Below, piece by piece: positions 1 to 64,000 of a DNA stretch of 64,000 nt. The DNA is taken from positions 434,001 to 498,000 of the forward strand of contig NZ_JQLL01000001.1 of the NCBI RefSeq assembly GCF_000744185.1, in the 5' to 3' direction. Every line of letters starts with the position of its first letter. The stretch's first letter is position 1. The notes below the pieces were generated by a model. That model saw only the letters and a program-made list of their open reading frames with translations. It did no database searches and was not told the origin of the DNA. Position numbers and translations under genes: made by a program. The DNA comes from Carnobacterium funditum DSM 5970 (GTDB taxonomy: Bacteria; Bacillota; Bacilli; Lactobacillales; Carnobacteriaceae).

Positions 1-47
1 TTCATTGCGGCTCCATCAACTACTTCTACTTCAGATTTAAACTTCAT
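1..47 (-). CDS. pyrR: PyrR, pyrimidine operon attenuator / uracil phosphoribosyltransferase (5' end only)
   Basis: Only the first 15 codons are inside the window. They read M-K-F-K-S-E-V-E-V-V-D-G-A-A-M, like the start of PyrR proteins (a VVDG-type stretch leading into the MKRALTRI region). The ATG at 47 has an AAGGAGATGA ribosome binding site; an ATG a few bases upstream meets a stop after five codons. PyrR binds UMP and the pyr leader RNA to promote termination. The identity rests mainly on the upstream leader, which has a PyrR-type anti-antiterminator and a terminator, and on the lspA-rluD-pyrR gene order known in Firmicutes. Truncated by the window edge. Confidence 0.8.
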   Translation of the reverse strand, partial: MKFKSEVEVVDGAAM

Positions 48-102
48 TTTTCATCTCCTTTAGGAATAGTATCGTGTTTTTATTTTTAGTAATAAATAAA
101 AT

Positions 103-142
103 ATTAAAAAAATGCCCTCTTAGCCTATTAGGTAAGAGGGCA
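103..142 (-). terminator. Regulated terminator of the pyr leader
   Basis: ATGCCCTCTTA pairs with TAAGAGGGCAT around a short loop, and a T-rich run follows on the minus strand. This is the attenuator terminator between the PyrR-binding element and pyrR. Confidence 0.85.
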
Positions 143-232
143 TCTAGAGAGAGCAACTATTTTTATCTAAAAAATAAAATTAGCGATTCACTCGTACGTG
201 TATGCTCCTTCTTAGTCTCACAGGACTGGAAT
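105..232 (-). promoter_or_regulatory. PyrR-binding transcription attenuator of the pyr operon
   Basis: On the minus strand the leader carries CAGTCCTGTGAGACT followed by AAGAAGG (about 206-232). This matches the PyrR RNA recognition pattern (AGUCC, purine-rich loop, GAG-CU, AAGG). Downstream is a strong GC-rich terminator hairpin at 112-142 with a T run. When UMP-bound PyrR grips the upstream stem, the terminator can form and pyr transcription stops before pyrR. The arrangement is seen directly; the mechanism is established for B. subtilis and Enterococcus. Confidence 0.85.
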
Positions 233-264
233 TAAAGGATTTCTTCAATTTTCTTCTAATCAAA

Positions 265-293
265 ACTCTACATTGTTGAATACAAAAAGTCAA
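265..293 (-). promoter_or_regulatory. SigA-type promoter of the pyr operon
   Basis: TTGACT (288-293) and TAGAGT (265-270) are separated by 17 bases on the minus strand. The -35 box overlaps the stop codon of the upstream pseudouridine synthase gene, so the pyr leader begins immediately after that gene. Confidence 0.65.
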
Positions 294-1198
294 CGAGTTT
301 CTCTTAATTCAGTAAGGGTATCTTCAAATAATTTAGGCAGCGGAGCTTCAAAAGTTAAAAAGTCGCTTGTCTTTGGATGCTTAAATCCAAGAACACGGGC
401 ATGAAGATACTGTCCTTTTCCGGGAAGTGTTTTTCTCGGTCCATAAATGGGATCTCCTGCTAAAGGATAGCCAATATATTTCATATGAACTCTGATCTGA
501 TGAGTTCTTCCCGTCTCTAATTTGAGAGATACCAACGTAAAATCTTTAAACCGTTCTAAAACTTGAAAATGGGTTACAGCTGAACGTCCGTCATCGATGA
601 TATCTTGTTTTTTACGGTCATTCTTTGAGCGTCCTACAGGTGCGTCAATGGTCCCTTTATCATGAGGAATGACCCCGTGAACTAGCGCATAGTACTCTCT
701 TAAAGAAGTATGATCTTTTAACTGCGCTGCAAGATTTTCATGAGCTAAGTCATTTTTTGCAACCATCAACAAGCCACTCGTATCTTTATCAATACGATGC
801 ACAATTCCAGGTCGAATCGTTCCATTTATTCCGGATAAATCTTTTACATGATACATTAATGCGTTGACTAAAGTTCCTGTTTGGTGTCCAGCCGACGGAT
901 GAACAACCATTCCTTGCGGTTTGTTAATAACCAACATATCTTCGTCTTCATAAACGATTTCAATAGGGATATTCTCGGCTTCAACATTAAGCGGAATTAA
1001 ATCTGGTTCAATAATAGCGATGATATCTCCAGATTGCACTTTATAATTGGGTTTTGCAGCTTTGTTATTAACGGTCACATCGCCTTCTTTAATCCACTGT
1101 TGGACATGAGAGCGAGTGAACGTCGGAAGTAATTCAACAATCACTTTATCCAAACGGCCGGTTTCGTTTTCTATTTTAAATTGATAAGTTTGAGACAT
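290..1198 (-). CDS. rluD: RluD-family 23S rRNA pseudouridine synthase (YlyB-like)
   Basis: A 302-residue protein that isomerises uridine to pseudouridine in structured RNA, probably large-subunit rRNA. An S4 RNA-binding domain lies at about residues 14-62 and the PseudoU_synth_2 catalytic domain at about 85-240. The signature HRIDKDTSG is at 134-142, with the catalytic Asp at 137; GRTHQIRVH, another family signature, is in the C-terminal third. Length is normal. It lies 25 bp downstream of lspA and just before the pyr leader, the standard lspA-ylyB-pyrR order of Firmicutes. The exact uridine targets cannot be read from sequence. Start ATG at 1198, preceded by an AAAAGGAGT-type binding site. 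Confidence 0.92.
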   Translation of the reverse strand: MSQTYQFKIENETGRLDKVIVELLPTFTRSHVQQWIKEGDVTVNNKAAKPNYKVQSGDIIAIIEPDLIPLNVEAENIPIEIVYEDEDMLVINKPQGMVVHPSAGHQTGTLVNALMYHVKDLSGINGTIRPGIVHRIDKDTSGLLMVAKNDLAHENLAAQLKDHTSLREYYALVHGVIPHDKGTIDAPVGRSKNDRKKQDIIDDGRSAVTHFQVLERFKDFTLVSLKLETGRTHQIRVHMKYIGYPLAGDPIYGPRKTLPGKGQYLHARVLGFKHPKTSDFLTFEAPLPKLFEDTLTELRETR

Positions 1199-1223
1199 GT
1201 AAAAACTCCTTTTTAATTGTAAA

Positions 1224-1691
1224 CTAATGGTTTAAATCTCTTTTTTTCTCTTGTTCATCTAAAAATACGTACAAAATCATTAGTGCTACGCCAATGGATA
1301 ACGCCATATCAGCAACATTAAATATTGGGAAATCAATAAACTCCAAACGAATCATATCTACAACGTATCCTAAACGAATGCGATCTATCACATTACCTAT
1401 GGAACCTGCCAGAATAAACGATAAGGATAAGGATAGCAATCCACTTTGATGGCCATATTTTTGCAAATAATAAATGACCACGACAACAACAACAAATGTA
1501 ACGCTATAAAAAAACCACATTTGTCCTTCTAAGATACTCCATGCAGCACCTGTATTTTGTAGATACATCCATGATAAAATATTCGGAAAAACTTCTACCA
1601 CTTCATGTAAGTTTATATTTGCGACGGTCAAGTACTTTGTTAATTGGTCGATTCCTATAATCAAAAGAGCTAGAGCATAATATAAAAACAT
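1224..1691 (-). CDS. lspA: Lipoprotein signal peptidase (signal peptidase II)
   Basis: A 155-residue integral membrane aspartyl protease that cleaves prolipoproteins before the lipid-modified cysteine. Four hydrophobic segments are visible (about 3-22, 57-75, 84-103 and 124-144). Family motifs are present: QLTKY near the first segment, NTGAAWS, NVIDRIRLGYVVD with a catalytic Asp at 112, and FNVADMALSIG with the second Asp at 128. Its substrates would include the two lipoproteins encoded nearby at 2356-3883. It leads the lspA-rluD pair; an IR-rich intergenic region separates it from divergent plus-strand genes. Confidence 0.96.
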   Translation of the reverse strand: MFLYYALALLIIGIDQLTKYLTVANINLHEVVEVFPNILSWMYLQNTGAAWSILEGQMWFFYSVTFVVVVVVIYYLQKYGHQSGLLSLSLSFILAGSIGNVIDRIRLGYVVDMIRLEFIDFPIFNVADMALSIGVALMILYVFLDEQEKKRDLNH

Positions 1692-1750
1692 TTGTAAACC
1701 TCACTTTATCACAATATATGAATATGAACTGTCCTTTCATTTTACATGAT

Positions 1751-1812
1751 AACGCCGATTAGTGATAGGTTTTTATTATTTTTATCTATTATAAGTAATA
1801 TTAGTTGGCGTT
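1751..1812 (+). repeat. Imperfect inverted repeat between lspA and the small plus-strand gene
   Basis: The arms 1751-1767 and 1796-1812 can form 16 of 17 pairs as plus-strand RNA, including four G-U wobbles. On the minus strand those wobbles become A-C mismatches, so the fold favours plus-strand RNA. No T run follows, so it is not an ordinary terminator. It overlaps the -35 region proposed for the downstream gene. Function unknown. Confidence 0.45.
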
Positions 1813-1834
1813 TATCTTAAATAGGGTGTACAAT
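1805..1834 (+). promoter_or_regulatory. Candidate promoter of the small gene at 1863
   Basis: TTGGCG and TACAAT are spaced 18 bases apart, about 30 bp upstream of the start codon and just before the AAAGGAG binding site. Confidence 0.45.
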
Positions 1835-1862
1835 TAATGTCAGGCAAAGAAAGGAGATTATT

Positions 1863-2102
1863 ATGAAAAAACCTATTATTGAAAAAGTTTGGCAAATCAA
1901 AGGTTTGCTATTTAAAAATGATGATTACCAATTTGCGCTAGATTTAGAAGATAGCGAAAATCGAGTGAAGATGCGTTATATTATTATCGAGTCCCATTCT
2001 GTTTCTTATCAAAACGATTTAGAAATTGGGTATAATCAAAAAGATTATTGTGTATTCATCAGTAAAGATGATGCTAAAAAAAGTTTGTATTCCATTGCAT
2101 AG
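1863..2102 (+). CDS. Small hypothetical protein
   Basis: 79 residues, not recognised. It has an excellent ribosome binding site (AAAGGAGATTATT before ATG), a candidate promoter and its own downstream terminator, so it is likely a real monocistronic gene. The protein is soluble-looking, mixed acidic and basic, with no signal peptide, membrane segment or cysteine pair. The alternating hydrophobic and polar residues in the first half (KVWQIKGLLF, YQFALDL, RYIIIESHS) suggest a small beta-sheet protein. It is divergent from lspA. No function can be assigned. Confidence 0.6.
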   Translation: MKKPIIEKVWQIKGLLFKNDDYQFALDLEDSENRVKMRYIIIESHSVSYQNDLEIGYNQKDYCVFISKDDAKKSLYSIA

Positions 2103-2148
2103 GTAGACATAGTAATTCGTCCATAAGGGTTACCGTCTTCTTTTTTTT

Positions 2149-2187
2149 AAATCCCCTCCTTTAATTGGATGAGGATTATTTTTTTGT
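2149..2187 (+). terminator. Rho-independent terminator after the small gene
   Basis: AATCCCCTCC and GGATGAGGATT form an imperfect stem around a 7-base loop, followed by a run of T residues. Confidence 0.65.
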
Positions 2188-2238
2188 CATTTTTTCTAAA
2201 ATATTATAAAAATATGAATAAAAACTAAAGTTATCATT

Positions 2239-2266
2239 TTGGAAAAAGGCTGTCTTTTGATATAAT
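2239..2266 (+). promoter_or_regulatory. Promoter of the envelope-protein cassette
   Basis: TTGGAA and TATAAT, separated by 16 bases, about 90 bp upstream of the lipoprotein start at 2356. Confidence 0.6.
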
Positions 2267-2355
2267 AATTCACGTTGTTGTTAATGGAGCTATGTCTTTA
2301 TCGGATTATAGTCCTTCACTGTTTAAAATTTGATGAAAAAAGGAGATATAAACTA

Positions 2356-2997
2356 ATGAAAAAACATGCTACAGCAGCTTATGTTATGACTGCAGCTTTC
2401 TTTTTAACTGGTTGTGCAAATGACGGAATTGTGGAGGCTTTAAAGAGTACTGAAACGATTGAACCGATTCAACAAACGATTGTTTCTGAAATAAATGCTG
2501 TTACAAAGCAAGAAAAGGGGTTACAAGAAACCTTCGAATTGGCTTTATCTAAGGAGCAAAAAACAAATCCATTTACGGATGAAAACTCGGCTGTATTCAA
2601 AAATATCGAAGAACGCAAAAATTCAGTTAAAACAATCAACGAATCAACAACTAAACTAAATACTACTCAAAAAAGTTTAGTTGAAAATGATGGTGACAAA
2701 CTACCTGAAGATACGATGAATTCTTTAACAGATAGTATGAAAGAATTAAGTACCTCTCTTAATGAATACACTAAACAATACAGCAAAAACCTAGTTGAAG
2801 AAGAAAAATACTTTAAGTCACTCGGTACAAAAGAAGCTACTTATCAAACACTAACTGATGGAATGACCACTGTTAATGAATTGGATACATCAAATAAAGA
2901 ACAATTAAAAAAATTAAATAAACAATTTAACCAATTAAACAAGTACCGTACAGAGGCTGAAAAAACATTAAACTCATTGTCAGACTCAACAAAATAA
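2356..2997 (+). CDS. YkyA-family putative cell-wall-binding lipoprotein
   Basis: 213 residues from the ATG at 2356, which has AAAAAAGGAGAT upstream; an in-frame extension back to 2275 lacks a binding site. The N-terminus is a lipoprotein signal with lipobox LTGC, placing the mature protein on the outer face of the membrane. The rest is hydrophilic, helical and rich in Lys, Glu, Asn and Thr, with heptad-like spacing that suggests a coiled coil. This resembles the YkyA family (PF10368), whose role is not established. It starts a three-gene plus-strand cassette with a polysaccharide deacetylase and a glycosidase-like protein, which points to envelope work. Confidence 0.75.
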   Translation: MKKHATAAYVMTAAFFLTGCANDGIVEALKSTETIEPIQQTIVSEINAVTKQEKGLQETFELALSKEQKTNPFTDENSAVFKNIEERKNSVKTINESTTKLNTTQKSLVENDGDKLPEDTMNSLTDSMKELSTSLNEYTKQYSKNLVEEEKYFKSLGTKEATYQTLTDGMTTVNELDTSNKEQLKKLNKQFNQLNKYRTEAEKTLNSLSDSTK

Positions 2998-3016
2998 CGA
3001 TTGGAGTGATAAAAAA

Positions 3017-3883
3017 ATGAAACAAGTAGTTTCAATTTGTGGAGTAACTTTAATCAGTGCTTTGCTTCTAAGTGCCTGTCAAACAAACGATCCAGTTGCT
3101 TCCGGAACAAAATCAGACACTTCCTCTCTTACTCAGTCTAGCGAAAGCGACTCGAGTGCGATGAACGTATCGAGTGAGAGTGATTCATCTGAAAAGGGAA
3201 CTGTAGCTGAAGAATCTCAATCTATAGAATATACCTATCAAGTCAATCCAGCTATTTTTACTATTGAACCAATGAACGAAGCAGATAATAAAAAAGTCGC
3301 TTTATTAACGTTTGATGATGCTCCTGATAAGCATGCAGTTGAGATTGCTAAAAAGTTAAAGTCTATTGATGCACCGGCTGTTTTTTTTATTAATGGTATG
3401 TATATAGAATCAGATGAAGGCAAAGAAATGCTGAAAGAAATATATGATATGGGATTCGAAATTGGGAATCATTCACAAACTCATGCAAACTTAAGTGCCA
3501 TTAGTCCAGAAGAACAACGCGAAGAAATAGTAAAAACAAATGAGTTGATTTATGAAACAATTGGAATAAAACCTCGTTTCTTTAGAGCTCCATTCGGAGT
3601 AAATACAGATACATCAGCAGAAATCATCGAACAAGAAAATATGGTATTTATGAATTGGACCTATGGTTATGATTGGGAAGCAGAATATCAAAATCCCCAA
3701 GCCTTAACGGATGTTATGTTACATACGGAATACTTAAACGAAGGAGCAAACTTATTGATGCATGATCGCTCTTGGACAAATGAAGCAGTTGTTGGTATTG
3801 CAGAAGGTCTGAGAGAAAAAGGATATACATTAATAGATCCAGCACTTATTCTATCGCCAGAAAGAGAGGAATCTACTAAATAA
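3017..3883 (+). CDS. Lipoprotein polysaccharide deacetylase (NodB domain)
   Basis: 288 residues. The signal peptide ends in lipobox LLSAC (Cys 21), followed by a Ser/Asp/Glu-rich linker to about residue 70. The NodB domain spans about 90-275 and has TFDDA at 98-102 (catalytic base and metal Asp), the metal-binding NHSQTH at 151-156, RAPFG at 190-194 and a late LLMHDRS histidine. Proteins of this type remove N-acetyl groups from peptidoglycan or another cell-surface polymer; which substrate is used here is not visible. It follows the YkyA-like gene by 19 bp and overlaps the next gene by one base, so the three are probably co-transcribed. Confidence 0.9.
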   Translation: MKQVVSICGVTLISALLLSACQTNDPVASGTKSDTSSLTQSSESDSSAMNVSSESDSSEKGTVAEESQSIEYTYQVNPAIFTIEPMNEADNKKVALLTFDDAPDKHAVEIAKKLKSIDAPAVFFINGMYIESDEGKEMLKEIYDMGFEIGNHSQTHANLSAISPEEQREEIVKTNELIYETIGIKPRFFRAPFGVNTDTSAEIIEQENMVFMNWTYGYDWEAEYQNPQALTDVMLHTEYLNEGANLLMHDRSWTNEAVVGIAEGLREKGYTLIDPALILSPEREESTK

Positions 3884-5094
3884 TGAATTACAATAAAATA
3901 ACAACTAGTCTCTTATTAAGTTTGTTACTACTTGTGTCTTTTCCCTTAATAACTCAAGCAGAGAAACCTGTTAAGAATCCATTAATTGAAATTAATAGCC
4001 TCCCTCTTTTAAGTATCCCGAAACAATTTCCTGCACAATTTGCTTATGATAGTGGAATTGAAATTGCTTATCCTGAAGATGGTGTCAAAGGGGTCTACCT
4101 AACAGCTTACTCTGCTGGTGCACCAAAAAGAATGGCGGAATTATCTGAATTCGTCACATCCAGTGGTTTAAATGCGATGGTTATTGATGTAAAAGATGAT
4201 ATTGGACATCTGACTATGGATGTCAAATCAGATAATAAACTCATTCAAGAAAGCACACAAAACTATGTATCCGATCCAGAATTAATGATGAAAAACTTAG
4301 AAAAAAATCAAATTTACCCTATTGCTCGAGTCGTTGTTTTTAAAGATACTTTGCTAGCAGAAGCTAAACCAGAATTATCTTTTAAACGTTCGGACGGCAG
4401 TGTTTGGAAAAACAGTAATGGTGATGCGTTTGTGAACCCCTTCTCCAAAGAAGTATGGGATTACAATATTGAAGTAGCCAAACAAGCAGCAAAAATGGGA
4501 TTTAAAGAAGTGCAGTTTGATTATGTTCGTTTTCCAGAAGGATTCGAAACTCAAAGCGATAGCTTAAGTTACACTCGTGGTGCTTATAAAGATAATGAGT
4601 TAGATGATGTGCAGCAACGTGTGGCTGCTGTGACGGACTTTGTTGAATATGCGCGTGAAGAACTACGCCCATACGGAGTCGAAGTTTCTGTAGATATTTT
4701 TGGTTATGCTGCTACGGTTCCAGAAGCTCCAGGAATTGGACAAAACTTCAGCAAAATTTCTGAAAATGTTGATGTGATTTCTTCGATGATTTATCCTAGT
4801 CATTGGGGGTCTTATTTTGGAATTGCAAAACCAGATTTAGAACCTTATAAATTGGTCCAAGAATACATGAAAGTTGAAAATAAATTATTAAGTACATTAA
4901 AAACGCCTCCTAAGTCAAGACCATGGTTGCAAGACTTTACTGCATCTTATCTAGGAGCTGGCAACTATATAAATTATGGTGCCCCTCAAGTATCTGATCA
5001 AGTTCGAGCATTACATGAAGCTGGCGTAAATGAGTTTCTATTATGGGATGCAAAAAACAGTTATACTCCAGGCGTAAATTACAACTTAAAATAA
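3883..5094 (+). CDS. DUF4015 putative glycoside hydrolase, secreted
   Basis: 403 residues. A signal peptide ends near TQA-E (about residue 26). The remainder matches the DUF4015/GH-like TIM-barrel family: GVKGVYLTAYSAG at the barrel start, NAMVIDVKDDIG, VQFDYVRFPEG and VSVDIFGYAA, with several acidic residues at strand ends as in glycosidases. Activity of the family is not firmly established. The start ATG shares one base with the preceding TAA, a translationally coupled arrangement. With the deacetylase it may act on the same surface polysaccharide (inference). A terminator follows. Confidence 0.85.
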   Translation: MNYNKITTSLLLSLLLLVSFPLITQAEKPVKNPLIEINSLPLLSIPKQFPAQFAYDSGIEIAYPEDGVKGVYLTAYSAGAPKRMAELSEFVTSSGLNAMVIDVKDDIGHLTMDVKSDNKLIQESTQNYVSDPELMMKNLEKNQIYPIARVVVFKDTLLAEAKPELSFKRSDGSVWKNSNGDAFVNPFSKEVWDYNIEVAKQAAKMGFKEVQFDYVRFPEGFETQSDSLSYTRGAYKDNELDDVQQRVAAVTDFVEYAREELRPYGVEVSVDIFGYAATVPEAPGIGQNFSKISENVDVISSMIYPSHWGSYFGIAKPDLEPYKLVQEYMKVENKLLSTLKTPPKSRPWLQDFTASYLGAGNYINYGAPQVSDQVRALHEAGVNEFLLWDAKNSYTPGVNYNLK

Positions 5095-5118
5095 AAAACT
5101 CTTTTTTATAAAAATAAT

Positions 5119-5166
5119 GGCTCCCTTCTTGTCTTATTGTATAGACGAAAAGGGAGCTTTTTTATT
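5119..5166 (+). terminator. Terminator between the envelope cassette and addA
   Basis: GCTCCCTT pairs with AAGGGAGC around a loop of about 22 bases, followed by a T run on the plus strand. The same hairpin could also stop minus-strand transcripts leaving addA, though its T run in that direction is weaker. Confidence 0.8.
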
Positions 5167-5175
5167 CTTTTTAGG

Positions 5176-8100
5176 CTAAGGTACTGAAACCAATTCATTG
5201 TTAGCTAGCAAACACAGGTAAGCTTGTGTAACTGGTTTATTTAAGATAAGTTCTAAGGCATTTCGATACAAATTCATTTGACCTTTATATTTTTCTAACA
5301 TTTTTTCGCCGGCAGTAGGCCCATAGTGAGCAACTTGATCTGTTTTATAGTCAAAAAGAATAAGTTCATTCTCATATTCTAAATACCCATCAATAATCCC
5401 ATGAATCAAAACATTATCTTCAGCATCAGGGTCTAAATCTGTGAATATTCTGTCAGCTTTTATTAATAACGAAAAAGGTGCTTCTCTTTTAACTTGTTGA
5501 GGATAAGTTAATAATAATTGTCCCAATTGACTTTCAAAAAAGTGAATAATTTTATCACTTTCTATTTTTTCAGCTACTTCCGATTGCATCATTCCACGAT
5601 CAGCTAAGTTCATTATTAATTCAGTAATGGAACTAGCTGTAACAGGAGCAAAGAGATTAATAGATTGCATCACTAAATGTGTTGCCGTTCCAATTTCCGC
5701 ATTTGTCGGGGCGCTCATTTCTGCCATAAATCTAGGACGCAGCAACTTGTCTTCCACGTAACGATTTTGATTTCGTGGCTGATTAACGTCTATTTTTACC
5801 ATCAGCTCATCAGCAGGTTCTTCAAATAATCGTTTTATTTCTGAGACAGATTGATAACTAGTTGTATGAGTAGACCTTTCATAGCGATAAGAGTAATCCA
5901 TCAAAGCTACTGCTTCATCCAATAGTTCTTGTTCCTCTATAACTAGTTTATTTTTTGAAACAGAAGCATCTAGTTTTTCAACCCACTTTTCATCTATCTC
6001 AAGGTCTTCTTGGATCATTTGTTCCTGAATCATACTTTCATCATAAAAATGAATCGAAAATTTAGCTGGATGATTTTTAACGTAAACGTTATTAGCTGTT
6101 ATGGAAAGAAAGTCATTTTCTCCATCTGAATGTCTCATTAATGAGAGTCCAACCCACTTCATTAAGCTAGTTGCTGTTAGGCGAATATCGCTAGGCAAAA
6201 CAGTTGGTTGATGACCACCTATTATTCCCCACTCTTTGTAGGCAGATTCTTCATCTTTATAAGAACCAATTAAAAATAATTTTTCCTCTGCACGTGTTAG
6301 AGCTACATATAATTTCCGCATTTCTTCTGATAACAGCTTAGCTTTTCGCTCAACCTTCAAAGCGATACCAGGTAATGAGGGATACCGAATGTGGCTTTCT
6401 TGATCTTTATATTCTGTTCCAACTCCGTACACCTCATTAAATAAATAACTTTTTCTAATATCTTGCAAATTAAATTGCTTCGTCAAATCCAACACAAATA
6501 CAACGGGAAATTCTAATCCTTTACTTGCATGAATCGTCATCACACGTACCGCATCTTCATCTGCTGCGATAGCTTTTGGTTCAGCTAAATCTTTATCTTT
6601 TTCTTGCATTTTTTCAATAAATCGAACAAATTGAAAGAGTCCTTTAAAACTAGTTTGTTCATAGCTAGCCGCTCTTTCGTATAAGGCATGAAGATTTGCC
6701 TTACGTTGTCGTCCAGAACTCATGCCGCCTACATAATCAAGGAAATGAGTGTCTTTATAAATTGACCAGATTAACCCCACTAAATGCTCTCTTCTAGCTT
6801 CTTCTCTCCATTTTTTTAAATGCGTTAAAAATAAATCTATTTTATGAAATAACGCAGTTGTAAAAGCGCTAGCTTTATCTTCTCCAGGATAAGAGGCATA
6901 AAATTGATTAAGCGCTTCGTAATAGTCCCCCGTTTTTTGACTAATCCGAATAGAAGCCAATTCATTTTCATTTAGTCCAACAATTGGTGAGCGCAAAACA
7001 GCGGCTAAAGGAATATCTTGATAAGGATTATCAATAATTTTAAGCAAAGACATCATAATCGTAATCTCTGTAGTCTGAAAATAATTTTGTGTATCATTAA
7101 CATGCAATGGAATAGACAGACGATTAAATATTTCTAGTAAAACCAAATTATTTTTCTTAGTAGGCGTCAGCAATACAATATCTTGGTATTTAATAGGACG
7201 ATTGCATTTCAGTTTTTTATCATAAATGGGGAATTCTTCTTGAATCAATTGCTGAATTTTTTGCCCCACCATTAATAGTTCTCCTTGTGTCTTATCTTCG
7301 ATTTGCATATCATAATCTAATGATTCTTCATCCGAATCTTCATCAGTGGTTTCTTTTCCTTTTTCATAAATGAGTATCTCTGTTGCATGCTGATTTGTTT
7401 CAGGAAAATCATTGAATCCTTGAATCAATTTAGCTGGTTCATTATAATCCATTTGACCAACTGATTTATCCATAATTTGTTCAAAAATTAAATTCGTAAA
7501 TTGTAAAATTTCACCACGAGAGCGAAAATTTTCAGCTAAAATGATTCGCTCCCCCCCGTTTCTTTCGCCATATTGTTCGTATTTTTCTAAAAACAACCCA
7601 GGGTCAGCCAATCTAAAGGAATAGATAGATTGTTTTACGTCTCCCACCATAAAGAGATTTCCGTCTTTTGTGTTATCTTGCGTTAACCAATACATAATAT
7701 TTTCCTGAAGCTGATTGATATCTTGGTATTCGTCAATCATCACTTCTTTAAACTTTTCTCTGTAGTGGATAGAAGCCTCTGTCGGCGTCCACTTCTGTTC
7801 TTCATTTTTAGCTAGAATTTGCAAAGTAAGGTGTTCTAGATCGTTAAAGTCTAATAAATTCCGTTCATTTTTTCTTTCACGGTAGGCTTGTGTAAAAATT
7901 TTTGTTACACGAGCCATTTCTTGAACAAGTGGAATAGCTTTTGACATCATATCAATTTGTTTTTCTAATGGTGTATTAAAATAAGCCTCTTTCATTTCCC
8001 CATAACGAGTCTTTGCTTGATCCCTAAATACTTTCATTTCGCTGCCCGCTTCTATCAAGCTATCCTCTACTGATTTTTTAACCGGTTTCCAACGAATGAA

Positions 8101-8970
8101 TTCAAACGATTGTACTAACTGGTATGCATCTTGATAGGCATCAGCTTGAATAAGCTTGAATACCTCTGCAAAATGTGCTGCTTCGCTAGCAACTATTTCC
8201 GTTTGTTTCGCTAACTCCTCAGCACCATCCCCAATTTCAGCAGCAGTTATGTCTAATTCATTTAAACTAATTAAGATATCAGACATTTGAGGTTTCAATA
8301 ATTTTTGAAATAACGTTCCTTTTGAAAAAGATTCAAGCTCGTTTTCATATAGGTCATAAAGGTGATCCAACCAATAAGCCGGATCGGGATTAGCTCTAGA
8401 AAATTCATAAAGTGAAAAGATAAGATCGGTCAACCCAACATCGCTACGGTCATTAGAATAAGCACGTGCTAAATCATGGAACGAATTTGTTTCAGACCCA
8501 TAAAGAGATTCTCTAACCTCTTCCCACACGGCTTCTTTTAGTAAAATAATTTCTGTTTCATCTGTCAGTAATCTAAAAATCGGATCCAAGTCAATTAAAA
8601 AATAATAACGACGAATGACTTGTAAACAAAAAGCATGCAGTGTGCTGATAGATGCTTGAGTTAAGAGAGACATCTGTCTAACTAAGTGTTGCTTTTGTTC
8701 AGGATTACTTTCGCTAGTTATAGCTTGTTGAATAGCCGTTTTTATTCGTTCTTTCATTTCTCTGGCAGCAGCTTCTGTGTAGGTGACAATCAATAAGTCA
8801 TCTACGTTAACACCAGCTTTAATTTTTTCAATCACTCGTTGTACCAAAACAGTTGTCTTACCTGAACCAGCTGAGGCAGAGACTAGAATGTTATGACCAG
8901 ATTCATAAATAGACTGCCATTGACCATCTGTAAATCGGCTATTTAACGGTTTAATTGGCAATTGACTCAT
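5176..8970 (-). CDS. addA: ATP-dependent helicase/nuclease subunit A (AddA/RexA)
   Basis: 1264 residues, normal for the family. It is the UvrD-like 3'-5' helicase and RecB-type nuclease subunit of AddAB, which processes double-strand breaks for RecA-dependent repair. Visible motifs are Walker A SASAGSGKTT at 31-40, VTYTEAAAREMKERI, MIDEYQDINQLQ (Walker B), MVGDVKQSIYSFR, MTIHASKGLEFPVVF and YVALTRAEEKLFL. The C-terminal nuclease core contains ILFDYKTDQ, with the catalytic Asp and Lys. Its ATG overlaps the addB stop by 4 bases, so the subunits are translationally coupled. Confidence 0.96.
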   Translation of the reverse strand: MSQLPIKPLNSRFTDGQWQSIYESGHNILVSASAGSGKTTVLVQRVIEKIKAGVNVDDLLIVTYTEAAAREMKERIKTAIQQAITSESNPEQKQHLVRQMSLLTQASISTLHAFCLQVIRRYYFLIDLDPIFRLLTDETEIILLKEAVWEEVRESLYGSETNSFHDLARAYSNDRSDVGLTDLIFSLYEFSRANPDPAYWLDHLYDLYENELESFSKGTLFQKLLKPQMSDILISLNELDITAAEIGDGAEELAKQTEIVASEAAHFAEVFKLIQADAYQDAYQLVQSFEFIRWKPVKKSVEDSLIEAGSEMKVFRDQAKTRYGEMKEAYFNTPLEKQIDMMSKAIPLVQEMARVTKIFTQAYRERKNERNLLDFNDLEHLTLQILAKNEEQKWTPTEASIHYREKFKEVMIDEYQDINQLQENIMYWLTQDNTKDGNLFMVGDVKQSIYSFRLADPGLFLEKYEQYGERNGGERIILAENFRSRGEILQFTNLIFEQIMDKSVGQMDYNEPAKLIQGFNDFPETNQHATEILIYEKGKETTDEDSDEESLDYDMQIEDKTQGELLMVGQKIQQLIQEEFPIYDKKLKCNRPIKYQDIVLLTPTKKNNLVLLEIFNRLSIPLHVNDTQNYFQTTEITIMMSLLKIIDNPYQDIPLAAVLRSPIVGLNENELASIRISQKTGDYYEALNQFYASYPGEDKASAFTTALFHKIDLFLTHLKKWREEARREHLVGLIWSIYKDTHFLDYVGGMSSGRQRKANLHALYERAASYEQTSFKGLFQFVRFIEKMQEKDKDLAEPKAIAADEDAVRVMTIHASKGLEFPVVFVLDLTKQFNLQDIRKSYLFNEVYGVGTEYKDQESHIRYPSLPGIALKVERKAKLLSEEMRKLYVALTRAEEKLFLIGSYKDEESAYKEWGIIGGHQPTVLPSDIRLTATSLMKWVGLSLMRHSDGENDFLSITANNVYVKNHPAKFSIHFYDESMIQEQMIQEDLEIDEKWVEKLDASVSKNKLVIEEQELLDEAVALMDYSYRYERSTHTTSYQSVSEIKRLFEEPADELMVKIDVNQPRNQNRYVEDKLLRPRFMAEMSAPTNAEIGTATHLVMQSINLFAPVTASSITELIMNLADRGMMQSEVAEKIESDKIIHFFESQLGQLLLTYPQQVKREAPFSLLIKADRIFTDLDPDAEDNVLIHGIIDGYLEYENELILFDYKTDQVAHYGPTAGEKMLEKYKGQMNLYRNALELILNKPVTQAYLCLLANNELVSVP

Positions 8971-11900
8971 TCATTCCCCTCCTTTTCTTCTAAAATCATT
9001 CTAAGAATATCTTCGCGTGTCCGTTTCTCTTCTCGTCGATAATTATTTTCTGGTAGCATATTATCAAACTGAGAAACTGCCCTAAATTCGCCGTTTACAG
9101 TAGAAATATGTTGTCTTTTTTCATAAAATGGGTTCAGTGTTGTTACACCCTCTATAATTGCATTTCCAGCCTCTAAAATTAGTTTTTGATTGTGCATTCT
9201 TAAAGCAGCCATTTCTTCGAGTGTAACAAACTTACTCGATTTCAACGATTCATTTTTAAGTTGTTTAAACGGGTACACTAATGAAGCAGCGGTAGGTTCA
9301 ATCGTATGGTCAAGAGCTAGTAGTAATTCTTCTTCTTCCAACAGAAGGCCATCTAATTTAAATTCTTTTAGCAATTCTGTTGTGATGGATTCTTCATTTT
9401 TTATTTGAGTATCTTTGATAAAGGGATTTTTTACATGAACATAAAATGCTCCTGCTGGTTTAGCTGAGTGGCCAATTAACTCATTGGCATTTAACAAAGC
9501 AGTATCCAAGTAGGTAATCATCTGCATTGCTAAGCCATAATAAGCATCAAAATAATTAAAGGTATGTGCACTTGATTTATAATCCACAACACTTAAATAA
9601 TGTTGATCTTCTAGTACTAACGAATCAACACGATCAATTTTACCGCGTATGAATAATTGCCCCCCATTTTTCAAAGGAAAAGATAGACCTTCAACACCTT
9701 TTTGGTTTGCTAGCTGACCAAAGAGTACTTCTGTTTGAACAGTCTTCGTATTCGTTCTCCTGCTCTGATTACCAAGAGCCCACGCCATCTTTTTAACGGT
9801 TTGGCTTAATTGACTGCGGATGAACTTCATACGGTTAGAAGCCGATAGAATTGAGAATTTTGGTTTTTTAAACATAACGGCAAGAACTTCATCTGTAATA
9901 AGTTCAACGGTTTGAGTATTCAACTCGGACAGCGTCAAATCTCGGGTTAACAGGGATTTAAATAACTGATCTAATGCATCATGAAAGAATTCCCCAGTTC
10001 CTGCTGGAGATAGCCCAAATCTCTCACGTTCTTTTAATCTAAGTCCATATTGTAAAAAATGATTATATGGATCAGCATAAAAAGTTTCTAAGCGAGACAC
10101 CGATAAATACAAATCTTTTCCGTATAAACTTGTGGCTATCTGACTTTTTAAAGGATGTGGGATATTTTTCTTTACTAAGCTATTCAACAAGTGATGAAAA
10201 ACAGTTGTTAAGTTTTTGTCTCGTTTAAAATAACGGTAAATACCTGTCCAAAATGGCGACAATTGTCCTTTTTGATCTTGTTCTTTACGGAGAACCAATA
10301 AAAGCTGGCTCATTGTACTTTGTTTCGTCCCTACAAAACTTAACGTTTCCTTAAAGGTAGGATTTTCTAACGAAATGACTTCTCCAACTTTGAATTGAAT
10401 CGGAAGAGCGAACCCTTTTACTATGCGTTCCACATAAGGGGAAATTTTTGAACCTTCTTTGGAATCACTGCTAAGCGGATAAGAGAAAATAAGTTTTTCT
10501 GAAGAATCTAAAAAAGCATTGTAGGCAATAAATGGTTCAGATGCCATCAAAACTTCCGATGATGGTTTTAGATATTTTCCGGATACTAAAAATTCAGCAA
10601 AAAAAGACCGATCTTCATTTGTTAACATACTTTTATTTTCATTTTTAGCAGGCAAATGAATATCTGTCATACCTAGTAAAAAGGTTACCTTCGCTGTGCC
10701 TATACGTGTCCCTTCAAGACCAGAAAAAATAACTTGATCAATATTAGGCGGCACAATACTATAGGATGCATTTTCAAAACCAGCAGATAAAATAGCTTGG
10801 AAACTTTCCATTTCAAAGTTTTCTTCTCCTAAGACTTCTACGTATTCATCTAACAGTTGTAGAAGAACCGACCAAATCTGTTCATGCTTTTTAGCCGTTT
10901 CTAACTCATTGCTTTCAATAGCTTGATCTCTCCAAAAAGTTAATTGTGTATCCACTCCGATTTTTTCCAAAAAAAGATACATTATTTTTGCAGCTTCAGC
11001 ACCCGTTTTAGCTTTTTCAAGTTGAGTGAAAAAAGGCAATAAAGCATCTTTTAATAAAAACCTAACTTGATTAGCCGTTTGCTCAATTAACTGATCGGAG
11101 TCTGACTGGAAATCTGTGTCATCATAATAAAATTTAGTATAATGCCATGGATCTTTCATCGTCCAATGGAATCCTTCATAGCCATATGCCAATACAACAT
11201 TTTCTGTAACGTCAATCTTATCACGAAAATCGTTAACGTGATTTTGAATGGATTGGATTCGAGACTTTCTTTCAACAGGCAGTTCAGCTGTTAATTCAGG
11301 AACAAATAACTCTGTCCGCAATAAGCGCATGACATCTGCATAACGCCAATTTTTACGTTTAATCGTCAATAAAGCATCAATAAACTCAACTAATGGATGT
11401 TGGTTCATTAAATCTGCACTATCGATAAAGGTTTCAATACCATTTTCCGCAAAAATTGGACCTAGAATCGTTAAATAATCGTTAGTATTTCGAGTTAAGA
11501 TTAAAATATCTTTGTACCGATATTTTTCACTTTTTATCATTTTTCTGACTTCTTTTGCTACATGTGTTACTTCGGCTTGTTTATCTTCAGCTGCCCATAC
11601 TTCAATGCAATCATCCATTGGAATTTGTTGTTTTCTATTGCTAAAGTCAATTGGAGTTAATTTATTTGTTTCAACCCAAAAGTCTTCTAATTGATTCAAT
11701 TCTTCACAATATGAAGCATTAATTTGTTGAATGATTCGATCAGGAGCAACTGGTATATTTTCAATACGAGCAAGTTGATATAATTTGTAATAGGTTTCGC
11801 CAGCTGCTTGAAATAATTCATGCATTTCAGGTTTCTCGCTTGGATAGCCTTTATCTAATGTTAAAGAAATGGTAACTTTTTTAGCTGACTGCATTAAAGC

Positions 11901-12581
11901 TAGAATTAAAGCTTGTTCTTGAGCAGTAAAGCGAAAATAACTTTCAATATAAATAGTTGTATCCGAAAGATCCATTTTACGTAATTTTTCAATTAACGCT
12001 GTTAAAATATCCTCTGTTTCAATATATTTCCCTGCCAAAGAGGCATCAAAGGCTTGATACAATAATGAGATATCTTTTAATTTTAATTGGAAATCAACCT
12101 CTTGCGGGCTGGACCCTAAGCTGTTAACCAACACAACTAAGTCATCTTGTGTGATTCGACCTGTTCTTAATTCTAAAAATAAATCCGTTAGTTGTTGAAC
12201 AAAACCGGTTTTCCGCACTTCCCCACGATAAATAACCAGTTGCTCTTCATAATCAATTAATAATTTACGGACAAGCATAGATAATCCCGAAGTCGTTAGT
12301 TGTGGTTTGATAAACGTATCGGTATCTTGAAGCCAATACCACGCTAAGCGATTAAAACTAAAGACTTGAAGATTCATCATACCCATCATCTTATTTTCGT
12401 TAAATGGCGGAAGTTCTCCAATTTTTTCGAGTACGGTCATTTCAGCCTCAAATTTAATATGATCGGGAACTAAGTAAAATACCTTCGCTTGTTTATTTGT
12501 GGCAAGTATATTAGCGATTTCATCTAGCATAAAGCCTCTTTTATCACGGTTAGCTCGGCCTAATATAAACTGCAACCCCAT
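8967..12581 (-). CDS. addB: ATP-dependent nuclease subunit B (AddB/RexB type, without Fe-S cysteines)
   Basis: 1204 residues. It partners AddA in the double-strand-break resection complex. The N-terminus reads LGRANRDKRGF where Bacillus AddB carries a Walker A loop, so ATP binding at that site is probably lost. The C-terminal nuclease domain keeps VVDYKSSA and QMITYLD. The four cysteines that bind an iron-sulfur cluster in Bacillus AddB are absent: Ala replaces Cys in ETFYADPYNHFL, and the C-terminal motif reads STVNGEFRAVSQFD. Both features fit the RexB branch found in lactic acid bacteria. First gene of the addBA operon. Confidence 0.93.
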   Translation of the reverse strand: MGLQFILGRANRDKRGFMLDEIANILATNKQAKVFYLVPDHIKFEAEMTVLEKIGELPPFNENKMMGMMNLQVFSFNRLAWYWLQDTDTFIKPQLTTSGLSMLVRKLLIDYEEQLVIYRGEVRKTGFVQQLTDLFLELRTGRITQDDLVVLVNSLGSSPQEVDFQLKLKDISLLYQAFDASLAGKYIETEDILTALIEKLRKMDLSDTTIYIESYFRFTAQEQALILALMQSAKKVTISLTLDKGYPSEKPEMHELFQAAGETYYKLYQLARIENIPVAPDRIIQQINASYCEELNQLEDFWVETNKLTPIDFSNRKQQIPMDDCIEVWAAEDKQAEVTHVAKEVRKMIKSEKYRYKDILILTRNTNDYLTILGPIFAENGIETFIDSADLMNQHPLVEFIDALLTIKRKNWRYADVMRLLRTELFVPELTAELPVERKSRIQSIQNHVNDFRDKIDVTENVVLAYGYEGFHWTMKDPWHYTKFYYDDTDFQSDSDQLIEQTANQVRFLLKDALLPFFTQLEKAKTGAEAAKIMYLFLEKIGVDTQLTFWRDQAIESNELETAKKHEQIWSVLLQLLDEYVEVLGEENFEMESFQAILSAGFENASYSIVPPNIDQVIFSGLEGTRIGTAKVTFLLGMTDIHLPAKNENKSMLTNEDRSFFAEFLVSGKYLKPSSEVLMASEPFIAYNAFLDSSEKLIFSYPLSSDSKEGSKISPYVERIVKGFALPIQFKVGEVISLENPTFKETLSFVGTKQSTMSQLLLVLRKEQDQKGQLSPFWTGIYRYFKRDKNLTTVFHHLLNSLVKKNIPHPLKSQIATSLYGKDLYLSVSRLETFYADPYNHFLQYGLRLKERERFGLSPAGTGEFFHDALDQLFKSLLTRDLTLSELNTQTVELITDEVLAVMFKKPKFSILSASNRMKFIRSQLSQTVKKMAWALGNQSRRTNTKTVQTEVLFGQLANQKGVEGLSFPLKNGGQLFIRGKIDRVDSLVLEDQHYLSVVDYKSSAHTFNYFDAYYGLAMQMITYLDTALLNANELIGHSAKPAGAFYVHVKNPFIKDTQIKNEESITTELLKEFKLDGLLLEEEELLLALDHTIEPTAASLVYPFKQLKNESLKSSKFVTLEEMAALRMHNQKLILEAGNAIIEGVTTLNPFYEKRQHISTVNGEFRAVSQFDNMLPENNYRREEKRTREDILRMILEEKEGNE

Positions 12582-12675
12582 ATAACATTCACCTCATCTA
12601 CTATTTTTTATATCTCTAATCTAAGAGATAGTCTTATTAGCGTGTCCAATTAACCTCCGCTGCATAACTAAGTAT

Positions 12676-12725
12676 AACAAAAACACTTCAAAAGTTAGGT
12701 TTTTAAATCTAATTTTGAAGTGTCT
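12676..12725 (-). terminator. Terminator after the pepT-DUF1294 genes
   Basis: An 11-bp perfect stem (ACACTTCAAAA with TTTTGAAGTGT) encloses a loop of about 19 bases that may itself pair (TTAG..CTAA). It is followed by GTTTTTGTT on the minus strand. Confidence 0.75.
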
Positions 12726-12759
12726 ATGATGGATTAAATAAAACGTGCGATTTAATAGA

Positions 12760-13029
12760 TTAGTCAAAAACTAAAAAGTAAAGAATAATACTAAGCATCA
12801 CGATTATTCCAAAAGAATAGGTTATTTTAAACTTAAGTTCTCTGGTCTTATGTCTAAACAGATACATGCCAAGTAGACCACCTAAACCTCCGCCAACCAG
12901 TCCGAGTGTCAATAATCTTTTTTCAGGAATTCGCCATTTGTGTTGTCGAGCTTTCTTCTTATCGAGTCCCATCAAAATAAATAGCCAGCCATTTAAAGCA
13001 ACGATATAAGCTACTAAATAAGTTACCAT
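12760..13029 (-). CDS. DUF1294 small membrane protein
   Basis: 89 residues with two to three hydrophobic segments (about 3-22, 46-60 and 70-87). The motif between them, DKKKARQHKWRIPEK followed by a Gly-rich stretch (GLVGGGLGGLLG) and FRHKTRELKF, is typical of the DUF1294 family of bacterial inner-membrane proteins. Function is unknown. The start codon shares one base with the pepT stop, so it is expressed as the last gene of that unit; a terminator follows. Confidence 0.85.
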   Translation of the reverse strand: MVTYLVAYIVALNGWLFILMGLDKKKARQHKWRIPEKRLLTLGLVGGGLGGLLGMYLFRHKTRELKFKITYSFGIIVMLSIILYFLVFD

Positions 13030-14264
13030 TAGTTTTTGTTTTTTGCATTTAAAGAAACAATTTCAACAATGACATCTGTAGCTCTCTGCATACTTTCTAC
13101 TGCAACGAATTCATAACGACCATGAAAGTTTTCTCCACCTGCGAATATGTTTGGGGTTGGCAATCCCATAAATGAAATTTTGGAACCATCCGTCCCACCT
13201 CTAATGGGTTCAATAATTGGCTTGATACCCAGATTTTTCATCGCTTGTTCGGCTAGATCAACGACTGTCATATTTTTTTTGATGATTTCGCCCATATTGT
13301 AATAAGAATCTTTTAACTCAACAAAAATGCGTTCAACTCCGAGTTGTTCATTTAATTCTTTTGCGACGTGTTGAATGAAGGCTTTACGTTCTTCAAATTT
13401 AGCACGGTCATGATCACGAATAATATAGTCCATTCGAGCCTCTTCTACTTCTCCAGTCATACCTAATAAATGGAAAAAACCTTCTCTGCCACTTGTTTTT
13501 TCAGGAACGTCATTTTGAGGTAAAGCAGCATCAAAATCTAATGCGATTTTTAATGCATTAACCATCGTATCTTTTGCTGTTCCAGGGTGAACATTTTTAC
13601 CTTGAATGTTTACAATTGCTGAAGCAGCATTAAAACTTTCGTATTCTAATTCCCCGACCGGTCCACCATCCATTGTATAAGCAAAATCGGCATTAAAATT
13701 TGCTACATCAAAAAGATTGGCGCCGATTCCAATTTCCTCATCAGGACCAAAAGCAATTCGAACAGTACCATGCTTAATCGTTGGGTCAGCAATTAAAATT
13801 TCCATCGCTGTCATAATTTCAGCAATACCAGCTTTATCATCAGCACCCAATAAAGTAGAGCCATCTGTAGTAATTAACGTTTTTCCAATATAATTTTTTA
13901 AATTAGGAAAATCCTTGGGTGATAACACAACATTTTTTTCTTCATTTAAAATAATTGTAGTTCCATCATAATTTTCATGAAACTGTGGATGAATATTTTT
14001 GGAATTAAAGTCAGCTGTATCCATATGTGCAATGAAACCAATTGTTGGAACGTCCTCATCAGTGTTTGCTGGTAATGTAGCTGTTACATAGCCATTATTT
14101 TCATTGTAAGAAATATCATTCAAACCAATGGTAGTCAATTCAGCCATCAGCGTTTTAGCAAATGTTACTTGTGAGAGTGTTGATGGAATCGTTGTACTTG
14201 ATTCATCAGAACGTGTCTCCGTTTGAACATATCGAACAAAGCGAGGAACTAAATTTTTATACAT
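13029..14264 (-). CDS. pepT: Peptidase T (tripeptide aminopeptidase)
   Basis: 411 residues, full length for the M20B family. It releases N-terminal residues from tripeptides in the cytoplasm using two zinc ions. Metal and catalytic motifs are visible: AHMDTADF (His 80, Asp 82), [13 protein letters not shown] (bridging Asp near 140), PDEEIGIG (catalytic and metal Glu pair), TMDGGP and a late [11 protein letters not shown] histidine. It starts at an ATG with AAAAAAGGAG upstream, about 60 bp beyond the Nif3-family gene. It would support amino-acid supply from peptides, typical of lactic acid bacteria. Confidence 0.96.
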
Positions 14265-14306
14265 AAAAAAACTCCTTTTTTAATACTCAAATTTTAATCA
14301 TTCTAC

Positions 14307-14326
14307 TTCATCTTTTAAAAGATGAA
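14307..14326. repeat. 20-bp perfect palindrome between the Nif3 and pepT genes
   Basis: TTCATCTTTTAAAAGATGAA abuts the stop codon of the Nif3-family gene. It has no loop and no T run, so it could be a protein-binding site upstream of pepT or a weak processing structure. Function unknown. Confidence 0.5.
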
Positions 14327-15451
14327 TCAGATAAAACGATAAGGATCGGTATTTAATGTTGATGAACTAACGTCTAGATCCCAATTCAGTTCTTTACTCC
14401 AAGTGGTAAACAGACCCACAAGTTCTGTTTTACAAATACTTTCAATATGATGCCCAGGATCAATGACAGTCAGCCCGGAAGCGAGCATATCATGGCCAAC
14501 ATGATAATAAACGTCTCCTGTAATGTAAACCTCTGCGCCTTTTTTTACAGCATCTGGGTAAAATTTCCCAGCATCGCCACCACAAATAGCTACCCGTTGA
14601 ATCATTTGAGAGGGATCATTTGTTATATACCGTAAGCCAGTTACACCAAAAACAGATTTTATTTTTATTGCAAATTCCTCTACAGAAATTGGGGCCTCTA
14701 GATTACCAACGCGTCCTAACCCATATTCGTCTAGGTAATTTTCTATCGTATAAATATCGTAGACCGGTTCTTCATAAGGATGGGTAAAAAAAAGTGCTTT
14801 TTCAACTTCAGAAGTTAATCTTTCTGGGAACATGACTTCAATACGCGCCTCTTGAACTTTTTCAATTTGATCTATTTGTCCGATATGTGGATGTGCTTGA
14901 TTAACCGGAGTAAAACTTCCAGTTCCTTCAACAACATAAGTACAGTCCTTGTAGTTAGGGCCCACTTCCCCGGCACCTGCTTGAGTCAGTGCTTTAATCA
15001 TGCTATCTTCATTAGCTAGTGGAACAAACACAACCAATTTTTTATATTTTTCTTTTTTTGTAACGGTCATAATTTCAGTATCCGTAATCCCAATTGCTTT
15101 TGCTAACCAGGCGTTCATACCATTCGTTGCTACATCAAGATTTGTATGGGCAGCATAAACTGAGATATTATTTTTTAATAGATTGGCATACATATTGATT
15201 TGTGGATCATCCGTTATGAGATTTTTTGCAGGCCGAAAAATGGGTGGATGATGGGCGAAGATTAAGTCCACTTTTTTTGAAATAGCTTCTTGTACAACTT
15301 CAGGGCGAACATCTAAAGTTACAAGCACTTTTTTTATTGGTTTATTTAAGGTTCCAATGGCTAATCCAACGGGATCTCCCTCTTCAGCTAAGTATGTGGG
15401 TGCAAATTCTTCAAATTTTCGAATCAGATCATACCCTAAGATGTCTTTCAC
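14327..15451 (-). CDS. Nif3-like dinuclear metal centre protein (YqfO family)
   Basis: 374 residues, the long form with a central PII-like/CutA-like insertion (about 130-235) between two halves of the Nif3 (NIF3, GTP cyclohydrolase I type 2-like) domain. Metal-ligand motifs are visible: FAHHPPIFRP and AAHTNLDVATNGMN in the first half, GGDAGKFY, GDVYYHVGHD and DPGHHIES in the second. The biological role of the family is not settled. The start overlaps the trmK stop by 4 bases (ATGA type), the trmK-yqfO pairing known across Firmicutes. Confidence 0.9.
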   Translation of the reverse strand: MKDILGYDLIRKFEEFAPTYLAEEGDPVGLAIGTLNKPIKKVLVTLDVRPEVVQEAISKKVDLIFAHHPPIFRPAKNLITDDPQINMYANLLKNNISVYAAHTNLDVATNGMNAWLAKAIGITDTEIMTVTKKEKYKKLVVFVPLANEDSMIKALTQAGAGEVGPNYKDCTYVVEGTGSFTPVNQAHPHIGQIDQIEKVQEARIEVMFPERLTSEVEKALFFTHPYEEPVYDIYTIENYLDEYGLGRVGNLEAPISVEEFAIKIKSVFGVTGLRYITNDPSQMIQRVAICGGDAGKFYPDAVKKGAEVYITGDVYYHVGHDMLASGLTVIDPGHHIESICKTELVGLFTTWSKELNWDLDVSSSTLNTDPYRFI

Positions 15452-16155
15452 TTTAACAACTCCTTAATAGCATCAATTTTGTTCTTAAAATCATATATTT
15501 TATCAGACTGATCTGTAGAAGATTTAGTTAAATCAGCTAATATCTGTTCGTTCTTTGCTAATTCAATCATCCATTTTTTTATAAATAATGGAGACCTTTC
15601 TTCTCTTAAGAAAAAACCAAATGCAATATCCTCCCCCAAAAAGGGAACGTTTAGTTTATTAGACTTTTCAGCGATTATGATTTCATATATTTTTTTATTT
15701 TCTTCGACTAATTCTTCTGCAATAACTTGATAGTTGTGTTCAATCAGCCACATTCTTAATTCGGCCTCATCTTTATTTGGCTGCAAAACGAGTCTTTCTT
15801 TACCTGTTAATTTCCCCATTTGATAACCTTCATCTAAAATGGTCGCGATTAAAACTCCACCCATACCACAAATTGTAACAACGGAAATCTGATCAGCATC
15901 AGGTGTAATTACTTCTAGTCCATCTCCTAATCGAACAAATACTTCATTTTGTAAGTTTAAACGTTTCACCTGATTTTCGGCAATCTGAAACGGTCCTTCA
16001 ATAATCTCACCAGCAACAGCAAACTCAATCTTACCCTCCGTCGCAAGGACACAAGGTAGATACGCATGGTCTGATCCAATATCGGCTAGTCTTGAACCTT
16101 CAGGTACATAACTAGCTGCTCTTTCTAAGCGTAATGATAATTGTTTTATCTTCAT
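15448..16155 (-). CDS. trmK: tRNA (adenine(22)-N1)-methyltransferase TrmK
   Basis: 235 residues. TrmK uses S-adenosylmethionine to methylate N1 of A22 in bacterial tRNA. The Rossmann-type domain starts with LADIGSDHAYLPC (SAM-binding loop, about 23-35), followed by VAGEIIEGPF and TICGMGGVLIATIL, which contain the family-specific GMGG motif. The C-terminal third is helical and charged, as in the family. It is translationally coupled to the Nif3 gene and lies downstream of rpoD and an unknown gene, as in B. subtilis (dnaG-sigA-yqfN-yqfO). Confidence 0.93.
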   Translation of the reverse strand: MKIKQLSLRLERAASYVPEGSRLADIGSDHAYLPCVLATEGKIEFAVAGEIIEGPFQIAENQVKRLNLQNEVFVRLGDGLEVITPDADQISVVTICGMGGVLIATILDEGYQMGKLTGKERLVLQPNKDEAELRMWLIEHNYQVIAEELVEENKKIYEIIIAEKSNKLNVPFLGEDIAFGFFLREERSPLFIKKWMIELAKNEQILADLTKSSTDQSDKIYDFKNKIDAIKELLK

Positions 16156-16185
16156 TAATTTCCTGTCACTTCTTTCATTATAAAA

Positions 16186-16644
16186 TTAATTTTTAAAGAA
16201 ACTTTCATCTAATAAATAGCCTTCAGCTGCTTCTTTTGTTTTGAAAATGGCTTCCATTTTACCATCGGGCAAATTAACCGACCACATAGGGTTATCATAT
16301 ATCAAACGCAATACATCTCCGTTTTGGTCAAACCACAACTCGGAGTAACCTTCTTCATATCCGTCACTTGTTTTTTTCAAAAAAGCTAAAGCTTTATCAA
16401 GCAATCTCCTTATTTCTTGTTCATCAGCATCTAGTACTGAAATGTATCCTTTACTTGTTTCTTCTTTAGGTAAATACCCTGCATAAATGAGCGCATTCCC
16501 ATTTTGATGGAGAAAACGAACGACTACCGTTTTGTCAACTGCGCTACTTTCAAAATGATAGTTGATTCTGTTCAATGAAACAGGTGCTGCGGTTAACTCT
16601 TTATACTCATCAAATAGAGCTTTTTTTTCTTCAAATGATAACAT
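16186..16644 (-). CDS. Hypothetical protein between rpoD and trmK
   Basis: 152 residues, not recognised. It has a plausible binding site (GAGAGGATGAG) before its ATG. No signal peptide or membrane segment is seen. The sequence is acidic, with alternating strands and helices (VVVRFLHQNG, ALIYAGYLP, YSELWFDQNGDVLRLIYDNP), compatible with a small cytoplasmic alpha/beta protein. It lies 30 bp upstream of trmK, so it may be read through into trmK-nif3, but the rpoD terminator separates it from rpoD. No function can be assigned. Confidence 0.75.
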   Translation of the reverse strand: MLSFEEKKALFDEYKELTAAPVSLNRINYHFESSAVDKTVVVRFLHQNGNALIYAGYLPKEETSKGYISVLDADEQEIRRLLDKALAFLKKTSDGYEEGYSELWFDQNGDVLRLIYDNPMWSVNLPDGKMEAIFKTKEAAEGYLLDESFFKN

Positions 16645-16719
16645 GTATTCTCATCCTCTCAAACTATCCTACTTTATTATTATAACAGTTTTTTTTAAAT
16701 CGTGCTTTAATATGTTCAA

Positions 16720-16764
16720 ACAAAAAACCAAGCAAACGGAAAATTCACCTGCTTGGTTTTTTAC
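16720..16764 (-). terminator. Terminator after dnaG-rpoD
   Basis: AAAAAACCAAGCA pairs perfectly with TGCTTGGTTTTTT around a 15-base loop. The A/T tracts on both sides make it potentially bidirectional. It lies 12 bp beyond the rpoD stop. Confidence 0.88.
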
Positions 16765-16775
16765 GAATATTTAGT

Positions 16776-17891
16776 TTATTCTAAGAAATCTTTTAACTGT
16801 TTTGAACGGCTTGGATGGCGTAATTTACGTAAAGCTTTGGCTTCTATCTGACGAATACGTTCGCGAGTTACACCGAATACTTTACCAACTTCTTCCAAAG
16901 TTCTTGTCCGACCATCATCAAGACCAAAACGTAAACGTAAAACATTTTCCTCTCGATCCGTTAATGTATCTAACACATCTTCAAGTTGTTCTTTCAACAG
17001 TTCATATGCTGCATTTTCTGCCGGGCTTGTTGCATCATGATCTTCAATAAAATCTCCTAAGTGAGAGTCATCTTCTTCACCAATTGGGGTTTCTAATGAA
17101 ACGGGTTCTTGAGCAATTTTTAAGATTTCGCGTACTTTTTCAGTTGGGAGATCCATTTCTGCACCGATTTCTTCAGGTGTAGGTTCTCTTCCTAAATCTT
17201 GCAACAATTGGCGTTGAATGCGAATCAATTTATTGATGGTTTCAACCATATGCACGGGAATACGAATAGTACGCGCTTGGTCAGCAATAGCACGTGTAAT
17301 CGCTTGGCGAATCCACCAAGTAGCATAAGTTGAAAACTTAAATCCTTTGGTATAATCAAATTTTTCTACAGCTTTCATTAACCCCATATTACCTTCTTGG
17401 ATAAGATCTAAAAATTGCATTCCGCGTCCTACGTAACGTTTAGCAATACTAACAACTAAACGTAAGTTAGCTTCTGCTAATCGTTGCTTTGCTTCTTGAT
17501 CGCCAGCTTCAATTTTTTTAGCCAGCATAACTTCTTCTGCAGCAGTTAATAAATTAACTCGGCCAATTTCTTTCAAATACATACGGACAGGATCGTTAAT
17601 TTTTACGCCTGGAGGAGCCGTTAGATCTTCTGGTTTCTCAGCTTGTCCTTTTCGCTCTTTAGCTAACATTTGACGAACAGTTGGACCACCATCATCTCCC
17701 ACAACACCAATTCCGCTATCTTCTACTTGTTGAATAAGTGCATCCATTTTATCGGCGTCTAATGTATAAGGAGTAGCCAATTTATTGGTTAAATCATCAT
17801 AATGAATCGTTCCACTAGGTTTGTATTCTTTAATTACTGTCTTTACTGCATCTTTGTAAGATAATGTTATTACTTTTTTTTCTTCAGCCAT
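16776..17891 (-). CDS. rpoD: Primary RNA polymerase sigma factor (SigA/RpoD)
   Basis: 371 residues from the ATG at 17891 (MAEEKK). A GTG in-frame extension to 17921 would place the strong GGGGAGG binding site inside the gene, so it was rejected. Domains: short region 1.1; region 1.2 ([16 protein letters not shown]); region 2 with [23 protein letters not shown] and [13 protein letters not shown] (core and -10 recognition); region 3; and region 4 with [18 protein letters not shown] (-35 recognition). It is co-transcribed behind dnaG, the macromolecular synthesis arrangement. The many TTGACA/TATAAT promoters in this window are its expected targets. Confidence 0.97.
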
Positions 17892-17933
17892 AAAAAAATG
17901 CCTCCCCTTTTTCAATCTCACTTTTTTTTAACG

Positions 17934-19805
17934 CTACCCATTTTTTAATAAGCGGGACAGATCGACAATCTCAATCATTAATATTCTTAATTGAGCTTGA
18001 TCACCTTTTTTAGCAGCCTCGGTCATTGCGTCTTTCGTTTGTTTCAATTGAGATTCTAATAATGATTTTCTTGAAATAACATCAATGTAGTCTTTAATTT
18101 CTTGTGGAGTAATCTCAACACCAAGAGATTGAAACTCAATTTCAACTATTTTATTTTTTAATTGAGTTTCTTTTACAAAATCGATAAAAGCCTCAATTGA
18201 AGTATCTGACAGAGTATATTGCGCATGTTCTTGAAAATTTTCATAATACAAATACAGCATTTGGTAATCATCATGAACAAAATAGAACTCTTCTGACAAA
18301 TTTTTAATTTGAATCCTAACTTCTTCAAAATGAAACAATCGATTGAGTAATAATTGTTCAGCTCGTTCAACAGAGTCTAATTTCCCTCTTTGATTATGAA
18401 CTTGAGGAAAAGTCGTTGAACGTACGTCTGGACTAGGTGTGTTCTTTTTGGGTTCTTTAGAACGTTTTTTTTGTTGCTCATAAAAGCGTAACTGAAACTG
18501 TTCGTTCAAAGAATCAATAGAAATATCAAATTCAACAGCTAATTGTTTCAAGTACATTTCTCGTTCGACTGCAGATGTGATTGTCAACATTTCGGTTAAT
18601 ATTTTCTCAATGTACCCAAGTCGCTCGCTTTCGTTCTTTAAGTTCACATCACGACGATAATAGTCCATTTTAAAACTAAACAAGGTATCTCTTCCGTGAG
18701 AAATAAGCTCTTTAAATACGGACGCACCTTTTTCGTTAATAAAATCATCCGGATCCATACCGTCAGGAAAAGATAGAATAGCTAAATCAAAATCTGATTG
18801 TTCTGTCAGTAAATCAGCTGCTCGTTTAGCAGCCTCAACCCCGGCATCATCACCATCGTAAGCAACCAACACTTGATCCGTTATCCGTTCTAGCATCTGA
18901 ATCTGTTCATTCGTCAAACTTGTTCCCATTGAGGCTACACCATTTTGTATACCCACTTGCCAAGAAGCAATAACATCCATAAAACCTTCAAATAAAACAA
19001 CTTCTTTTTCCCGTCGAACAGCTGGTCGTGCTTTATCAAAATTAAATAATACGCTTCGCTTATTGAAAAGATATGTTTCAGGACTATTCAAATATTTAGG
19101 CCCTGTTTCGAAGTCTGAAGTTTCAAACAGTCTCCCAGAAAAACCGACTACTTTTCCTTGTTGGTTACGAATAGGAAACATAATTCGATTGGAAAAACGA
19201 TCTAGCAAGTCTCCATTTTCTTTTTCAATAAACAAACCAGATTCTTTTAACAATTCTTCTGGATAATCTTTGCCAACTAAATACTGTTGCAACAATGTAC
19301 GCTCATGCGGAGCAAAACCGATACCAAACGTTTCAATTGTTTCTTGTGTCAATCCTCGTTTTAACAAATATGCTAAAGCTTCTTCACCTGCAGTTGTTTG
19401 TAACAAAATATGATGGAACAATTCAAGACTCTCCTCATGAATTTTAAAAAGAAAGTCTTTTTTTGAGTCTTTATTTTGCAGTTTTGCTTGTTCTCCACTA
19501 ACTAATGCTTCGTCGACTTCAATCTGACTTAGTTCAGCTGTCTTCAAAACGGCCTCAGGAAAAGTTAACCCATCAACCTCCATCAAAAAAGAATAAACGT
19601 TTCCTCCGCGACCACAACTAAAGCAATGAAAAATTTGCTTTTCTTCAGTCACAGAAAATGATGGAGTTCGTTCATCATGGAAAGGACAAAAGCCAAAAAA
19701 GTTTTTCCCTTTCTTTTTGAGTTGTACGTATTGACTAATAACATCTGTAATATTGGTTTCTTGCCTGATTTTATTGACGGTTTCTTCAGGAATCCTCATT
19801 GCCAA
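17934..19805 (-). CDS. dnaG: DNA primase
   Basis: About 623 residues. It makes RNA primers for DNA replication at the fork with DnaB. The N-terminal CHC2 zinc-binding domain has CPFHDERTPSF and CFSCGRGGN (about 40-66). The TOPRIM catalytic core follows (LFEGFMDVI, YDGDDAG, PDGMDPDDF), then a C-terminal helicase-interaction region. Start choice is uncertain: the AAAGAGGTG binding site lies inside the longest frame (TTG at 19826). TTG at 19805 (reading M-A-M-R-I-P-E-E) has the best spacing, with ATG at 19799 as the alternative. It lies upstream of rpoD; rpsU, the third gene of the classical operon, is elsewhere (34050). Confidence 0.95.
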   Translation of the reverse strand: MAMRIPEETVNKIRQETNITDVISQYVQLKKKGKNFFGFCPFHDERTPSFSVTEEKQIFHCFSCGRGGNVYSFLMEVDGLTFPEAVLKTAELSQIEVDEALVSGEQAKLQNKDSKKDFLFKIHEESLELFHHILLQTTAGEEALAYLLKRGLTQETIETFGIGFAPHERTLLQQYLVGKDYPEELLKESGLFIEKENGDLLDRFSNRIMFPIRNQQGKVVGFSGRLFETSDFETGPKYLNSPETYLFNKRSVLFNFDKARPAVRREKEVVLFEGFMDVIASWQVGIQNGVASMGTSLTNEQIQMLERITDQVLVAYDGDDAGVEAAKRAADLLTEQSDFDLAILSFPDGMDPDDFINEKGASVFKELISHGRDTLFSFKMDYYRRDVNLKNESERLGYIEKILTEMLTITSAVEREMYLKQLAVEFDISIDSLNEQFQLRFYEQQKKRSKEPKKNTPSPDVRSTTFPQVHNQRGKLDSVERAEQLLLNRLFHFEEVRIQIKNLSEEFYFVHDDYQMLYLYYENFQEHAQYTLSDTSIEAFIDFVKETQLKNKIVEIEFQSLGVEITPQEIKDYIDVISRKSLLESQLKQTKDAMTEAAKKGDQAQLRILMIEIVDLSRLLKNG

Positions 19806-19866
19806 ACCATTCACCTCTTTAGTCAAATAAAACGCACTTTCTGACTACCAATGTAAGTAGCTAAGA

Positions 19867-19893
19867 AGTCGCACCAAATAAATCAGTGCGACT
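19867..19893 (-). promoter_or_regulatory. Hairpin in the dnaG-rpoD leader
   Basis: AGTCGCAC and GTGCGACT form an 8-bp GC-rich perfect stem with an 11-base AT-rich loop, midway between the promoter (19934-19962) and dnaG. No T run follows, so it may be a processing or regulatory structure rather than a terminator. Role unknown. Confidence 0.45.
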
Positions 19894-19933
19894 CAGTCTC
19901 TCCATTCTCTATAGACAGAAATATTCAAGTTTT

Positions 19934-19962
19934 ATTATATCATATAAAACAGGTGTAGACAA
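19934..19962 (-). promoter_or_regulatory. SigA promoter of dnaG-rpoD
   Basis: TTGTCT and TATAAT with exact 17-base spacing on the minus strand. The -35 region lies within a short hairpin (AGGTGT..ACACCT, 19951-19973) after niaX that may serve as that gene's weak terminator. Confidence 0.7.
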
Positions 19963-19973
19963 CATATTAACAC

Positions 19974-20546
19974 CTAATCGTTTTTTACTTTCATAATCGA
20001 AGACGTAAAGCTTTTCCTAGCATTCAAAGATTTCCAAATAATAGAAGCAATTCCGAAATCAACCATGCTGTGTATAATGGTACCAATCCCTACCATTAGA
20101 AAAACAGATTGTAAAAATCCTTGATTATAATACGTATCTGTTACATTTCCTCCAAAGTAAAAAAAAGAAACGACTGCTACTTCTGCAACGGCATGAACCA
20201 CACCAATAACAAATGAAAAAAATTGTGCTTTTAGTGGATTACCAATGATTTCTGGGTGGTTTTTCACCCAAAAGGCCCCTACGATAGCAAATATCACATG
20301 AGTCAACGCTCTTAATGCAACAACCAAAGGAAATCCGCTAATCAAAAATCCAAAAGCTGTTCCCAAAGCAACGAAAACTGCAATAGCTGGAGAAATAAAT
20401 AGAGCAATAAATATAGCTACATGGCTTCCTAAGGTAAAAGAAGCGGGTTCTAAAATAATTTTAACTGGGGAAATAATTGGTATCATAATACCAATAGCTA
20501 TAAGTAAAGCTGATATTGTTAATTTATGAACGTTTTTTGTATGCAT
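19974..20546 (-). CDS. niaX: Niacin ECF transporter substrate-binding membrane component (NiaX-like)
   Basis: 190 residues, highly hydrophobic with about six membrane segments, as in S components of energy-coupling-factor vitamin transporters. The family identity rests on the overall pattern (LTISALLIAIGIMIP start, SFTLGSHVAIFIAL, FPLVVALRALTH) and on context: it lies next to niaR and is preceded by two NiaR-type operators. The inferred role is binding nicotinic acid or nicotinamide for NAD synthesis, using a shared EcfAA'T energising module that must be encoded elsewhere. An S component for another vitamin is the main alternative. Confidence 0.75.
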   Translation of the reverse strand: MHTKNVHKLTISALLIAIGIMIPIISPVKIILEPASFTLGSHVAIFIALFISPAIAVFVALGTAFGFLISGFPLVVALRALTHVIFAIVGAFWVKNHPEIIGNPLKAQFFSFVIGVVHAVAEVAVVSFFYFGGNVTDTYYNQGFLQSVFLMVGIGTIIHSMVDFGIASIIWKSLNARKSFTSSIMKVKND

Positions 20547-20579
20547 CTGAACATCTCCAATTTAATATCATTGCGCAAG

Positions 20580-20634
20580 TGTCAAGACACCTGCATAATT
20601 ATATTATAAAGAAATTAAATTAGATGTCAAGACA
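20580..20634 (-). promoter_or_regulatory. niaX promoter with two NiaR operator sites
   Basis: Minus-strand TTGACA (20625-20630) and TATAAT (20603-20608), spacing 16. Two identical TGTCTTGACA sequences (plus-strand TGTCAAGACA at 20580-20589 and 20625-20634) lie 45 bp apart. One covers the -35 box and one the start region. They match the TGTC-GACA core known for NiaR/YrxA. NiaR with bound niacin would block transcription when NAD precursors are plentiful. Confidence 0.75.
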
Positions 20635-20639
20635 GTTAT

Positions 20640-21161
20640 TTAATCTTGATACAACAGGTTTTCAACTGATAGCTGCTGAATGATTCTATCAAAAATTTCT
20701 TTATCTTTACATGCAATTGTATGCAAATGAACACCTTGTGTTAACTCTGACAATAAGTTTGCTTGTGATTTATTTATTTTTCGAAGAAATTGGTCAGCAT
20801 CATGTCGAGATCCAATATTCAACTGTCCTTTTAACTCACCGTAGACGGGATGCTCTACAATGACGTCAATTAGCTCTCCACCATTGTCCACTATTGCATA
20901 TAATTCTTTTTGAGTTTCGTCAGCTTTATGTGTACAAGCAATTTTTCTTATATATCGCTCATCTTGACTTTCTTCAATATTTAAAACATACCCTTTAGGT
21001 GTTGCTGTAATATCTATTCCTGTAGCTCTAATTAAAGCAATATCGCCAACAATAATCTGGCGACTAACTTTTAATTTTTTCGCTAATACAGAAGCACTTA
21101 TCGGCGTTCTGTTTTTTTTTAAAGTACCTACTATGTTGTTTCTCCTTGTAGAAGGCTCCAT
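20640..21161 (-). CDS. niaR: NiaR (YrxA), niacin-responsive transcriptional repressor
   Basis: 173 residues. An N-terminal HTH_11 winged helix-turn-helix (about 5-58, with ISASVLAKKLKVSRQIIVGDIALIRATG) is followed by a 3H domain whose conserved histidines appear in DVIVEHPVYGEL, GSRHDADQF and GVHLHTIAC. This two-domain layout is specific to NiaR, which senses nicotinic acid through a metal at the 3H histidines and represses NAD synthesis and uptake genes. It lies directly upstream of niaX with the operator sites in the gap, so niaX can be transcribed separately. Confidence 0.92.
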   Translation of the reverse strand: MEPSTRRNNIVGTLKKNRTPISASVLAKKLKVSRQIIVGDIALIRATGIDITATPKGYVLNIEESQDERYIRKIACTHKADETQKELYAIVDNGGELIDVIVEHPVYGELKGQLNIGSRHDADQFLRKINKSQANLLSELTQGVHLHTIACKDKEIFDRIIQQLSVENLLYQD

Positions 21162-21291
21162 ATCTTCATTCCTTTCAGTTTAGTAAACAACAACATAGAC
21201 ATTATTGAAGTTGTTATTATTTAAATTTATTTAAGAACAGTCTAATAATATTATTAATACGTTTTTCATCTTATGTTTCGTATTTATTCTA

Positions 21292-23007
21292 TTAGACTAA
21301 AAATTGAGCTTCATACAATCGCCGATAGGATCCATTTAAGGCCATCAATTCATCATGACTCCCCTCTTCAGATATGCCTCTTTCATTTACAACAATTATC
21401 CTAGTAGCATGTTTAATCGTCGCTAAACGATGCGCGATAATGAGAGTTGTCCTTCCCACCGACAAAGAGTTCAAAGAATCTTGAATAGCTTGTTCGGTTT
21501 CGGTATCCAATGCTGAAGTGGCTTCGTCTAAAATTAGTATCGGTGGATTTTTTAAGAACATTCGAGCAATGGATACGCGTTGCTTTTGCCCCCCTGATAA
21601 CTTAACTCCACGTTCACCAATAATCGTGTCTAAACCTTCAGGCAAGTCTAGTATAACTTGTTCTAGGTGTGCTAAACGAACGACTTCTGTTATTTCATCT
21701 TCACTAGCAGCCAATTTACCGTATAAAATATTTTCGCGTAGGCTGCCTGGAAATAAGAATACATCTTGTTGAACAATTCCTATTTGATTTCTCAGCGATT
21801 CCATCGTCACATCTTGAATATTTATCCCGTCAATTAAAAGTTCACCTTCATTTATTTCGTAGAAACGAGGCAATAAATTACAAATAGTGGTCTTTCCTGC
21901 TCCACTTGGTCCGACAAAGGCAATTGTTTCTCCTGCAGTAATAGATAAATCAATGTGATCCAAAACTTTATTAGTTGAATCATACCAAAATGAAATGTCT
22001 TTATATTGAATATTTCCTTTGACTGGAGGAAGAGCTTTAGCATTTAACTTATCTTGAATAGTAGGTTTTTTCCCTAGTTCTTCTTGGAAGCGTTTAAATC
22101 CTGCAATCCCTTTTGGGTAGCTTTCGATCATTGTATTTACTTTTTCAATTGGGCGGACAAAGATATTAGCTAGCAATATAAAAGCCACAAAATCACCGTA
22201 AGTAATTTCTTCTCTGATTGTATAGAACGCTCCAAAAAATAAAGCGAACAAATTAATTAATCGGATTAAAAAATAATTATAAGAAGAACTAATTCCCATC
22301 ATTTTATAAAAAAGCATTTTTGATTTTCTATATGCTTGGTTTAATAGTTCGAATCGGCCAGCTTCAAATTTTTCATTAGCAAAAGCTTGAACTTCTCGAA
22401 TTCCACTGACCGAAGCTTCAATTCCAGCATTAAACTTTCCTAAATTTCGATAAATTTCTATATTAACACGAGTCATTTTTTTATTAAAAAATATTAATGC
22501 GATCATGATAAAAGGAATCAAGATAAATGTTGCTATGGCTAACTTGACGTGAATCGTCAACATCAAAATAAAAGCCCCAATTAAGGTTATTAAAGTAATA
22601 AAAATATCTTCAGGCCCATGATGAGCAACTTCAGATATCTCAAACAAGTCTGTTGTTAAACGTGCCATTAACTTACCCGTTTTTTTATTATCATAATAGC
22701 TAAAAGATTGTTGCTGAAGGTGTGAATAGAGTTCGCAACGCATGTCTGTTTCAATATTAACGCCTAGAGTATGACCAAAATAAACGACAACATATTGAAG
22801 GACAGTATTTACCATATATAAAAATAAAAGTGAAAGAGATGCTGTGACAATTAATGACCAATTTTCTGTCGGTAGCATGTCACTTATTACACGATTGACA
22901 ACAACTGGAAAAGCTAACTCTAATGATGCTGCTAAAATAGCGCAACAAAAATCAAGATAGAATAATTTTTTATAAGGGCGATAATAACTAAAAAACTGTT
23001 TTAACAT
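21292..23007 (-). CDS. ABC exporter half-transporter (fused permease and ATPase)
   Basis: 571 residues. An N-terminal six-helix exporter domain (about 15-305) precedes the nucleotide-binding domain, with Walker A GPSGAGKTT, Q-loop IVQQDVFLF, signature LSGGQKQRVSIARM, Walker B ILILDEATSALD and an H-loop in IIAHRLATI. It most resembles MsbA/multidrug-type exporters that work as dimers. No partner half-transporter is adjacent, so it may form a homodimer. The substrate is unknown. It starts after AAAGGAGGATTTT; an unusual 50-bp inverted repeat lies in its upstream region. Confidence 0.92.
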   Translation of the reverse strand: MLKQFFSYYRPYKKLFYLDFCCAILAASLELAFPVVVNRVISDMLPTENWSLIVTASLSLLFLYMVNTVLQYVVVYFGHTLGVNIETDMRCELYSHLQQQSFSYYDNKKTGKLMARLTTDLFEISEVAHHGPEDIFITLITLIGAFILMLTIHVKLAIATFILIPFIMIALIFFNKKMTRVNIEIYRNLGKFNAGIEASVSGIREVQAFANEKFEAGRFELLNQAYRKSKMLFYKMMGISSSYNYFLIRLINLFALFFGAFYTIREEITYGDFVAFILLANIFVRPIEKVNTMIESYPKGIAGFKRFQEELGKKPTIQDKLNAKALPPVKGNIQYKDISFWYDSTNKVLDHIDLSITAGETIAFVGPSGAGKTTICNLLPRFYEINEGELLIDGINIQDVTMESLRNQIGIVQQDVFLFPGSLRENILYGKLAASEDEITEVVRLAHLEQVILDLPEGLDTIIGERGVKLSGGQKQRVSIARMFLKNPPILILDEATSALDTETEQAIQDSLNSLSVGRTTLIIAHRLATIKHATRIIVVNERGISEEGSHDELMALNGSYRRLYEAQFLV

Positions 23008-23036
23008 AAAATCCTCCTTTATCCATTACTTTATCT

Positions 23037-23065
23037 ATTATAGGTAATAAACCATATAAATGAAA
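23037..23065 (-). promoter_or_regulatory. Weak candidate promoter of the ABC exporter
   Basis: TATAAT at 23037-23042 with TTTCAT 17 bases upstream. The -10 is perfect and the -35 is poor, lying inside the left arm of the adjacent inverted repeat. Confidence 0.4.
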
Positions 23066-23098
23066 GGCGCAATATGTTGCTTTTCATTTACATGGTTT
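23049..23098. repeat. 50-bp inverted repeat upstream of the ABC exporter
   Basis: AAACCATATAAATGAAAGGC and its near-complement (GC-TTTTCATTTACATGGTTT) form an almost complete hairpin of about 23 pairs with few mismatches. No T run follows. Overlap with the candidate promoter suggests an operator or a regulatory RNA structure (inference). Confidence 0.55.
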
Positions 23099-23161
23099 GA
23101 TAGTTTGATGAACTTAATCTACCATAACGCTATCCCCTCTTTCTTTCAGGTTTCAAAATTC

Positions 23162-23533
23162 CTATTCGCTAACACCTTTCGAGGCAAGACACCCCATTAA
23201 CACTATAGTTAGGTTATATTTTTTATCTTTTGCTACACATAATAAAGTAATAGTTCTTTTTTTAACTTTTTTTTATTAAATTGACAAAATGATTGCTGTC
23301 TTTATTACTTTTTAATTCATTTAAATAATTTTTTTAAAACTATTTTTAAACTGTTCAAAATTTTCGGAATTGTAACCAAATGCTTTCTGATTTTATCAGA
23401 TGGTGCAATTTATTTTTCCCATAGATCGTATTGAGCTTTTTCTTTAGAAATACCTCTCGGTCAGATTCAATCAACTAAACTTCGGAAATAATCGTGTTTT
23501 TCAACATCTTCATAAATTACGTTTCATTTTCAC
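23162..23533 (-). pseudogene. Decayed DUF488-family gene
   Basis: Reading the minus strand with frame corrections gives a DUF488 protein end to end. From a GTG/ATG start with AAGGAAG upstream it reads MKR, (frameshift) IYEDVEKHDYFRSLVD, stop, I, stop, PRGISKEKAQYDLWEK, stop, IAPSDKIRKHL, a degraded middle, then RTITLLCVAKDKKYNLTIVL. The family pattern is LVDR-WPRG-SKEKA-DLW-K-IAPS and TLLY-AKD-HN. The stops at 23467 and 23461 replace the expected Arg and Trp, and a third replaces a Lys/Gln. Length (about 124 codons) matches intact relatives. Clearly inactive; recent decay is inferred from how readable it remains. Confidence 0.85.
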
Positions 23534-23573
23534 TCTATTTCTTCCTTCTATCAAAATGATGAGTGACTGAATA

Positions 23574-23608
23574 AAAAACCCTACTAAAGAAATGATATCT
23601 TTAGTAGA
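23574..23608 (-). terminator. Terminator after glyQS
   Basis: CTACTAAAGA pairs perfectly with TCTTTAGTAG around a 7-base loop. GGGTTTTTTATT follows on the minus strand, 30 bp beyond the glyS stop. Confidence 0.9.
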
Positions 23609-23636
23609 GCAAAAAAAGCAAAAAATGTTTATTTTT

Positions 23637-25721
23637 TTATTTAACAACTAGTTTATCAATACTTGCAAAAGAAAGCGTCAGTCTTGCAATCTGCATTAAT
23701 AAAGACAATCGATTGTTCCGGATACTTTCATTGCCCGTCATTACCATATTTTCATCAAAGAAATCGTCTATGAAAGGCTGTAAACTTTCTAATTCCTTAA
23801 ATTTTCCTTCTGTTTCCAATTCATTAAAACTAGCTTGTATTTTTTCTACTTGATTAGCTAAATTGGCTTCAGAATCTGTTTCAAATAATGACACATTAAT
23901 TTTATGGTCTATAAAATCAATAACCTTATTATTTTTTCTTGCTAAGTTTAAAACACGCGTTAGTGATTCTATTGTTGGTTTAAATGAACTATCTGTTAAG
24001 TGTTTTTCTAACGTACGACTTGTTTCAAGTATATCTATCAGATTTTCTTGATTCGAATGCAAAGCTGCGTCAATAATATCATAACGTATTTTTTCATTAC
24101 GCATAAATTGTTGTAGTCGTGCTTTTATAAAATCAACTAATTCAGAGCCAGTCTTTTCATAACCTGGTAGCAACTCTTTTGAATCGGCTGTTAGTGTACT
24201 AAGAATATCTTTTCTAAGCGTATCTATTGGGAAGAACCAATTTTCTTTTTCTATAATACGAACTAATCCATATGCTTGGCGTCTCAATGCAAAAGGATCA
24301 TTGGATCCTGTTGGGATTTTTCCAATAGCAAAGAAGGACATCATACTTTCTAGTTTATCTGCTAATGCTAAGACAGCTCCGATTGAACTTTTAGGCAGCT
24401 CGCCATCGCTTGAGATAGGTAGATAATGCTCACGGATTGCTGTTGCCACAGCTGGTGATTCTCCTTGTAATAATGCATATTTTTCCCCCATTATCCCTTG
24501 CAGTTCTGGAAACTCCCCAACAACGTTGGTAACTAAATCAAATTTATATATTTCTGCTGCACGATTAAGACCAATCATTTCATCGTCAGTTAAACCAACA
24601 CTTGTTCCGATAGTTGCTGCAAAAGAGCGAACACGTTGGATTTTTTCATAAACAGATCCAATTTTTTCATGGAATGTCACTTGTTTTAATTGTTCCACAC
24701 ATTTTTCAATCGTTCGTTTTTTATCTTCCTCATAGAAGAATAATCCGTCTTCTAAACGTGCAGTTAAGACTTTTTCGTTACCCCTAACAACATTTTCGAT
24801 AAACTCCGCATTTCCATTTCGAACTGAAATAAAGTACGGTAACAAATTCCCAGAATGATCAGCAACATCTACATATCTTTGATGATCTCTCATAGAAGTA
24901 ATTAAAATTTCTTCGGGTATTTCTAAGTAAGTTGGGTTGTACTTACCATAAAAAGCTGTAGGATACTCAACTAGATTATTTATTTCTTCTAGTAAATCAG
25001 GATTGATTGAAACATTCCAGTTGTGTTCTTTTGAGATATCTTCAATTTGAGAAATAATCATATTTTGACGTTTGTTGCTATCTGCAATCACAAATTCTTT
25101 TTCCAAATCATTCTCATAGTCTAATGCGGTTGAAAATGTTACCTGTTTACCCAAGAACCGATGCCCCCTACTAGTATTGGAGGTATGGATATCCAATAAA
25201 GAGAATGGAATAACCTCTTCATCCAACATAGCTGTAATCCAATGAATTGGTCGAATATAATTAAAGTGGTAGTCAGCCCAGTTCATACTTACTGGGAAAG
25301 TCATCGCTGTGATTACTTTATCTAAATGAGTTAAAATAGATTTTGCTGCTTGTCCTTCAATGAACTTATCCACATGAACGTACTCAATACCATTAATTTC
25401 TTTAAAATAAATCTCTTCTACACTTAACTTTTGTCCGCGAACAAATCCCATTGCTGCTTTACTCCAATTTCCTTCAGCATCTAATGCAATCTTTTTTGCA
25501 GGACCTTTAACTGATTCTTCAACATCTACTTGTCTATCAGATAAATCTTTAACCATAACAGCTAGTCTTCTAGGTGTAGAGAAAGCTAAAACTTCCCCAT
25601 AACTTAGTCTATTATCGTCTAGAAATTGTTTCATTTTTTGAACTAATTGTTGACTGCTGGGTGAAACAATATGTGCAGGTATTTCTTCTAAACCGATTTC
25701 TAACAACAAATTTTTAGTCAT
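23637..25721 (-). CDS. glyS: Glycine-tRNA ligase beta subunit
   Basis: 694 residues. The beta chain of heterotetrameric bacterial glycyl-tRNA synthetase supplies tRNA recognition. It begins LLLEIGLEEIPAHIV and contains the typical TPRRLAV, KGPAKKIA and GMRDHQRYVDV segments, then a helical HD-like region and a C-terminal DALR-type anticodon-binding domain (about 590-690). It follows glyQ with a gap of a single base, ensuring equal synthesis of both subunits. The pair is under the glycine T-box upstream and ends at a strong terminator. Confidence 0.97.
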   Translation of the reverse strand: MTKNLLLEIGLEEIPAHIVSPSSQQLVQKMKQFLDDNRLSYGEVLAFSTPRRLAVMVKDLSDRQVDVEESVKGPAKKIALDAEGNWSKAAMGFVRGQKLSVEEIYFKEINGIEYVHVDKFIEGQAAKSILTHLDKVITAMTFPVSMNWADYHFNYIRPIHWITAMLDEEVIPFSLLDIHTSNTSRGHRFLGKQVTFSTALDYENDLEKEFVIADSNKRQNMIISQIEDISKEHNWNVSINPDLLEEINNLVEYPTAFYGKYNPTYLEIPEEILITSMRDHQRYVDVADHSGNLLPYFISVRNGNAEFIENVVRGNEKVLTARLEDGLFFYEEDKKRTIEKCVEQLKQVTFHEKIGSVYEKIQRVRSFAATIGTSVGLTDDEMIGLNRAAEIYKFDLVTNVVGEFPELQGIMGEKYALLQGESPAVATAIREHYLPISSDGELPKSSIGAVLALADKLESMMSFFAIGKIPTGSNDPFALRRQAYGLVRIIEKENWFFPIDTLRKDILSTLTADSKELLPGYEKTGSELVDFIKARLQQFMRNEKIRYDIIDAALHSNQENLIDILETSRTLEKHLTDSSFKPTIESLTRVLNLARKNNKVIDFIDHKINVSLFETDSEANLANQVEKIQASFNELETEGKFKELESLQPFIDDFFDENMVMTGNESIRNNRLSLLMQIARLTLSFASIDKLVVK

Positions 25722-25722
25722 A

Positions 25723-26634
25723 TTAATTTACCTCCTCAGTTGAATTCGAATCACTTTTGAGCAACGGATAACCAAGTTTTTCTCGTTCATTAACAAACGC
25801 AAGCGCAATAGCTCGTGCCATCTTACGAATTCGAGATAAATAACCCGCACGTTCAGTAACTGAAACAGCTCCACGTGCATCTAATAAATTAAATGTATGG
25901 CTACATTTCAAAACATAATCATAGGCAGGGTGGACCAATCCTGCTTCAATTTGAATCGTAGCTTCTTTCTCATAGTCTTCAAATAATTGAAGCAATAAGT
26001 CTTGATTGCTATTCTCGAATGCATATTTAGAATGTTCGAATTCAGGTTGAATGAAAATTTCACCATATTTCACACCCTTAGTCCATTGAATATCATAGAC
26101 ACTGTCTACTTCTTGAATATAAGAAGCTAACCGTTCTAGTCCATAAGTGATTTCACTGGTTACAGGATGACATTCTAAACCACCAACTTGTTGGAAGTAA
26201 GTGAATTGAGTAATTTCCATTCCATCTAGCCAAACTTCCCAACCTAAACCGGCACATCCCATTGAAGGATTTTCCCAGTTATCTTCAACAAAACGAATGT
26301 CATGTTTTAAAGGATCAATGCCTAATAAAATTAAACTATCCAGATAAAGTTCTTGAATATTTTCTGGAGAAGGTTTCATGACTACTTGAAATTGGTGATG
26401 CTGAAACAAACGATTAGGGTTTTCTCCGTAACGACCATCGGCTGGACGTCTTGACGGTTCAACGTATGCTGCATTCCATGGCTCGGGTCCAATAGCTCTT
26501 AAAAAAGTATAAGGACTCATTGTTCCCGCTCCTTTTTCAGTATCATACGATTGCATTAATAAACAACCTTTATTTGACCAGTAGTTTTGTAAGGTTAGAA
26601 TAATCTCTTGAAATGTTAACGGTTCTTTTTTCAT
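25723..26634 (-). CDS. glyQ: Glycine-tRNA ligase alpha subunit
   Basis: 303 residues. The alpha chain carries the class II catalytic core that activates glycine and charges tRNA-Gly. Diagnostic stretches are [57 protein letters not shown], the motif 2-like FQVVMKPSP, and [12 protein letters not shown]. Normal length. Start ATG at 26634 with AAAAGGAGTG upstream, 40 bp after the T-box terminator. Confidence 0.97.
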
Positions 26635-26672
26635 TCAAAACACTCCTTTTAATAGTTTAATGTAAAATAAAA

Positions 26673-26890
26673 TAAAAAAGTCGTCCCTATGTTGACAAAT
26701 ATCAACATAGGGACGACTTATCATCGCGGTTCCACCCTAATTCCAGTAATTTAACTACTAGCATCTTTATTGGACAGCTCCAGAATGCCTTTCGATTTCT
26801 ATCTAGATTTGGCTTTCACTATCCCAAATTCGCTGAAACAAGATTATATAAAATCTACTATATTTCTTTCTACGCTGCTTATTCTATTAC
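26673..26890 (-). promoter_or_regulatory. Glycine-specific T-box leader of glyQS
   Basis: Minus-strand leader with the T-box core AGGGTGGAACCGCG (26725-26738) and a very strong terminator just after it (GTCGTCCCTATGTTGA stem, 26680-26717, T run to 26673). The specifier region reads GAAAGGCATTCTGGAG, giving the Gly codon GGC (26787-26789) followed by the usual purine. Uncharged tRNA-Gly pairing at GGC and at the T-box bulge would prevent termination. Layout resembles the compact B. subtilis glyQS leader. Confidence 0.95.
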
Positions 26891-26894
26891 TACT

Positions 26895-26924
26895 ATCATA
26901 TCTCTCTAAAGAAACATTTGTCAA
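26895..26924 (-). promoter_or_regulatory. Promoter of the glyQS T-box leader
   Basis: TTGACA (26919-26924) and TATGAT (26895-26900), spacing 18, immediately upstream of the leader and close to the recO stop. Confidence 0.75.
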
Positions 26925-26942
26925 TCATTTCTTTTAAAAAAG

Positions 26943-27740
26943 TCACTCAATTGAATCCGTATGATCTGGCTTTCTATCCAATATTAACTCTCCCCACTGA
27001 TACATTTGATCAATGAATCGTTTACTTTTTAATTTTATACCAACTGACTCATCGTAAATCATATCTAAAACAACTCTAATTTCTTTTTTCGTTTCATCTT
27101 TTACTTTAATTGTTCCTAAATGATCCATCGAAACGATTGAAAATAAACGTAAAAAATAGATAGCACGTTGACTAGCATGATAACGATGCTTGTCTAGGCT
27201 CCAATGAGTTTGACAAAGCAATCCACCATAACTTCCAGAATAATCAAATAGACCAGTTGTTTTTCCGCATACTCGACACCCTCGCCATTCAGGAGCAACT
27301 CCAAAATAGGGCAAAATTTGAACTTCAAAAATATTCACTAAGATTTCTGGGTCTGTACCATTGTCTATTTCTAAAAGCAACTGTTTTACTTTATGAAACA
27401 AAGTTGGATCAGATATACCATCTTCAATAGCTACATCCGTTAGACTTAGTATATAAGTTGCATAAGCATTTAAAAAGATATCCGTATGCAACTGATTAAG
27501 ATGAGTTAAATCTTTAGCGTCTCGTATAAAACCCAGGCCAGTCTCTTTAATATCTGTAATATAAGTGGCTATCGTGAAAGGAAGTACAGCAGCTTTTAGA
27601 TTACTGTTTGATTTTCGAGAGCCTTTAATAAAAAACATTCTTTTTCCAAGCCTTGACGTAAAAATTTTAACAAGTCTATCGCTTTCTCGATAATTACGAA
27701 TAGAGATGACGATACCTTCTGTTTCTTGTAATTCTGACAA
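26943..27740 (-). CDS. recO: DNA repair protein RecO
   Basis: 265 residues. RecO works with RecF and RecR to load RecA onto SSB-covered single-stranded DNA. An N-terminal OB fold (TEGIVISIRNYRESDRLVKIFT) precedes a helical domain with a zinc-finger-like CRVCG...LCQTHW region (about 158-182). Translation starts at TTG 27740 with AAAGGAGTAGG upstream; no ATG is suitably placed. It follows era, as is usual in Firmicutes, but a hairpin between them may reduce read-through. Confidence 0.94.
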   Translation of the reverse strand: MSELQETEGIVISIRNYRESDRLVKIFTSRLGKRMFFIKGSRKSNSNLKAAVLPFTIATYITDIKETGLGFIRDAKDLTHLNQLHTDIFLNAYATYILSLTDVAIEDGISDPTLFHKVKQLLLEIDNGTDPEILVNIFEVQILPYFGVAPEWRGCRVCGKTTGLFDYSGSYGGLLCQTHWSLDKHRYHASQRAIYFLRLFSIVSMDHLGTIKVKDETKKEIRVVLDMIYDESVGIKLKSKRFIDQMYQWGELILDRKPDHTDSIE

Positions 27741-27788
27741 GCTACCTACTCCTTTCGTTGATTGCTTTTATATCTTACAAATTAAATA

Positions 27789-27823
27789 GAAAAGAAAATC
27801 CCACTAAAATAAGTGAGATTTTG
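27789..27823 (-). terminator. Possible terminator between era and recO
   Basis: AAAATCTCACT and AGTGGGATTTT (one G-U pair) form an 11-bp stem around six bases on the minus strand, followed by CTTTTCTATTT. Likely a partial terminator at the end of the phoH-era run. Confidence 0.55.
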
Positions 27824-27845
27824 TCTAATTTGGTCAATAAAAAGA

Positions 27846-28754
27846 TTAATAATCTTCTTTACGGTAACCAAAATCTTGCAAGTTTGTTTGGCGATCACGC
27901 CAGTCTTTTTGAACTTTTACCCAAAGATCTAGATAAATTTTGTCTCCTAATAAAACTTCGATATCACGACGAGCGCGGATACCAATATCTTTTAGCATTT
28001 TACCGCCTTTTCCAATAATAATCCCTTTTTGACTAGAACGTTCAACAATAATCGCTGCGTGCACTTGAACTTTGCCAAGTTCATTTCTTTGCATGCTTTC
28101 AACTACTACTGCAACTGAGTGGGGTACTTCTTCACGGGTCAATTGCAATACTTTTTCACGTATTAATTCCGATACAATGAAATATTCAGGGTGATCCGTT
28201 ACTTGATCTTCTGGATAAAATTGTGGACCTTCAGGTAAATACTTAAGAATTTCAGAGAGTAAGGTATCCACATTATTTCCTTCAGTAGCTGAAATTGGGA
28301 TGATTTGTTCGAATTCCATTTGTGTCCGATAATCATCAATAATTTCAAGTAATTTATCAGGATGAATTTCATCAATTTTATTAATCAACAAAAATACAGG
28401 AGTCTTTTGTTCTTTTAATTTATCAATAATAAAATTATCGCCAGGACCACGTTTTTCAACCGCACTTACCATAAAAAGAATAACATCTACCCCTCTTAAG
28501 CTACTTAATGCAGACTCTACCATGAAATCTCCTAAACGGTGTTTAGGTTTATGAATTCCTGGAGTATCAATGAAGACAATCTGAGAATCATCAGTCGTAT
28601 AAATTCCTTGGATTTTATTTCTAGTTGTTTGAGCTTTGTCGCTCATAATCGCAATCTTTTGACCAACCACTCTATTTAGTAAAGTTGATTTCCCTACATT
28701 TGGACGTCCCACAATGGAAACAAATCCTGATGTGTGTTCTTTTTTATTCTCCAT
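27846..28754 (-). CDS. era: GTPase Era
   Basis: 302 residues. Era binds 16S rRNA near its 3' end and acts as a 30S assembly checkpoint. G domain: GRPNVGKST (G1), the TTRN switch, DTPGIHKP (G3) and LINKIDEI (G4). The C-terminal KH domain contains [15 protein letters not shown]. Full length. Its ATG shares one base with the cdd stop codon, the standard ybeY-dgkA-cdd-era coupling. Confidence 0.97.
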
Positions 28755-29164
28755 TAAACCATATCCTCCGATTGAAACGCACCAGGTAAAAGTTCTTTTA
28801 CTGTGGTTTCGTATTTATCTCCGTTTGTATTTGTTAACAGTACCGGCATATCCGGCTCACAAAATTCTACCATAACTTGTCTACATGCGCCACAAGGAGA
28901 TATGGGCCCATTTGTTTTACCAGTAACAACTAACTGCTTAAATGATTTTTTCCCTTCAGAAACGGCTTTGAAAATAGCCGTACGTTCAGCGCAATTGCTT
29001 AATCCATAAGAAGCATTTTCAATATTACAGCCACTGTAAATTATACCATCATCTGTTATAAGTGAGGCACCTACTGGAAAGTTTGAATATGGAACATAAG
29101 CATTTTCTAACATCTCTGTAGCTTCTTTTACTAATTGTAGTGTTATCTTTTCATTTTTTTCCAT
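28754..29164 (-). CDS. cdd: Cytidine deaminase
   Basis: 136 residues, the short homotetrameric form. It deaminates cytidine and deoxycytidine to uridine in pyrimidine salvage. Zinc and catalytic motifs: [19 protein letters not shown] (Cys ligand and Glu of the CAE motif) and [10 protein letters not shown] (two further Cys ligands). It lies between dgkA and era as in most Firmicutes. Confidence 0.96.
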
Positions 29165-29182
29165 AAATTTAATTCTCCTTTT

Positions 29183-29578
29183 TTAAATAAATCGTTCTAA
29201 AAATTTAGGCAAAATAATAATAGCTGCGGTGATAATTGAAAAAAAAGCGGTAGTTAGAACAGCAGCAGCAGCCATATCTTTAGCCTTTTTAGCTAAAGGA
29301 TGGTATTGGTTCTTTGTTATTAAATCAACAACATTTTCAATAATAGTGTTTAAGATTTCCATGACTAAAACTAAAAAGATGCTTAATATAATCCAAAGCC
29401 ATTCATATTTTTGTAATCCTATAAAAAAGGAAATAAGTAATATAACGACTCCTAGAAAAAGATGAATACGCATATTTCGTTCTTCTTGAAATACGGTTTG
29501 TATTCCTTTGAATGCGTATTTAAAGGAATCAATGAAGCGTGAGTTTTTACATACAGTCTTATTATCTTTCCAGGCCAT
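29183..29578 (-). CDS. dgkA: Undecaprenol kinase / diacylglycerol kinase family
   Basis: 131 residues from the ATG at 29578 (M-A-W-K-D-N-K), which overlaps the end of ybeY by 17 bp; the longer frame back to 29650 runs deep into ybeY and was rejected. Three membrane helices (about 35-55, 56-75 and 100-125) and the family motif ILNTIIENVVDLI with its catalytic Glu are present. In Gram-positive bacteria the enzyme phosphorylates undecaprenol, feeding the lipid carrier for cell-wall synthesis. Exact start moderately uncertain. Confidence 0.92.
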   Translation of the reverse strand: MAWKDNKTVCKNSRFIDSFKYAFKGIQTVFQEERNMRIHLFLGVVILLISFFIGLQKYEWLWIILSIFLVLVMEILNTIIENVVDLITKNQYHPLAKKAKDMAAAAVLTTAFFSIITAAIIILPKFLERFI

Positions 29579-30038
29579 AGGCATCCAATATCTCTTTCTG
29601 TAAGCCAAACATTTCTTTTTCTTCATCTGGCTCCATATGATCATACCCATTTAAATGCAAAAATCCATGAAGAGAAAGAAAACCAAGCTCACGATCAAGC
29701 GTATGTCCATACTCACTTGCCTGTTCTATTGCTTTATCCACTGAGATAACAATATCACCGATATTTCTAGGTACTGTTCCTTCAAAACCTGCTAAATCTA
29801 ATATAAAATCATCCTTAACCTCATCTTCAAGTGCAAAACTGATAACATCCGTTGGTATATCTTTAAACCGAAATTCTCGATTGATCTCTTTTATTTTTTC
29901 ATTGTCAACAAATAAAATAGACATTTCAGTCTCTTCTTCTAAGTGAATGTAATCACCAGAGAACTCTAAGATAGATTGAATCATTTCTTTTTGTTCTGCA
30001 GTTATTTTGTTTGTTTCATCAAATAAATCTATTTCCAT
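29562..30038 (-). CDS. ybeY: Endoribonuclease YbeY
   Basis: 158 residues. A zinc-dependent RNase involved in 16S rRNA maturation and 70S quality control. The metal-binding signature HGFLHLNGYDH is near residues 123-133; TDVISFA and GDIVIS are also typical. It is placed between pgpH and dgkA, the conserved order. Normal length. Confidence 0.96.
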   Translation of the reverse strand: MEIDLFDETNKITAEQKEMIQSILEFSGDYIHLEEETEMSILFVDNEKIKEINREFRFKDIPTDVISFALEDEVKDDFILDLAGFEGTVPRNIGDIVISVDKAIEQASEYGHTLDRELGFLSLHGFLHLNGYDHMEPDEEKEMFGLQKEILDAYGLER

Positions 30039-30073
30039 ACTTTGAGATCCCTCCTAAATGCAATGAAAAAATT

Positions 30074-32296
30074 TTATGCATTATTTTTGTTTGTGTCTTT
30101 TTCTGATAAACTCGGATACTCAATCCTCGAATGAAACGTACCGTTTAGTCCTTCACAAATAGATTGTTCTACTATTTTGAGTTCTTTAATAGAAATTGAG
30201 CATTCATCGAACTGTCCATCGGTCATTCGATCGTTAACTAATTGATGGATGAAAATTTCAATCGTTTCCTTCGTTGGATTTGTCATCGATCTTACTGCAG
30301 CTTCTGCGCTATCAGCTATATTAATGACAGCAGCTTCCTTTGTTTGTGGCTTGGGACCCGGATATCTAAATTCTGCTTCTTGAACCGTTTCGTCTAATTC
30401 TTTAGCCTTAATATAAAAGAACTTCATTAACGTTGTTCCATGATGTTGAGCACATATATCTATTATCGATTGTGGCATTTTTGCCTCTTTTAATATTTTT
30501 ACCCCTTCGCTAACGTGTCCAAAAATAATATCTCTACTTTCAAATGGTGTTAGCAAATTATGAGGATTTTCCATTCCTGAAGATAGATTTTCTACGAAGA
30601 AAAGAGAATGCCTCAATTTACCAACATCATGGTAATAGCAAGCAACCCTTGCAAATAAAGAATCACCACCAATAGATCCTACAGCATTAGCACTTAAATT
30701 AGCAACCATGAGGCTATGATGATATGTACCTGGAGTTTTTGTAACAAGCTCTTTTAATAAAGAATTAGTAGGATTCTCTAATTTCATTAAAGTTAACACC
30801 GCATTGTCTGCAAACAATAATTCAATATAGGGTGAAAATAGGATAGCTAAGAAATATGAAAGAAGTCCACTACCCAAAGCAAATAAAATAATCAATAGTG
30901 ACTCTCTAGATAAAAATGGTAAGTTTAAATAGAGAATAAGAGAACTAATAAATAAAGCATTGAAAAAAGAAATCCACATAAATGTATTCAAAAATTGATT
31001 GATGATCCTTTTCTTTGTAATCATTGTTCCCATCATACCACTAAATAAATAGAATAAAGTGAACATAATGATACTATTCGTACCTGTGTTTTCTCTGAAT
31101 AAAAACACTGAAAATGCAACTAGAAAACCATTTGCAACTATGCCATATCGCCTTGAGCTAAATGTAGTCAATAAAATTGGAGCTAAGGCGGCCGGGTATA
31201 ACAAGTTGATATTTGCTAAGCCTGATTGTTGCATCAACGATAGGCCTTTTAAGACCATTAATGTGCTAGTCATAATTAATGTATACAACGTTAATTCTTG
31301 CCCTTTCTTTAATAGAGAATCTTTTTTTGTTTTTCCTAAATAAAACAAAACCAATGCTTGTGATAATAAGATTAAAAATAAACTATAAAAAAGATGATAG
31401 GAAGACGTATTATCTAATAAACCAAGTAATTTAATTTGGTTCATAACGTTGCTATCGATAACATGTCCCTCTTGTACAATCACCTGTCCTTGTAAAATTA
31501 AAGCTGGTTGGACAGAAATCTTAGCACTTTCACGTTGTTTTTCTGTAACTTGTTCATTATAAACATTGTTTTCAACTAAAGAATTGTCTAAAATCAAACC
31601 GGCTACACGCTTTTGGTCAGCTTTGAACTCCCAATAATCTAAACTAGCAATAGCTTCTTGCTTTTTTTTGCTAAGTTCATCAACTCTGATAGGTATTGAC
31701 ATAGCCTCAGAAAGGGTTTTTGTGGTAGCTTTCTCAATCTGGTTCACGATTACTTCAGTTGCCCCAAGCAGTTCAAGAATGGACCATTCTGGCAACGAGG
31801 AAACAAATTCTTTTGTTTCTTCATCATTATTTATTAACTTAGTATTAAAAAGAACAAGTTTTTCATTGGGTGTTAATTTTTTTATATTGGCATTTGATGT
31901 CGTACTTTCTTCTTTTGAATTAGAATTTGTTTTACTCGTTGCTTCCTTTAGTTTTTCTTGAAACTGTTCTTCTGCCAATTTGTTCGCTTCTTTAACAGTA
32001 GCAAACAACAAATGAATTTTTTCAGTTTGTATATCATTCAAGTCGGCGTTATAAGAATAGACCGGAGCAACATTATTAGCTGCTATTTGTCGATTATCTA
32101 TTGTTTTTTCTAAGTCTTCCACTGTCGACTGAGCACGAATAGTTTCATCAGCAACTTGGTAAAGCTTGATGTCTAATTCTCTTGGTTTCACACTACTGAA
32201 CATGATAAAAAAAAGTACAGTAGAAAACAATAGTAACAAAATAGGAATATACATTTTCCCCATTTTATTTTGTATAGCAGTCAAACGTCTACGCAT
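30074..32296 (-). CDS. pgpH: 7TM-HD cyclic-di-AMP phosphodiesterase PgpH (YqfF family)
   Basis: 740 residues. PgpH hydrolyses c-di-AMP to pApA, setting osmotic and cell-wall stress responses. Layout: an N-terminal membrane helix (about 14-32), a large extracellular 7TMR-HDED domain (about 45-275), seven transmembrane helices (about 285-480), and a cytoplasmic HD domain with TPGTYHHSLMVANL, CYYHDVGKLRHS and GHVSEGVKI, including the HD metal pair. The C-terminus extends through VRSMTNPTKETIE. It lies in the phoH-pgpH-ybeY run. This gene supports c-di-AMP signalling in the organism. Confidence 0.95.
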   Translation of the reverse strand: MRRRLTAIQNKMGKMYIPILLLLFSTVLFFIMFSSVKPRELDIKLYQVADETIRAQSTVEDLEKTIDNRQIAANNVAPVYSYNADLNDIQTEKIHLLFATVKEANKLAEEQFQEKLKEATSKTNSNSKEESTTSNANIKKLTPNEKLVLFNTKLINNDEETKEFVSSLPEWSILELLGATEVIVNQIEKATTKTLSEAMSIPIRVDELSKKKQEAIASLDYWEFKADQKRVAGLILDNSLVENNVYNEQVTEKQRESAKISVQPALILQGQVIVQEGHVIDSNVMNQIKLLGLLDNTSSYHLFYSLFLILLSQALVLFYLGKTKKDSLLKKGQELTLYTLIMTSTLMVLKGLSLMQQSGLANINLLYPAALAPILLTTFSSRRYGIVANGFLVAFSVFLFRENTGTNSIIMFTLFYLFSGMMGTMITKKRIINQFLNTFMWISFFNALFISSLILYLNLPFLSRESLLIILFALGSGLLSYFLAILFSPYIELLFADNAVLTLMKLENPTNSLLKELVTKTPGTYHHSLMVANLSANAVGSIGGDSLFARVACYYHDVGKLRHSLFFVENLSSGMENPHNLLTPFESRDIIFGHVSEGVKILKEAKMPQSIIDICAQHHGTTLMKFFYIKAKELDETVQEAEFRYPGPKPQTKEAAVINIADSAEAAVRSMTNPTKETIEIFIHQLVNDRMTDGQFDECSISIKELKIVEQSICEGLNGTFHSRIEYPSLSEKDTNKNNA

Positions 32297-32335
32297 TTAT
32301 TCACATCCTAACTACAATCAATCACGACTTGTTTA

Positions 32336-33307
32336 TTAACTAGGTTTCTTTTTTTCATCATATGCTTCTATGATACTTGCAACAACAGGATGTCTTACAA
32401 CATCCTTCGAATCGAAATAAACAAAATCGATATTAGTTACATGACGAAGAATAGTTTCAGCATGGATTAACCCACTTGTGGCTCCTTTTGGCAAATCAAT
32501 CTGAGTAACGTCCCCATTAATAACCATTTGCGATCCGAACCCTAGACGTGTCAAAAACATTTTCATTTGCGAAACGGTTGTATTCTGTGCTTCATCCAAA
32601 ATAACGAAAGCATCTTCCAATGTACGACCACGCATATAGGCAAGAGGAGCAATCTCTATTACACCACGTTCCATTAGACGGTTGGTGTGCTCTAATCCAA
32701 AAAGGTTGTACAACGCATCATAAATAGGTCTCAGATAAGGATCAACCTTTTCTTTTAAATCTCCTGGTAAAAACCCTAAATGTTCTCCCGCTTCAACGGC
32801 AGGTCGAGTTAAAATAATTTTTTTGACATCTCCATTTTTTAAAGCATTGATAGCCATGACAACTGCCAAATAAGTTTTGCCTGTTCCAGCAGGACCAATA
32901 CCGAAAGTAACCGCATGATTATTAATTGATTTAACATAACGTCGTTGACCGAAGTTTTTTGCTCGTATTGAGATTCCTTCAAAATTTTTACCTATTTCTT
33001 TATCATACATACTTATAAAATAATCTAATGTACCATCTTGCGCCATTTTGATAGCTGTTACAACATCAGGTTCGCTAATCGAAATACCTCGATTAATCAA
33101 TTCTTGTAATTTATTTAATATATTTTCAATAGTGTGACCTAATTGTTCAGGGCCAACAACTTCTATTTTATTCCCACGACTATTAATTGCAACATTCAAC
33201 GTATCTTCAACTAATTTTAAGTTTCTGTCTTGTACTCCAAATAATGCATTCATATCTTCTGTTTTATTTAATTCAAAGTCATAAGTTTCACCTGTTTTAC
33301 TAGACAA
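32336..33307 (-). CDS. phoH: PhoH-family ATPase (YbeZ/PhoL type)
   Basis: 323 residues, P-loop NTPase with Walker A GPAGTGKTYLAVV (about 135-147) and Walker B AFVILDEAQNTT, followed by GDVTQIDLP. Proteins of this type act with YbeY in RNA metabolism, though the exact role is not settled. Translation starts at TTG 33307 with AGAGGGTG upstream; the nearby ATG is out of frame and stops after three codons. It leads the phoH-pgpH-ybeY-dgkA-cdd-era run. Confidence 0.95.
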   Translation of the reverse strand: MSSKTGETYDFELNKTEDMNALFGVQDRNLKLVEDTLNVAINSRGNKIEVVGPEQLGHTIENILNKLQELINRGISISEPDVVTAIKMAQDGTLDYFISMYDKEIGKNFEGISIRAKNFGQRRYVKSINNHAVTFGIGPAGTGKTYLAVVMAINALKNGDVKKIILTRPAVEAGEHLGFLPGDLKEKVDPYLRPIYDALYNLFGLEHTNRLMERGVIEIAPLAYMRGRTLEDAFVILDEAQNTTVSQMKMFLTRLGFGSQMVINGDVTQIDLPKGATSGLIHAETILRHVTNIDFVYFDSKDVVRHPVVASIIEAYDEKKKPS

Positions 33308-33445
33308 ACATTCGACACCCTCTCTTATTCTACTTCTTTTCTTATGCGATTAATTTAAGTAATTTATCTCGAATTTCAATAGGTACTATCGGATATATTA
33401 TTATTTTACCACAAGTATGTTATTAATTTGTGGATTTGATTCTTT

Positions 33446-33477
33446 ATATAAATATTTTCATATGAAAATATTTATAT
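33446..33477. repeat. 32-bp perfect palindrome upstream of phoH
   Basis: ATATAAATATTTTCAT and its exact complement meet without a loop at 33461/33462. It is strongly AT-rich and lies between the yqeY terminator and phoH. It has no T run in either direction. It may be an operator for a dimeric regulator or a DNA extrusion site; function unknown. Confidence 0.7.
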
Positions 33478-33530
33478 TATGTAATTGATGAAGTGTTTTA
33501 TAGGCTGTTTTATAGTTTAAAAGTGAAAAT

Positions 33531-33562
33531 AAAAAAGTAAAGGAATGGTCCTTTACTTTTTT
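33531..33562 (-). terminator. Terminator after yqeY
   Basis: AAAAAAGTAAAGGA pairs perfectly with TCCTTTACTTTTTT around a 4-base loop, 8 bp beyond the yqeY stop. It is symmetrical, so it could work in both directions. Confidence 0.9.
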
Positions 33563-33570
33563 ATTAATAT

Positions 33571-34014
33571 TTAATTTAATTGATCTTTAACTAGGCGATT
33601 AATCACATTGCCATCCGCTTTGCCTTTTGTTATCGGCATAACGACACCCATAACTTTACCAAAATCTTTCATTGATGTAGCATTAACTTCAGAAACAGCA
33701 TTTGAGATTATCACTTGTAATTCTTCTTCAGAAAGCTGTTGAGGTAAATATTTTCCAACGAGTTTGATTGCATTTTGCGTTTGCTCAACCAAGTCTTCTC
33801 TATTAGCTTTTTCAAACTCAATTAAAGATTCACGTCGTTGTTTCATTTCGCGAGAAAGAAGTGTTAATTCTTCATCCTCACTCAATTCATTACCTGTTTT
33901 AATTTTTTCGTTTTGAAACGCTGCTTTTAGCATACGTAAAACAGCTAAAGTATTTTTATCTTTAGCTTTCATAGCAGTTTTGATATCATCGTTTATGGTT
34001 GTTAGAAGTGACAA
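33571..34014 (-). CDS. yqeY: GatB/YqeY domain-containing protein
   Basis: 147 residues, the stand-alone YqeY form. It resembles the helical tail domain of the GatB amidotransferase subunit, which contacts tRNA. Visible: LTTINDDIKTAMKAKDKNTLAVLRML, KYLPQQLSEEE, DFGKVMGVVMP and KGKADGNVINRLVKDQL. Its separate function is not established. It follows rpsU with a 35-bp gap under a shared promoter, as in B. subtilis. Confidence 0.94.
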   Translation of the reverse strand: MSLLTTINDDIKTAMKAKDKNTLAVLRMLKAAFQNEKIKTGNELSEDEELTLLSREMKQRRESLIEFEKANREDLVEQTQNAIKLVGKYLPQQLSEEELQVIISNAVSEVNATSMKDFGKVMGVVMPITKGKADGNVINRLVKDQLN

Positions 34015-34049
34015 GACTTTCTCACCCTCAATTCCTATGCGTTATCTGA

Positions 34050-34223
34050 TTAGAACTTACGTTTTCTAGCCGCCTCAGATTTCTTCTTACGTTTCACACT
34101 TGGTTTTTCGTAGAATTCGCGTTTACGGGCTTCTTGCAAAGTACCAGTTTTTGAAACGGTGCGTTTGAAGCGACGAAGAGCATCATCAAGAGATTCATTT
34201 TTCTTAATAACTGTTTTTGACAT
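34050..34223 (-). CDS. rpsU: 30S ribosomal protein S21
   Basis: 57 residues. It reads [19 protein letters not shown] and ends in a Lys/Arg-rich tail ([14 protein letters not shown]), a full-length bS21 that assists initiation on the small subunit. The ATG at 34223 has GGAGGGAGGGAA upstream, an unusually strong binding site. It is first in an rpsU-yqeY unit with a clear promoter. In enterobacteria this gene heads the dnaG-rpoD operon; here those genes lie 14 kb away. Confidence 0.95.
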
Positions 34224-34312
34224 AGTAAATTCCCTCCCTCCGTGCTTGTAAAAGTAACCGTTATTTGTTTATACCCTTATCTTTTTGTACAAACTAAGAA
34301 CTGTCCTTCCTT

Positions 34313-34341
34313 ATTATATCGAATGTATTTTTTTACGTCAA
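34313..34341 (-). promoter_or_regulatory. SigA promoter of rpsU-yqeY
   Basis: TTGACG (34336-34341) and TATAAT (34313-34318) with 17-base spacing, one of the strongest in the window. Confidence 0.85.
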
Positions 34342-34429
34342 CAACGTATTTGCTTTTTGTTTAAAAAAAACAGAAAAATAGCATTAAACCCGCTTTATTT
34401 AGACACTAAGTTTTATTAGAGTTAGGTTA

Positions 34430-34855
34430 TTAGTTGTTTTTTGCTGCACATTCTTTGCATTTACCAAATATTTCGAAGCGATGTGACTCAATTTCACATC
34501 CATTTAGTTGCTCTTCAAAAAAATTCATTGGACACATTTTGATATTTTTTGTCATACCGCAATTTGTACAAATAAAATGATGATGATGTCCTTGGTGCAT
34601 ACACCCAAAACGGAACATTTTTTCTCCGTTTAATTCAGTTTCTTCTAAGACATCTAATCTTACAAAAGTATATAAATTACGATAAATAGTATCATAACTT
34701 ATTGTAGGATAAATTTCTTTTAATAATAAATGAACTTCTTTTGCAGGTAAATAACGATCCTCATTAACGAAAATCGATAACATTTGCTCACGTTTATCTG
34801 TATATTTATAACCATTTTTTTTCAAAATTCCAATGGCTTTTTCAACTGCAGTCAT
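34430..34855 (-). CDS. zur: Fur-family metalloregulator, Zur-like
   Basis: 141 residues. An N-terminal winged helix (about 1-80, with ISYDTIYRNLYTFVRLDVL for DNA recognition) precedes a metal-binding dimer domain with CMHQGHHHHFICTNCGMTKNIKMCP and a C-terminal KCKEC, which supply the structural Zn(Cys)4 site. The CPM-FEEQL stretch is closer to zinc-uptake regulators (Zur) of Listeria and enterococci than to PerR or Fur, but the metal sensed is an inference. It has its own promoter, divergent from yqfL. Confidence 0.85.
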   Translation of the reverse strand: MTAVEKAIGILKKNGYKYTDKREQMLSIFVNEDRYLPAKEVHLLLKEIYPTISYDTIYRNLYTFVRLDVLEETELNGEKMFRFGCMHQGHHHHFICTNCGMTKNIKMCPMNFFEEQLNGCEIESHRFEIFGKCKECAAKNN

Positions 34856-34892
34856 TTTTTAAAGCATCTCCCCTGATTCATTCCTTCTATCT

Positions 34893-34922
34893 ATTATAAC
34901 CTATCTTTATTCTATTAAGCAA
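34893..34922 (-). promoter_or_regulatory. Promoter of the Fur-family gene
   Basis: TTGCTT (34917-34922) and TATAAT (34893-34898), spacing 18, with GGGGAGAT before the start codon. Confidence 0.65.
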
Positions 34923-35040
34923 GAAGCCTATTTTATTGACTTCTGCCTTCTTTTATTACAAAAAATCAGTTATAATTAGAAAATAACCATTTAGATGGAC
35001 AGTTTTTTAATGGCATCTATTAGAAATGAGGGATAACATA

Positions 35041-35871
35041 TTGGAAAAACAAAAGAAGATTAACCTATATATTATTTCAGATTCTGTTGGCGGAACAGCC
35101 AATAAATTAGGACAAGCAGCAATGGCTCAATTTCCGGGTGTCGATGCAAATGTATCTGCCTATCCATTTATTAGAGGGGAAGATACACTTTATTCCATAC
35201 TCGAGAAGGCTAGTAAAGATAACGCCTTAGTTATTCACACGTTAATTTCATCTACACTAACTAGTTTAATTGTTTCTTATTGTCAGGGCCATGATTTATT
35301 TTGTTTTGATGTTTTAAATCCTGTTGTCAAAGAAATTGAACAACGTACGAATACTAAGCCTTTAGAAGAACCCGGTGTATTGCACCAATTGAACGATAAT
35401 TATTTTGACCGCATTAGCGCAATTGAATTTGCTGTAAAATACGATGATGGCAGAGATCCAAAAGGCTTTTTAGAAGCGGATATTGTATTATTAGGAATAT
35501 CTCGTACTTCTAAAACACCGTTAAGCATGTTCTTAGCTAATCAGAATTATAAAGTTGCAAATCTACCCTTAGTTCCTGAAGCTCATATCCCAGACACGTT
35601 ATGGAAAGTTAATCCTAAGAAAATTGTTGGGTTAACAAATGATCGCCGTGTACTAAACTCCATCAGACGTGAACGTATGATTGCTTATGGATTAAACCCA
35701 GAAACAGGTTATTCAAAAATTGACCGTATCGATGAAGAATTAGCCTTTGCTACAAAATTATATGATGAACTCAATTGTTTAGTAATTAATGTAGCAACGA
35801 AATCAATTGAAGAGACTGCTGCTATTATTATTAATACATTGCAATTAGATTCAAAAAAAAGAACATTTTAA
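35041..35871 (+). CDS. Pyruvate, phosphate dikinase / PEP synthase regulatory protein (DUF299, YqfL family)
   Basis: About 276 residues. The family is a bifunctional ADP-dependent kinase and Pi-dependent pyrophosphorylase that switches PPDK or PEP synthase off and on by threonine phosphorylation. Visible: YIISDSVGGTANKLGQAA at the start, LNPVVKEIEQRT, the P-loop-like LLGISRTSKTPLSMFLAN and KIVGLTNDRRVL. Start: TTG at 35041 is preferred because GAGGGATAACATA precedes it; the ATG at 35026 has no binding site and would contain that sequence. No dikinase gene is in the window, so the target is inferred. Confidence 0.93.
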   Translation: MEKQKKINLYIISDSVGGTANKLGQAAMAQFPGVDANVSAYPFIRGEDTLYSILEKASKDNALVIHTLISSTLTSLIVSYCQGHDLFCFDVLNPVVKEIEQRTNTKPLEEPGVLHQLNDNYFDRISAIEFAVKYDDGRDPKGFLEADIVLLGISRTSKTPLSMFLANQNYKVANLPLVPEAHIPDTLWKVNPKKIVGLTNDRRVLNSIRRERMIAYGLNPETGYSKIDRIDEELAFATKLYDELNCLVINVATKSIEETAAIIINTLQLDSKKRTF

Positions 35872-35908
35872 TTAGTCAACTTTTTAATAGAGTCTATAGC
35901 ATAAAAAA

Positions 35909-36045
35909 AGAATTGGGACATAAAGCGTTTAGACTCGAATCCCTTCACGAATAGCGCTCGATGGACGTTAGTTTTTTTGAGCACGTCTAAAATGAAATTT
36001 GGGATAAATGAAGAGGCTGGGACATAATGTCCTAGCCTCTTTGTT
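35909..36045. repeat. Intergenic repeat-like element ending in a terminator
   Basis: GAATTGGGACATAAAGCG near 35910 is echoed by GAGGCTGGGACATAATG near 36013, and the latter forms the strong hairpin AAGAGGCTGGGACA / TGTCCTAGCCTCTT (36011-36041) with T residues after it. Short GGGACATAA-type elements of this kind are widespread between genes in Listeria, enterococci and carnobacteria (general knowledge). The hairpin can end yqfL transcripts and also those of the convergent TPM gene. Confidence 0.6.
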
Positions 36046-36054
36046 CACTTATTA

Positions 36055-36894
36055 CTAAAATCCACGACTAGAACCGCCGCCGCCAGAGCTACCGCCACCG
36101 CCAAAACCACCGCCGCCTCCGAAACCGCCGCCGCCAAATCCGCCACCTCGGCCACCTCGACCGCCTCGGTTTCCTGCAGACATACCGATTAGAAATGGCA
36201 ATATACTAGAACGACGACCACCTGAACCGCCGCCACCGCCGCCGGAAAAGAAACTACTTACAAGAAAAAAGATAATTAAAATAATAAAAACTGTGGAAAT
36301 CCCACCATCATTTCCATCATCATAAGCCGTTTCGTCGACTTCATAACCCGAAAATACAACTTCATTATCAAACATGTATTCTTTATTTACTTTAACCGCA
36401 GTCTCAGTGAAGATGTTTTTTAATGCTGTATCAAAATTGTTGTTTTTTAAATCTTCTATATTGCGATCTAAGATAGCTCCCGTTCCACTATCAGTCAAAG
36501 CACCTTCTAATCCATAGCCAACTTCGAATCTAATTTCGCGTTCTGATTCACTCATCAGTATTAAGACACCATTATCTAATTCACTACCACCAATACCCCA
36601 TTGTTTAAACAATTTTTCACTGTAGTTTTCTATGCTATCACCGTCAAGAGTATCAATCGTTGCTACGACAATTTGTGGTTTTTCTTTTGTATCTTCATAA
36701 TGCTTATTTACATCAATAATAAATTTCTCCGTTTCCGGTGAGAGCATATCCGCTTCATCAGAAACATAAAAATTTTTAGATGGTTCCGGGTAATCAGAAG
36801 TCGCCATTACTTTTAAGGGATTAAAGTAAAGAAAAGTTAAACTGAATGCGACTAGAAAGTAAATAATTTTATTACTCTTCTTGTCTATTTTCAC
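36055..36894 (-). CDS. TPM-domain secreted/membrane protein with glycine-rich tail (YgcG family)
   Basis: 279 residues from GTG 36894, which has AGAGGAGGAAAAT just upstream; a longer frame to 36951 overlaps lemA and was rejected. An N-terminal signal/anchor (about 8-28) precedes a TPM domain (about 40-170, with VSDEADMLS, PQIVVATIDTLDG and ILMSESEREIRFEVGYGLEG) facing outward. A second membrane helix lies near 205-220 (VFIILIIFFLV), then a tail of almost pure Gly/Ser/Arg repeats. TPM proteins often accompany LemA, as here, but their function is poorly defined. Confidence 0.88.
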   Translation of the reverse strand: MKIDKKSNKIIYFLVAFSLTFLYFNPLKVMATSDYPEPSKNFYVSDEADMLSPETEKFIIDVNKHYEDTKEKPQIVVATIDTLDGDSIENYSEKLFKQWGIGGSELDNGVLILMSESEREIRFEVGYGLEGALTDSGTGAILDRNIEDLKNNNFDTALKNIFTETAVKVNKEYMFDNEVVFSGYEVDETAYDDGNDGGISTVFIILIIFFLVSSFFSGGGGGGSGGRRSSILPFLIGMSAGNRGGRGGRGGGFGGGGFGGGGGFGGGGSSGGGGSSRGF

Positions 36895-36943
36895 ATATTT
36901 TCCTCCTCTAAATAAATTGTACGATTGAATAAAATAAACTAGT

Positions 36944-37510
36944 TTATTCAAAATTCACTTCTGGAGCAGTTTCAGCACCTTCTACAGCTTTAAAGTATGG
37001 TTTCTCTTCAAAACCAGTTGCGTTTGCAATAATAGATCCTGGAAAACGTTTAACTTTATTGTTGTAGCCTTGAACAGCGTCATTGTAACGTTGTCTTTCC
37101 ACTGCTACACGGTTTTCTGTCCCAGCTAATTCATCCATTAAAGCTGTAACATTTTGGTTCGATTTTAATTCAGGGTAATTTTCAACCACCACTAACAATC
37201 GAGACAAAGCTGAAGTCATCTCATTATTGGCATCAATTTTTTCTTCAACAGAACCAGCACCACTTAATTTAGATCGTGCATCTGCAATATTTCCAAACAC
37301 AGTTTGTTCTTGCGTCATTGCACCTTTGACTGAGTTAACAAGGTTTGGAATCAAATCATTTCGTCTTTGCAATTGTGATTCGACTTGAGACCAAGCAACA
37401 TCAACATTACTCTCTTCTTGTATTAACCCATTATATGAACTGATAAATGGTACTATTAAGATTAACAATGCTATTACAACACCAATAGCTATTTTCATCC
37501 CTTTTTTCAT
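36944..37510 (-). CDS. lemA: LemA family protein
   Basis: 188 residues. An N-terminal membrane anchor (about 5-22) is followed by a helical bundle with the LemA pattern: YNGLIQEESNVDVAWSQVESQLQRRNDLIPNL-type start (read here in shorter blocks), ALSRLLVVVENYPELKSNQNV, and YNDAVQGYNNKVKRFPGS. Function is not established. It is the first gene of a two-gene unit with the TPM protein 50 bp downstream; both are membrane-anchored, so they may form a complex (inference). Confidence 0.92.
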   Translation of the reverse strand: MKKGMKIAIGVVIALLILIVPFISSYNGLIQEESNVDVAWSQVESQLQRRNDLIPNLVNSVKGAMTQEQTVFGNIADARSKLSGAGSVEEKIDANNEMTSALSRLLVVVENYPELKSNQNVTALMDELAGTENRVAVERQRYNDAVQGYNNKVKRFPGSIIANATGFEEKPYFKAVEGAETAPEVNFE

Positions 37511-37677
37511 TTAAATTTCCTTCTTTCTATTCTAAATATAGTATTTTTGTATCTCAACTAATTTTAACACAATTTAATCATACTTGAAAAAAGAAAAAAA
37601 CATATGAGACTTTAGTCGGAAAATTAGATAGATTTTAACGAATAAAAAAGCTGGATTTTCAATAACTAATGCCTTCC

Positions 37678-37713
37678 AATCAAATCTAATTATGCCATAA
37701 ATTAGATTTGATT
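37678..37713. repeat. 14-bp perfect inverted repeat beyond nfo
   Basis: AATCAAATCTAATT and AATTAGATTTGATT with an 8-base loop, directly after the nfo terminator on the minus strand. No T run of its own; possibly a second transcript-end structure. Confidence 0.45.
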
Positions 37714-37758
37714 GAAAAAAAGAACCAAGAACATTAGAAAACTAGCATTCTTGGTTCT
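37714..37758 (-). terminator. Terminator after nfo
   Basis: AGAACCAAGAA pairs with TTCTTGGTTCT, extended by partial inner pairing (CTAG-type), with TTTTTTTC following on the minus strand. Confidence 0.85.
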
Positions 37759-37800
37759 AATTCATATATGGTTATTTAATTTTTATTGCTTTTACCTTTC

Positions 37801-38703
37801 TTAATATTCTTTTTGATTTAGTATATCCTCTAATAGATTAGGATTAAATATCTGGGTTCTCAACATCTTGATTTCATGACCATAAGGTGCTAGTTTGTTT
37901 TTTTTGTCTTCTCCAACAAAAGGAGTTTCTAAAATTTTTGGTAATGTTTTTAGTTTGGGATGATGTACTACAGCGTTCAAAGCATCAAATCCTATTGTTC
38001 CAAAACCAATATTAGCATGGCGGTCTTTATGACTACCCTGTGGATTTTTTGAATCGTTAACATGGATGACTTTTAACTTCTCTAACCCAATAATATCATC
38101 AAATTCCTGTAAAACACCATCAAAATCATTCTTAACATCGTAACCTGCATCATTAATATGGCAAGTATCCATTGTAACTGACAGTTTTTCATTCATTGTG
38201 ACGCCAGAAATAATTTCTGCTAATTCTTCAAAAGAACGACCTATTTCTGTGCCTTTTCCAGCCATTGTTTCTAAGGCAATCTGTGCCAATTGATCTTTAT
38301 GCAGTACCTCATTTAAACCTTTAATAATTTGTTTAATCGCTGCTGAGGCTCCTTCTCCAACATGAGCTCCAGGGTGCATAGTAATTTGTCTAGCACCTAA
38401 TGCTTCAGCACGCACTATCTCAGCTTTTAAAAATTCAATACCAAAAGAAAAATTCTCAGGTTTTAATGTATTACCCAAATTAATAATATAAGGGGCATGG
38501 ACAACCATATCGGACAACCCATGCTCTTTCATATATGCCGTACCTGCTTCAATGTTCATATCTTCTATCGGTTTTCTTTTCGTATTTTGTGGCGCTCCGG
38601 TATAAATCATAAAGGTACTCGAATTATAACTCGCCGCATCTTCTGCTGAACCTAACAACATTTTCTTGCCATTCATTGATACATGTGATCCTAACAATAC
38701 CAT
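37801..38703 (-). CDS. nfo: Endonuclease IV (AP endonuclease)
   Basis: 300 residues, TIM-barrel zinc enzyme that cuts DNA 5' to abasic sites in base excision repair. Zinc-ligand motifs are clear: [11 protein letters not shown] at the start, [39 protein letters not shown] and [20 protein letters not shown]. Full length. It keeps the repair of abasic sites even though a base-removing glycosylase gene (mpg, 51.0 kb) has decayed. Confidence 0.96.
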
Positions 38704-38787
38704 ATTATCTAATCTCCAATCTTTTTTTAAAACTCGTATCCATTGTAAGACAGTTTGTTCAAAAGGACAAATTAAAAAAACTGTTGT

Positions 38788-39540
38788 CTATTGTAAATGG
38801 AGGGAATGTTCAGATTTATACCAGTCAATCGCACTAACAGTTTTTTCTAAAACGACTGAGGTATCAGTAAGTAAATCAACGACGTGTTGATTTCTTTTTG
38901 TAAAAAGAATCGATAAGTATAAAATACTTACTGTTTTTAAAATAAATCTACCAAAGCCTTCTCTAATAATTACTGTTAACCAACTTAATTTTTCTTCTTT
39001 AAAAGATACGACTCTAAGTCCAAAAATCATTTTCCCAATTGTCTGTCCATTAGTTAGTTTTGTAATTAGAATAAAATACAATAAAAATAGACCTAATTGA
39101 CTAATTGAAAACAAGGAAAAAAATTCAGTTCTCATTGGTGTTTTAGTTATTATAAAATAAGAACTGACAATTAATCGATTCAAGCTTTCAATAACTAGTA
39201 AGTCAATGAGATAGGCAAATAACCTAAACCAGAAACCTCCGTAAAAATAAGAAGGATAAAAATTAAATGGAGTTTTTTCAACTTGTTGCTGCTTTTGTTG
39301 TTCTTGCCAATAAAGTCTACGTTCATTTCTTAATTCTTCAGGAGTACGTACTTTTATTTCCTTTTCTATTTCTTCTTCGTTATCCAGCTGTTCTACCTGT
39401 TTTCCATTTTCTTTGTCTAGTTGAATTAAACGCTTTTTTCGGTTACTATCCTCTTCTTCTTTTGCTAAAAATTGTTTTAATTCACTTAAATCTAATTCTT
39501 TTGTTGTACCTTTTTCGGTTGATTTAAAATTATTATCCAC
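38788..39540 (-). CDS. RDD-family membrane protein
   Basis: 250 residues from GTG 39540, chosen because GGAGGTGA sits 5 bases upstream; the ATG at 39555 would place that site inside the gene. The N-terminal 100 residues are highly charged (Lys/Glu/Gln-rich, EEEDSNRKKR, WQEQQKQQQ), probably cytoplasmic. The RDD domain follows, with GGFWFRLFAYLIDLLVI, then two further membrane segments including NGQTIGKMIFGLRVV. Function of RDD proteins varies. The start overlaps the sppA stop region, so the two are translationally coupled. Confidence 0.85.
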   Translation of the reverse strand: MDNNFKSTEKGTTKELDLSELKQFLAKEEEDSNRKKRLIQLDKENGKQVEQLDNEEEIEKEIKVRTPEELRNERRLYWQEQQKQQQVEKTPFNFYPSYFYGGFWFRLFAYLIDLLVIESLNRLIVSSYFIITKTPMRTEFFSLFSISQLGLFLLYFILITKLTNGQTIGKMIFGLRVVSFKEEKLSWLTVIIREGFGRFILKTVSILYLSILFTKRNQHVVDLLTDTSVVLEKTVSAIDWYKSEHSLHLQ

Positions 39541-39541
39541 T

Positions 39542-40579
39542 CTATTCACCTCCATATAGGTACATCATTCTTGGAGATTGAGCGTCACTAAGTTGCTTTG
39601 TTAATTCTGTAACTACTTTTTCTGATCCATTTTTTTGAGAGACAAACTGACTTACTTTAGAAGTCAGGAGAGATTTAAAAGATAATGAACCAGTTGAGTA
39701 CTGAAAAACTTCTGCATCTTCAATTTGATTGTCTTTTTTGAGTGCTTCTAAAGCATCTTCTTGGTAACCAATTTGATCAATCAATCCATTTTTTTTTGCT
39801 TGTACTCCATCAAAAATTCTTCCATCAGAAATAGCTTTAACTTCATTTATGTCTATATTTCTACCTTTAGTTACAACCTGAATAAAACGATTGTACGAAT
39901 CGTCAACTAGGCCTTGTAAAATAAGTTGCTCTTCATCTGTCATTTTTTTACTTGCAGATCCAATGTCTTTGAATTGACCACTTTTTATGGTTGTGTCTTC
40001 AATACCTATCTTTTCATATAGTTCACTTAGGTTTAAACTACTCATAATCACACCAATTGATCCAGTTAACGTTTCTTTGGATGCGAAGATTTTATCTGCA
40101 GAAGCCGCAATATAATAGCCCCCACTAGCAGCAACATTCCCCATTGAAACGTATATTGGAATTTTTGTAACTTTTTGCAACTCGTCTATTTTATCTTTTA
40201 TTTGAGCACTTTCATATGTACCGCCTCCAGGAGAATTAATGGCTAGCAATACACCTTTAACAGAATTATCTGTTTTTATTGCTTCTAACTGTTCCATGAA
40301 AAATTGATGATTGTATCCTGATGTATCGAACAAAGTGGAAGCTTGATCTGCTAAAATAGCTCCGTTAATCTCAAGGAGTGCAATACGTTCACTTTGATTT
40401 CCTTTAAGTACGACTGTTTCACTTAGTACTTGTTGTCCTAATAATGTATTGGCCGTCTCCATTACTGCATTATCTGAATTGCCTGTTGGATTAATTTTTA
40501 AAGTTAAATCATTAATAATAAAAGATAGTACAAAAAGTCCTATTGCTATAGCAACAGCAGTCCATCTCTTCGTTGTCAT
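39542..40579 (-). CDS. sppA: Signal peptide peptidase SppA (S49 family)
   Basis: 345 residues. A membrane-anchored serine protease that degrades cleaved signal peptides. One N-terminal helix (about 8-27) anchors a Clp-like domain. The catalytic dyad is proposed as the Ser in MGNVAASGGYYIAASAD and the Lys in SGQFKDIGSASKK; TGSIGVIMS is also typical. This is the short Gram-positive form. It is first gene of a two-gene unit with the RDD protein, under its own promoter. Confidence 0.94.
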   Translation of the reverse strand: MTTKRWTAVAIAIGLFVLSFIINDLTLKINPTGNSDNAVMETANTLLGQQVLSETVVLKGNQSERIALLEINGAILADQASTLFDTSGYNHQFFMEQLEAIKTDNSVKGVLLAINSPGGGTYESAQIKDKIDELQKVTKIPIYVSMGNVAASGGYYIAASADKIFASKETLTGSIGVIMSSLNLSELYEKIGIEDTTIKSGQFKDIGSASKKMTDEEQLILQGLVDDSYNRFIQVVTKGRNIDINEVKAISDGRIFDGVQAKKNGLIDQIGYQEDALEALKKDNQIEDAEVFQYSTGSLSFKSLLTSKVSQFVSQKNGSEKVVTELTKQLSDAQSPRMMYLYGGE

Positions 40580-40610
40580 TATTTTTCCCCCTTTTAATTC
40601 TCTATCTTTA

Positions 40611-40638
40611 ATTTTACAACAATCGTAATTTATTTCAA
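40611..40638 (-). promoter_or_regulatory. Promoter of sppA-RDD
   Basis: TTGAAA (40633-40638) and TAAAAT (40611-40616), spacing 16 bases, about 30 bp upstream of the start codon. Confidence 0.55.
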
Positions 40639-40650
40639 GTAACTATTTAA

Positions 40651-40698
40651 TAAAAATAAGCATTAAGAACCTCCTTAAAAAGTTTCTTAATGCTTATT
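40651..40698 (-). terminator. Terminator after hisS-aspS
   Basis: A 15-bp perfect stem (AATAAGCATTAAGAA with TTCTTAATGCTTATT) around 14 bases, followed by TTTTTATT on the minus strand. Confidence 0.88.
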
Positions 40699-40734
40699 AT
40701 AAATCATTAATGAAAAGTACATCTCATATGTGAT

Positions 40735-42504
40735 TTATTCTTCTGTTTTAAGTGTTTTTATAGACAAGTCAGTTAATTGCTCATTACTCACTAAACTTGG
40801 AGCTTTTGTCAATGGATCAACTGCTTTACCATTTTTTGGGAATGCGATAACTTCACGAATATTTTCTTCGCCAGCTAATAACATTGCAAATCGGTCCAGT
40901 CCTAATGCGATTCCGCCATGAGGTGGGAATCCATATTCTAATGCTTCTAACAAGAAACCAAATTGAGCGTTTGCCTCCTCTTTTGTAAAACCTAGCGCTG
41001 AAAACATCTTTTCTTGAATTTCACGAGAATGAATTCTTAACGAACCACCACCTAGCTCATAGCCATTTAAAACAATATCATAAGCTTGTGCTTGAACTTT
41101 TTCTGGTGCAGTTCCCAATAATTCAACGTCTTCTTCTCTGGGCATTGTAAAAGGATGATGGGCAGCACTGTAACGGTTAGCTTCCTCGTCATATTCTAAT
41201 AAAGGCCAATCAACAATCCAAAGGAATGCAAATACAGAACGATCAATCAAATCCAATTCTTTAGCTAGTTTAGAACGTAGTGCACCTAGTGCATCCGCTA
41301 CTACCGATTTTTTATCAGCAACGAATAGCAACAAATCACCTGGTTCTGCTTCTAATCGTTTAATCAATTCTTGAGGATTTTCTTTAAAGAACTTAGCGAT
41401 AGGACCTTTGAGTTCCTTTTCTTCTACTTTTAACCAAGCTAAGCCTTTAGCGCCGTAGATAGAAACAAATTCTCCTAAAGCCTCGATATTTTTTCGAGAA
41501 AATTTATCAGCTGCTCCTTTAACATTAATCGCTTTAACTTCACCACCGTTAGAGATTGCACCACTAAATACTTTAAAATCTGAATCTTCGACTAAATCAC
41601 TGATTTGAATTAGTTCTAAACCAAAACGGACATCAGGTTTATCGCTACCAAAACGGTTTATCGCTTCATCGTAGCTCAATTGAGGAAAAGGTCTTGGTAT
41701 ATCAATGTTTTTTGTGTCTTTCATAACCTTAACTAACATTTCTTCGGTAAAACTCTGAATGTCTTCTGCTTTCAAAAAGCTTGTTTCAATATCAATCTGA
41801 GTAAATTCTGGTTGACGATCTCCACGTAAATCTTCATCTCTAAAACAACGAACGATTTGATAATAACGATCGAAACCTGCACCCATTAACAATTGTTTGA
41901 ACAATTGAGGAGACTGTGGCAATGCGTAAAAATGACCGGGATGAACACGTGAGGGAACTAAATAATCACGAGCACCTTCAGGAGTTGATTTAGTTAAATA
42001 AGGTGTTTCTATATCAATAAATTCATTATTGTCTAAATAATTACGAACAGATTTTGTCATTTTATGTCGCAACATGAAGTTTTTAGTCATTTCTGGCCGT
42101 CTTAAATCTAAGTAGCGATATTCTAGTCTTTTGTCATCAGAAACAGCTACTCCATCTTCAATATAAAAAGGAGTTGTTTTAGACTCATTTAAGACTTTTA
42201 TCTCTTCAACTTCTACTTCTAATTCTCCAGTAGCGATGTTTCTATTGATAACATTTTCATCACGTGCTACCACTTTCCCTTTTATTTCTAGTACATATTC
42301 ACTACGTACATTTTCAGCAATAGTCAATGCTTCTTTAGAAAAAATAGGATTAAAGACAACTTGAATAATCCCTTCGCGATCTCGTAAATCAATAAATATT
42401 AAATCACCTAAGTCGCGTCTTTTTTGAACCCAGCCTTTTAGAGTTACTGTATGGCCTAATAAATCTTTTGTAATTCTTCCGCAATATTCGGTCCGTTCTG
42501 CCAT
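40735..42504 (-). CDS. aspS: Aspartate-tRNA ligase
   Basis: 589 residues from ATG 42504 (M-A-E-R-T); the in-frame TTG nine bases upstream overlaps the region after the TAGGAG binding site and is less likely. An N-terminal OB-fold anticodon-binding domain ([19 protein letters not shown]), then a class II core with [16 protein letters not shown] (motif 2), the bacterial GAD insertion and [15 protein letters not shown] (motif 3). It charges tRNA-Asp. It lies 22 bp downstream of hisS under a shared T-box leader. Confidence 0.97.
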
Positions 42505-42526
42505 TTTTTCCAACTCCTATTATTAT

Positions 42527-43852
42527 CTATTTTTCTTTATTAAAAAAATCATTGAATGCAGTCATATCGGTTGTTTTTAAATTAAATACTTTTTCAAAAT
42601 CTTTATAAATTTCTGTTAGTTTAACGCTTGATTCGCTATTATTTTTCATTACTTTAAAATTAGCTTCTCCCTTACCTAGTTCTTCTTCACCGATAGTCAA
42701 AACGGCTTTAGCATTTAACTTAGAAGCTGTTTTAAACTGTGCTTTGGCTTTCCGATCAAAGTAGTCTCGATCTGCAGAAAATCCAGCCTTGCGAATCGCT
42801 TGTACCAATTTTAACGTTTCTACATTTGTAGATTCACCTAAGCCCACAACATAAACGTCAACTTCATGCGAGTTAGGTATCTCAATTTCTTCAGCTTCTA
42901 AGGTTAAGATTAAACGTTCCAAACCTAACGCAAAACCAAAGCCAGGAGTAGTAGGTCCTCCTATTTCTTCTACAAGTCCGTCATAGCGACCACCTGCACA
43001 AATAGTTGTAATTGCGCCAAAGCCGGGTGCATCGCTCATGATTTCAAAAATAGTATGGTTATAATAATCTAAACCTCTTACCATATTGCTATCAATTTGA
43101 TACGGAATCTCTAACACGTCCAACATTTCTATGACGGCTTCGAAGTGTAGCTTTGATTCTTCATTTAAGTAATCCAAAATAGAAGGTGCATTTTTAATGA
43201 TTTCTTGATCATTTTTATTTTTGCTATCTAATACTCGCAATGGATTTTTATGCAATCTAATTTGTGAGTCCGTACTTAATTCATCAAAGGAAGGTTCTAG
43301 ATAAGCAATTAATGCTTCGCGGTAGGCCTTCCTACTTTCTATATCTCCAAGTGAATTGATGACTAAAGAAAAGTGTTGCAGTCCAAGTTCATTAAACAAA
43401 TCTATTGCTAAGGCCATTGTTTCAACATCAGTAGCTGGGTTCATACTGCCAAATACCTCAACGCCTAACTGATGAAATTGTCTCATCCGTCCGCCTTGTG
43501 GACGTTCGTATCGAAACATAGGTCCCATGTAATAAACTTTATAGGGTTTTGCATATTCTGGTCCAAATAACTTATTTTCAACATATGCACGTACAACTGG
43601 CGCTGTTCCTTCAGGACGAAGAGACATGTGACGTTTGCCCTTATCGTAAAAATCATACATTTCTTTAGAAACAATATCGCTTGTTTCTCCTACGCCACGT
43701 GAAAATAAATCATAACTTTCAAAAATGGGCGTCCTAATTTCGCTAAATTGATAATCTCCTAAAATTACTTTTGCTGTTTCTTCTATAAATTGCCACTTTA
43801 ACGAATCAGACGGCAATAAATCTGCTGTTCCTTTTGGTCTTTGAATTTGCAT
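42527..43852 (-). CDS. hisS: Histidine-tRNA ligase
   Basis: 441 residues, class II synthetase charging tRNA-His. Motifs: [10 protein letters not shown] at the start, [42 protein letters not shown] (motif 2), the His-specific [26 protein letters not shown] and [13 protein letters not shown] (motif 3), then a C-terminal anticodon-binding domain. First gene of hisS-aspS. Normal length. Confidence 0.97.
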
Positions 43853-43899
43853 AATGTTAACACTCCTTAGTTTAATAAAGATTTATTTATTTTGTTTAA

Positions 43900-44150
43900 A
43901 AAAAATCAAAAAAAAGCCCTTATTCTATAACAGAATAAGGACGAGTTTAGTTTTTTTCTCGTGGTACCACCTTTTTTTGAAAGCAAGAGCTCTCCTCAAC
44001 GATTAACGCTCGTAACGTAATAGCTTTTCACTATTAACCCTCCAGAATGTCATTCAGACTTATAATGGGAACCATTTTCAGCCAAGATGGTTCTTTCTTT
44101 TTGCTCATTAAAAAACTTACTTTCTCTTTCAACGGGTCTTTTATGTTCTA
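43900..44150 (-). promoter_or_regulatory. T-box leader of hisS-aspS (specifier reads GAC)
   Basis: T-box core AGGTGGTACCACG (43960-43972), then terminator CCTTATTCT/AGAATAAGG (43918-43940) with a long T run. The specifier-side sequence GAATGACATTCTGGAG aligns exactly with GAAAGGCATTCTGGAG of the glycine leader at 26.8 kb, placing GAC (Asp) at the specifier, followed by the conserved A. The leader would therefore respond to uncharged tRNA-Asp, although hisS is the first gene. CAT or ACA in shifted frames is less consistent with the alignment. Confidence 0.88.
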
Positions 44151-44158
44151 ATAATATT

Positions 44159-44187
44159 ACATTACAAGAAAGCATAGTACTTGTCAA
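44159..44187 (-). promoter_or_regulatory. Promoter of the hisS-aspS leader
   Basis: TTGACA (44182-44187) and TAATGT (44159-44164), spacing 17. Confidence 0.7.
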
Positions 44188-44250
44188 GTTTTGAAAAGCA
44201 GGAATCTTTCAGCTGTTTTTGAATGTTTAACTGATTGATTTAGTATTTCA

Positions 44251-44280
44251 TTGCATAACAGGTACTTTAATTGCTATAAT
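44251..44280 (+). promoter_or_regulatory. Promoter of the cell-wall amidase gene
   Basis: TTGCAT (44251-44256) and TATAAT (44275-44280), spacing 18, divergent from the hisS promoter 64 bp away. Confidence 0.6.
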
Positions 44281-44330
44281 TAAATTAAACGTTTGCACTT
44301 ATTTGCAATAAGAAGGTAGTGAGTGATTAA

Positions 44331-45653
44331 ATGAAAAAAATTGATGAATTAAAGCAACAAAAAAACTTAATTGTTTTTCTAGCCATTATTCTATTTATTA
44401 GTATAACAGCTTTTTCAACAATCGTTCTTGCTAACAAAAATACTGTTAAAGTTGATGCAAGTGTTGTAAATATACGTACCGGACCTGGATTATCCTATGA
44501 CATCATGACACAAGTCGTTGGTGGCGAAAAAATAAATATTTTAACTGAAGAAAATGAATGGTATAAAATTCGATTGAGCAACGATCAAATTGGTTGGGTT
44601 GCTAGTTGGTTGATAGGAAATACGGAATTCAGTGCCGCTTCAAACAAATTAGGTAAAATTTCTGTAGAAACAGCTAATATTAGAAGCGAAGGCAATTTAG
44701 AAGCCACTATTTTAGGTAAAGCTACTAAAGGAACCGAGTTAACCGTTCTTTTCCAACAAAATAATTGGACTCAAATACAATACAATGGTCAAGTTGCATG
44801 GGTTAGTTCTGATCTAATTGAAATAACAGCAGAAAAAAAATCAATCATTCCAACTTCGATTACAGCTAAAAAAAATGAAGACGCCTCAATTGAAACAGTA
44901 ACTGTTCGATCCGAAGGTACAAATATCAGAAATGGTCCATCTATAAACGACACTATTCTTTATAAAGCCTCAAAAGGAGATAATTTTACTTATCTAAGTA
45001 CCAAAGGAGAATGGTATAAGGTTAAAAATAGTGATGGTAAAACTGGTTATGTTGCCAATTGGGTAGTAGATCTATCAGGAAACAAGACTGCAGCACCTTC
45101 AGCTAATATCACATCCTTAGCTGAAGCAACTATTGTCATTGATGCAGGACACGGCGGCGAAGATCCAGGAGCTCCTGCATCAAATTATAATGAAAAACAA
45201 GCTACTTTAAAGACTGCAATTGCTCTGTCCAGTCGACTTAAACAAGCTGGAGTCAATGTTATTCTAACTCGAAACTCGGATGAATTTGTTAGTTTAAATC
45301 AACGAACAGTCACCAGTAATCAAGTTTCTGCTGATGCGTTTATTAGTATTCATTATGATTCGACTGAAATACCTAATGAGGTAAGTGGAACAACCACTTA
45401 TTATTATCATGAAAATGATAAAAATTTAGCCGAAACAATTAATAAGCAGCTTCAAGTCAATAACCCTTTGCCAAATAATGGCACCCGTTTTGGCGACTAC
45501 TATGTTTTACGTGAAAATTCTCAACCTGCGGTACTATTGGAACTCGGTTATTTAAATCATACTGTAGACCAAGCGACTATTTATACAGATTCTTATAGTG
45601 CATTCGCTGTTGAAAGTATCTACCAAGCATTAAACAATTATTTTTCTTCCTAA
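44331..45653 (+). CDS. N-acetylmuramoyl-L-alanine amidase with three SH3 domains
   Basis: 440 residues. A membrane anchor or uncleaved signal (about 15-34) is followed by three bacterial SH3 cell-wall-binding repeats (about 37-98, 105-163 and 188-247; each has a NIR-(S/T)-G/E and a GWVA/AWVS-type end). An Amidase_3 domain (about 264-438) follows. Zinc and catalytic residues: DAGHGGEDPGA, the Glu in NEKQATLKTA, SIHYDST and LLELGYLNH. It cleaves the amide bond between muramic acid and the stem peptide during wall turnover. Alone on the plus strand; binding site AAGGTAG is distant from the ATG, so translation may be modest. Confidence 0.93.
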   Translation: MKKIDELKQQKNLIVFLAIILFISITAFSTIVLANKNTVKVDASVVNIRTGPGLSYDIMTQVVGGEKINILTEENEWYKIRLSNDQIGWVASWLIGNTEFSAASNKLGKISVETANIRSEGNLEATILGKATKGTELTVLFQQNNWTQIQYNGQVAWVSSDLIEITAEKKSIIPTSITAKKNEDASIETVTVRSEGTNIRNGPSINDTILYKASKGDNFTYLSTKGEWYKVKNSDGKTGYVANWVVDLSGNKTAAPSANITSLAEATIVIDAGHGGEDPGAPASNYNEKQATLKTAIALSSRLKQAGVNVILTRNSDEFVSLNQRTVTSNQVSADAFISIHYDSTEIPNEVSGTTTYYYHENDKNLAETINKQLQVNNPLPNNGTRFGDYYVLRENSQPAVLLELGYLNHTVDQATIYTDSYSAFAVESIYQALNNYFSS

Positions 45654-45662
45654 AGATAAAAA

Positions 45663-45706
45663 ATACCCGTCTCTCACTTTTTATTGTGTGAGATGGGTAT
45701 TCTTTT
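45663..45706 (+). terminator. Terminator shared by the amidase and dtd genes
   Basis: ATACCCGTCTCTCAC and GTGTGAGATGGGTAT form a 15-bp stem with G-U pairs around about 8 bases, with T-rich sequence on the plus side. It also ends the convergent dtd gene. Confidence 0.85.
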
Positions 45707-46152
45707 TATTTATTCTTGCTATCAATTACGATTGTCACAGGTCCATCATTTATCAAAGAAACTTGCATATCTGCGCCAAATAGACCTTCTACAACATGTA
45801 GATTATTGTTTCTTAATCCTTCATTGAAAGAGTCGTACAAAGGAGTAGCCACTTCGGGCTTTGCCGCTTGGATAAAACTTGGCCGGTTTCCTTTTTTTGT
45901 TTCTGCATGCAAAGTAAATTGAGAAATAGATAAAATATCTCCTTTGACATCTTGAATAGATAGATTCATTTTATCGGATTCATCCGAAAAGATGCGCATG
46001 GTTGATATTTTTCTAACTAGGTAATCCACATCCTCTTTCGTATCGGCAGATTCAATTCCTATTAATAATACTAAACCGTGTTCAATACTAGCGATAGATT
46101 TATTTTCAATTTTAACTTCTGCTTTCTTACTTCTTTGAATGACAATTCTCAA
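45706..46152 (-). CDS. dtd: D-aminoacyl-tRNA deacylase
   Basis: 148 residues from TTG 46152, chosen because GAGG lies six bases upstream and the protein then starts M-R-I-V-I-Q-R-S as in the family; an ATG at 46164 is the alternative. Dtd removes D-amino acids from mischarged tRNA. Diagnostic motifs: [17 protein letters not shown] and GPVTIVIDS near the C-terminus. It lies 35 bp downstream of rel, the usual rel-dtd pairing in Firmicutes. Confidence 0.95.
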
Positions 46153-46187
46153 AATTAACCTCATTTCTATCCCAACAATTAACTTAA

Positions 46188-48398
46188 TTAAGACGATATT
46201 CTATGAACGTTATAGACATCTGGAATCATTTTAATTTTATCTATAATTCTTTCTAAATGATTTAGATTAGGAATAGCAACTGTCAGTGTAATCGTCGCCA
46301 TGCGATTATTGTCTACTTTACCACTGACATTGTTTAAGTTACGCGTCATAGTGTTTACGACTTGTAATACTTCATTGAGTAATCCAGAGCGATTATATCC
46401 TTCAATTTGAAGATCCGCATCGTATTCTTGTCCTTGTGATGAAGTATCTTCCCACTCTACTTCAATTAAACGATTTTCGGCATCTTTTGCAGATTTTACG
46501 TTAGGACAATCTGCTCTATGAATAGATATTCCTCTTCCTTTAGTGATGTACCCAACGATAGGATCCCCGGGAACAGGACTACAACAACGGCTAATCCTTA
46601 CTAGTAAATTATCCACACCTTGGATAACGATTCCGCCTTCGTGGCGAACTTTAAGTTTATCTGTTTCTTTTTTTGATTTGACTTCGATGTTATCGATTTC
46701 TAGAGCTTTCTTTTCACTTTCTCTTGCACGTCTTTCTTTTTCCGTTAATCGATTAGCAACAGCTAGTGCAGTAACTTCACCATAACCGATAGCAGCATAC
46801 AAGTCCTCTTCAATAGTAAAATTAAACCTATCTAAAAGTATTTTCATATTTTGTTTTGTTAAAAAATCTTTTGGCAAGAATTGCATTTCTTGAAGTTGTT
46901 TTTCAAGCGATTCTCGTCCTTTTATAATGTTTGCTTCACGATCTTGTAATTTGAAGAAACGTTTAATTTTATTTTTTGCTTTACTGGTTGAAACTACGCT
47001 AATCCAGTCTCGGCTGGGACCATATGAATTTGGTGAAGTTAAGATTTCAATAATATCTCCAGTTTTCAACTTATAGTTCAGAGGAACAATTTTACCATTC
47101 ACCTTAGCTCCAATAGTTTTATTTCCGATTTCAGTATGAATATGATAAGCAAAATCTAATGGTCCTGCTCCTGAAGGCAATTCACTTACATCACCTTTTG
47201 GAGTAAATACATAGACTTTATCTTTAAGAATATCACCTTTCACGCTTTCCATAAAGTCACTAGCATCATTGGATTCACTTTGTAATTCTAAAATATCTCT
47301 AAACCAAGATATTTTTTCTCCTACATCTGTATTTTCCATCTTTTTAGAAATGCCTTCTTTATATGCCCAATGTGCAGCGACACCATACTCAGCTACCTGG
47401 TGCATTTCTTCGGTTCGTATTTGAACTTCTACAGGTCTTCCGTTTGGTCCGATAACTGTTGTATGGATAGATTGGTACATGTTCGATTTTGGCATCGCAA
47501 TATAGTCTTTAAATCTCCCTGGCATTGGTTTCCATCGCGTATGAACGGCTCCTAATACAGCATAACAATCTTTAATTGAATCGACAATGACGCGTATTGC
47601 CAGTAAATCATAGATTTCATTAAATTGCTTCTTTTGATCTTTCATTTTAATATAAATAGAATAAATATGTTTTGGTCGCCCATAAATATTTGCATTTATG
47701 CTTAACTCATCAACAGAATCTTGAATAATTTGAATGGTATTTGAAATATATGATTCACGTTCATCTCTTTTAGAATTCATTAAATGTACAATCCGATAAT
47801 ACTGCTGCGGATTTAAATAACGTAAAGAAGTATCTTCTAATTCCCATTTCACTTTGCTAATCCCTAACCGATCAGCTAAGGGTGCATAAATTTCTAGCGT
47901 TTCGTTAGCAATACGTCTTTGTTTATCTGGTCGATGGTATTTTAACGTACGTAAGTTATGCAACCGATCGGCTAGCTTAACCATGATAACACGCAAGTCT
48001 TTTGCCATTGCTAATAACATCTTCCGATGATTTTCTGCTTGTTGTTCTTCATGTGACTTGAACTCGATTTTCCCTAATTTTGTTACTCCATCGACTAACA
48101 GAGCTACTTCAGGAGTGAATTCTCTAGAAATATCGTCAAATGTAATGTCGGTATCTTCAACTACATCGTGTAAAAAACCGGTTGCAACAGTTACTGGATC
48201 CATTTGTAATTCAGCTAATATGCCTGCAACTTGGATTGGATGAATAATATAAGCTTCTCCAGATTTCCGTAACTGTCCCTCATGTGCTTTTGTTGCAAAG
48301 TCGCATGCTTTTTTGACAAAAGCTACATGGTTGCTATTCATATAGGCAACTGTCAAAGCAATGACTTCTTGAGAAGTATAAATTTTATTTTTGGGCAT
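46188..48398 (-). CDS. relA: Bifunctional (p)ppGpp synthetase/hydrolase Rel
   Basis: 736 residues, the long RSH enzyme that makes and degrades the alarmone (p)ppGpp. Domains in order: HD hydrolase (about 25-180, with [12 protein letters not shown] and [10 protein letters not shown]); synthetase (about 240-350, with [13 protein letters not shown] and [10 protein letters not shown]); TGS (about 395-455); a zinc-finger/CC region with [19 protein letters not shown]; and a C-terminal ACT domain. Both catalytic sites appear intact. Transcribed with dtd from a strong promoter. Confidence 0.96.
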
Positions 48399-48517
48399 AT
48401 TGTCACCTTCTTTTTTTAGTTAATCTTGTTATCTATTAGTTTTAGTCTATTTATTTTTTGCAATCAAAGTAGTTAGACCTTTAGGAAAAAGTATTTCAAG
48501 ATTAATAACTTCCTATG

Positions 48518-48546
48518 ATTATACCGTTAAAAATCGATTATTTCAA
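48518..48546 (-). promoter_or_regulatory. Promoter of rel-dtd
   Basis: TTGAAA (48541-48546) and TATAAT (48518-48523), exact 17-base spacing. Confidence 0.75.
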
Positions 48547-48635
48547 TGCTTGAACGAGTTACATTAGCTATTATGATAGTGACCATAGGTTCAATTAATT
48601 CTTAATCTTCATTGTTCCTCGCTCGGCAAATAGTG

Positions 48636-48667
48636 AAAAAAAGTGCCGTTTTAACGACACTTTTTCC
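48636..48667 (-). terminator. Terminator after DUF3013-prmA-rsmE
   Basis: AAAAAGTG/CACTTTTT outer stem and CGTT/AACG inner stem separated by one mismatch, with a T run on the minus strand. Confidence 0.8.
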
Positions 48668-48714
48668 TTATTTCCAGTATGATAAGATACGTAGTTTTTC
48701 TGGTTCATACGGAT

Positions 48715-49482
48715 TTATTGTTTTTTATTTAACTCAAAGTGGTAGGAAATAGCAGCTAAGGCATATAACGGAGCCGTTTCTGTCCTTAATATTCTTGGGC
48801 CTAGCGAACAAATCGTCATACCAACTTTAATAAGAGAGCCAATTTCTTCATGACTTAACCCACCTTCAGGACCAAAAACAACTAATACCTTGTCATTAAA
48901 TTGTAACTTATTTAAGGTTTTTGCAAAGTTTAGAACTTCACCTTCTTTAGCACTTTCTTCATATGCGACTAGGCATGCATCATAAGAATCAGCTAAATTA
49001 AGTAGCTCTTTAAAGGTAACAACTGGTGATATTTCTGGAATTCTAGTTCTATGAGATTGTTCGGCTGCTTCTTGAGATATTTTCTTGAGACGCGTTATTT
49101 TTTTTTCACTCTTTTTCTTATCCCATTTTGTTATGGAATAACTTGCTTGAAAAGGAATAAAAAAAGAAGCACCTAATTCTGTTCCTTTTTGAATAATGTA
49201 ATCTAATTTATCTCCTTTTGGCAATCCGCTAGCAATAGTTACTTCTATCGGTAATTCTTTTTGACTTATTTCATCTGATACCCATAATAAAGCGACTGAG
49301 TCATTTTCTATTTTCACTATTTTTGCTATAATAGCTTTTTGATCAGGAAAGACTAAATAAATTTGATTTCCAATCTCCATGCGCATAACCCGCGTAATAT
49401 GATGGTATTGTTCATCTGATAAAATAATTTCCGTTGTTTGATAAGTAGTTTTACGTTCTTCAGAAATAAAGTAGCGCTGCAT
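48715..49482 (-). CDS. rsmE: 16S rRNA (uracil(1498)-N3)-methyltransferase RsmE
   Basis: 255 residues, SPOUT-class enzyme that methylates U1498 of 16S rRNA. An N-terminal PUA-like part (QRYFISEERK, HHITRVMRMEIGNQI) precedes the knotted domain with IIQKGTELGASFFIPF, QSHRTRIPEI and the SAM-binding VVFGPEGGLSHEEI, then LGPRILRTETAPLYAL. It is one base from the prmA stop; last gene of the DUF3013-prmA-rsmE unit. Confidence 0.95.
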   Translation of the reverse strand: MQRYFISEERKTTYQTTEIILSDEQYHHITRVMRMEIGNQIYLVFPDQKAIIAKIVKIENDSVALLWVSDEISQKELPIEVTIASGLPKGDKLDYIIQKGTELGASFFIPFQASYSITKWDKKKSEKKITRLKKISQEAAEQSHRTRIPEISPVVTFKELLNLADSYDACLVAYEESAKEGEVLNFAKTLNKLQFNDKVLVVFGPEGGLSHEEIGSLIKVGMTICSLGPRILRTETAPLYALAAISYHFELNKKQ

Positions 49483-49483
49483 A

Positions 49484-50434
49484 TCACTCTTCCTCTAATG
49501 GTTTTTTAGCAATAATTGCAACCCAATCTTTCATTTGTAATAGTTGGATAATTTCAAAGTTTTGTTCTTTTAATTGTAATAATATTGTTTCTTTTTTTGT
49601 ATCAATAATTCCAGACGTTAAAAATAATCCTCCTGGTTTTAAAACAGACCAAGCTTGAGGGATTAAAGGTGAAATTATTTCAGCAAGAATATTTGCTACT
49701 ACAATATCTGCTTTAATTTCAACATCTTTCAACAAATTATTAGCAGCAATTTGTACATCCACTGCGTAATCATTTAACATAATATTATCATAAGCTGACT
49801 TAACGGCGACTTCATCTAAATCGTACGCAAAAACTTTACCTGCTCCGAGAGCCTTAGCAGCAATACTTAACACACCAGATCCAGTTCCAACATCTAGAAT
49901 AGTCTCATCACCTCTTATACAATTCTCCAATGATTGCAAAGATAATATTGTCGTAGGATGTGTTCCTGTTCCAAAAGCTAAACCCGGATCTAATTTAATG
50001 ATACATTCATCCGGATGTTGCGGTTCATACTCTTCCCAATTAGGAACAATAGTTAAAAAACGAGTGATCTTCAAAGAATGATAATACTTCTTCCAGGCGG
50101 TAGCCCAGTTTGTTTCAGCTACTTCTGTAACTATCATAATATTTGGCTCAATAGATAAACCTTTTGATTTTAATTCAATAATTTGTTCTTTAACACTAGA
50201 AATAATTTCTGGTGAAAATATCATTTCTGAAAAGTATGCCTTAACAAGCGCTCCTTCTTCTAAAAAATCAGCTCTATCTAGTTCCCATATTTGCCCAAAA
50301 CCGTCATCTGGAACGTTAAAAAAATCTTGACTATCTTCTATGGAGACACCCTCGGACCCTGCTTCAATCAAAATATTTGAAACAGCATCTACAGATTCAG
50401 TAGCTATCTGTACACTTACTTCAATCCAATTCAT
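49484..50434 (-). CDS. prmA: Ribosomal protein L11 methyltransferase
   Basis: 316 residues. PrmA trimethylates ribosomal protein uL11. An N-terminal recognition domain (NWIEVSVQIATESVDAVSNIL) precedes a Rossmann methyltransferase with ILDVGTGSGVLSIAA (SAM loop, about 182-196), YDLDEVAVKSA and the catalytic-site-like IVVANILAEII. FGTGTHPTT is also diagnostic. It lies between a DUF3013 gene and rsmE. Confidence 0.95.
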   Translation of the reverse strand: MNWIEVSVQIATESVDAVSNILIEAGSEGVSIEDSQDFFNVPDDGFGQIWELDRADFLEEGALVKAYFSEMIFSPEIISSVKEQIIELKSKGLSIEPNIMIVTEVAETNWATAWKKYYHSLKITRFLTIVPNWEEYEPQHPDECIIKLDPGLAFGTGTHPTTILSLQSLENCIRGDETILDVGTGSGVLSIAAKALGAGKVFAYDLDEVAVKSAYDNIMLNDYAVDVQIAANNLLKDVEIKADIVVANILAEIISPLIPQAWSVLKPGGLFLTSGIIDTKKETILLQLKEQNFEIIQLLQMKDWVAIIAKKPLEEE

Positions 50435-50474
50435 TTTATTCGTTGTCTCCTTTTAATTTATCGCTTATTAAATC

Positions 50475-50966
50475 TTAAAATTTTGGGTACTCTACTCTTT
50501 CTAAGTTGTAGCGATTAGTATCTTTGAACGTTTGAATAGTTTGTTCAAAATTAACTTGATTCCATTCTATTTCGAATGTTTCAATAGTAGAATCAGTAGC
50601 AAAATCTAGTAAATCTGATTGACCTTCTGTTACTACAATTCTCAACATTTTTACAAAAGCATCAATAAATCCTTTTTCAATACCCTTTTTAAAGTCAAAA
50701 GGAAAAGCTGCTAAATAATCATCTAGTATTATTTTAGATTTTTCAGGATTGTAAAAACAAACAACATCTTCAAATTGAATGATATTTTCTGTATTTACTG
50801 TTCCTTCAATATCTTGAATAACCAATTCAGGTTCTGTTTCTGCATATAGTGTAAAGGTTACTTCAATGACATTTTGTCTTTTTTTCCATTCAATCGACCA
50901 GTCAAAATCTAAGTTAGCTTCACTCATTGTGCTTTCTAGGTAATCAATCATATCATGTTTTGTCAT
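50475..50966 (-). CDS. DUF3013 family protein
   Basis: 163 residues, acidic, cytoplasmic-looking, without membrane segments. It resembles the DUF3013 proteins found upstream of prmA in lactic acid bacteria (starts MTKHDMIDYLE, with FDWSIEWKKRQNVIEV and a C-terminal RYNLERVEYPKF). Function unknown. It lies 40 bp upstream of prmA and probably heads that unit. The family call is from memory of this context and sequence style. Confidence 0.75.
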   Translation of the reverse strand: MTKHDMIDYLESTMSEANLDFDWSIEWKKRQNVIEVTFTLYAETEPELVIQDIEGTVNTENIIQFEDVVCFYNPEKSKIILDDYLAAFPFDFKKGIEKGFIDAFVKMLRIVVTEGQSDLLDFATDSTIETFEIEWNQVNFEQTIQTFKDTNRYNLERVEYPKF

Positions 50967-51009
50967 TTTAGTTCCTCATTTCTTTCAATTATATGGTTAT
51001 CTTTATTTT

Positions 51010-51430
51010 TCATTTAACGTCCTTATCTATTTTTTCTTTTTCTCCGGAAATATTAGGGCTTTCTGACACAATATAGCGCAATAAAATTTCCGACCATATA
51101 CCTCTATTCGAAATACCAATTCGAGTGGCAGTATCCTTTTTTTCAGGGTATCTTCTCTTGATTTGGGAAAAATAAAAAGATCTTAAATATTCAGAGTTCC
51201 ATTATCTTTTTTATCTACTCCCATTGACTTAGTTAATTTTCCTGGGCCACACGTTAGCAATCGTTCATTTTATTCATATCTGTTTCATCAGTTCAATTAC
51301 TGTACAAGGTTCAATAGCTGGAATAAATATAACCAGTAATAGCCTGTTTACCCATGAAATATACACTTGTGGTCTGCCTAAACACTCAATACCGAGTAAT
51401 TTCTTATTTTCTTTAATTTGAATTTAGTCA
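51010..51430 (-). pseudogene. mpg: Decayed DNA-3-methyladenine glycosylase (Mpg/AAG) gene
   Basis: In three shifting minus-strand frames the region still spells Mpg segments in order: KKLLGIECLGRPQVYFMGKQ with AITGYI, then IPAIEPCTVIELMKQI, LLTCGPGKLTKSMGVDKKDNG, and the C-terminal ATRIGISNRG and SEILLRYIVSESPNISG ending at TGA 51010. Intact relatives show LLGK-L, GYIVETEAY, RAIEP-EGIELM, NGPGKLTKA-GI and TPRIGIS-KPLRFYV. Several frameshifts and stops plus an internal loss between GYI and AIEP (roughly 70 codons) make it inactive. The product would have excised alkylated purines. Confidence 0.85.
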
Positions 51431-51554
51431 AAAATCCATTTAATTTCACTTTTGCTTTAAATAAATAACTAGTCTTTAGCTACAAGTATACAACAAATAG
51501 AAGGTATTCGTAAATAAAACTAAATTTAATCGATTTACTTTAAATTAAAACATA

Positions 51555-51594
51555 ACAAAAAGACAGCAACGATTTCACTTGTGCTGTCTTTTTT
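51555..51594 (-). terminator. Terminator after the aminotransferase / phoU remnant
   Basis: AAGACAGCA and TGCTGTCTT form a 9-bp stem around a loop of 13 bases, with a T run after it on the minus strand (CTTTTTGTT). Confidence 0.85.
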
Positions 51595-51626
51595 GGTTCT
51601 ATTTCATTTAAATCTATAGACGTTTT

Positions 51627-51812
51627 TTAATCATTCTCGAAAGAAAAAAAATTTTCTTTTGTTTTTTCAAAAGTATCTGAAATTGTATGAATAGATTGAT
51701 TAGTTGCCACATGTCGAGCAATTTTAACAGAATGGTCGCCTATTCGCTCTAAACTAGAAACATTTAGTTTTTTTTGATTCTGATTTGCATAGGTATTTTT
51801 TATTCTAAACAA
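51627..51812 (-). pseudogene. C-terminal remnant of a PhoU-like phosphate regulator
   Basis: 61 codons remain. VSSLERIGDHSVKIARHV matches the conserved LERIGDH-NIAE helix of PhoU domains. Everything upstream of that is absent, and the frame opens at an ATG that overlaps the aminotransferase stop by 8 bases. A full PhoU is about 215-220 residues, so this is at most a quarter. Whether the fragment is translated is unknown; it may survive by coupling to the aminotransferase. Confidence 0.75.
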
Positions 51813-52992
51813 TATCCGTTTTTTTATTATTTTCTATATAATTCGTTAATTTTTCCATTGCAGTAATGAGTGTTTTCATGCTAGCTGCATAACTAATACG
51901 GACGTAACCTTCCCCACCTGGACCAAATGAGTCGCCTGGGATTAAAGCTACCTTATTTTTTTGAGCTAAGTCTACACAAAAACTCATACTATCTTGAATA
52001 TACCCTTCAGGTATTTTAGCAAATAAGTAAAAAGCACCATTTGGTTTAGGACAAGTAAAACCAATTTTTTGGATACGTTCATAAACATAATCGCGTCGTT
52101 TCAAGTATTCGTTTTTCATGAGCTGAGCATCATTTATACCATCTGTAAATGCAGCTAGAGCTGCTTTTTGAGACATAGTTGCAGTAGAAGTAATTAAAAA
52201 CTGATGAACTTTATTGATTTCTTGTATAATTTCTGCAGGACCACAAAGTAACCCTATTCGCCATCCTGTCATGGCATGAGATTTTGAAACACCATTAATT
52301 AATAGTGTTTGTTCGGGTAGGTACTTAGCAATTGAAACATGTGAACCACTGTAAGTTAACTCGCTGTATATCTCATCACTTAATACGAACAAGTCGTGTT
52401 TTTTTAATTCATTAGCTAAATTCACAACTTCATCTCTAGTATACGTAACTCCTGTGGGATTATTAGGGTAATTCAGTACAATAGCCTTTATACTTTCTCC
52501 ATGTTCTAAAATGGCTTCTTGAATCATTTCCGGAGAAAGAACAAAATGATTACTTGAAGTATCGATAAAAATTGGCGTGCATCTACTTAGAATTGTGACG
52601 GGGATGTATCCTGGATAGATTGGTGTTGGAATTAACACTTTTTCGCCAGGATTTAATAGTCCAAATAAAGCTACATATATTGCCTCAGTTGCTCCTGCTG
52701 TTACTAAAATTTCCGAATCAGGTTTGTAATCCAAATCATATTTCTCTTTTAAAAAAATAGCCGCTGCTTGTCGTAAGGGAAGTTCGCCAGCAGTTGGTGC
52801 ATAATGAGTATGATTCTCCTCAATTGCATTCATCCCAGCCAATTTTATATGTTCAGGTGTGTTAAAATCTGGTTCTCCTAAAGTTAATTTAGTCATTCCT
52901 GGTATGAGAGACACCTCTGCATCAAACTTCAAAATTGAAGAAGATTGCAATAATGACAGTTGTTGATTTAAAAGATTCTTTCGTTTATTCAT
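51805..52992 (-). CDS. Pyridoxal-phosphate aminotransferase, class I/II (PatA/AspC-like)
   Basis: 395 residues. Fold-type I aminotransferase: GEPDFNTPEHIK near the start, AGATEAIYVALFGLLNPG, YPNNPTGVTY (PLP-binding Asn), LSDEIYSELTY (PLP Asp and Tyr), VSKSHAMTGWRIG (Schiff-base Lys, about residue 235) and a C-terminal YVRISYAASM (substrate-carboxylate Arg). The preferred substrate (aspartate, aromatic amino acids or N-acetyl-diaminopimelate) cannot be read from sequence; resemblance to PatA is an inference. Strong AAAGGAGGAA binding site. Confidence 0.93.
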   Translation of the reverse strand: MNKRKNLLNQQLSLLQSSSILKFDAEVSLIPGMTKLTLGEPDFNTPEHIKLAGMNAIEENHTHYAPTAGELPLRQAAAIFLKEKYDLDYKPDSEILVTAGATEAIYVALFGLLNPGEKVLIPTPIYPGYIPVTILSRCTPIFIDTSSNHFVLSPEMIQEAILEHGESIKAIVLNYPNNPTGVTYTRDEVVNLANELKKHDLFVLSDEIYSELTYSGSHVSIAKYLPEQTLLINGVSKSHAMTGWRIGLLCGPAEIIQEINKVHQFLITSTATMSQKAALAAFTDGINDAQLMKNEYLKRRDYVYERIQKIGFTCPKPNGAFYLFAKIPEGYIQDSMSFCVDLAQKNKVALIPGDSFGPGGEGYVRISYAASMKTLITAMEKLTNYIENNKKTDIV

Positions 52993-53041
52993 TTGTATTC
53001 CTCCTTTTACCTTAATAAGATTTTCAATCGTTTAACTACTC

Positions 53042-53776
53042 TTAAATCAACAATAAAAGAAAAGTATATCCTATTACTCCTGATAAAAAACTACTTAAAC
53101 TACTTTCTTGTTCTTCAGGTAATTCGTCTTTTAATGCATTTAAAACGACTCCCCCTGCTATAAAAGCTTGTAAAACGGAAAGAACGAATTCGTTTACTTC
53201 AGTTGTCACACCTATAATCCACCCAATCACAGGTGCCAGTGTTAAAATATATCTACCATACTGATCATAAATTTTCATATGATCTCTTCTCAACGACCAA
53301 TCATTTGTCACCAAATGAACACTTAAAGCTAAGAAATAAAAAAGTATACCAAAATAATTTTCAAACTGTTCCTTCACTAGAAGATAACCTATAATCGTAT
53401 TATAAACAGTGAATGCACTTATATGAATCCAGAAAACGGATAGATTAGTTTCTTTTATCTCTTTATTGTATAAATTTTTTTTAGATACCTTCACTAAACG
53501 TTCTAATGAGTAAAAAATAACCAATCCTAATAAAGCGACAATATAAATATGATTTTCTATGTTTCTCCAAACACTGTTTTGTAAATTTCTTAATATAATT
53601 TGTTGGTATTCATTCAATTTTGGCAATAAATCAACAAAAACATAAGAAACAGAAACACCCGCAGAAAAGGATAAAAACTTACTACGCGGTACTTTATTTA
53701 CAAATTGCATATACTTAGAAAAATAATGGATTAAGGTAAATCCTATAACGCATACAAAACTAATTATAAGATACAT
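53042..53776 (-). CDS. Polytopic membrane protein, ZIP-like
   Basis: About 244 residues from ATG 53776 (GAAAGGACG six bases upstream). Seven to eight membrane segments. The layout recalls ZIP metal transporters: FLSFSAGVSVSYVFVDLLPKL near the start is like AGV-LG-AFLHLLPE, and FIAGGVVLNALKDELPEE near the end resembles AG-FLYVAL-ELLPE. However, the HxxxH/E metal motifs of ZIP helices 4 and 5 are not evident (only HISAFTVYN and LSVHLVTND remain), so zinc transport is doubtful. Real function unknown. It lies between lepA and the aminotransferase. Confidence 0.7.
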   Translation of the reverse strand: MYLIISFVCVIGFTLIHYFSKYMQFVNKVPRSKFLSFSAGVSVSYVFVDLLPKLNEYQQIILRNLQNSVWRNIENHIYIVALLGLVIFYSLERLVKVSKKNLYNKEIKETNLSVFWIHISAFTVYNTIIGYLLVKEQFENYFGILFYFLALSVHLVTNDWSLRRDHMKIYDQYGRYILTLAPVIGWIIGVTTEVNEFVLSVLQAFIAGGVVLNALKDELPEEQESSLSSFLSGVIGYTFLLLLI

Positions 53777-53845
53777 TAATAACGTCCTTTCCATTCTTAT
53801 ATAGAGATGTTTTTTCACATAAAACGTTTACACTATTATCAAAAA

Positions 53846-53892
53846 CAAAAAACTCCTAATAAAGATTTACACTCATCTTTTATTAGAAGTTT
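53846..53892 (-). terminator. Terminator after lepA
   Basis: AAACTTCTAATAAAAGAT and ATCTTTATTAGGAGTTT form a long stem with one bulge around 8 bases, followed by TTTTTGTTTTTG on the minus strand. Confidence 0.85.
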
Positions 53893-53944
53893 CACGATAA
53901 AACAGTGCTCTTTTATTCATTCAACCTGTTAATTATACTATAAT

Positions 53945-55771
53945 CTATTTGTCGTCATCTATCTTAAGAACAGACATGAAGGCTTCTTGAGGAATTTCAA
54001 CGGATCCAACTTGTTTCATTCTTTTTTTACCAGCTTTTTGTTTTTTCAGTAATTTCTGGCGACGTGTTACATCCCCTCCGTATAATTTAGCTGTTACATC
54101 TTTACGCAATGCTTTAATCGTTGAACGAGATAATATTTTACTACCGATTGCAGCTTGAATTGGTATTTCAAATTGTTGTCGGGGAATAATACTTCTTAAT
54201 TTTTCAACAATTGCTTTTCCTCGATTGTATGAAAAATCATTATGAACAATAAAACTTAATGCGTCAACTGTTTCGCCATTTAAAAGAATATCCATTTTCG
54301 CTAAACGACTTGCTCTATAACCTATCATTTCATAATCTAAAGATGCATATCCTTTTGTACTAGATTTCAATTTATCAAAGAAATCATACACAATTTCAGA
54401 CAAGGGAATTTCATAAATAACATTAACACGATTGTTATCTAAGTAATCTAAAGCAATAAAATTACCACGTTTATGCTGGGCTATTTCCATAACCGTACCA
54501 ACATAATCATTTGGGACCATTATATTCGCTTTTACATAAGGTTCTTCAATCGATTCAATTACTCCAGGTTCTGGCATGTCCGCTGGGTTTGAAACGATTA
54601 TTTGAGTTTGGTTAGTTAGGTTAACATGATAGATTACTGATGGTGCTGTTGTAATCAAGTCTAAATTAAACTCTCTTTCAAGTCGCTCTTGGACAACATC
54701 CATGTGTAAAAGTCCTAAGAATCCACATCTAAAACCGAAGCCTAATGCTTGAGAAGTTTCTGCTTCAAATTGTAAAGCCGCATCATTCAATTCTAGTTTT
54801 TCTAAAGCTTCGCGTAAATCAGTAAAACGTGACGAATCAACTGGATACATCCCACAATACACCATAGGATTCATTTTTCGATAACCATGCAATGATTCTG
54901 ATGCTGGATTATCTGCTAATGTTATCGTATCACCAACACGAGCATCTTGAACGGTTTTAATATTAGCCGTTACATAACCAACATCTCCCACCATTAAAAA
55001 GTCACGTTTGATTGGTTTTGGTGAAAATATGCCAACATCTGCAACTTCAAATGTTTTGTTGGTATTCATCAATTTCATTGTATCGCCTGGTTTAATAATT
55101 CCGTCCATAATACGCACATTCAGTACAACACCACGATAAGAATCATAAGCCGAGTCAAATATAAGTGCTTTCAATGGAGCATCTAAATCGCCATCTGGTG
55201 CAGGGACTTTCTCCACTATTTGTTCTAAAATGTCTTCAATACCCAGACCAATTTTAGCACTGGCTAAAACAGCGTCGCTTGCATCAAGTCCAATAATATC
55301 CTCAATTTCTTGTCTTACCCTTTCAGGATCCGCAGCTGGTAAATCAATTTTATTAATGACAGGAAGAATTTCTAATTCGTTATCTAAAGCTAAATAAACA
55401 TTGGCTAATGTTTGAGCTTCAATTCCTTGAGCAGCATCTACGACTAGTATTGCTCCTTCACAAGCAGCCAAACTTCTTGATACTTCATAAGTGAAATCGA
55501 CATGGCCTGGTGTATCAATTAAATGAAATGTATACGTCTCCCCATTTTTGGCTGTATAATTCAACTCTACTGTGTTTAATTTAATTGTTATGCCTCTTTC
55601 ACGCTCTAAGTCCATTGAATCTAATAATTGTTCTTGCATATCACGGTCTGCTACAGTACGTGTCATTTGTAAGATACGGTCAGCTAGAGTAGATTTCCCA
55701 TGGTCGATATGAGCGATAATAGAAAAGTTTCGAATATTTTTTTGTCTTTCAACTAGTTCTTTTTTATTCAT
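53945..55771 (-). CDS. lepA: Elongation factor 4 (LepA)
   Basis: 608 residues, ribosome-bound GTPase related to EF-G, implicated in translation and 30S assembly. G domain: [18 protein letters not shown] (P-loop), [19 protein letters not shown]. Domains II, III and V follow, then the LepA-specific C-terminal domain with [26 protein letters not shown], written here in short blocks, and [16 protein letters not shown]. Has its own promoter and terminator. Placed downstream of dnaJ as in many Firmicutes. Confidence 0.97.
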
Positions 55772-55819
55772 CTAATTAATGCCTACTTTCATGTTTTATT
55801 CCAAAAAGTGTCATTTTAA

Positions 55820-55848
55820 ATTATAACAGTGAAACTGCTTAATTACAA
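55820..55848 (-). promoter_or_regulatory. Promoter of lepA
   Basis: TTGTAA (55843-55848) and TATAAT (55820-55825), spacing 17. Confidence 0.7.
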
Positions 55849-55871
55849 TCTTTAGAATAGCTGCTATATCG

Positions 55872-55917
55872 TAAAAAAAGAAGCCTAGATAATGTATTAC
55901 CTAGGCTTCTTTTTTAC
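55872..55917 (-). terminator. Terminator after the heat-shock operon
   Basis: AAAAAAGAAGCCTAG pairs perfectly with CTAGGCTTCTTTTTT around 12-13 bases, just beyond the dnaJ stop. Confidence 0.9.
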
Positions 55918-55920
55918 TTT

Positions 55921-57081
55921 TCATTTTCGATCTTTTTTAAATGCATCTTTTACTTTGCCAAAAAGAGACTCATCTTGCTCTGTTACTTCAATACCACTTT
56001 CTTTTGCAAATTCACGTAAAATTCTTTTTTGTTCAGAAGACAAATCTTTTGGTGTGATTACTTTTATTTTAACATGTTGATCGCCATTGCCAGCTCCTCT
56101 CAAGCGTGGAGCTCCTTTACCCTTTAGTCTGAAATTAGTACCTGTTTGAGTACCAGCCGGAATTTTCAACTTAACTTTCCCATGAACCGTTGGCACTTCA
56201 ATCTCATCACCCAAAGCTGCTTGTATAAAACTGATTGGCAATTCATAATAAATTTCTGAGCCATCACGATCAAAGAGATCACTTGATTTCACATGGAAAA
56301 CAACATATAAATCTCCGTAAGGTCCACCATTTTTCCCAGCTTCTCCTTGCCCATTTAAGCGCATTTGATTGCCATCTTCAACACCTGCTGGAACCGTTAC
56401 TTTTACAGAGTGTTTTTCTTTAACATGACCTGAACCATAACAAGTTGGACATTTTTCTTTGATCTCTTTACCAGTTCCTCCACAAACATCACATGTTTGG
56501 CGAGTCATTACTCGACCAAGTGGCGTGTTACGCTCTACATTCAGAGTTCCTGAACCATGACATTTAGAACAAGTTACTGGGTTAGTTCCAGGTTTAGCCC
56601 CGTCACCATGACACGTTTTACATTCTGCTTCTCTATTATACTGGATATTTCCTTCTTTACCAAAAACTGCTTCTTCAAATTCTAAATCCATTCGATATTG
56701 CAAATCCTCACCTTGCCGTGGAGCATTAGGATTGGCTGTACGACCACTGCCACCGAAGAAAGATTCGAAAATATCTTCAAATCCACCGCCGCCGAAGCCG
56801 CCGCCACCAAAACCACCGCCACCGTAGCCGCCGCCACCGCCACCGTTCCCAAAGTTGGGATCTGTACTTGCATGACCATATTGATCATAAGCTGCTCGTT
56901 TATTTCCATCACTTAATACTTCATAAGCCTCAGTAATTTCTTTGAACTTTGCATCTGCATCTGCTTCTTTATTTATATCTGGATGAAATTGTTTAGATAG
57001 TTTACGGTATGCTTTTTTTATTTCTGGCTCTGTAGCACTTTTTGATACTCCTAAAATTTCATAATAATCTCTTTTTGCCAT
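55921..57081 (-). CDS. dnaJ: Chaperone DnaJ (Hsp40)
   Basis: 386 residues. J domain (about 4-70) with HPD in [10 protein letters not shown], which stimulates DnaK's ATPase. A Gly/Phe-rich linker of GGGGFGG repeats (about 78-105) follows. The zinc domain has four CxxCxGxG motifs ([32 protein letters not shown]; about 147-220) and substrate-binding C-terminal domains follow. Last gene of hrcA-grpE-dnaK-dnaJ; a weak hairpin lies between it and dnaK. Confidence 0.98.
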
Positions 57082-57161
57082 GATTTCCCTCCATCGTCAC
57101 AAAGATAACTTTTTATAGAACACGATTGCTCAAATCCAACTTCAAGAGCATATCATATCTA

Positions 57162-57196
57162 GAAGAAAAAGCCAAAAGCATTTTGCCTTGGCTTTT
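57162..57196 (-). terminator. Weak hairpin between dnaK and dnaJ
   Basis: AAAAGCCAA and TTGGCTTTT pair around a loop of about 12 bases, followed by TTCTTC on the minus strand. It may partly terminate transcription or protect the dnaK message so that DnaK exceeds DnaJ. Confidence 0.55.
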
Positions 57197-57218
57197 ACTT
57201 TATCATCCTATTTGTTGA

Positions 57219-59051
<1,833 letters not shown>

Positions 59052-59090
59052 TTACCCCTTTTTCTTTTCATTTTTTTTTATTCTAAGTCT

Positions 59091-59645
59091 TTATTGAGCA
59101 ACGATTACCATTGCTGGTCTTAAAACACGATCATTTAAAGAGTACCCTTTTTGAGATACATTTACAACTGTATCAGTTTCTTGCCCATCTTCCAATGGGA
59201 TAGTTTGAATGGCCTGATGAAAATTTGGATTAAAAGGTTGATTCAATGGATTGATCATTTGAATCCCTTCATTTTCCAATGCCACTTTAAAAGAATCCAT
59301 TACCATTTCTAAACCTTTTTTCAAGTTTGCTCCTTGCTCGTCTGTAACTTCGATTGACAAAGCACGTTCTAGGTTATCAATTACTGGTAACAACTCCGTA
59401 GCTAAAGATTGTGAGCGATACTTTGCAGCATCTTCTTTTTCTTTTTGATTTCGTTTGCGAATATTAGCTAACTCAGCTTGTAAACGAAGATATTGATCCT
59501 CTTTCTCATTTAAATCCATTTTTATTTTCTCTAATTCATCAATTTCTTCAACAACCGTTTCCTCTTGAGATTGAATTTCTTCAATCGTTTCAGAAGATTC
59601 ATCATTGTTATTTCTACTATTTTTTTCTTCTTGATCTTCAGACAT
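59091..59645 (-). CDS. grpE: Nucleotide exchange factor GrpE
   Basis: 184 residues. A very acidic, disordered N-terminus (about 1-45), a long coiled-coil helix (about 45-105, with LRLQAELANIRKRNQKEKED), and the C-terminal beta domain with NPNFHQAIQTIP and VLRPAMVIVAQ. It releases ADP from DnaK. Between hrcA (20 bp upstream) and dnaK. Confidence 0.97.
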   Translation of the reverse strand: MSEDQEEKNSRNNNDESSETIEEIQSQEETVVEEIDELEKIKMDLNEKEDQYLRLQAELANIRKRNQKEKEDAAKYRSQSLATELLPVIDNLERALSIEVTDEQGANLKKGLEMVMDSFKVALENEGIQMINPLNQPFNPNFHQAIQTIPLEDGQETDTVVNVSQKGYSLNDRVLRPAMVIVAQ

Positions 59646-59665
59646 AATACATAGCTCCTTTTTAA

Positions 59666-60703
59666 TTAATCTTCCATCGAATGGTAGTAATCAATTACTT
59701 TTTTTGAAAGCTCGTTTCTAAAAACATCCACTAAACTAATCATTTTTGAGTATGGCATACTAGTTGGTCCCAACAAGGCAATCAGTCCCGTTCCATAACC
59801 TATAACGTTATACCCTGCAGTTATCAAACTAAACCCCTCAAATCTTTCATCGTCCAACTCTTGACCAATCTTTACTTCAATTCCACTGTGATGAGGAGTT
59901 AATAAATGTGCTAAGTCATTTTGGTCTTCCATTAAAGAATAGATTAATTTGAATTTCTCAACATCCATCCCCATAGAATAATCTAGCATATTCATTCTTC
60001 CACCAACATGTATCTGATCACGTCCAGCCTGTAAAATAAACGTATCAAGCGCAGAAGAAATCCCTGCTGCTGATTTGGCATATTTATTGATTAAAGCAGG
60101 TATTTCTGTTTCCAGCTTTTTAAATACTTCAATTAAGGTATGACCCACTAATCGTTCATTAAAAATATTTACCATCTTTTCTAAATCACTAGACTGAATT
60201 GTTTTTGGTAAAGAAAACATTCGATTTTCTACGTGCCCTTTATCTGTCACTAATATGACCATTACTTTATTTTCTGTCAAAGGGACTAACCTGAACCCGG
60301 TTAATCGACTATCTTTTAATTCAGGTCCTAAAGATATAGCTGTATAACTAGTTAACTGCGAGAGCAATTCAGCAGACTGGATAACTATTTCATCTAGTTG
60401 ATGAAATTCGTTGCTAAACGATTTTTTAATCGTTATTAAATCCTTCTTTTGAACTTCTATCGGGTGGATAAGATGGTCAACGTAAAAACGATATCCTTTT
60501 ATTGACGGTATTCTTCCTGAAGAAGAATGAGTTTTTTCGATGAATCCTAACTCCTCTAGATGAACCATTTCATTACGAATAGTAGCGGAACTATAATCTA
60601 ATTCTGCCTCATTCATTAATGTCTTAGATCCAATAGGAGTGCCATTATTTGTGTAGAGAAAAATGATGGATTTTAATATGAGAATTTGTCTTTCTGTTAA
60701 CAT
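59666..60703 (-). CDS. hrcA: Heat-inducible transcription repressor HrcA
   Basis: 345 residues. An N-terminal winged helix (TERQILILKSIIFLYTNNGTPIGSKTL, SSATIRNEMVHLEELGFIEKTHSSSGRIPS, given in blocks) binds the CIRCE operator; the C-terminal GAF-like domain senses folding state through GroEL. First gene of the operon it represses. The CIRCE element lies 20 bp upstream of its start. Confidence 0.96.
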   Translation of the reverse strand: MLTERQILILKSIIFLYTNNGTPIGSKTLMNEAELDYSSATIRNEMVHLEELGFIEKTHSSSGRIPSIKGYRFYVDHLIHPIEVQKKDLITIKKSFSNEFHQLDEIVIQSAELLSQLTSYTAISLGPELKDSRLTGFRLVPLTENKVMVILVTDKGHVENRMFSLPKTIQSSDLEKMVNIFNERLVGHTLIEVFKKLETEIPALINKYAKSAAGISSALDTFILQAGRDQIHVGGRMNMLDYSMGMDVEKFKLIYSLMEDQNDLAHLLTPHHSGIEVKIGQELDDERFEGFSLITAGYNVIGYGTGLIALLGPTSMPYSKMISLVDVFRNELSKKVIDYYHSMED

Positions 60704-60722
60704 AGAAACATCACCTCTTTAT

Positions 60723-60749
60723 TTAGCACTTAAGACAGATGAGTGCTAA
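60723..60749 (-). promoter_or_regulatory. CIRCE operator of the heat-shock operon
   Basis: TTAGCACTC-N9-AAGTGCTAA on the minus strand: 8 of 9 pairs of the consensus TTAGCACTC-N9-GAGTGCTAA are retained. It lies between the promoter and hrcA, where bound HrcA blocks transcription. Confidence 0.96.
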
Positions 60750-60759
60750 CACAAGTATT

Positions 60760-60788
60760 AATCTACCAAATATATGTTACCTTGTCAA
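60760..60788 (-). promoter_or_regulatory. Promoter of hrcA-grpE-dnaK-dnaJ
   Basis: TTGACA (60783-60788) and TAGATT (60760-60765), spacing 17, ending just before the CIRCE element. Confidence 0.8.
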
Positions 60789-60867
60789 CGATAATACCTC
60801 ATTTATTGTTGAATTTTTTTAGAGAAACTCACTATATAAATAATTTCACACATTAAATTTAATTCAA

Positions 60868-60912
60868 AAAAAATAAGCCCTAGAATAAATTTTTTTATTC
60901 TAGTAGCTTATT
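60868..60912 (-). terminator. Terminator after argGH
   Basis: AAATAAGC-CCTAGAATAAA and its complement (TTTATTCTAG-GCTTATTT) form a long stem with one or two mismatches around a short T-rich loop. A T run follows on the minus strand. A smaller 9-bp inverted repeat (60925-60943, TCAACTGAT/ATCAGTTGA) lies closer to the argH stop. Confidence 0.85.
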
Positions 60913-60956
60913 TACATTTTACTATCAACTGATAATCAGTTGAGGTGAAACTCTTA

Positions 60957-62345
60957 TCATACTTGTTTCATATCCATCAACGCTTCATTTGCATTCATAA
61001 GTTCTTTTTGTATTTGTTTAAAACCTGTACCACCAAAAGAGTTGCGTCGTTCTACTGCTGTTTTTGAATCTAAAACAGCATAAATATCTTCTTCAATCAA
61101 TTCAGAAATGGCGTGGTACTCAGATAAAGGTATATCTTGCAAATAATTCTCTTTTTTTATGCAATCTAGCACAAGCTTGCCTACTATCTCATGAGCTTTT
61201 CTAAAGGGAATGCCTTTATTCGCTAGATAATCTGCTAACTCAGTTGCATTTGAATAATCCTTAGTCGTAGCCGTGTACATTGTGGATTCGTTAATTTTCA
61301 TGGTCTCAAGCATACTAGAAAATATGGTTAGACAATCTTTAACCGTTTTGACTGTATCAAACATGCCTTCTTTATCTTCTTGTAAGTCTTTGTTATAGGC
61401 TAATGGCAAACCTTTCATTGTTGTTAATAAGCCTATTAAATTACCATAAACACGTCCTGTTTTCCCACGGATTAACTCAGCCATATCTGGATTTTTCTTT
61501 TGAGGCATAATCGAACTCCCAGTTGAGAATGCATCTGTCAATGTCACGAACTGATATTCATGACTAGTCCACAAAATAATTTCTTCGCAAAAACGCGATA
61601 GATGCATCATCAAAAGACTACTATTACTCAAAAACTCTAAAATAAAATCGCGATCACTAACCGCATCTAGGCTGTTAGAATAGTTTTTCTTAAAACCAAT
61701 CAGTTTTTTTGTATATTCTCGATCAATAGGAAAAGTTGTTCCAGCTAGAGCTGCAGCTCCTAATGGGGAAATATCAATTCTTTTTAGACTATCTTGATTG
61801 CGTTCAAAATCACGTTTAAACATATTATAATAAGCAAGTAAATGATGGGCAAAAGAAATGGGTTGCGCATGTTGCAAATGAGTGTACCCAGGCAAGATTG
61901 TTTCCACATTTTTTTCAGATTTATTAATCAAAACACCCATAAGTAATTGAATCGATTGATTGATTTCGATTACTTCTTTTTTCAGATACAGATGCATATC
62001 CGTTGCAACTTGATCATTTCTGCTACGTGCCGTATGTAGCTTACCTGCTACTGGCCCAATATCGTCATGAAGCAACTTTTCTAAATTCAAGTGAATATCT
62101 TCATTTTTGATGGTAAATACTAGATGACCTTTTTTATTATCTTCGAGTAATTTTTCTAGACCTTCGATAATTTCATTTGACTCTCCAACGGATAGTATAC
62201 TTGTTTTAGCCAACATTTTTACGTGTGCTAAACTGCAAATTAAATCTTCTTCGGCTAACTGTTGATCAATGTCAATCGAAGCTCCAAAAGCATCAATCCA
62301 TGCATGGCTTTCACCTTCAAATCTTCCACTCCATAATTTTTCCAT
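60957..62345 (-). CDS. argH: Argininosuccinate lyase
   Basis: 462 residues. It splits argininosuccinate into arginine and fumarate, the last step of arginine synthesis. The fumarase-superfamily signature [12 protein letters not shown] is near residue 276-287; other conserved blocks are KLWSGRFEG at the start, [17 protein letters not shown] and [13 protein letters not shown]. Normal length. Follows argG by 20 bp as an argGH operon. Confidence 0.97.
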
Positions 62346-62365
62346 TCAATTCATCCTAACATTTC

Positions 62366-63604
62366 TTAATAGAAAACTTTTTCTTTTATGACTGTTTCTT
62401 CAAAACGATCAGTCGAATGGTGAACTTCTGCGTGTACTTTGGTAGAAAGCCCCCATAATTTAATAAAACCGACTGAAGCTTTTTGATCAAACGTATCAGC
62501 CGAAGTATACGTAGCTAAGTTTTCATCATATAGGGAATTAGGGGATTTTCTTCCTTCAACAATTGAATGGCCTTTGAATAATTTCAAACGTATTGTACCA
62601 TTCACGTATTGTTGTGTAGCATTTAAAAAAGCAATCAAACTATCTGTTAAAGGATTAAACCATAAACCGTTATAAATCATCTCCGTTAATTTTTGTTCGA
62701 TTGCTGGTTTAAAATGACCAATTTCTTTTACAAAAGTCAAATCTTCAAGAGCTTTATGTGCCGTCATCAGAACCATGGCTCCTGGTGCCTCATAGACTTC
62801 ACGGGATTTAATTCCAACTAACCGGTTTTCAATATGATCAATTCGTCCAATTCCATGTTTTCCTGCTATTTTATTAAGGTATTCAATCAATTCCACTAAG
62901 GAATACTGTTTGCCATTTATTGCAGTAGGTTTCCCAGCTAAAAAGTCGATTTCTAAAATTTCTGGACTATCTGGTGTATTTGCTAAATTAGCCGTTAACT
63001 CATACGCTGCTTCTGGCGGTGCCGCCCAAGGATTTTCTAAAATACCACATTCATTCGCTCTTCCCCACAAGTTCTGGTCAATGGAAAAAGGATTATCTAA
63101 ATCAATAGGCACCGGTATCTCATGCTTAATAGCATAATTGATTTCTTCTTCTCTTGACCATTGCCATTCACGGACGGGTGCAAGAACTTTTAAATTTGGT
63201 GCTAAAGAGTGTATTGCTACTTCAAAGCGCACTTGATCATTACCTTTTCCAGTGCACCCATGAGCAACTGCACTAGCACCTTTTTTGATAGCTACTTCCA
63301 CTAATTTTTTCGCAATTAATGGACGAGATAAAGCAGAAATCAATGGATAAGTGCCCTCATAAAAAGTATGTGCTTGCAGAGCTATTAAAGCATATTCTTC
63401 TGCGAATTCTTTTTTTGCATCGATTGTATACGAAGAAATGGCTCCAATACTTAAAGCTTTTTCTTTAATAAAATCTAGATTTTTCCCCTCACCTACATCT
63501 AAACAACAAGCAATCACATCGTAACCTTCTTCAGTCAACCATTTAATGGCAACAGATGTATCTAAACCTCCGGAGTATGCTATAACTACTTTTTCATTTT
63601 CCAT
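62366..63604 (-). CDS. argG: Argininosuccinate synthase
   Basis: 412 residues. It condenses citrulline and aspartate using ATP. The PP-loop [15 protein letters not shown] is at residues 9-23; [15 protein letters not shown] and [17 protein letters not shown] are also diagnostic. First gene of argGH. No other arginine genes are in the window, so citrulline must come from elsewhere (arginine deiminase or ornithine pathway, not seen). Binding site AAAGAGGTG. Confidence 0.97.
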
Positions 63605-63616
63605 TTGAACACCTCT

Positions 63617-63700
63617 TTATTTTTAATTAACTCACGATAAACATTATAATACCATTTCAAAACGATTAAAACAAGATTAGAATGTGTTTTTATTCTTAAA
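63617..63700 (-). promoter_or_regulatory. Candidate argGH promoter with an ArgR-box-like site
   Basis: Minus-strand TTGTTT then TATTAT (17-base spacing) or the overlapping TATAAT lie about 40-70 bp upstream of argG. Further upstream, AAGAATAAAAACACATT (about 63682-63698) partly resembles the ArgR box CATGAATAAAAATKCAAK. Assignment is tentative because the region is very AT-rich. Confidence 0.35.
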
Positions 63701-63799
63701 TGTGTATTTTACCATGATATTTTAGTTTTAAAATGAATATTAAACGTTTTTATACATTAAGTATTCAAAAAATCAATTTTCATTAGTTGTTGAATCAAA

Positions 63800-63846
63800 A
63801 AAATAAAATCCTTTGTTTTCTTATTAAAGAACACAAAGGATTTATC
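63800..63846 (-). terminator. Terminator after ribF
   Basis: AAATCCTTTGT and ACAAAGGATTT pair, with further inner pairing of GTTCTTTAATAAGAAAAC, followed by TTATTTTTTTG on the minus strand. Confidence 0.85.
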
Positions 63847-63886
63847 ATTTATTATTATGAGTGTAAGGGAGCAATCGTTTCCTGTT

Positions 63887-64000
63887 TTATATGGTTTTCT
63901 CGTTTTTTTTATTTTCTATTAAAAAATAATCACGTGTATCTTTTTCGTCTTGCTTTAACTGAGCAATTAAAGCTTCAACTGAATCAAATTTCCATTCATC
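63887..64000 (-). CDS. ribF: Riboflavin kinase / FAD synthetase RibF (3' end only)
   Basis: The last 37 codons, open to the window edge, read as the C-terminus of RibF: EWKFDSVEALIAQLKQD matches the (E-x-KF-SVEALI-Q---D) tail of the riboflavin kinase domain, then RDYFLIENKKN. The enzyme makes FMN and FAD. RibF upstream of hrcA is a common Lactobacillales order; here argGH separates them. Truncated by the window. Confidence 0.75.
   Translation of the reverse strand, partial: DEWKFDSVEALIAQLKQDEKDTRDYFLIENKKNEKTI

Follow-up and report, generated by a model that had tools for sequence, protein, structure and literature searches.

What might three adjacent genes for exported proteins, two of them from poorly known families, do together at the bacterial envelope? 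The question arises at positions 2356-5094 of a 64,000-nucleotide stretch of the Carnobacterium funditum DSM 5970 genome (hereafter the window), where genes for a YkyA lipoprotein, a CE4 (NodB) deacetylase and a DUF4015 protein follow one another on the forward strand. A first-pass annotation had proposed that they form a small envelope-modifying system. The open reading frame listing and Pfam matches bear out its three frames, their families, strand and order, as well as the 19-bp gap between ykyA and the CE4 gene (2998-3016) and the 1-bp TAATG overlap at 3883 that joins the CE4 and DUF4015 genes (Table 1).

Table 1. Features of the three-gene cassette, in window coordinates
Feature	Position	Strand	Remarks
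Promoter-like site	2239..2266	+	extended -10, TTGGAA-16-TATAAT; 10/12 consensus; upstream of ykyA
YkyA/PdcF-family lipoprotein gene	2356..2997	+	213 aa; predicted four-helix bundle; PF10368
CE4 (NodB) deacetylase lipoprotein gene	3017..3883	+	288 aa; PF01522
DUF4015 putative glycoside hydrolase/lytic enzyme gene	3883..5094	+	403 aa; predicted secreted; PF13200
Pre-barrel segment of DUF4015, residues 42-64	4006..4074	+	candidate YkyA-docking segment; regex
D213 codon of DUF4015 (QFDYVRF)	4519..4521	+	end of strand 4; candidate catalytic acid
Intrinsic terminator of the operon	5119..5164	+	hairpin 5119-5157, then T run

The shared promoter and terminator also claimed for the cassette fared differently. 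There is strong evidence for a terminator hairpin after the DUF4015 gene: the region 5090-5168 folds at -24.7 kcal/mol (z -6.26), a value equalled by 0 of 200 shuffles. This hairpin was found by folding and is absent from the output of the terminator scan, which has a loop limit of 3-8. The promoter ahead of ykyA is only plausible, because such sites are no commoner in the window than in shuffled sequence (26 sites compared to a shuffle mean of 32.6), and the DNA upstream of ykyA gave no useful alignment between the window and two relatives. Among the neighbours listed, we recognised by reading lspA, rluD and rexAB-like genes; the same reading, made without a profile search, noticed no polymer synthase beside the cassette. 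A PADLOC search returned no match at E 0.001.

All three products carry export signals, as had been claimed. By reading of the sequences, without a signal-peptide program, YkyA has the lipobox LTGC (lipid cysteine at residue 20), the deacetylase has the lipobox LSAC and the DUF4015 protein starts with a type-I-like signal peptide. YkyA matches PF10368 with 68.2 bits (cut-off 28.8). Its description as a coiled-coil lipoprotein holds for the lipoprotein; the AlphaFold2 (AF2) model (mean pLDDT 86.0; helices 19-65, 79-110, 118-156 and 163-212) predicts a four-helix bundle rather than a simple coiled coil.

The role of YkyA is largely already in print. A 2025 study (PMC12700454), in the passages covered, shows genetically that PdcF, a YkyA protein of Bacillus anthracis, acts with the peptidoglycan deacetylase PdaN and is required alongside this CE4 enzyme for the effect seen in vivo. 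It also notes proteins in which YkyA is fused to a deacetylase or a DUF4015 domain, and describes ykyA and deacetylase genes as adjacent in some Bacilli. The pairing, from which the first-pass annotation had drawn a hint on the functions of both YkyA and DUF4015, is real, while the function of YkyA is no longer fully open. The cassette resembles PdcF-PdaN in combining a YkyA-family four-helix lipoprotein with a secreted CE4 deacetylase; it differs in having DUF4015 as a constant partner and a CE4 protein of a lipidated subfamily with the motif TFDDAPD. Neither the three-gene unit nor the dependence between CE4 and DUF4015 is described in the covered passages of that study (PMC12700454). A literature search combining cell-wall binding lipoprotein with polysaccharide deacetylase gave no match.

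The deacetylase matches PF01522 (Polysacc_deac_1) with 102.2 bits (cut-off 23.1), and its lipidated N-terminus leads through a Ser/acidic linker to the catalytic domain. Residues D100, D101, H152, H156, R190, P192, G194, D219 and H249 are invariant in 16 aligned homologues, and we take them to be the CE4 motifs by role; the catalytic motifs are intact. The protein stays under every NCBIfam cut-off for the PgdA, PdaA and PdaB equivalogs, the best score being 105.2 of 237.4 for PdaB, followed by 76.2 of 298 for PdaA and 74-76 of 400-800 for the PgdA models. Members of its own subfamily score 142-268 bits and other CE4 genes of four other genomes at most 71 bits, in a comparison that covers the loci of 30 of 33 rows, L095 and, from the genome of the window, two additional CE4 loci. 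For example, the best match in B. atrophaeus (268 bits) is a gene beside pdhD.

The third protein matches the full DUF4015 profile (PF13200, positions 1-313 of 313) with 395.4 bits against a cut-off of 27. Its AF2 model (mean pLDDT 88.8, pTM 0.85) has a TIM barrel from about residue 68, and the nearest folds are Cwp19 (Z 27.5), PgaB GH153 (Z 26.1) and BpsB (Z 23.9), the next outside these reaching 22.3; the fold match is broad, with 997 of 1000 aligned chains at Z 8 or above. PgaB GH153 aligns with an rmsd of 3.5 over 316 residues and Cwp19 over 298 residues (VIA-align), and Foldseek TM-scores to both are about 0.55 by query length at 11-12% identity. The model therefore has the GH153 barrel fold in common with PgaB, a shared fold being distinct from membership. 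No sequence match to GH153 or GHL10 was obtained, since a Pfam search to E 10 (HMMER filters on) gave DUF4015 and a weak DUF4843 only, and a profile search of the PDB, also to E 10, listed 4s1a alone. This entry, Cthe_0052, is the only solved structure related to DUF4015 by sequence (E 9.9e-51); it has the QFDYxRFP motif in common, spans part of the barrel only (query 74-309) and is named uncharacterised/hypothetical.

Every DUF4015 sequence collected contains the motif xxDYxRF (194 distinct stretches from 192 loci, some of which hold the same gene twice). Its aspartate, D213 in the window, lies at the end of strand 4 in the AF2 model and is one of many invariant charged residues. We regard D213 as a candidate catalytic acid of DUF4015. 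In PgaB GH153, the catalytic aspartate is D474. We know of no measured activity for any DUF4015 protein; literature naming the family was scarce in the search made, and the passages covered report no activity. That silence would suit a non-catalytic barrel that binds glycan and guides the deacetylase along the strand, and the PgaB barrel was itself first called a PNAG binding domain, its activity being found later (PMC5933820). We nonetheless regard such a role for DUF4015 as quite improbable, given the many invariant charged residues, D213 among them, and the existence of DUF4015 in genomes that have no member of the CE4 subfamily.

How general the association is was examined in two draws of genomes, 395 from the order and 250 from the class, which overlap and are not independent. 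DUF4015 was counted in 107 of the 395 order genomes, and all 107 have YkyA at most 3 kb upstream of a copy: 106 by a YkyA profile match on the same strand, and G452 by a custom HMM that places YkyA upstream of one of two DUF4015 copies. (The count drops rows below cut-off and G444, which has a partial DUF4015 match of 28.8 bits, and takes two fragments in G260 as one gene.) A CE4 domain lies between YkyA and DUF4015 in 55 of the 107, that is in all 55 genomes with a wide gap. The other arrangement, YkyA-DUF4015 with no CE4 in the cassette, is found in 52, of which 22 have no CE4 subfamily member anywhere. In the class draw, 78 genomes have DUF4015 over cut-off. DUF4015 occurs there without the CE4 subfamily in 14 of the 78 (22 of 107 in the order) and without YkyA in 35, so neither partner is strictly required by DUF4015.

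The CE4 subfamily, conversely, rarely occurs without DUF4015. Of the class genomes in which it scores at least 146 bits, 64 of 65 also have DUF4015 (67 of 72 at E 1e-30), as do 85 of 86 order genomes in which it scores at least 183 bits. At the level of genera (n = 106), 37 have both, 1 has CE4 only and 7 have DUF4015 only. The same profile holds in YkyA-negative genomes, and the CE4 subfamily tracks DUF4015 even when the genes are unlinked. The bit thresholds (146 and 330 in the class, 183 in the order) were placed at gaps in the tables after these had been seen; at E 1e-25, 139 order genomes match, and the additional 53, none of which scores above 111 bits, are general CE4 proteins by reading.

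Where DUF4015 is unlinked, YkyA and CE4 can still lie near each other. Outside the window's family, the class draw contains 23 genomes with a high-scoring CE4, and in 22 of them a single contig holds both genes, separated by 5.8-14.6 kb. All five such stretches that we read carry pdhABCD in between, and many Bacillaceae show pdh or opp-spx genes among the neighbours listed, by reading. Fusions are also found. Among 40 fetched loci, chosen to include long open frames, YkyA is fused to CE4 in 8 and to DUF4015 in 5. The DUF4015 tree puts each type at two distinct positions (YkyA-CE4 in two lineages, YkyA-DUF4015 in two others).

Thus, far from being co-located in no relative, the three families lie together well beyond chance, in the comparison across genomes that the first-pass annotation had suggested, and the cassette arrangement is not accidental. 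The co-occurrence counts and profile statistics are not corrected for phylogeny, which speaks for a neighbourhood conserved by descent alone, with no shared function; this explanation is very improbable in view of the fusions in separate lineages, the co-occurrence of unlinked genes, the varied surroundings of these genes and the presence of another adjacent pair in a Geomicrobium-like genome. The conserved operon, the fusions and the phylogenetic profiles together support a small envelope-modifying system of three proteins.

We propose, at a probability of roughly 0.5, that the three genes encode one membrane-held unit that deacetylates and cuts wall glycan, with YkyA as the shared scaffold. 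The lipidated four-helix bundle would be both the scaffold and the cofactor of two enzymes outside the cell: CE4, itself lipidated, and DUF4015, secreted and kept at the membrane by YkyA. CE4 would strip N-acetyl groups from GlcNAc or MurNAc, and DUF4015, as hydrolase or lytic transglycosylase, would cleave glycan strands at sites set by deacetylation, the two steps being coupled in space and order. We infer the physical contact in this organism, the peptidoglycan substrate, the bond cut by DUF4015 and the coupling of deacetylation to cutting. Alternatively, the same two enzymes may work in turn on one glycan as a functional module that forms no complex, with YkyA serving or positioning only one of them. 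The lipobox of the trio's own CE4, the 52 order genomes with no CE4 in the cassette (including the 22 mentioned above) and the CE4-DUF4015 profile in YkyA-negative genomes all fit such a module. It is less easily squared with the separate fusions of YkyA to each enzyme and with a YkyA protein acting as CE4 cofactor in vivo (PMC12700454), and we consider it rather unlikely.

Two known systems resemble the proposed unit in part. PgaB of E. coli and Bordetella, whose GH153 part cleaves deacetylated PNAG, couples a deacetylase to a TIM-barrel glycan cutter, a hydrolase that needs an active deacetylase domain on in situ polymer (PMC5933820). The same enzyme pair, a CE4 lipoprotein and a barrel, is present here, and PgaB GH153 is among the two closest fold families; the cassette could thus be a Gram-positive split PgaB that deacetylates and trims a secreted poly-GlcNAc-like exopolysaccharide. 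This is improbable. The activities lie on two separate proteins, with YkyA in addition and no pga genes noticed alongside; identity is about 11%, and the DUF4015 sequence gives no GH153 match. Among the genes listed around the cassette, in the window as in the pdh or opp-spx contexts elsewhere, no synthase was noticed by reading, and a spread over 44 of 106 genera points to a general wall role. As substrate, a dedicated exopolysaccharide seems less likely than peptidoglycan or some other glycan of the wall.

Cwp19 of C. difficile, a GHL10 protein, is a peptidoglycan lytic transglycosylase (PMC6016235), the closest solved fold to the DUF4015 model and a secreted wall enzyme of a Gram-positive. 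It differs in sequence (11% identity, no GHL10 profile match) and in having CWB2 wall-binding repeats in place of YkyA, and no partner deacetylase appears in the covered passages of that paper. Its authors suggest that Cwp19 might leave bonds next to deacetylated GlcNAc uncut (PMC6016235), a behaviour opposite to cutting where the strand is deacetylated.

A more specific form of the proposed unit, which we hold only tentatively, is that DUF4015 is a new wall-glycan cutting family with a dedicated CE4 across Bacilli, and that YkyA docks both, via the pre-barrel segment of DUF4015. DUF4015 N-termini were read in 72 of the 78 class genomes, counting that of the window; the six left out (G023, G034, G074, G082, G166, G179) are YkyA-negative, and their matches are broken or weak. 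A regex for the segment, composed after the sequences had been seen, matches 24 of the 72 genes. All 24 belong to YkyA-positive genomes, the 29 genes of YkyA-negative genomes give no match, and the window's own copy does match. With an HMM built from 14 sequences (the window and trio loci), 3 bits or more were reached by 16 of 43 genes of YkyA-positive genomes and by 0 of 29 of the others. We rejected this motif as proof of docking: the regex is post hoc, and phylogeny confounds the comparison, because the YkyA-negative genera fall mostly in other families than the motif bearers. A Paenibacillus-like genus (g33, 13 genomes) has YkyA and no motif. The segment may simply cap the barrel, since the model of DUF4015 alone already shows residues 51-70 as well ordered (block means 89 and 96).

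YkyA as a mere tether for an unanchored DUF4015 was likewise rejected as the whole story, because CE4 has its own lipobox and some anchored DUF4015 proteins keep YkyA. Several that carry a lipobox or a membrane helix themselves retain both YkyA and the segment; in all 5 Staphylococcus-like genomes of the class draw, YkyA is present, DUF4015 is lipidated and the segment is absent. In YkyA-negative lineages, 13 of 29 DUF4015 genes encode their own lipobox by a crude pattern.

Overall, the first-pass reading is partly supported. What is new here is the near-obligate pairing of YkyA with DUF4015, the dependence of the CE4 subfamily on DUF4015, and Cwp19 and PgaB GH153 as the closest fold families of DUF4015. 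DUF4015 is rarely named in the literature searched, yet it is over cut-off in 78 of 250 class genomes; its partner deacetylase, a scaffold whose genetics are published and fold matches to two families of glycan cutters now give it a concrete enzyme hypothesis. Deacetylation of the Gram-positive wall is mainly discussed in terms of lysozyme resistance and autolysin control. If true, the proposed unit would bring into Gram-positive wall biology a further step, in which cutting is coupled to deacetylation, and YkyA would gain a second class of client. As the trio is found together in many Gram-positive bacteria, the roles of two poorly known families become testable.

The three adjacent open reading frames described in the first-pass annotation as an exported envelope cassette are present on the forward strand, with a 19-bp gap after the first and a 1-bp overlap between the second and third. 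The family labels hold as well: YkyA (PF10368, 68.2 bits), a CE4 deacetylase (Polysacc_deac_1, PF01522, 102.2 bits) and DUF4015 (PF13200, 395.4 bits). Read from the sequences, predicted export extends to all three products, with lipoboxes on YkyA and the CE4 protein and a type-I-like signal on DUF4015. As for the proposed shared promoter and terminator, the terminator is convincing, and the case for the promoter is limited to a consensus match. The DUF4015 gene is single-copy in the 2.35-Mb genome.

Both flanks lie on the opposite strand and were named by reading their sequences: lspA (lipoprotein signal peptidase, the divergent neighbour of ykyA) and rluD upstream, addA/rexA-like helicase-nuclease genes downstream. 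At the place of lspA, many loci of the order have an opposite-strand ORF of 151-167 aa. The 79-aa ORF between lspA and ykyA has no significant family match; it recurs in 5/5 genomes of the genus, where some 0.4-0.6 kb separate it from the YkyA match downstream.

Coordinates of the cassette, its neighbours and individual loci in other genomes
Feature	Source	Position	Strand
lspA	window	1224-1691	-
79-aa ORF	window	1863-2102	+
ykyA	window	2356-2997	+
CE4 deacetylase gene	window	3017-3883	+
DUF4015 gene	window	3883-5094	+
Tandem DUF4015 copies	L184	2138-4650	
Tandem DUF4015 copies	L035	6333-9194	
Split DUF4015	G260:C2	1344376-1345375	
Convergent DUF4015 and CE4 matches	G049:C1	2182337-2184548	
YkyA adjoining a different CE4 type	L256	11479-13038	
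YkyA adjoining a different CE4 type	L095	2513-4154	

A co-occurrence check across genomes bore out this arrangement. Among 395 genomes drawn from the window's order, DUF4015 was counted in 107 (115 genes). For 108 of these genes, from 106 genomes, a YkyA match was located upstream, on the same strand and no more than 3 kb away; in four of these genomes it is a below-cut-off match. In the one genome left, G452, a diverged YkyA gene precedes one of the two DUF4015 copies. Over the cut-off, 102 genomes have both families, 4 YkyA only, 5 DUF4015 only and 284 neither. The gaps are bimodal (163-522 bases versus 1.0-1.3 kb, plus one outlying gap of 2.4 kb behind a tandem copy), and a CE4 domain occupies the wide gap in 55/55 genomes. 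Of 18 genomes in the window's family, 14 contain DUF4015; YkyA passes the cut-off in exactly these 14, and 1035-1160 bases separate the two domain matches. A scan of named genomes yielded 79 DUF4015 loci among the best 80 of 238 stretches encoding a relative: 15 hold the complete trio, 8 the YkyA-DUF4015 pair without CE4, and 56 have no YkyA match in the flank examined. The nearest named relative among these 80 is Carnobacterium jeotgali (74%). Across 250 genomes drawn from the class, which share genomes with the order draw, YkyA and DUF4015 each pass the cut-off in 78 and co-occur in 43 (odds ratio 4.8); close pairing of the genes is therefore a trait of the window's order.

Some relatives carry tandem DUF4015 copies. 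One DUF4015 is split over two frames by sequencing error or decay, with YkyA and a CE4 match alongside. In the family, three DUF4015-less genomes (L084-L086) still encode a weakly YkyA-like protein of about 210 aa, and no CE4-subfamily match adjoins its gene. A Geomicrobium-like genome (L087, L088, L089) carries YkyA and DUF4015 in two copies apiece; one YkyA adjoins one DUF4015, and the others lie apart.

Fusions were found among 40 loci retrieved for the order, 20 with a wide gap and 20 with a short gap or a lone gene, a selection that deliberately included long open frames: YkyA-CE4 with DUF4015 adjoining in 8, YkyA-DUF4015 in 5. On the DUF4015 tree, either fusion type falls at two separate places (locus L176 versus the clade of genus g132; the g133 clade versus L196), with local supports of 0.88-0.999.

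Judged by sequence, the cassette CE4 protein is a member of a distinct, putatively lipidated subfamily. It (P0002) reaches 247-268 bits against three members from Bacillaceae and 142 against a Paenibacillus-like one, and no other CE4 protein compared exceeds 71. The catalytic residues of the cassette protein are all conserved. With CE4 alignment A3 as probe, 65/250 class genomes reach 146 bits or more, and DUF4015 is present in 64 of them; 14 genomes have DUF4015 without this CE4, and 171 have neither. At E 1e-30, DUF4015 is in 67 of the 72 genomes with a CE4 match. The 25 genomes with CE4 at 330 bits or more are exactly the 25 whose DUF4015, read in 72/78 class genomes, carries a segment ahead of the barrel (residues 42-64), and all 25 have YkyA; none of the 35 YkyA genomes of the class draw without DUF4015 has a high-scoring CE4. 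Counted by genus (n=106), 37 have CE4 and DUF4015, 1 CE4 only and 7 DUF4015 only. In the order draw, DUF4015 accompanies this CE4 in 85/86 genomes, and 30 of 52 genomes without CE4 in the cassette have the subfamily elsewhere. Thus the CE4 subfamily almost never occurs without DUF4015, and DUF4015 can manage without it. Because the co-occurrence holds when the genes are unlinked, function is favoured over mere linkage, in counts that ignore phylogeny. In one YkyA-negative genome (G049), the neighbouring matches for DUF4015 and CE4 converge on each other, with about 140 bases between them.

Outside the window's family, 23 class genomes have a high-scoring CE4. In 22 of them its distance from YkyA, on a shared contig, is 5.8-14.6 kb; in the 23rd (G220) the two are on different contigs. 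We read 11 stretches around ykyA. Five (L251-L254, L259), three of them picked for a CE4 already known there, have the order ykyA-pdhABCD-cassette-type CE4, and all five genomes have motif-type DUF4015. The pyruvate dehydrogenase genes are thus flanked by YkyA and a cassette-type deacetylase. The other six lack that CE4: five come from genomes without DUF4015, one of which has YkyA beside another CE4 kind, and one is Staphylococcus-like. Among the loci listed, the DUF4015 of Bacillaceae and their kin often stands alone, with opp genes on one side and yjbC-spxA-mecA on the other (names from reading). YkyA directly adjoins a different CE4 type in a 3-Mb genome without DUF4015 (G212, L256) and in a Paenibacillus-like genome (G076, L095).

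The segment immediately ahead of the barrel has the motif P..(F/M)P..F.YDSG..I.YP. A regular expression found it in 24/72 class-draw DUF4015 genes, all from YkyA-positive genomes (43 of the 72 genes), and in none of the 29 from YkyA-negative genomes, a comparison confounded by phylogeny. By a crude lipobox pattern, 13 of these 29 look lipoprotein-like. In G220, which has two DUF4015 copies, the segment is present in the copy adjoining YkyA and absent from the lone one. In five Staphylococcus loci without YkyA beside DUF4015 (L074, L075, L077, L078, L080), DUF4015 is lipidated and lacks the segment; in S. canis (L076), where YkyA is adjacent, it retains a form of the segment and has no lipobox. 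The segment is a candidate YkyA-docking site, but the second half of it is ordered even in the predicted monomer, and Paenibacillus-like g33 genomes, which have YkyA and lack the segment, also speak against docking.

The DUF4015 model (57-sequence alignment) is an eight-stranded barrel with mean pLDDT 88.8 and pTM 0.85. In the Foldseek ranking, a partial DUF4015-like structure (4s1a) came first, followed by PgaB and Cwp19. VIA-align gave Z 27.5 for Cwp19 (3.0 Å over 298), 26.1 for PgaB (3.5 Å over 316), 23.9 for BpsB and at most 22.3 for other entries; only the Z margin is informative, because nearly all barrels compared exceed Z 8. All DUF4015 sequences collected, from 192 loci, share D213, which sits where strand 4 ends. 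Excerpts of PMC5933820 align the probable catalytic D474 of PgaB with catalytic aspartates of other families, and by strand order D213 would be its counterpart. The YkyA model has four long helices, the fold stated for PdcF, a YkyA-family protein of Bacillus anthracis, in excerpts of PMC12700454.

According to the same excerpts, mutations in pdcF and in pdaN, a deacetylase gene, each suppress a sporulation mutant; pdcF and pdaN together, and neither singly, impair B. subtilis growth; pdcF loss increases lysozyme sensitivity; AlphaFold predicts a complex; and ykyA genes adjoin deacetylase genes, with YkyA also fused to deacetylase and DUF4015 domains (PMC12700454). The YkyA-deacetylase link is therefore already published, and for the YkyA-DUF4015 link these excerpts give an example of a fusion together with a predicted interaction. 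Searches of the open PMC literature turned up no paper about a DUF4015 enzyme or about the three-gene unit. We conclude that the cassette is a genuine and conserved functional module, a new version of the PdcF-deacetylase type in which DUF4015 is probably the core enzyme. The mechanism we favour would act on the wall, with deacetylation held at the membrane and coupled to cutting of the glycan.
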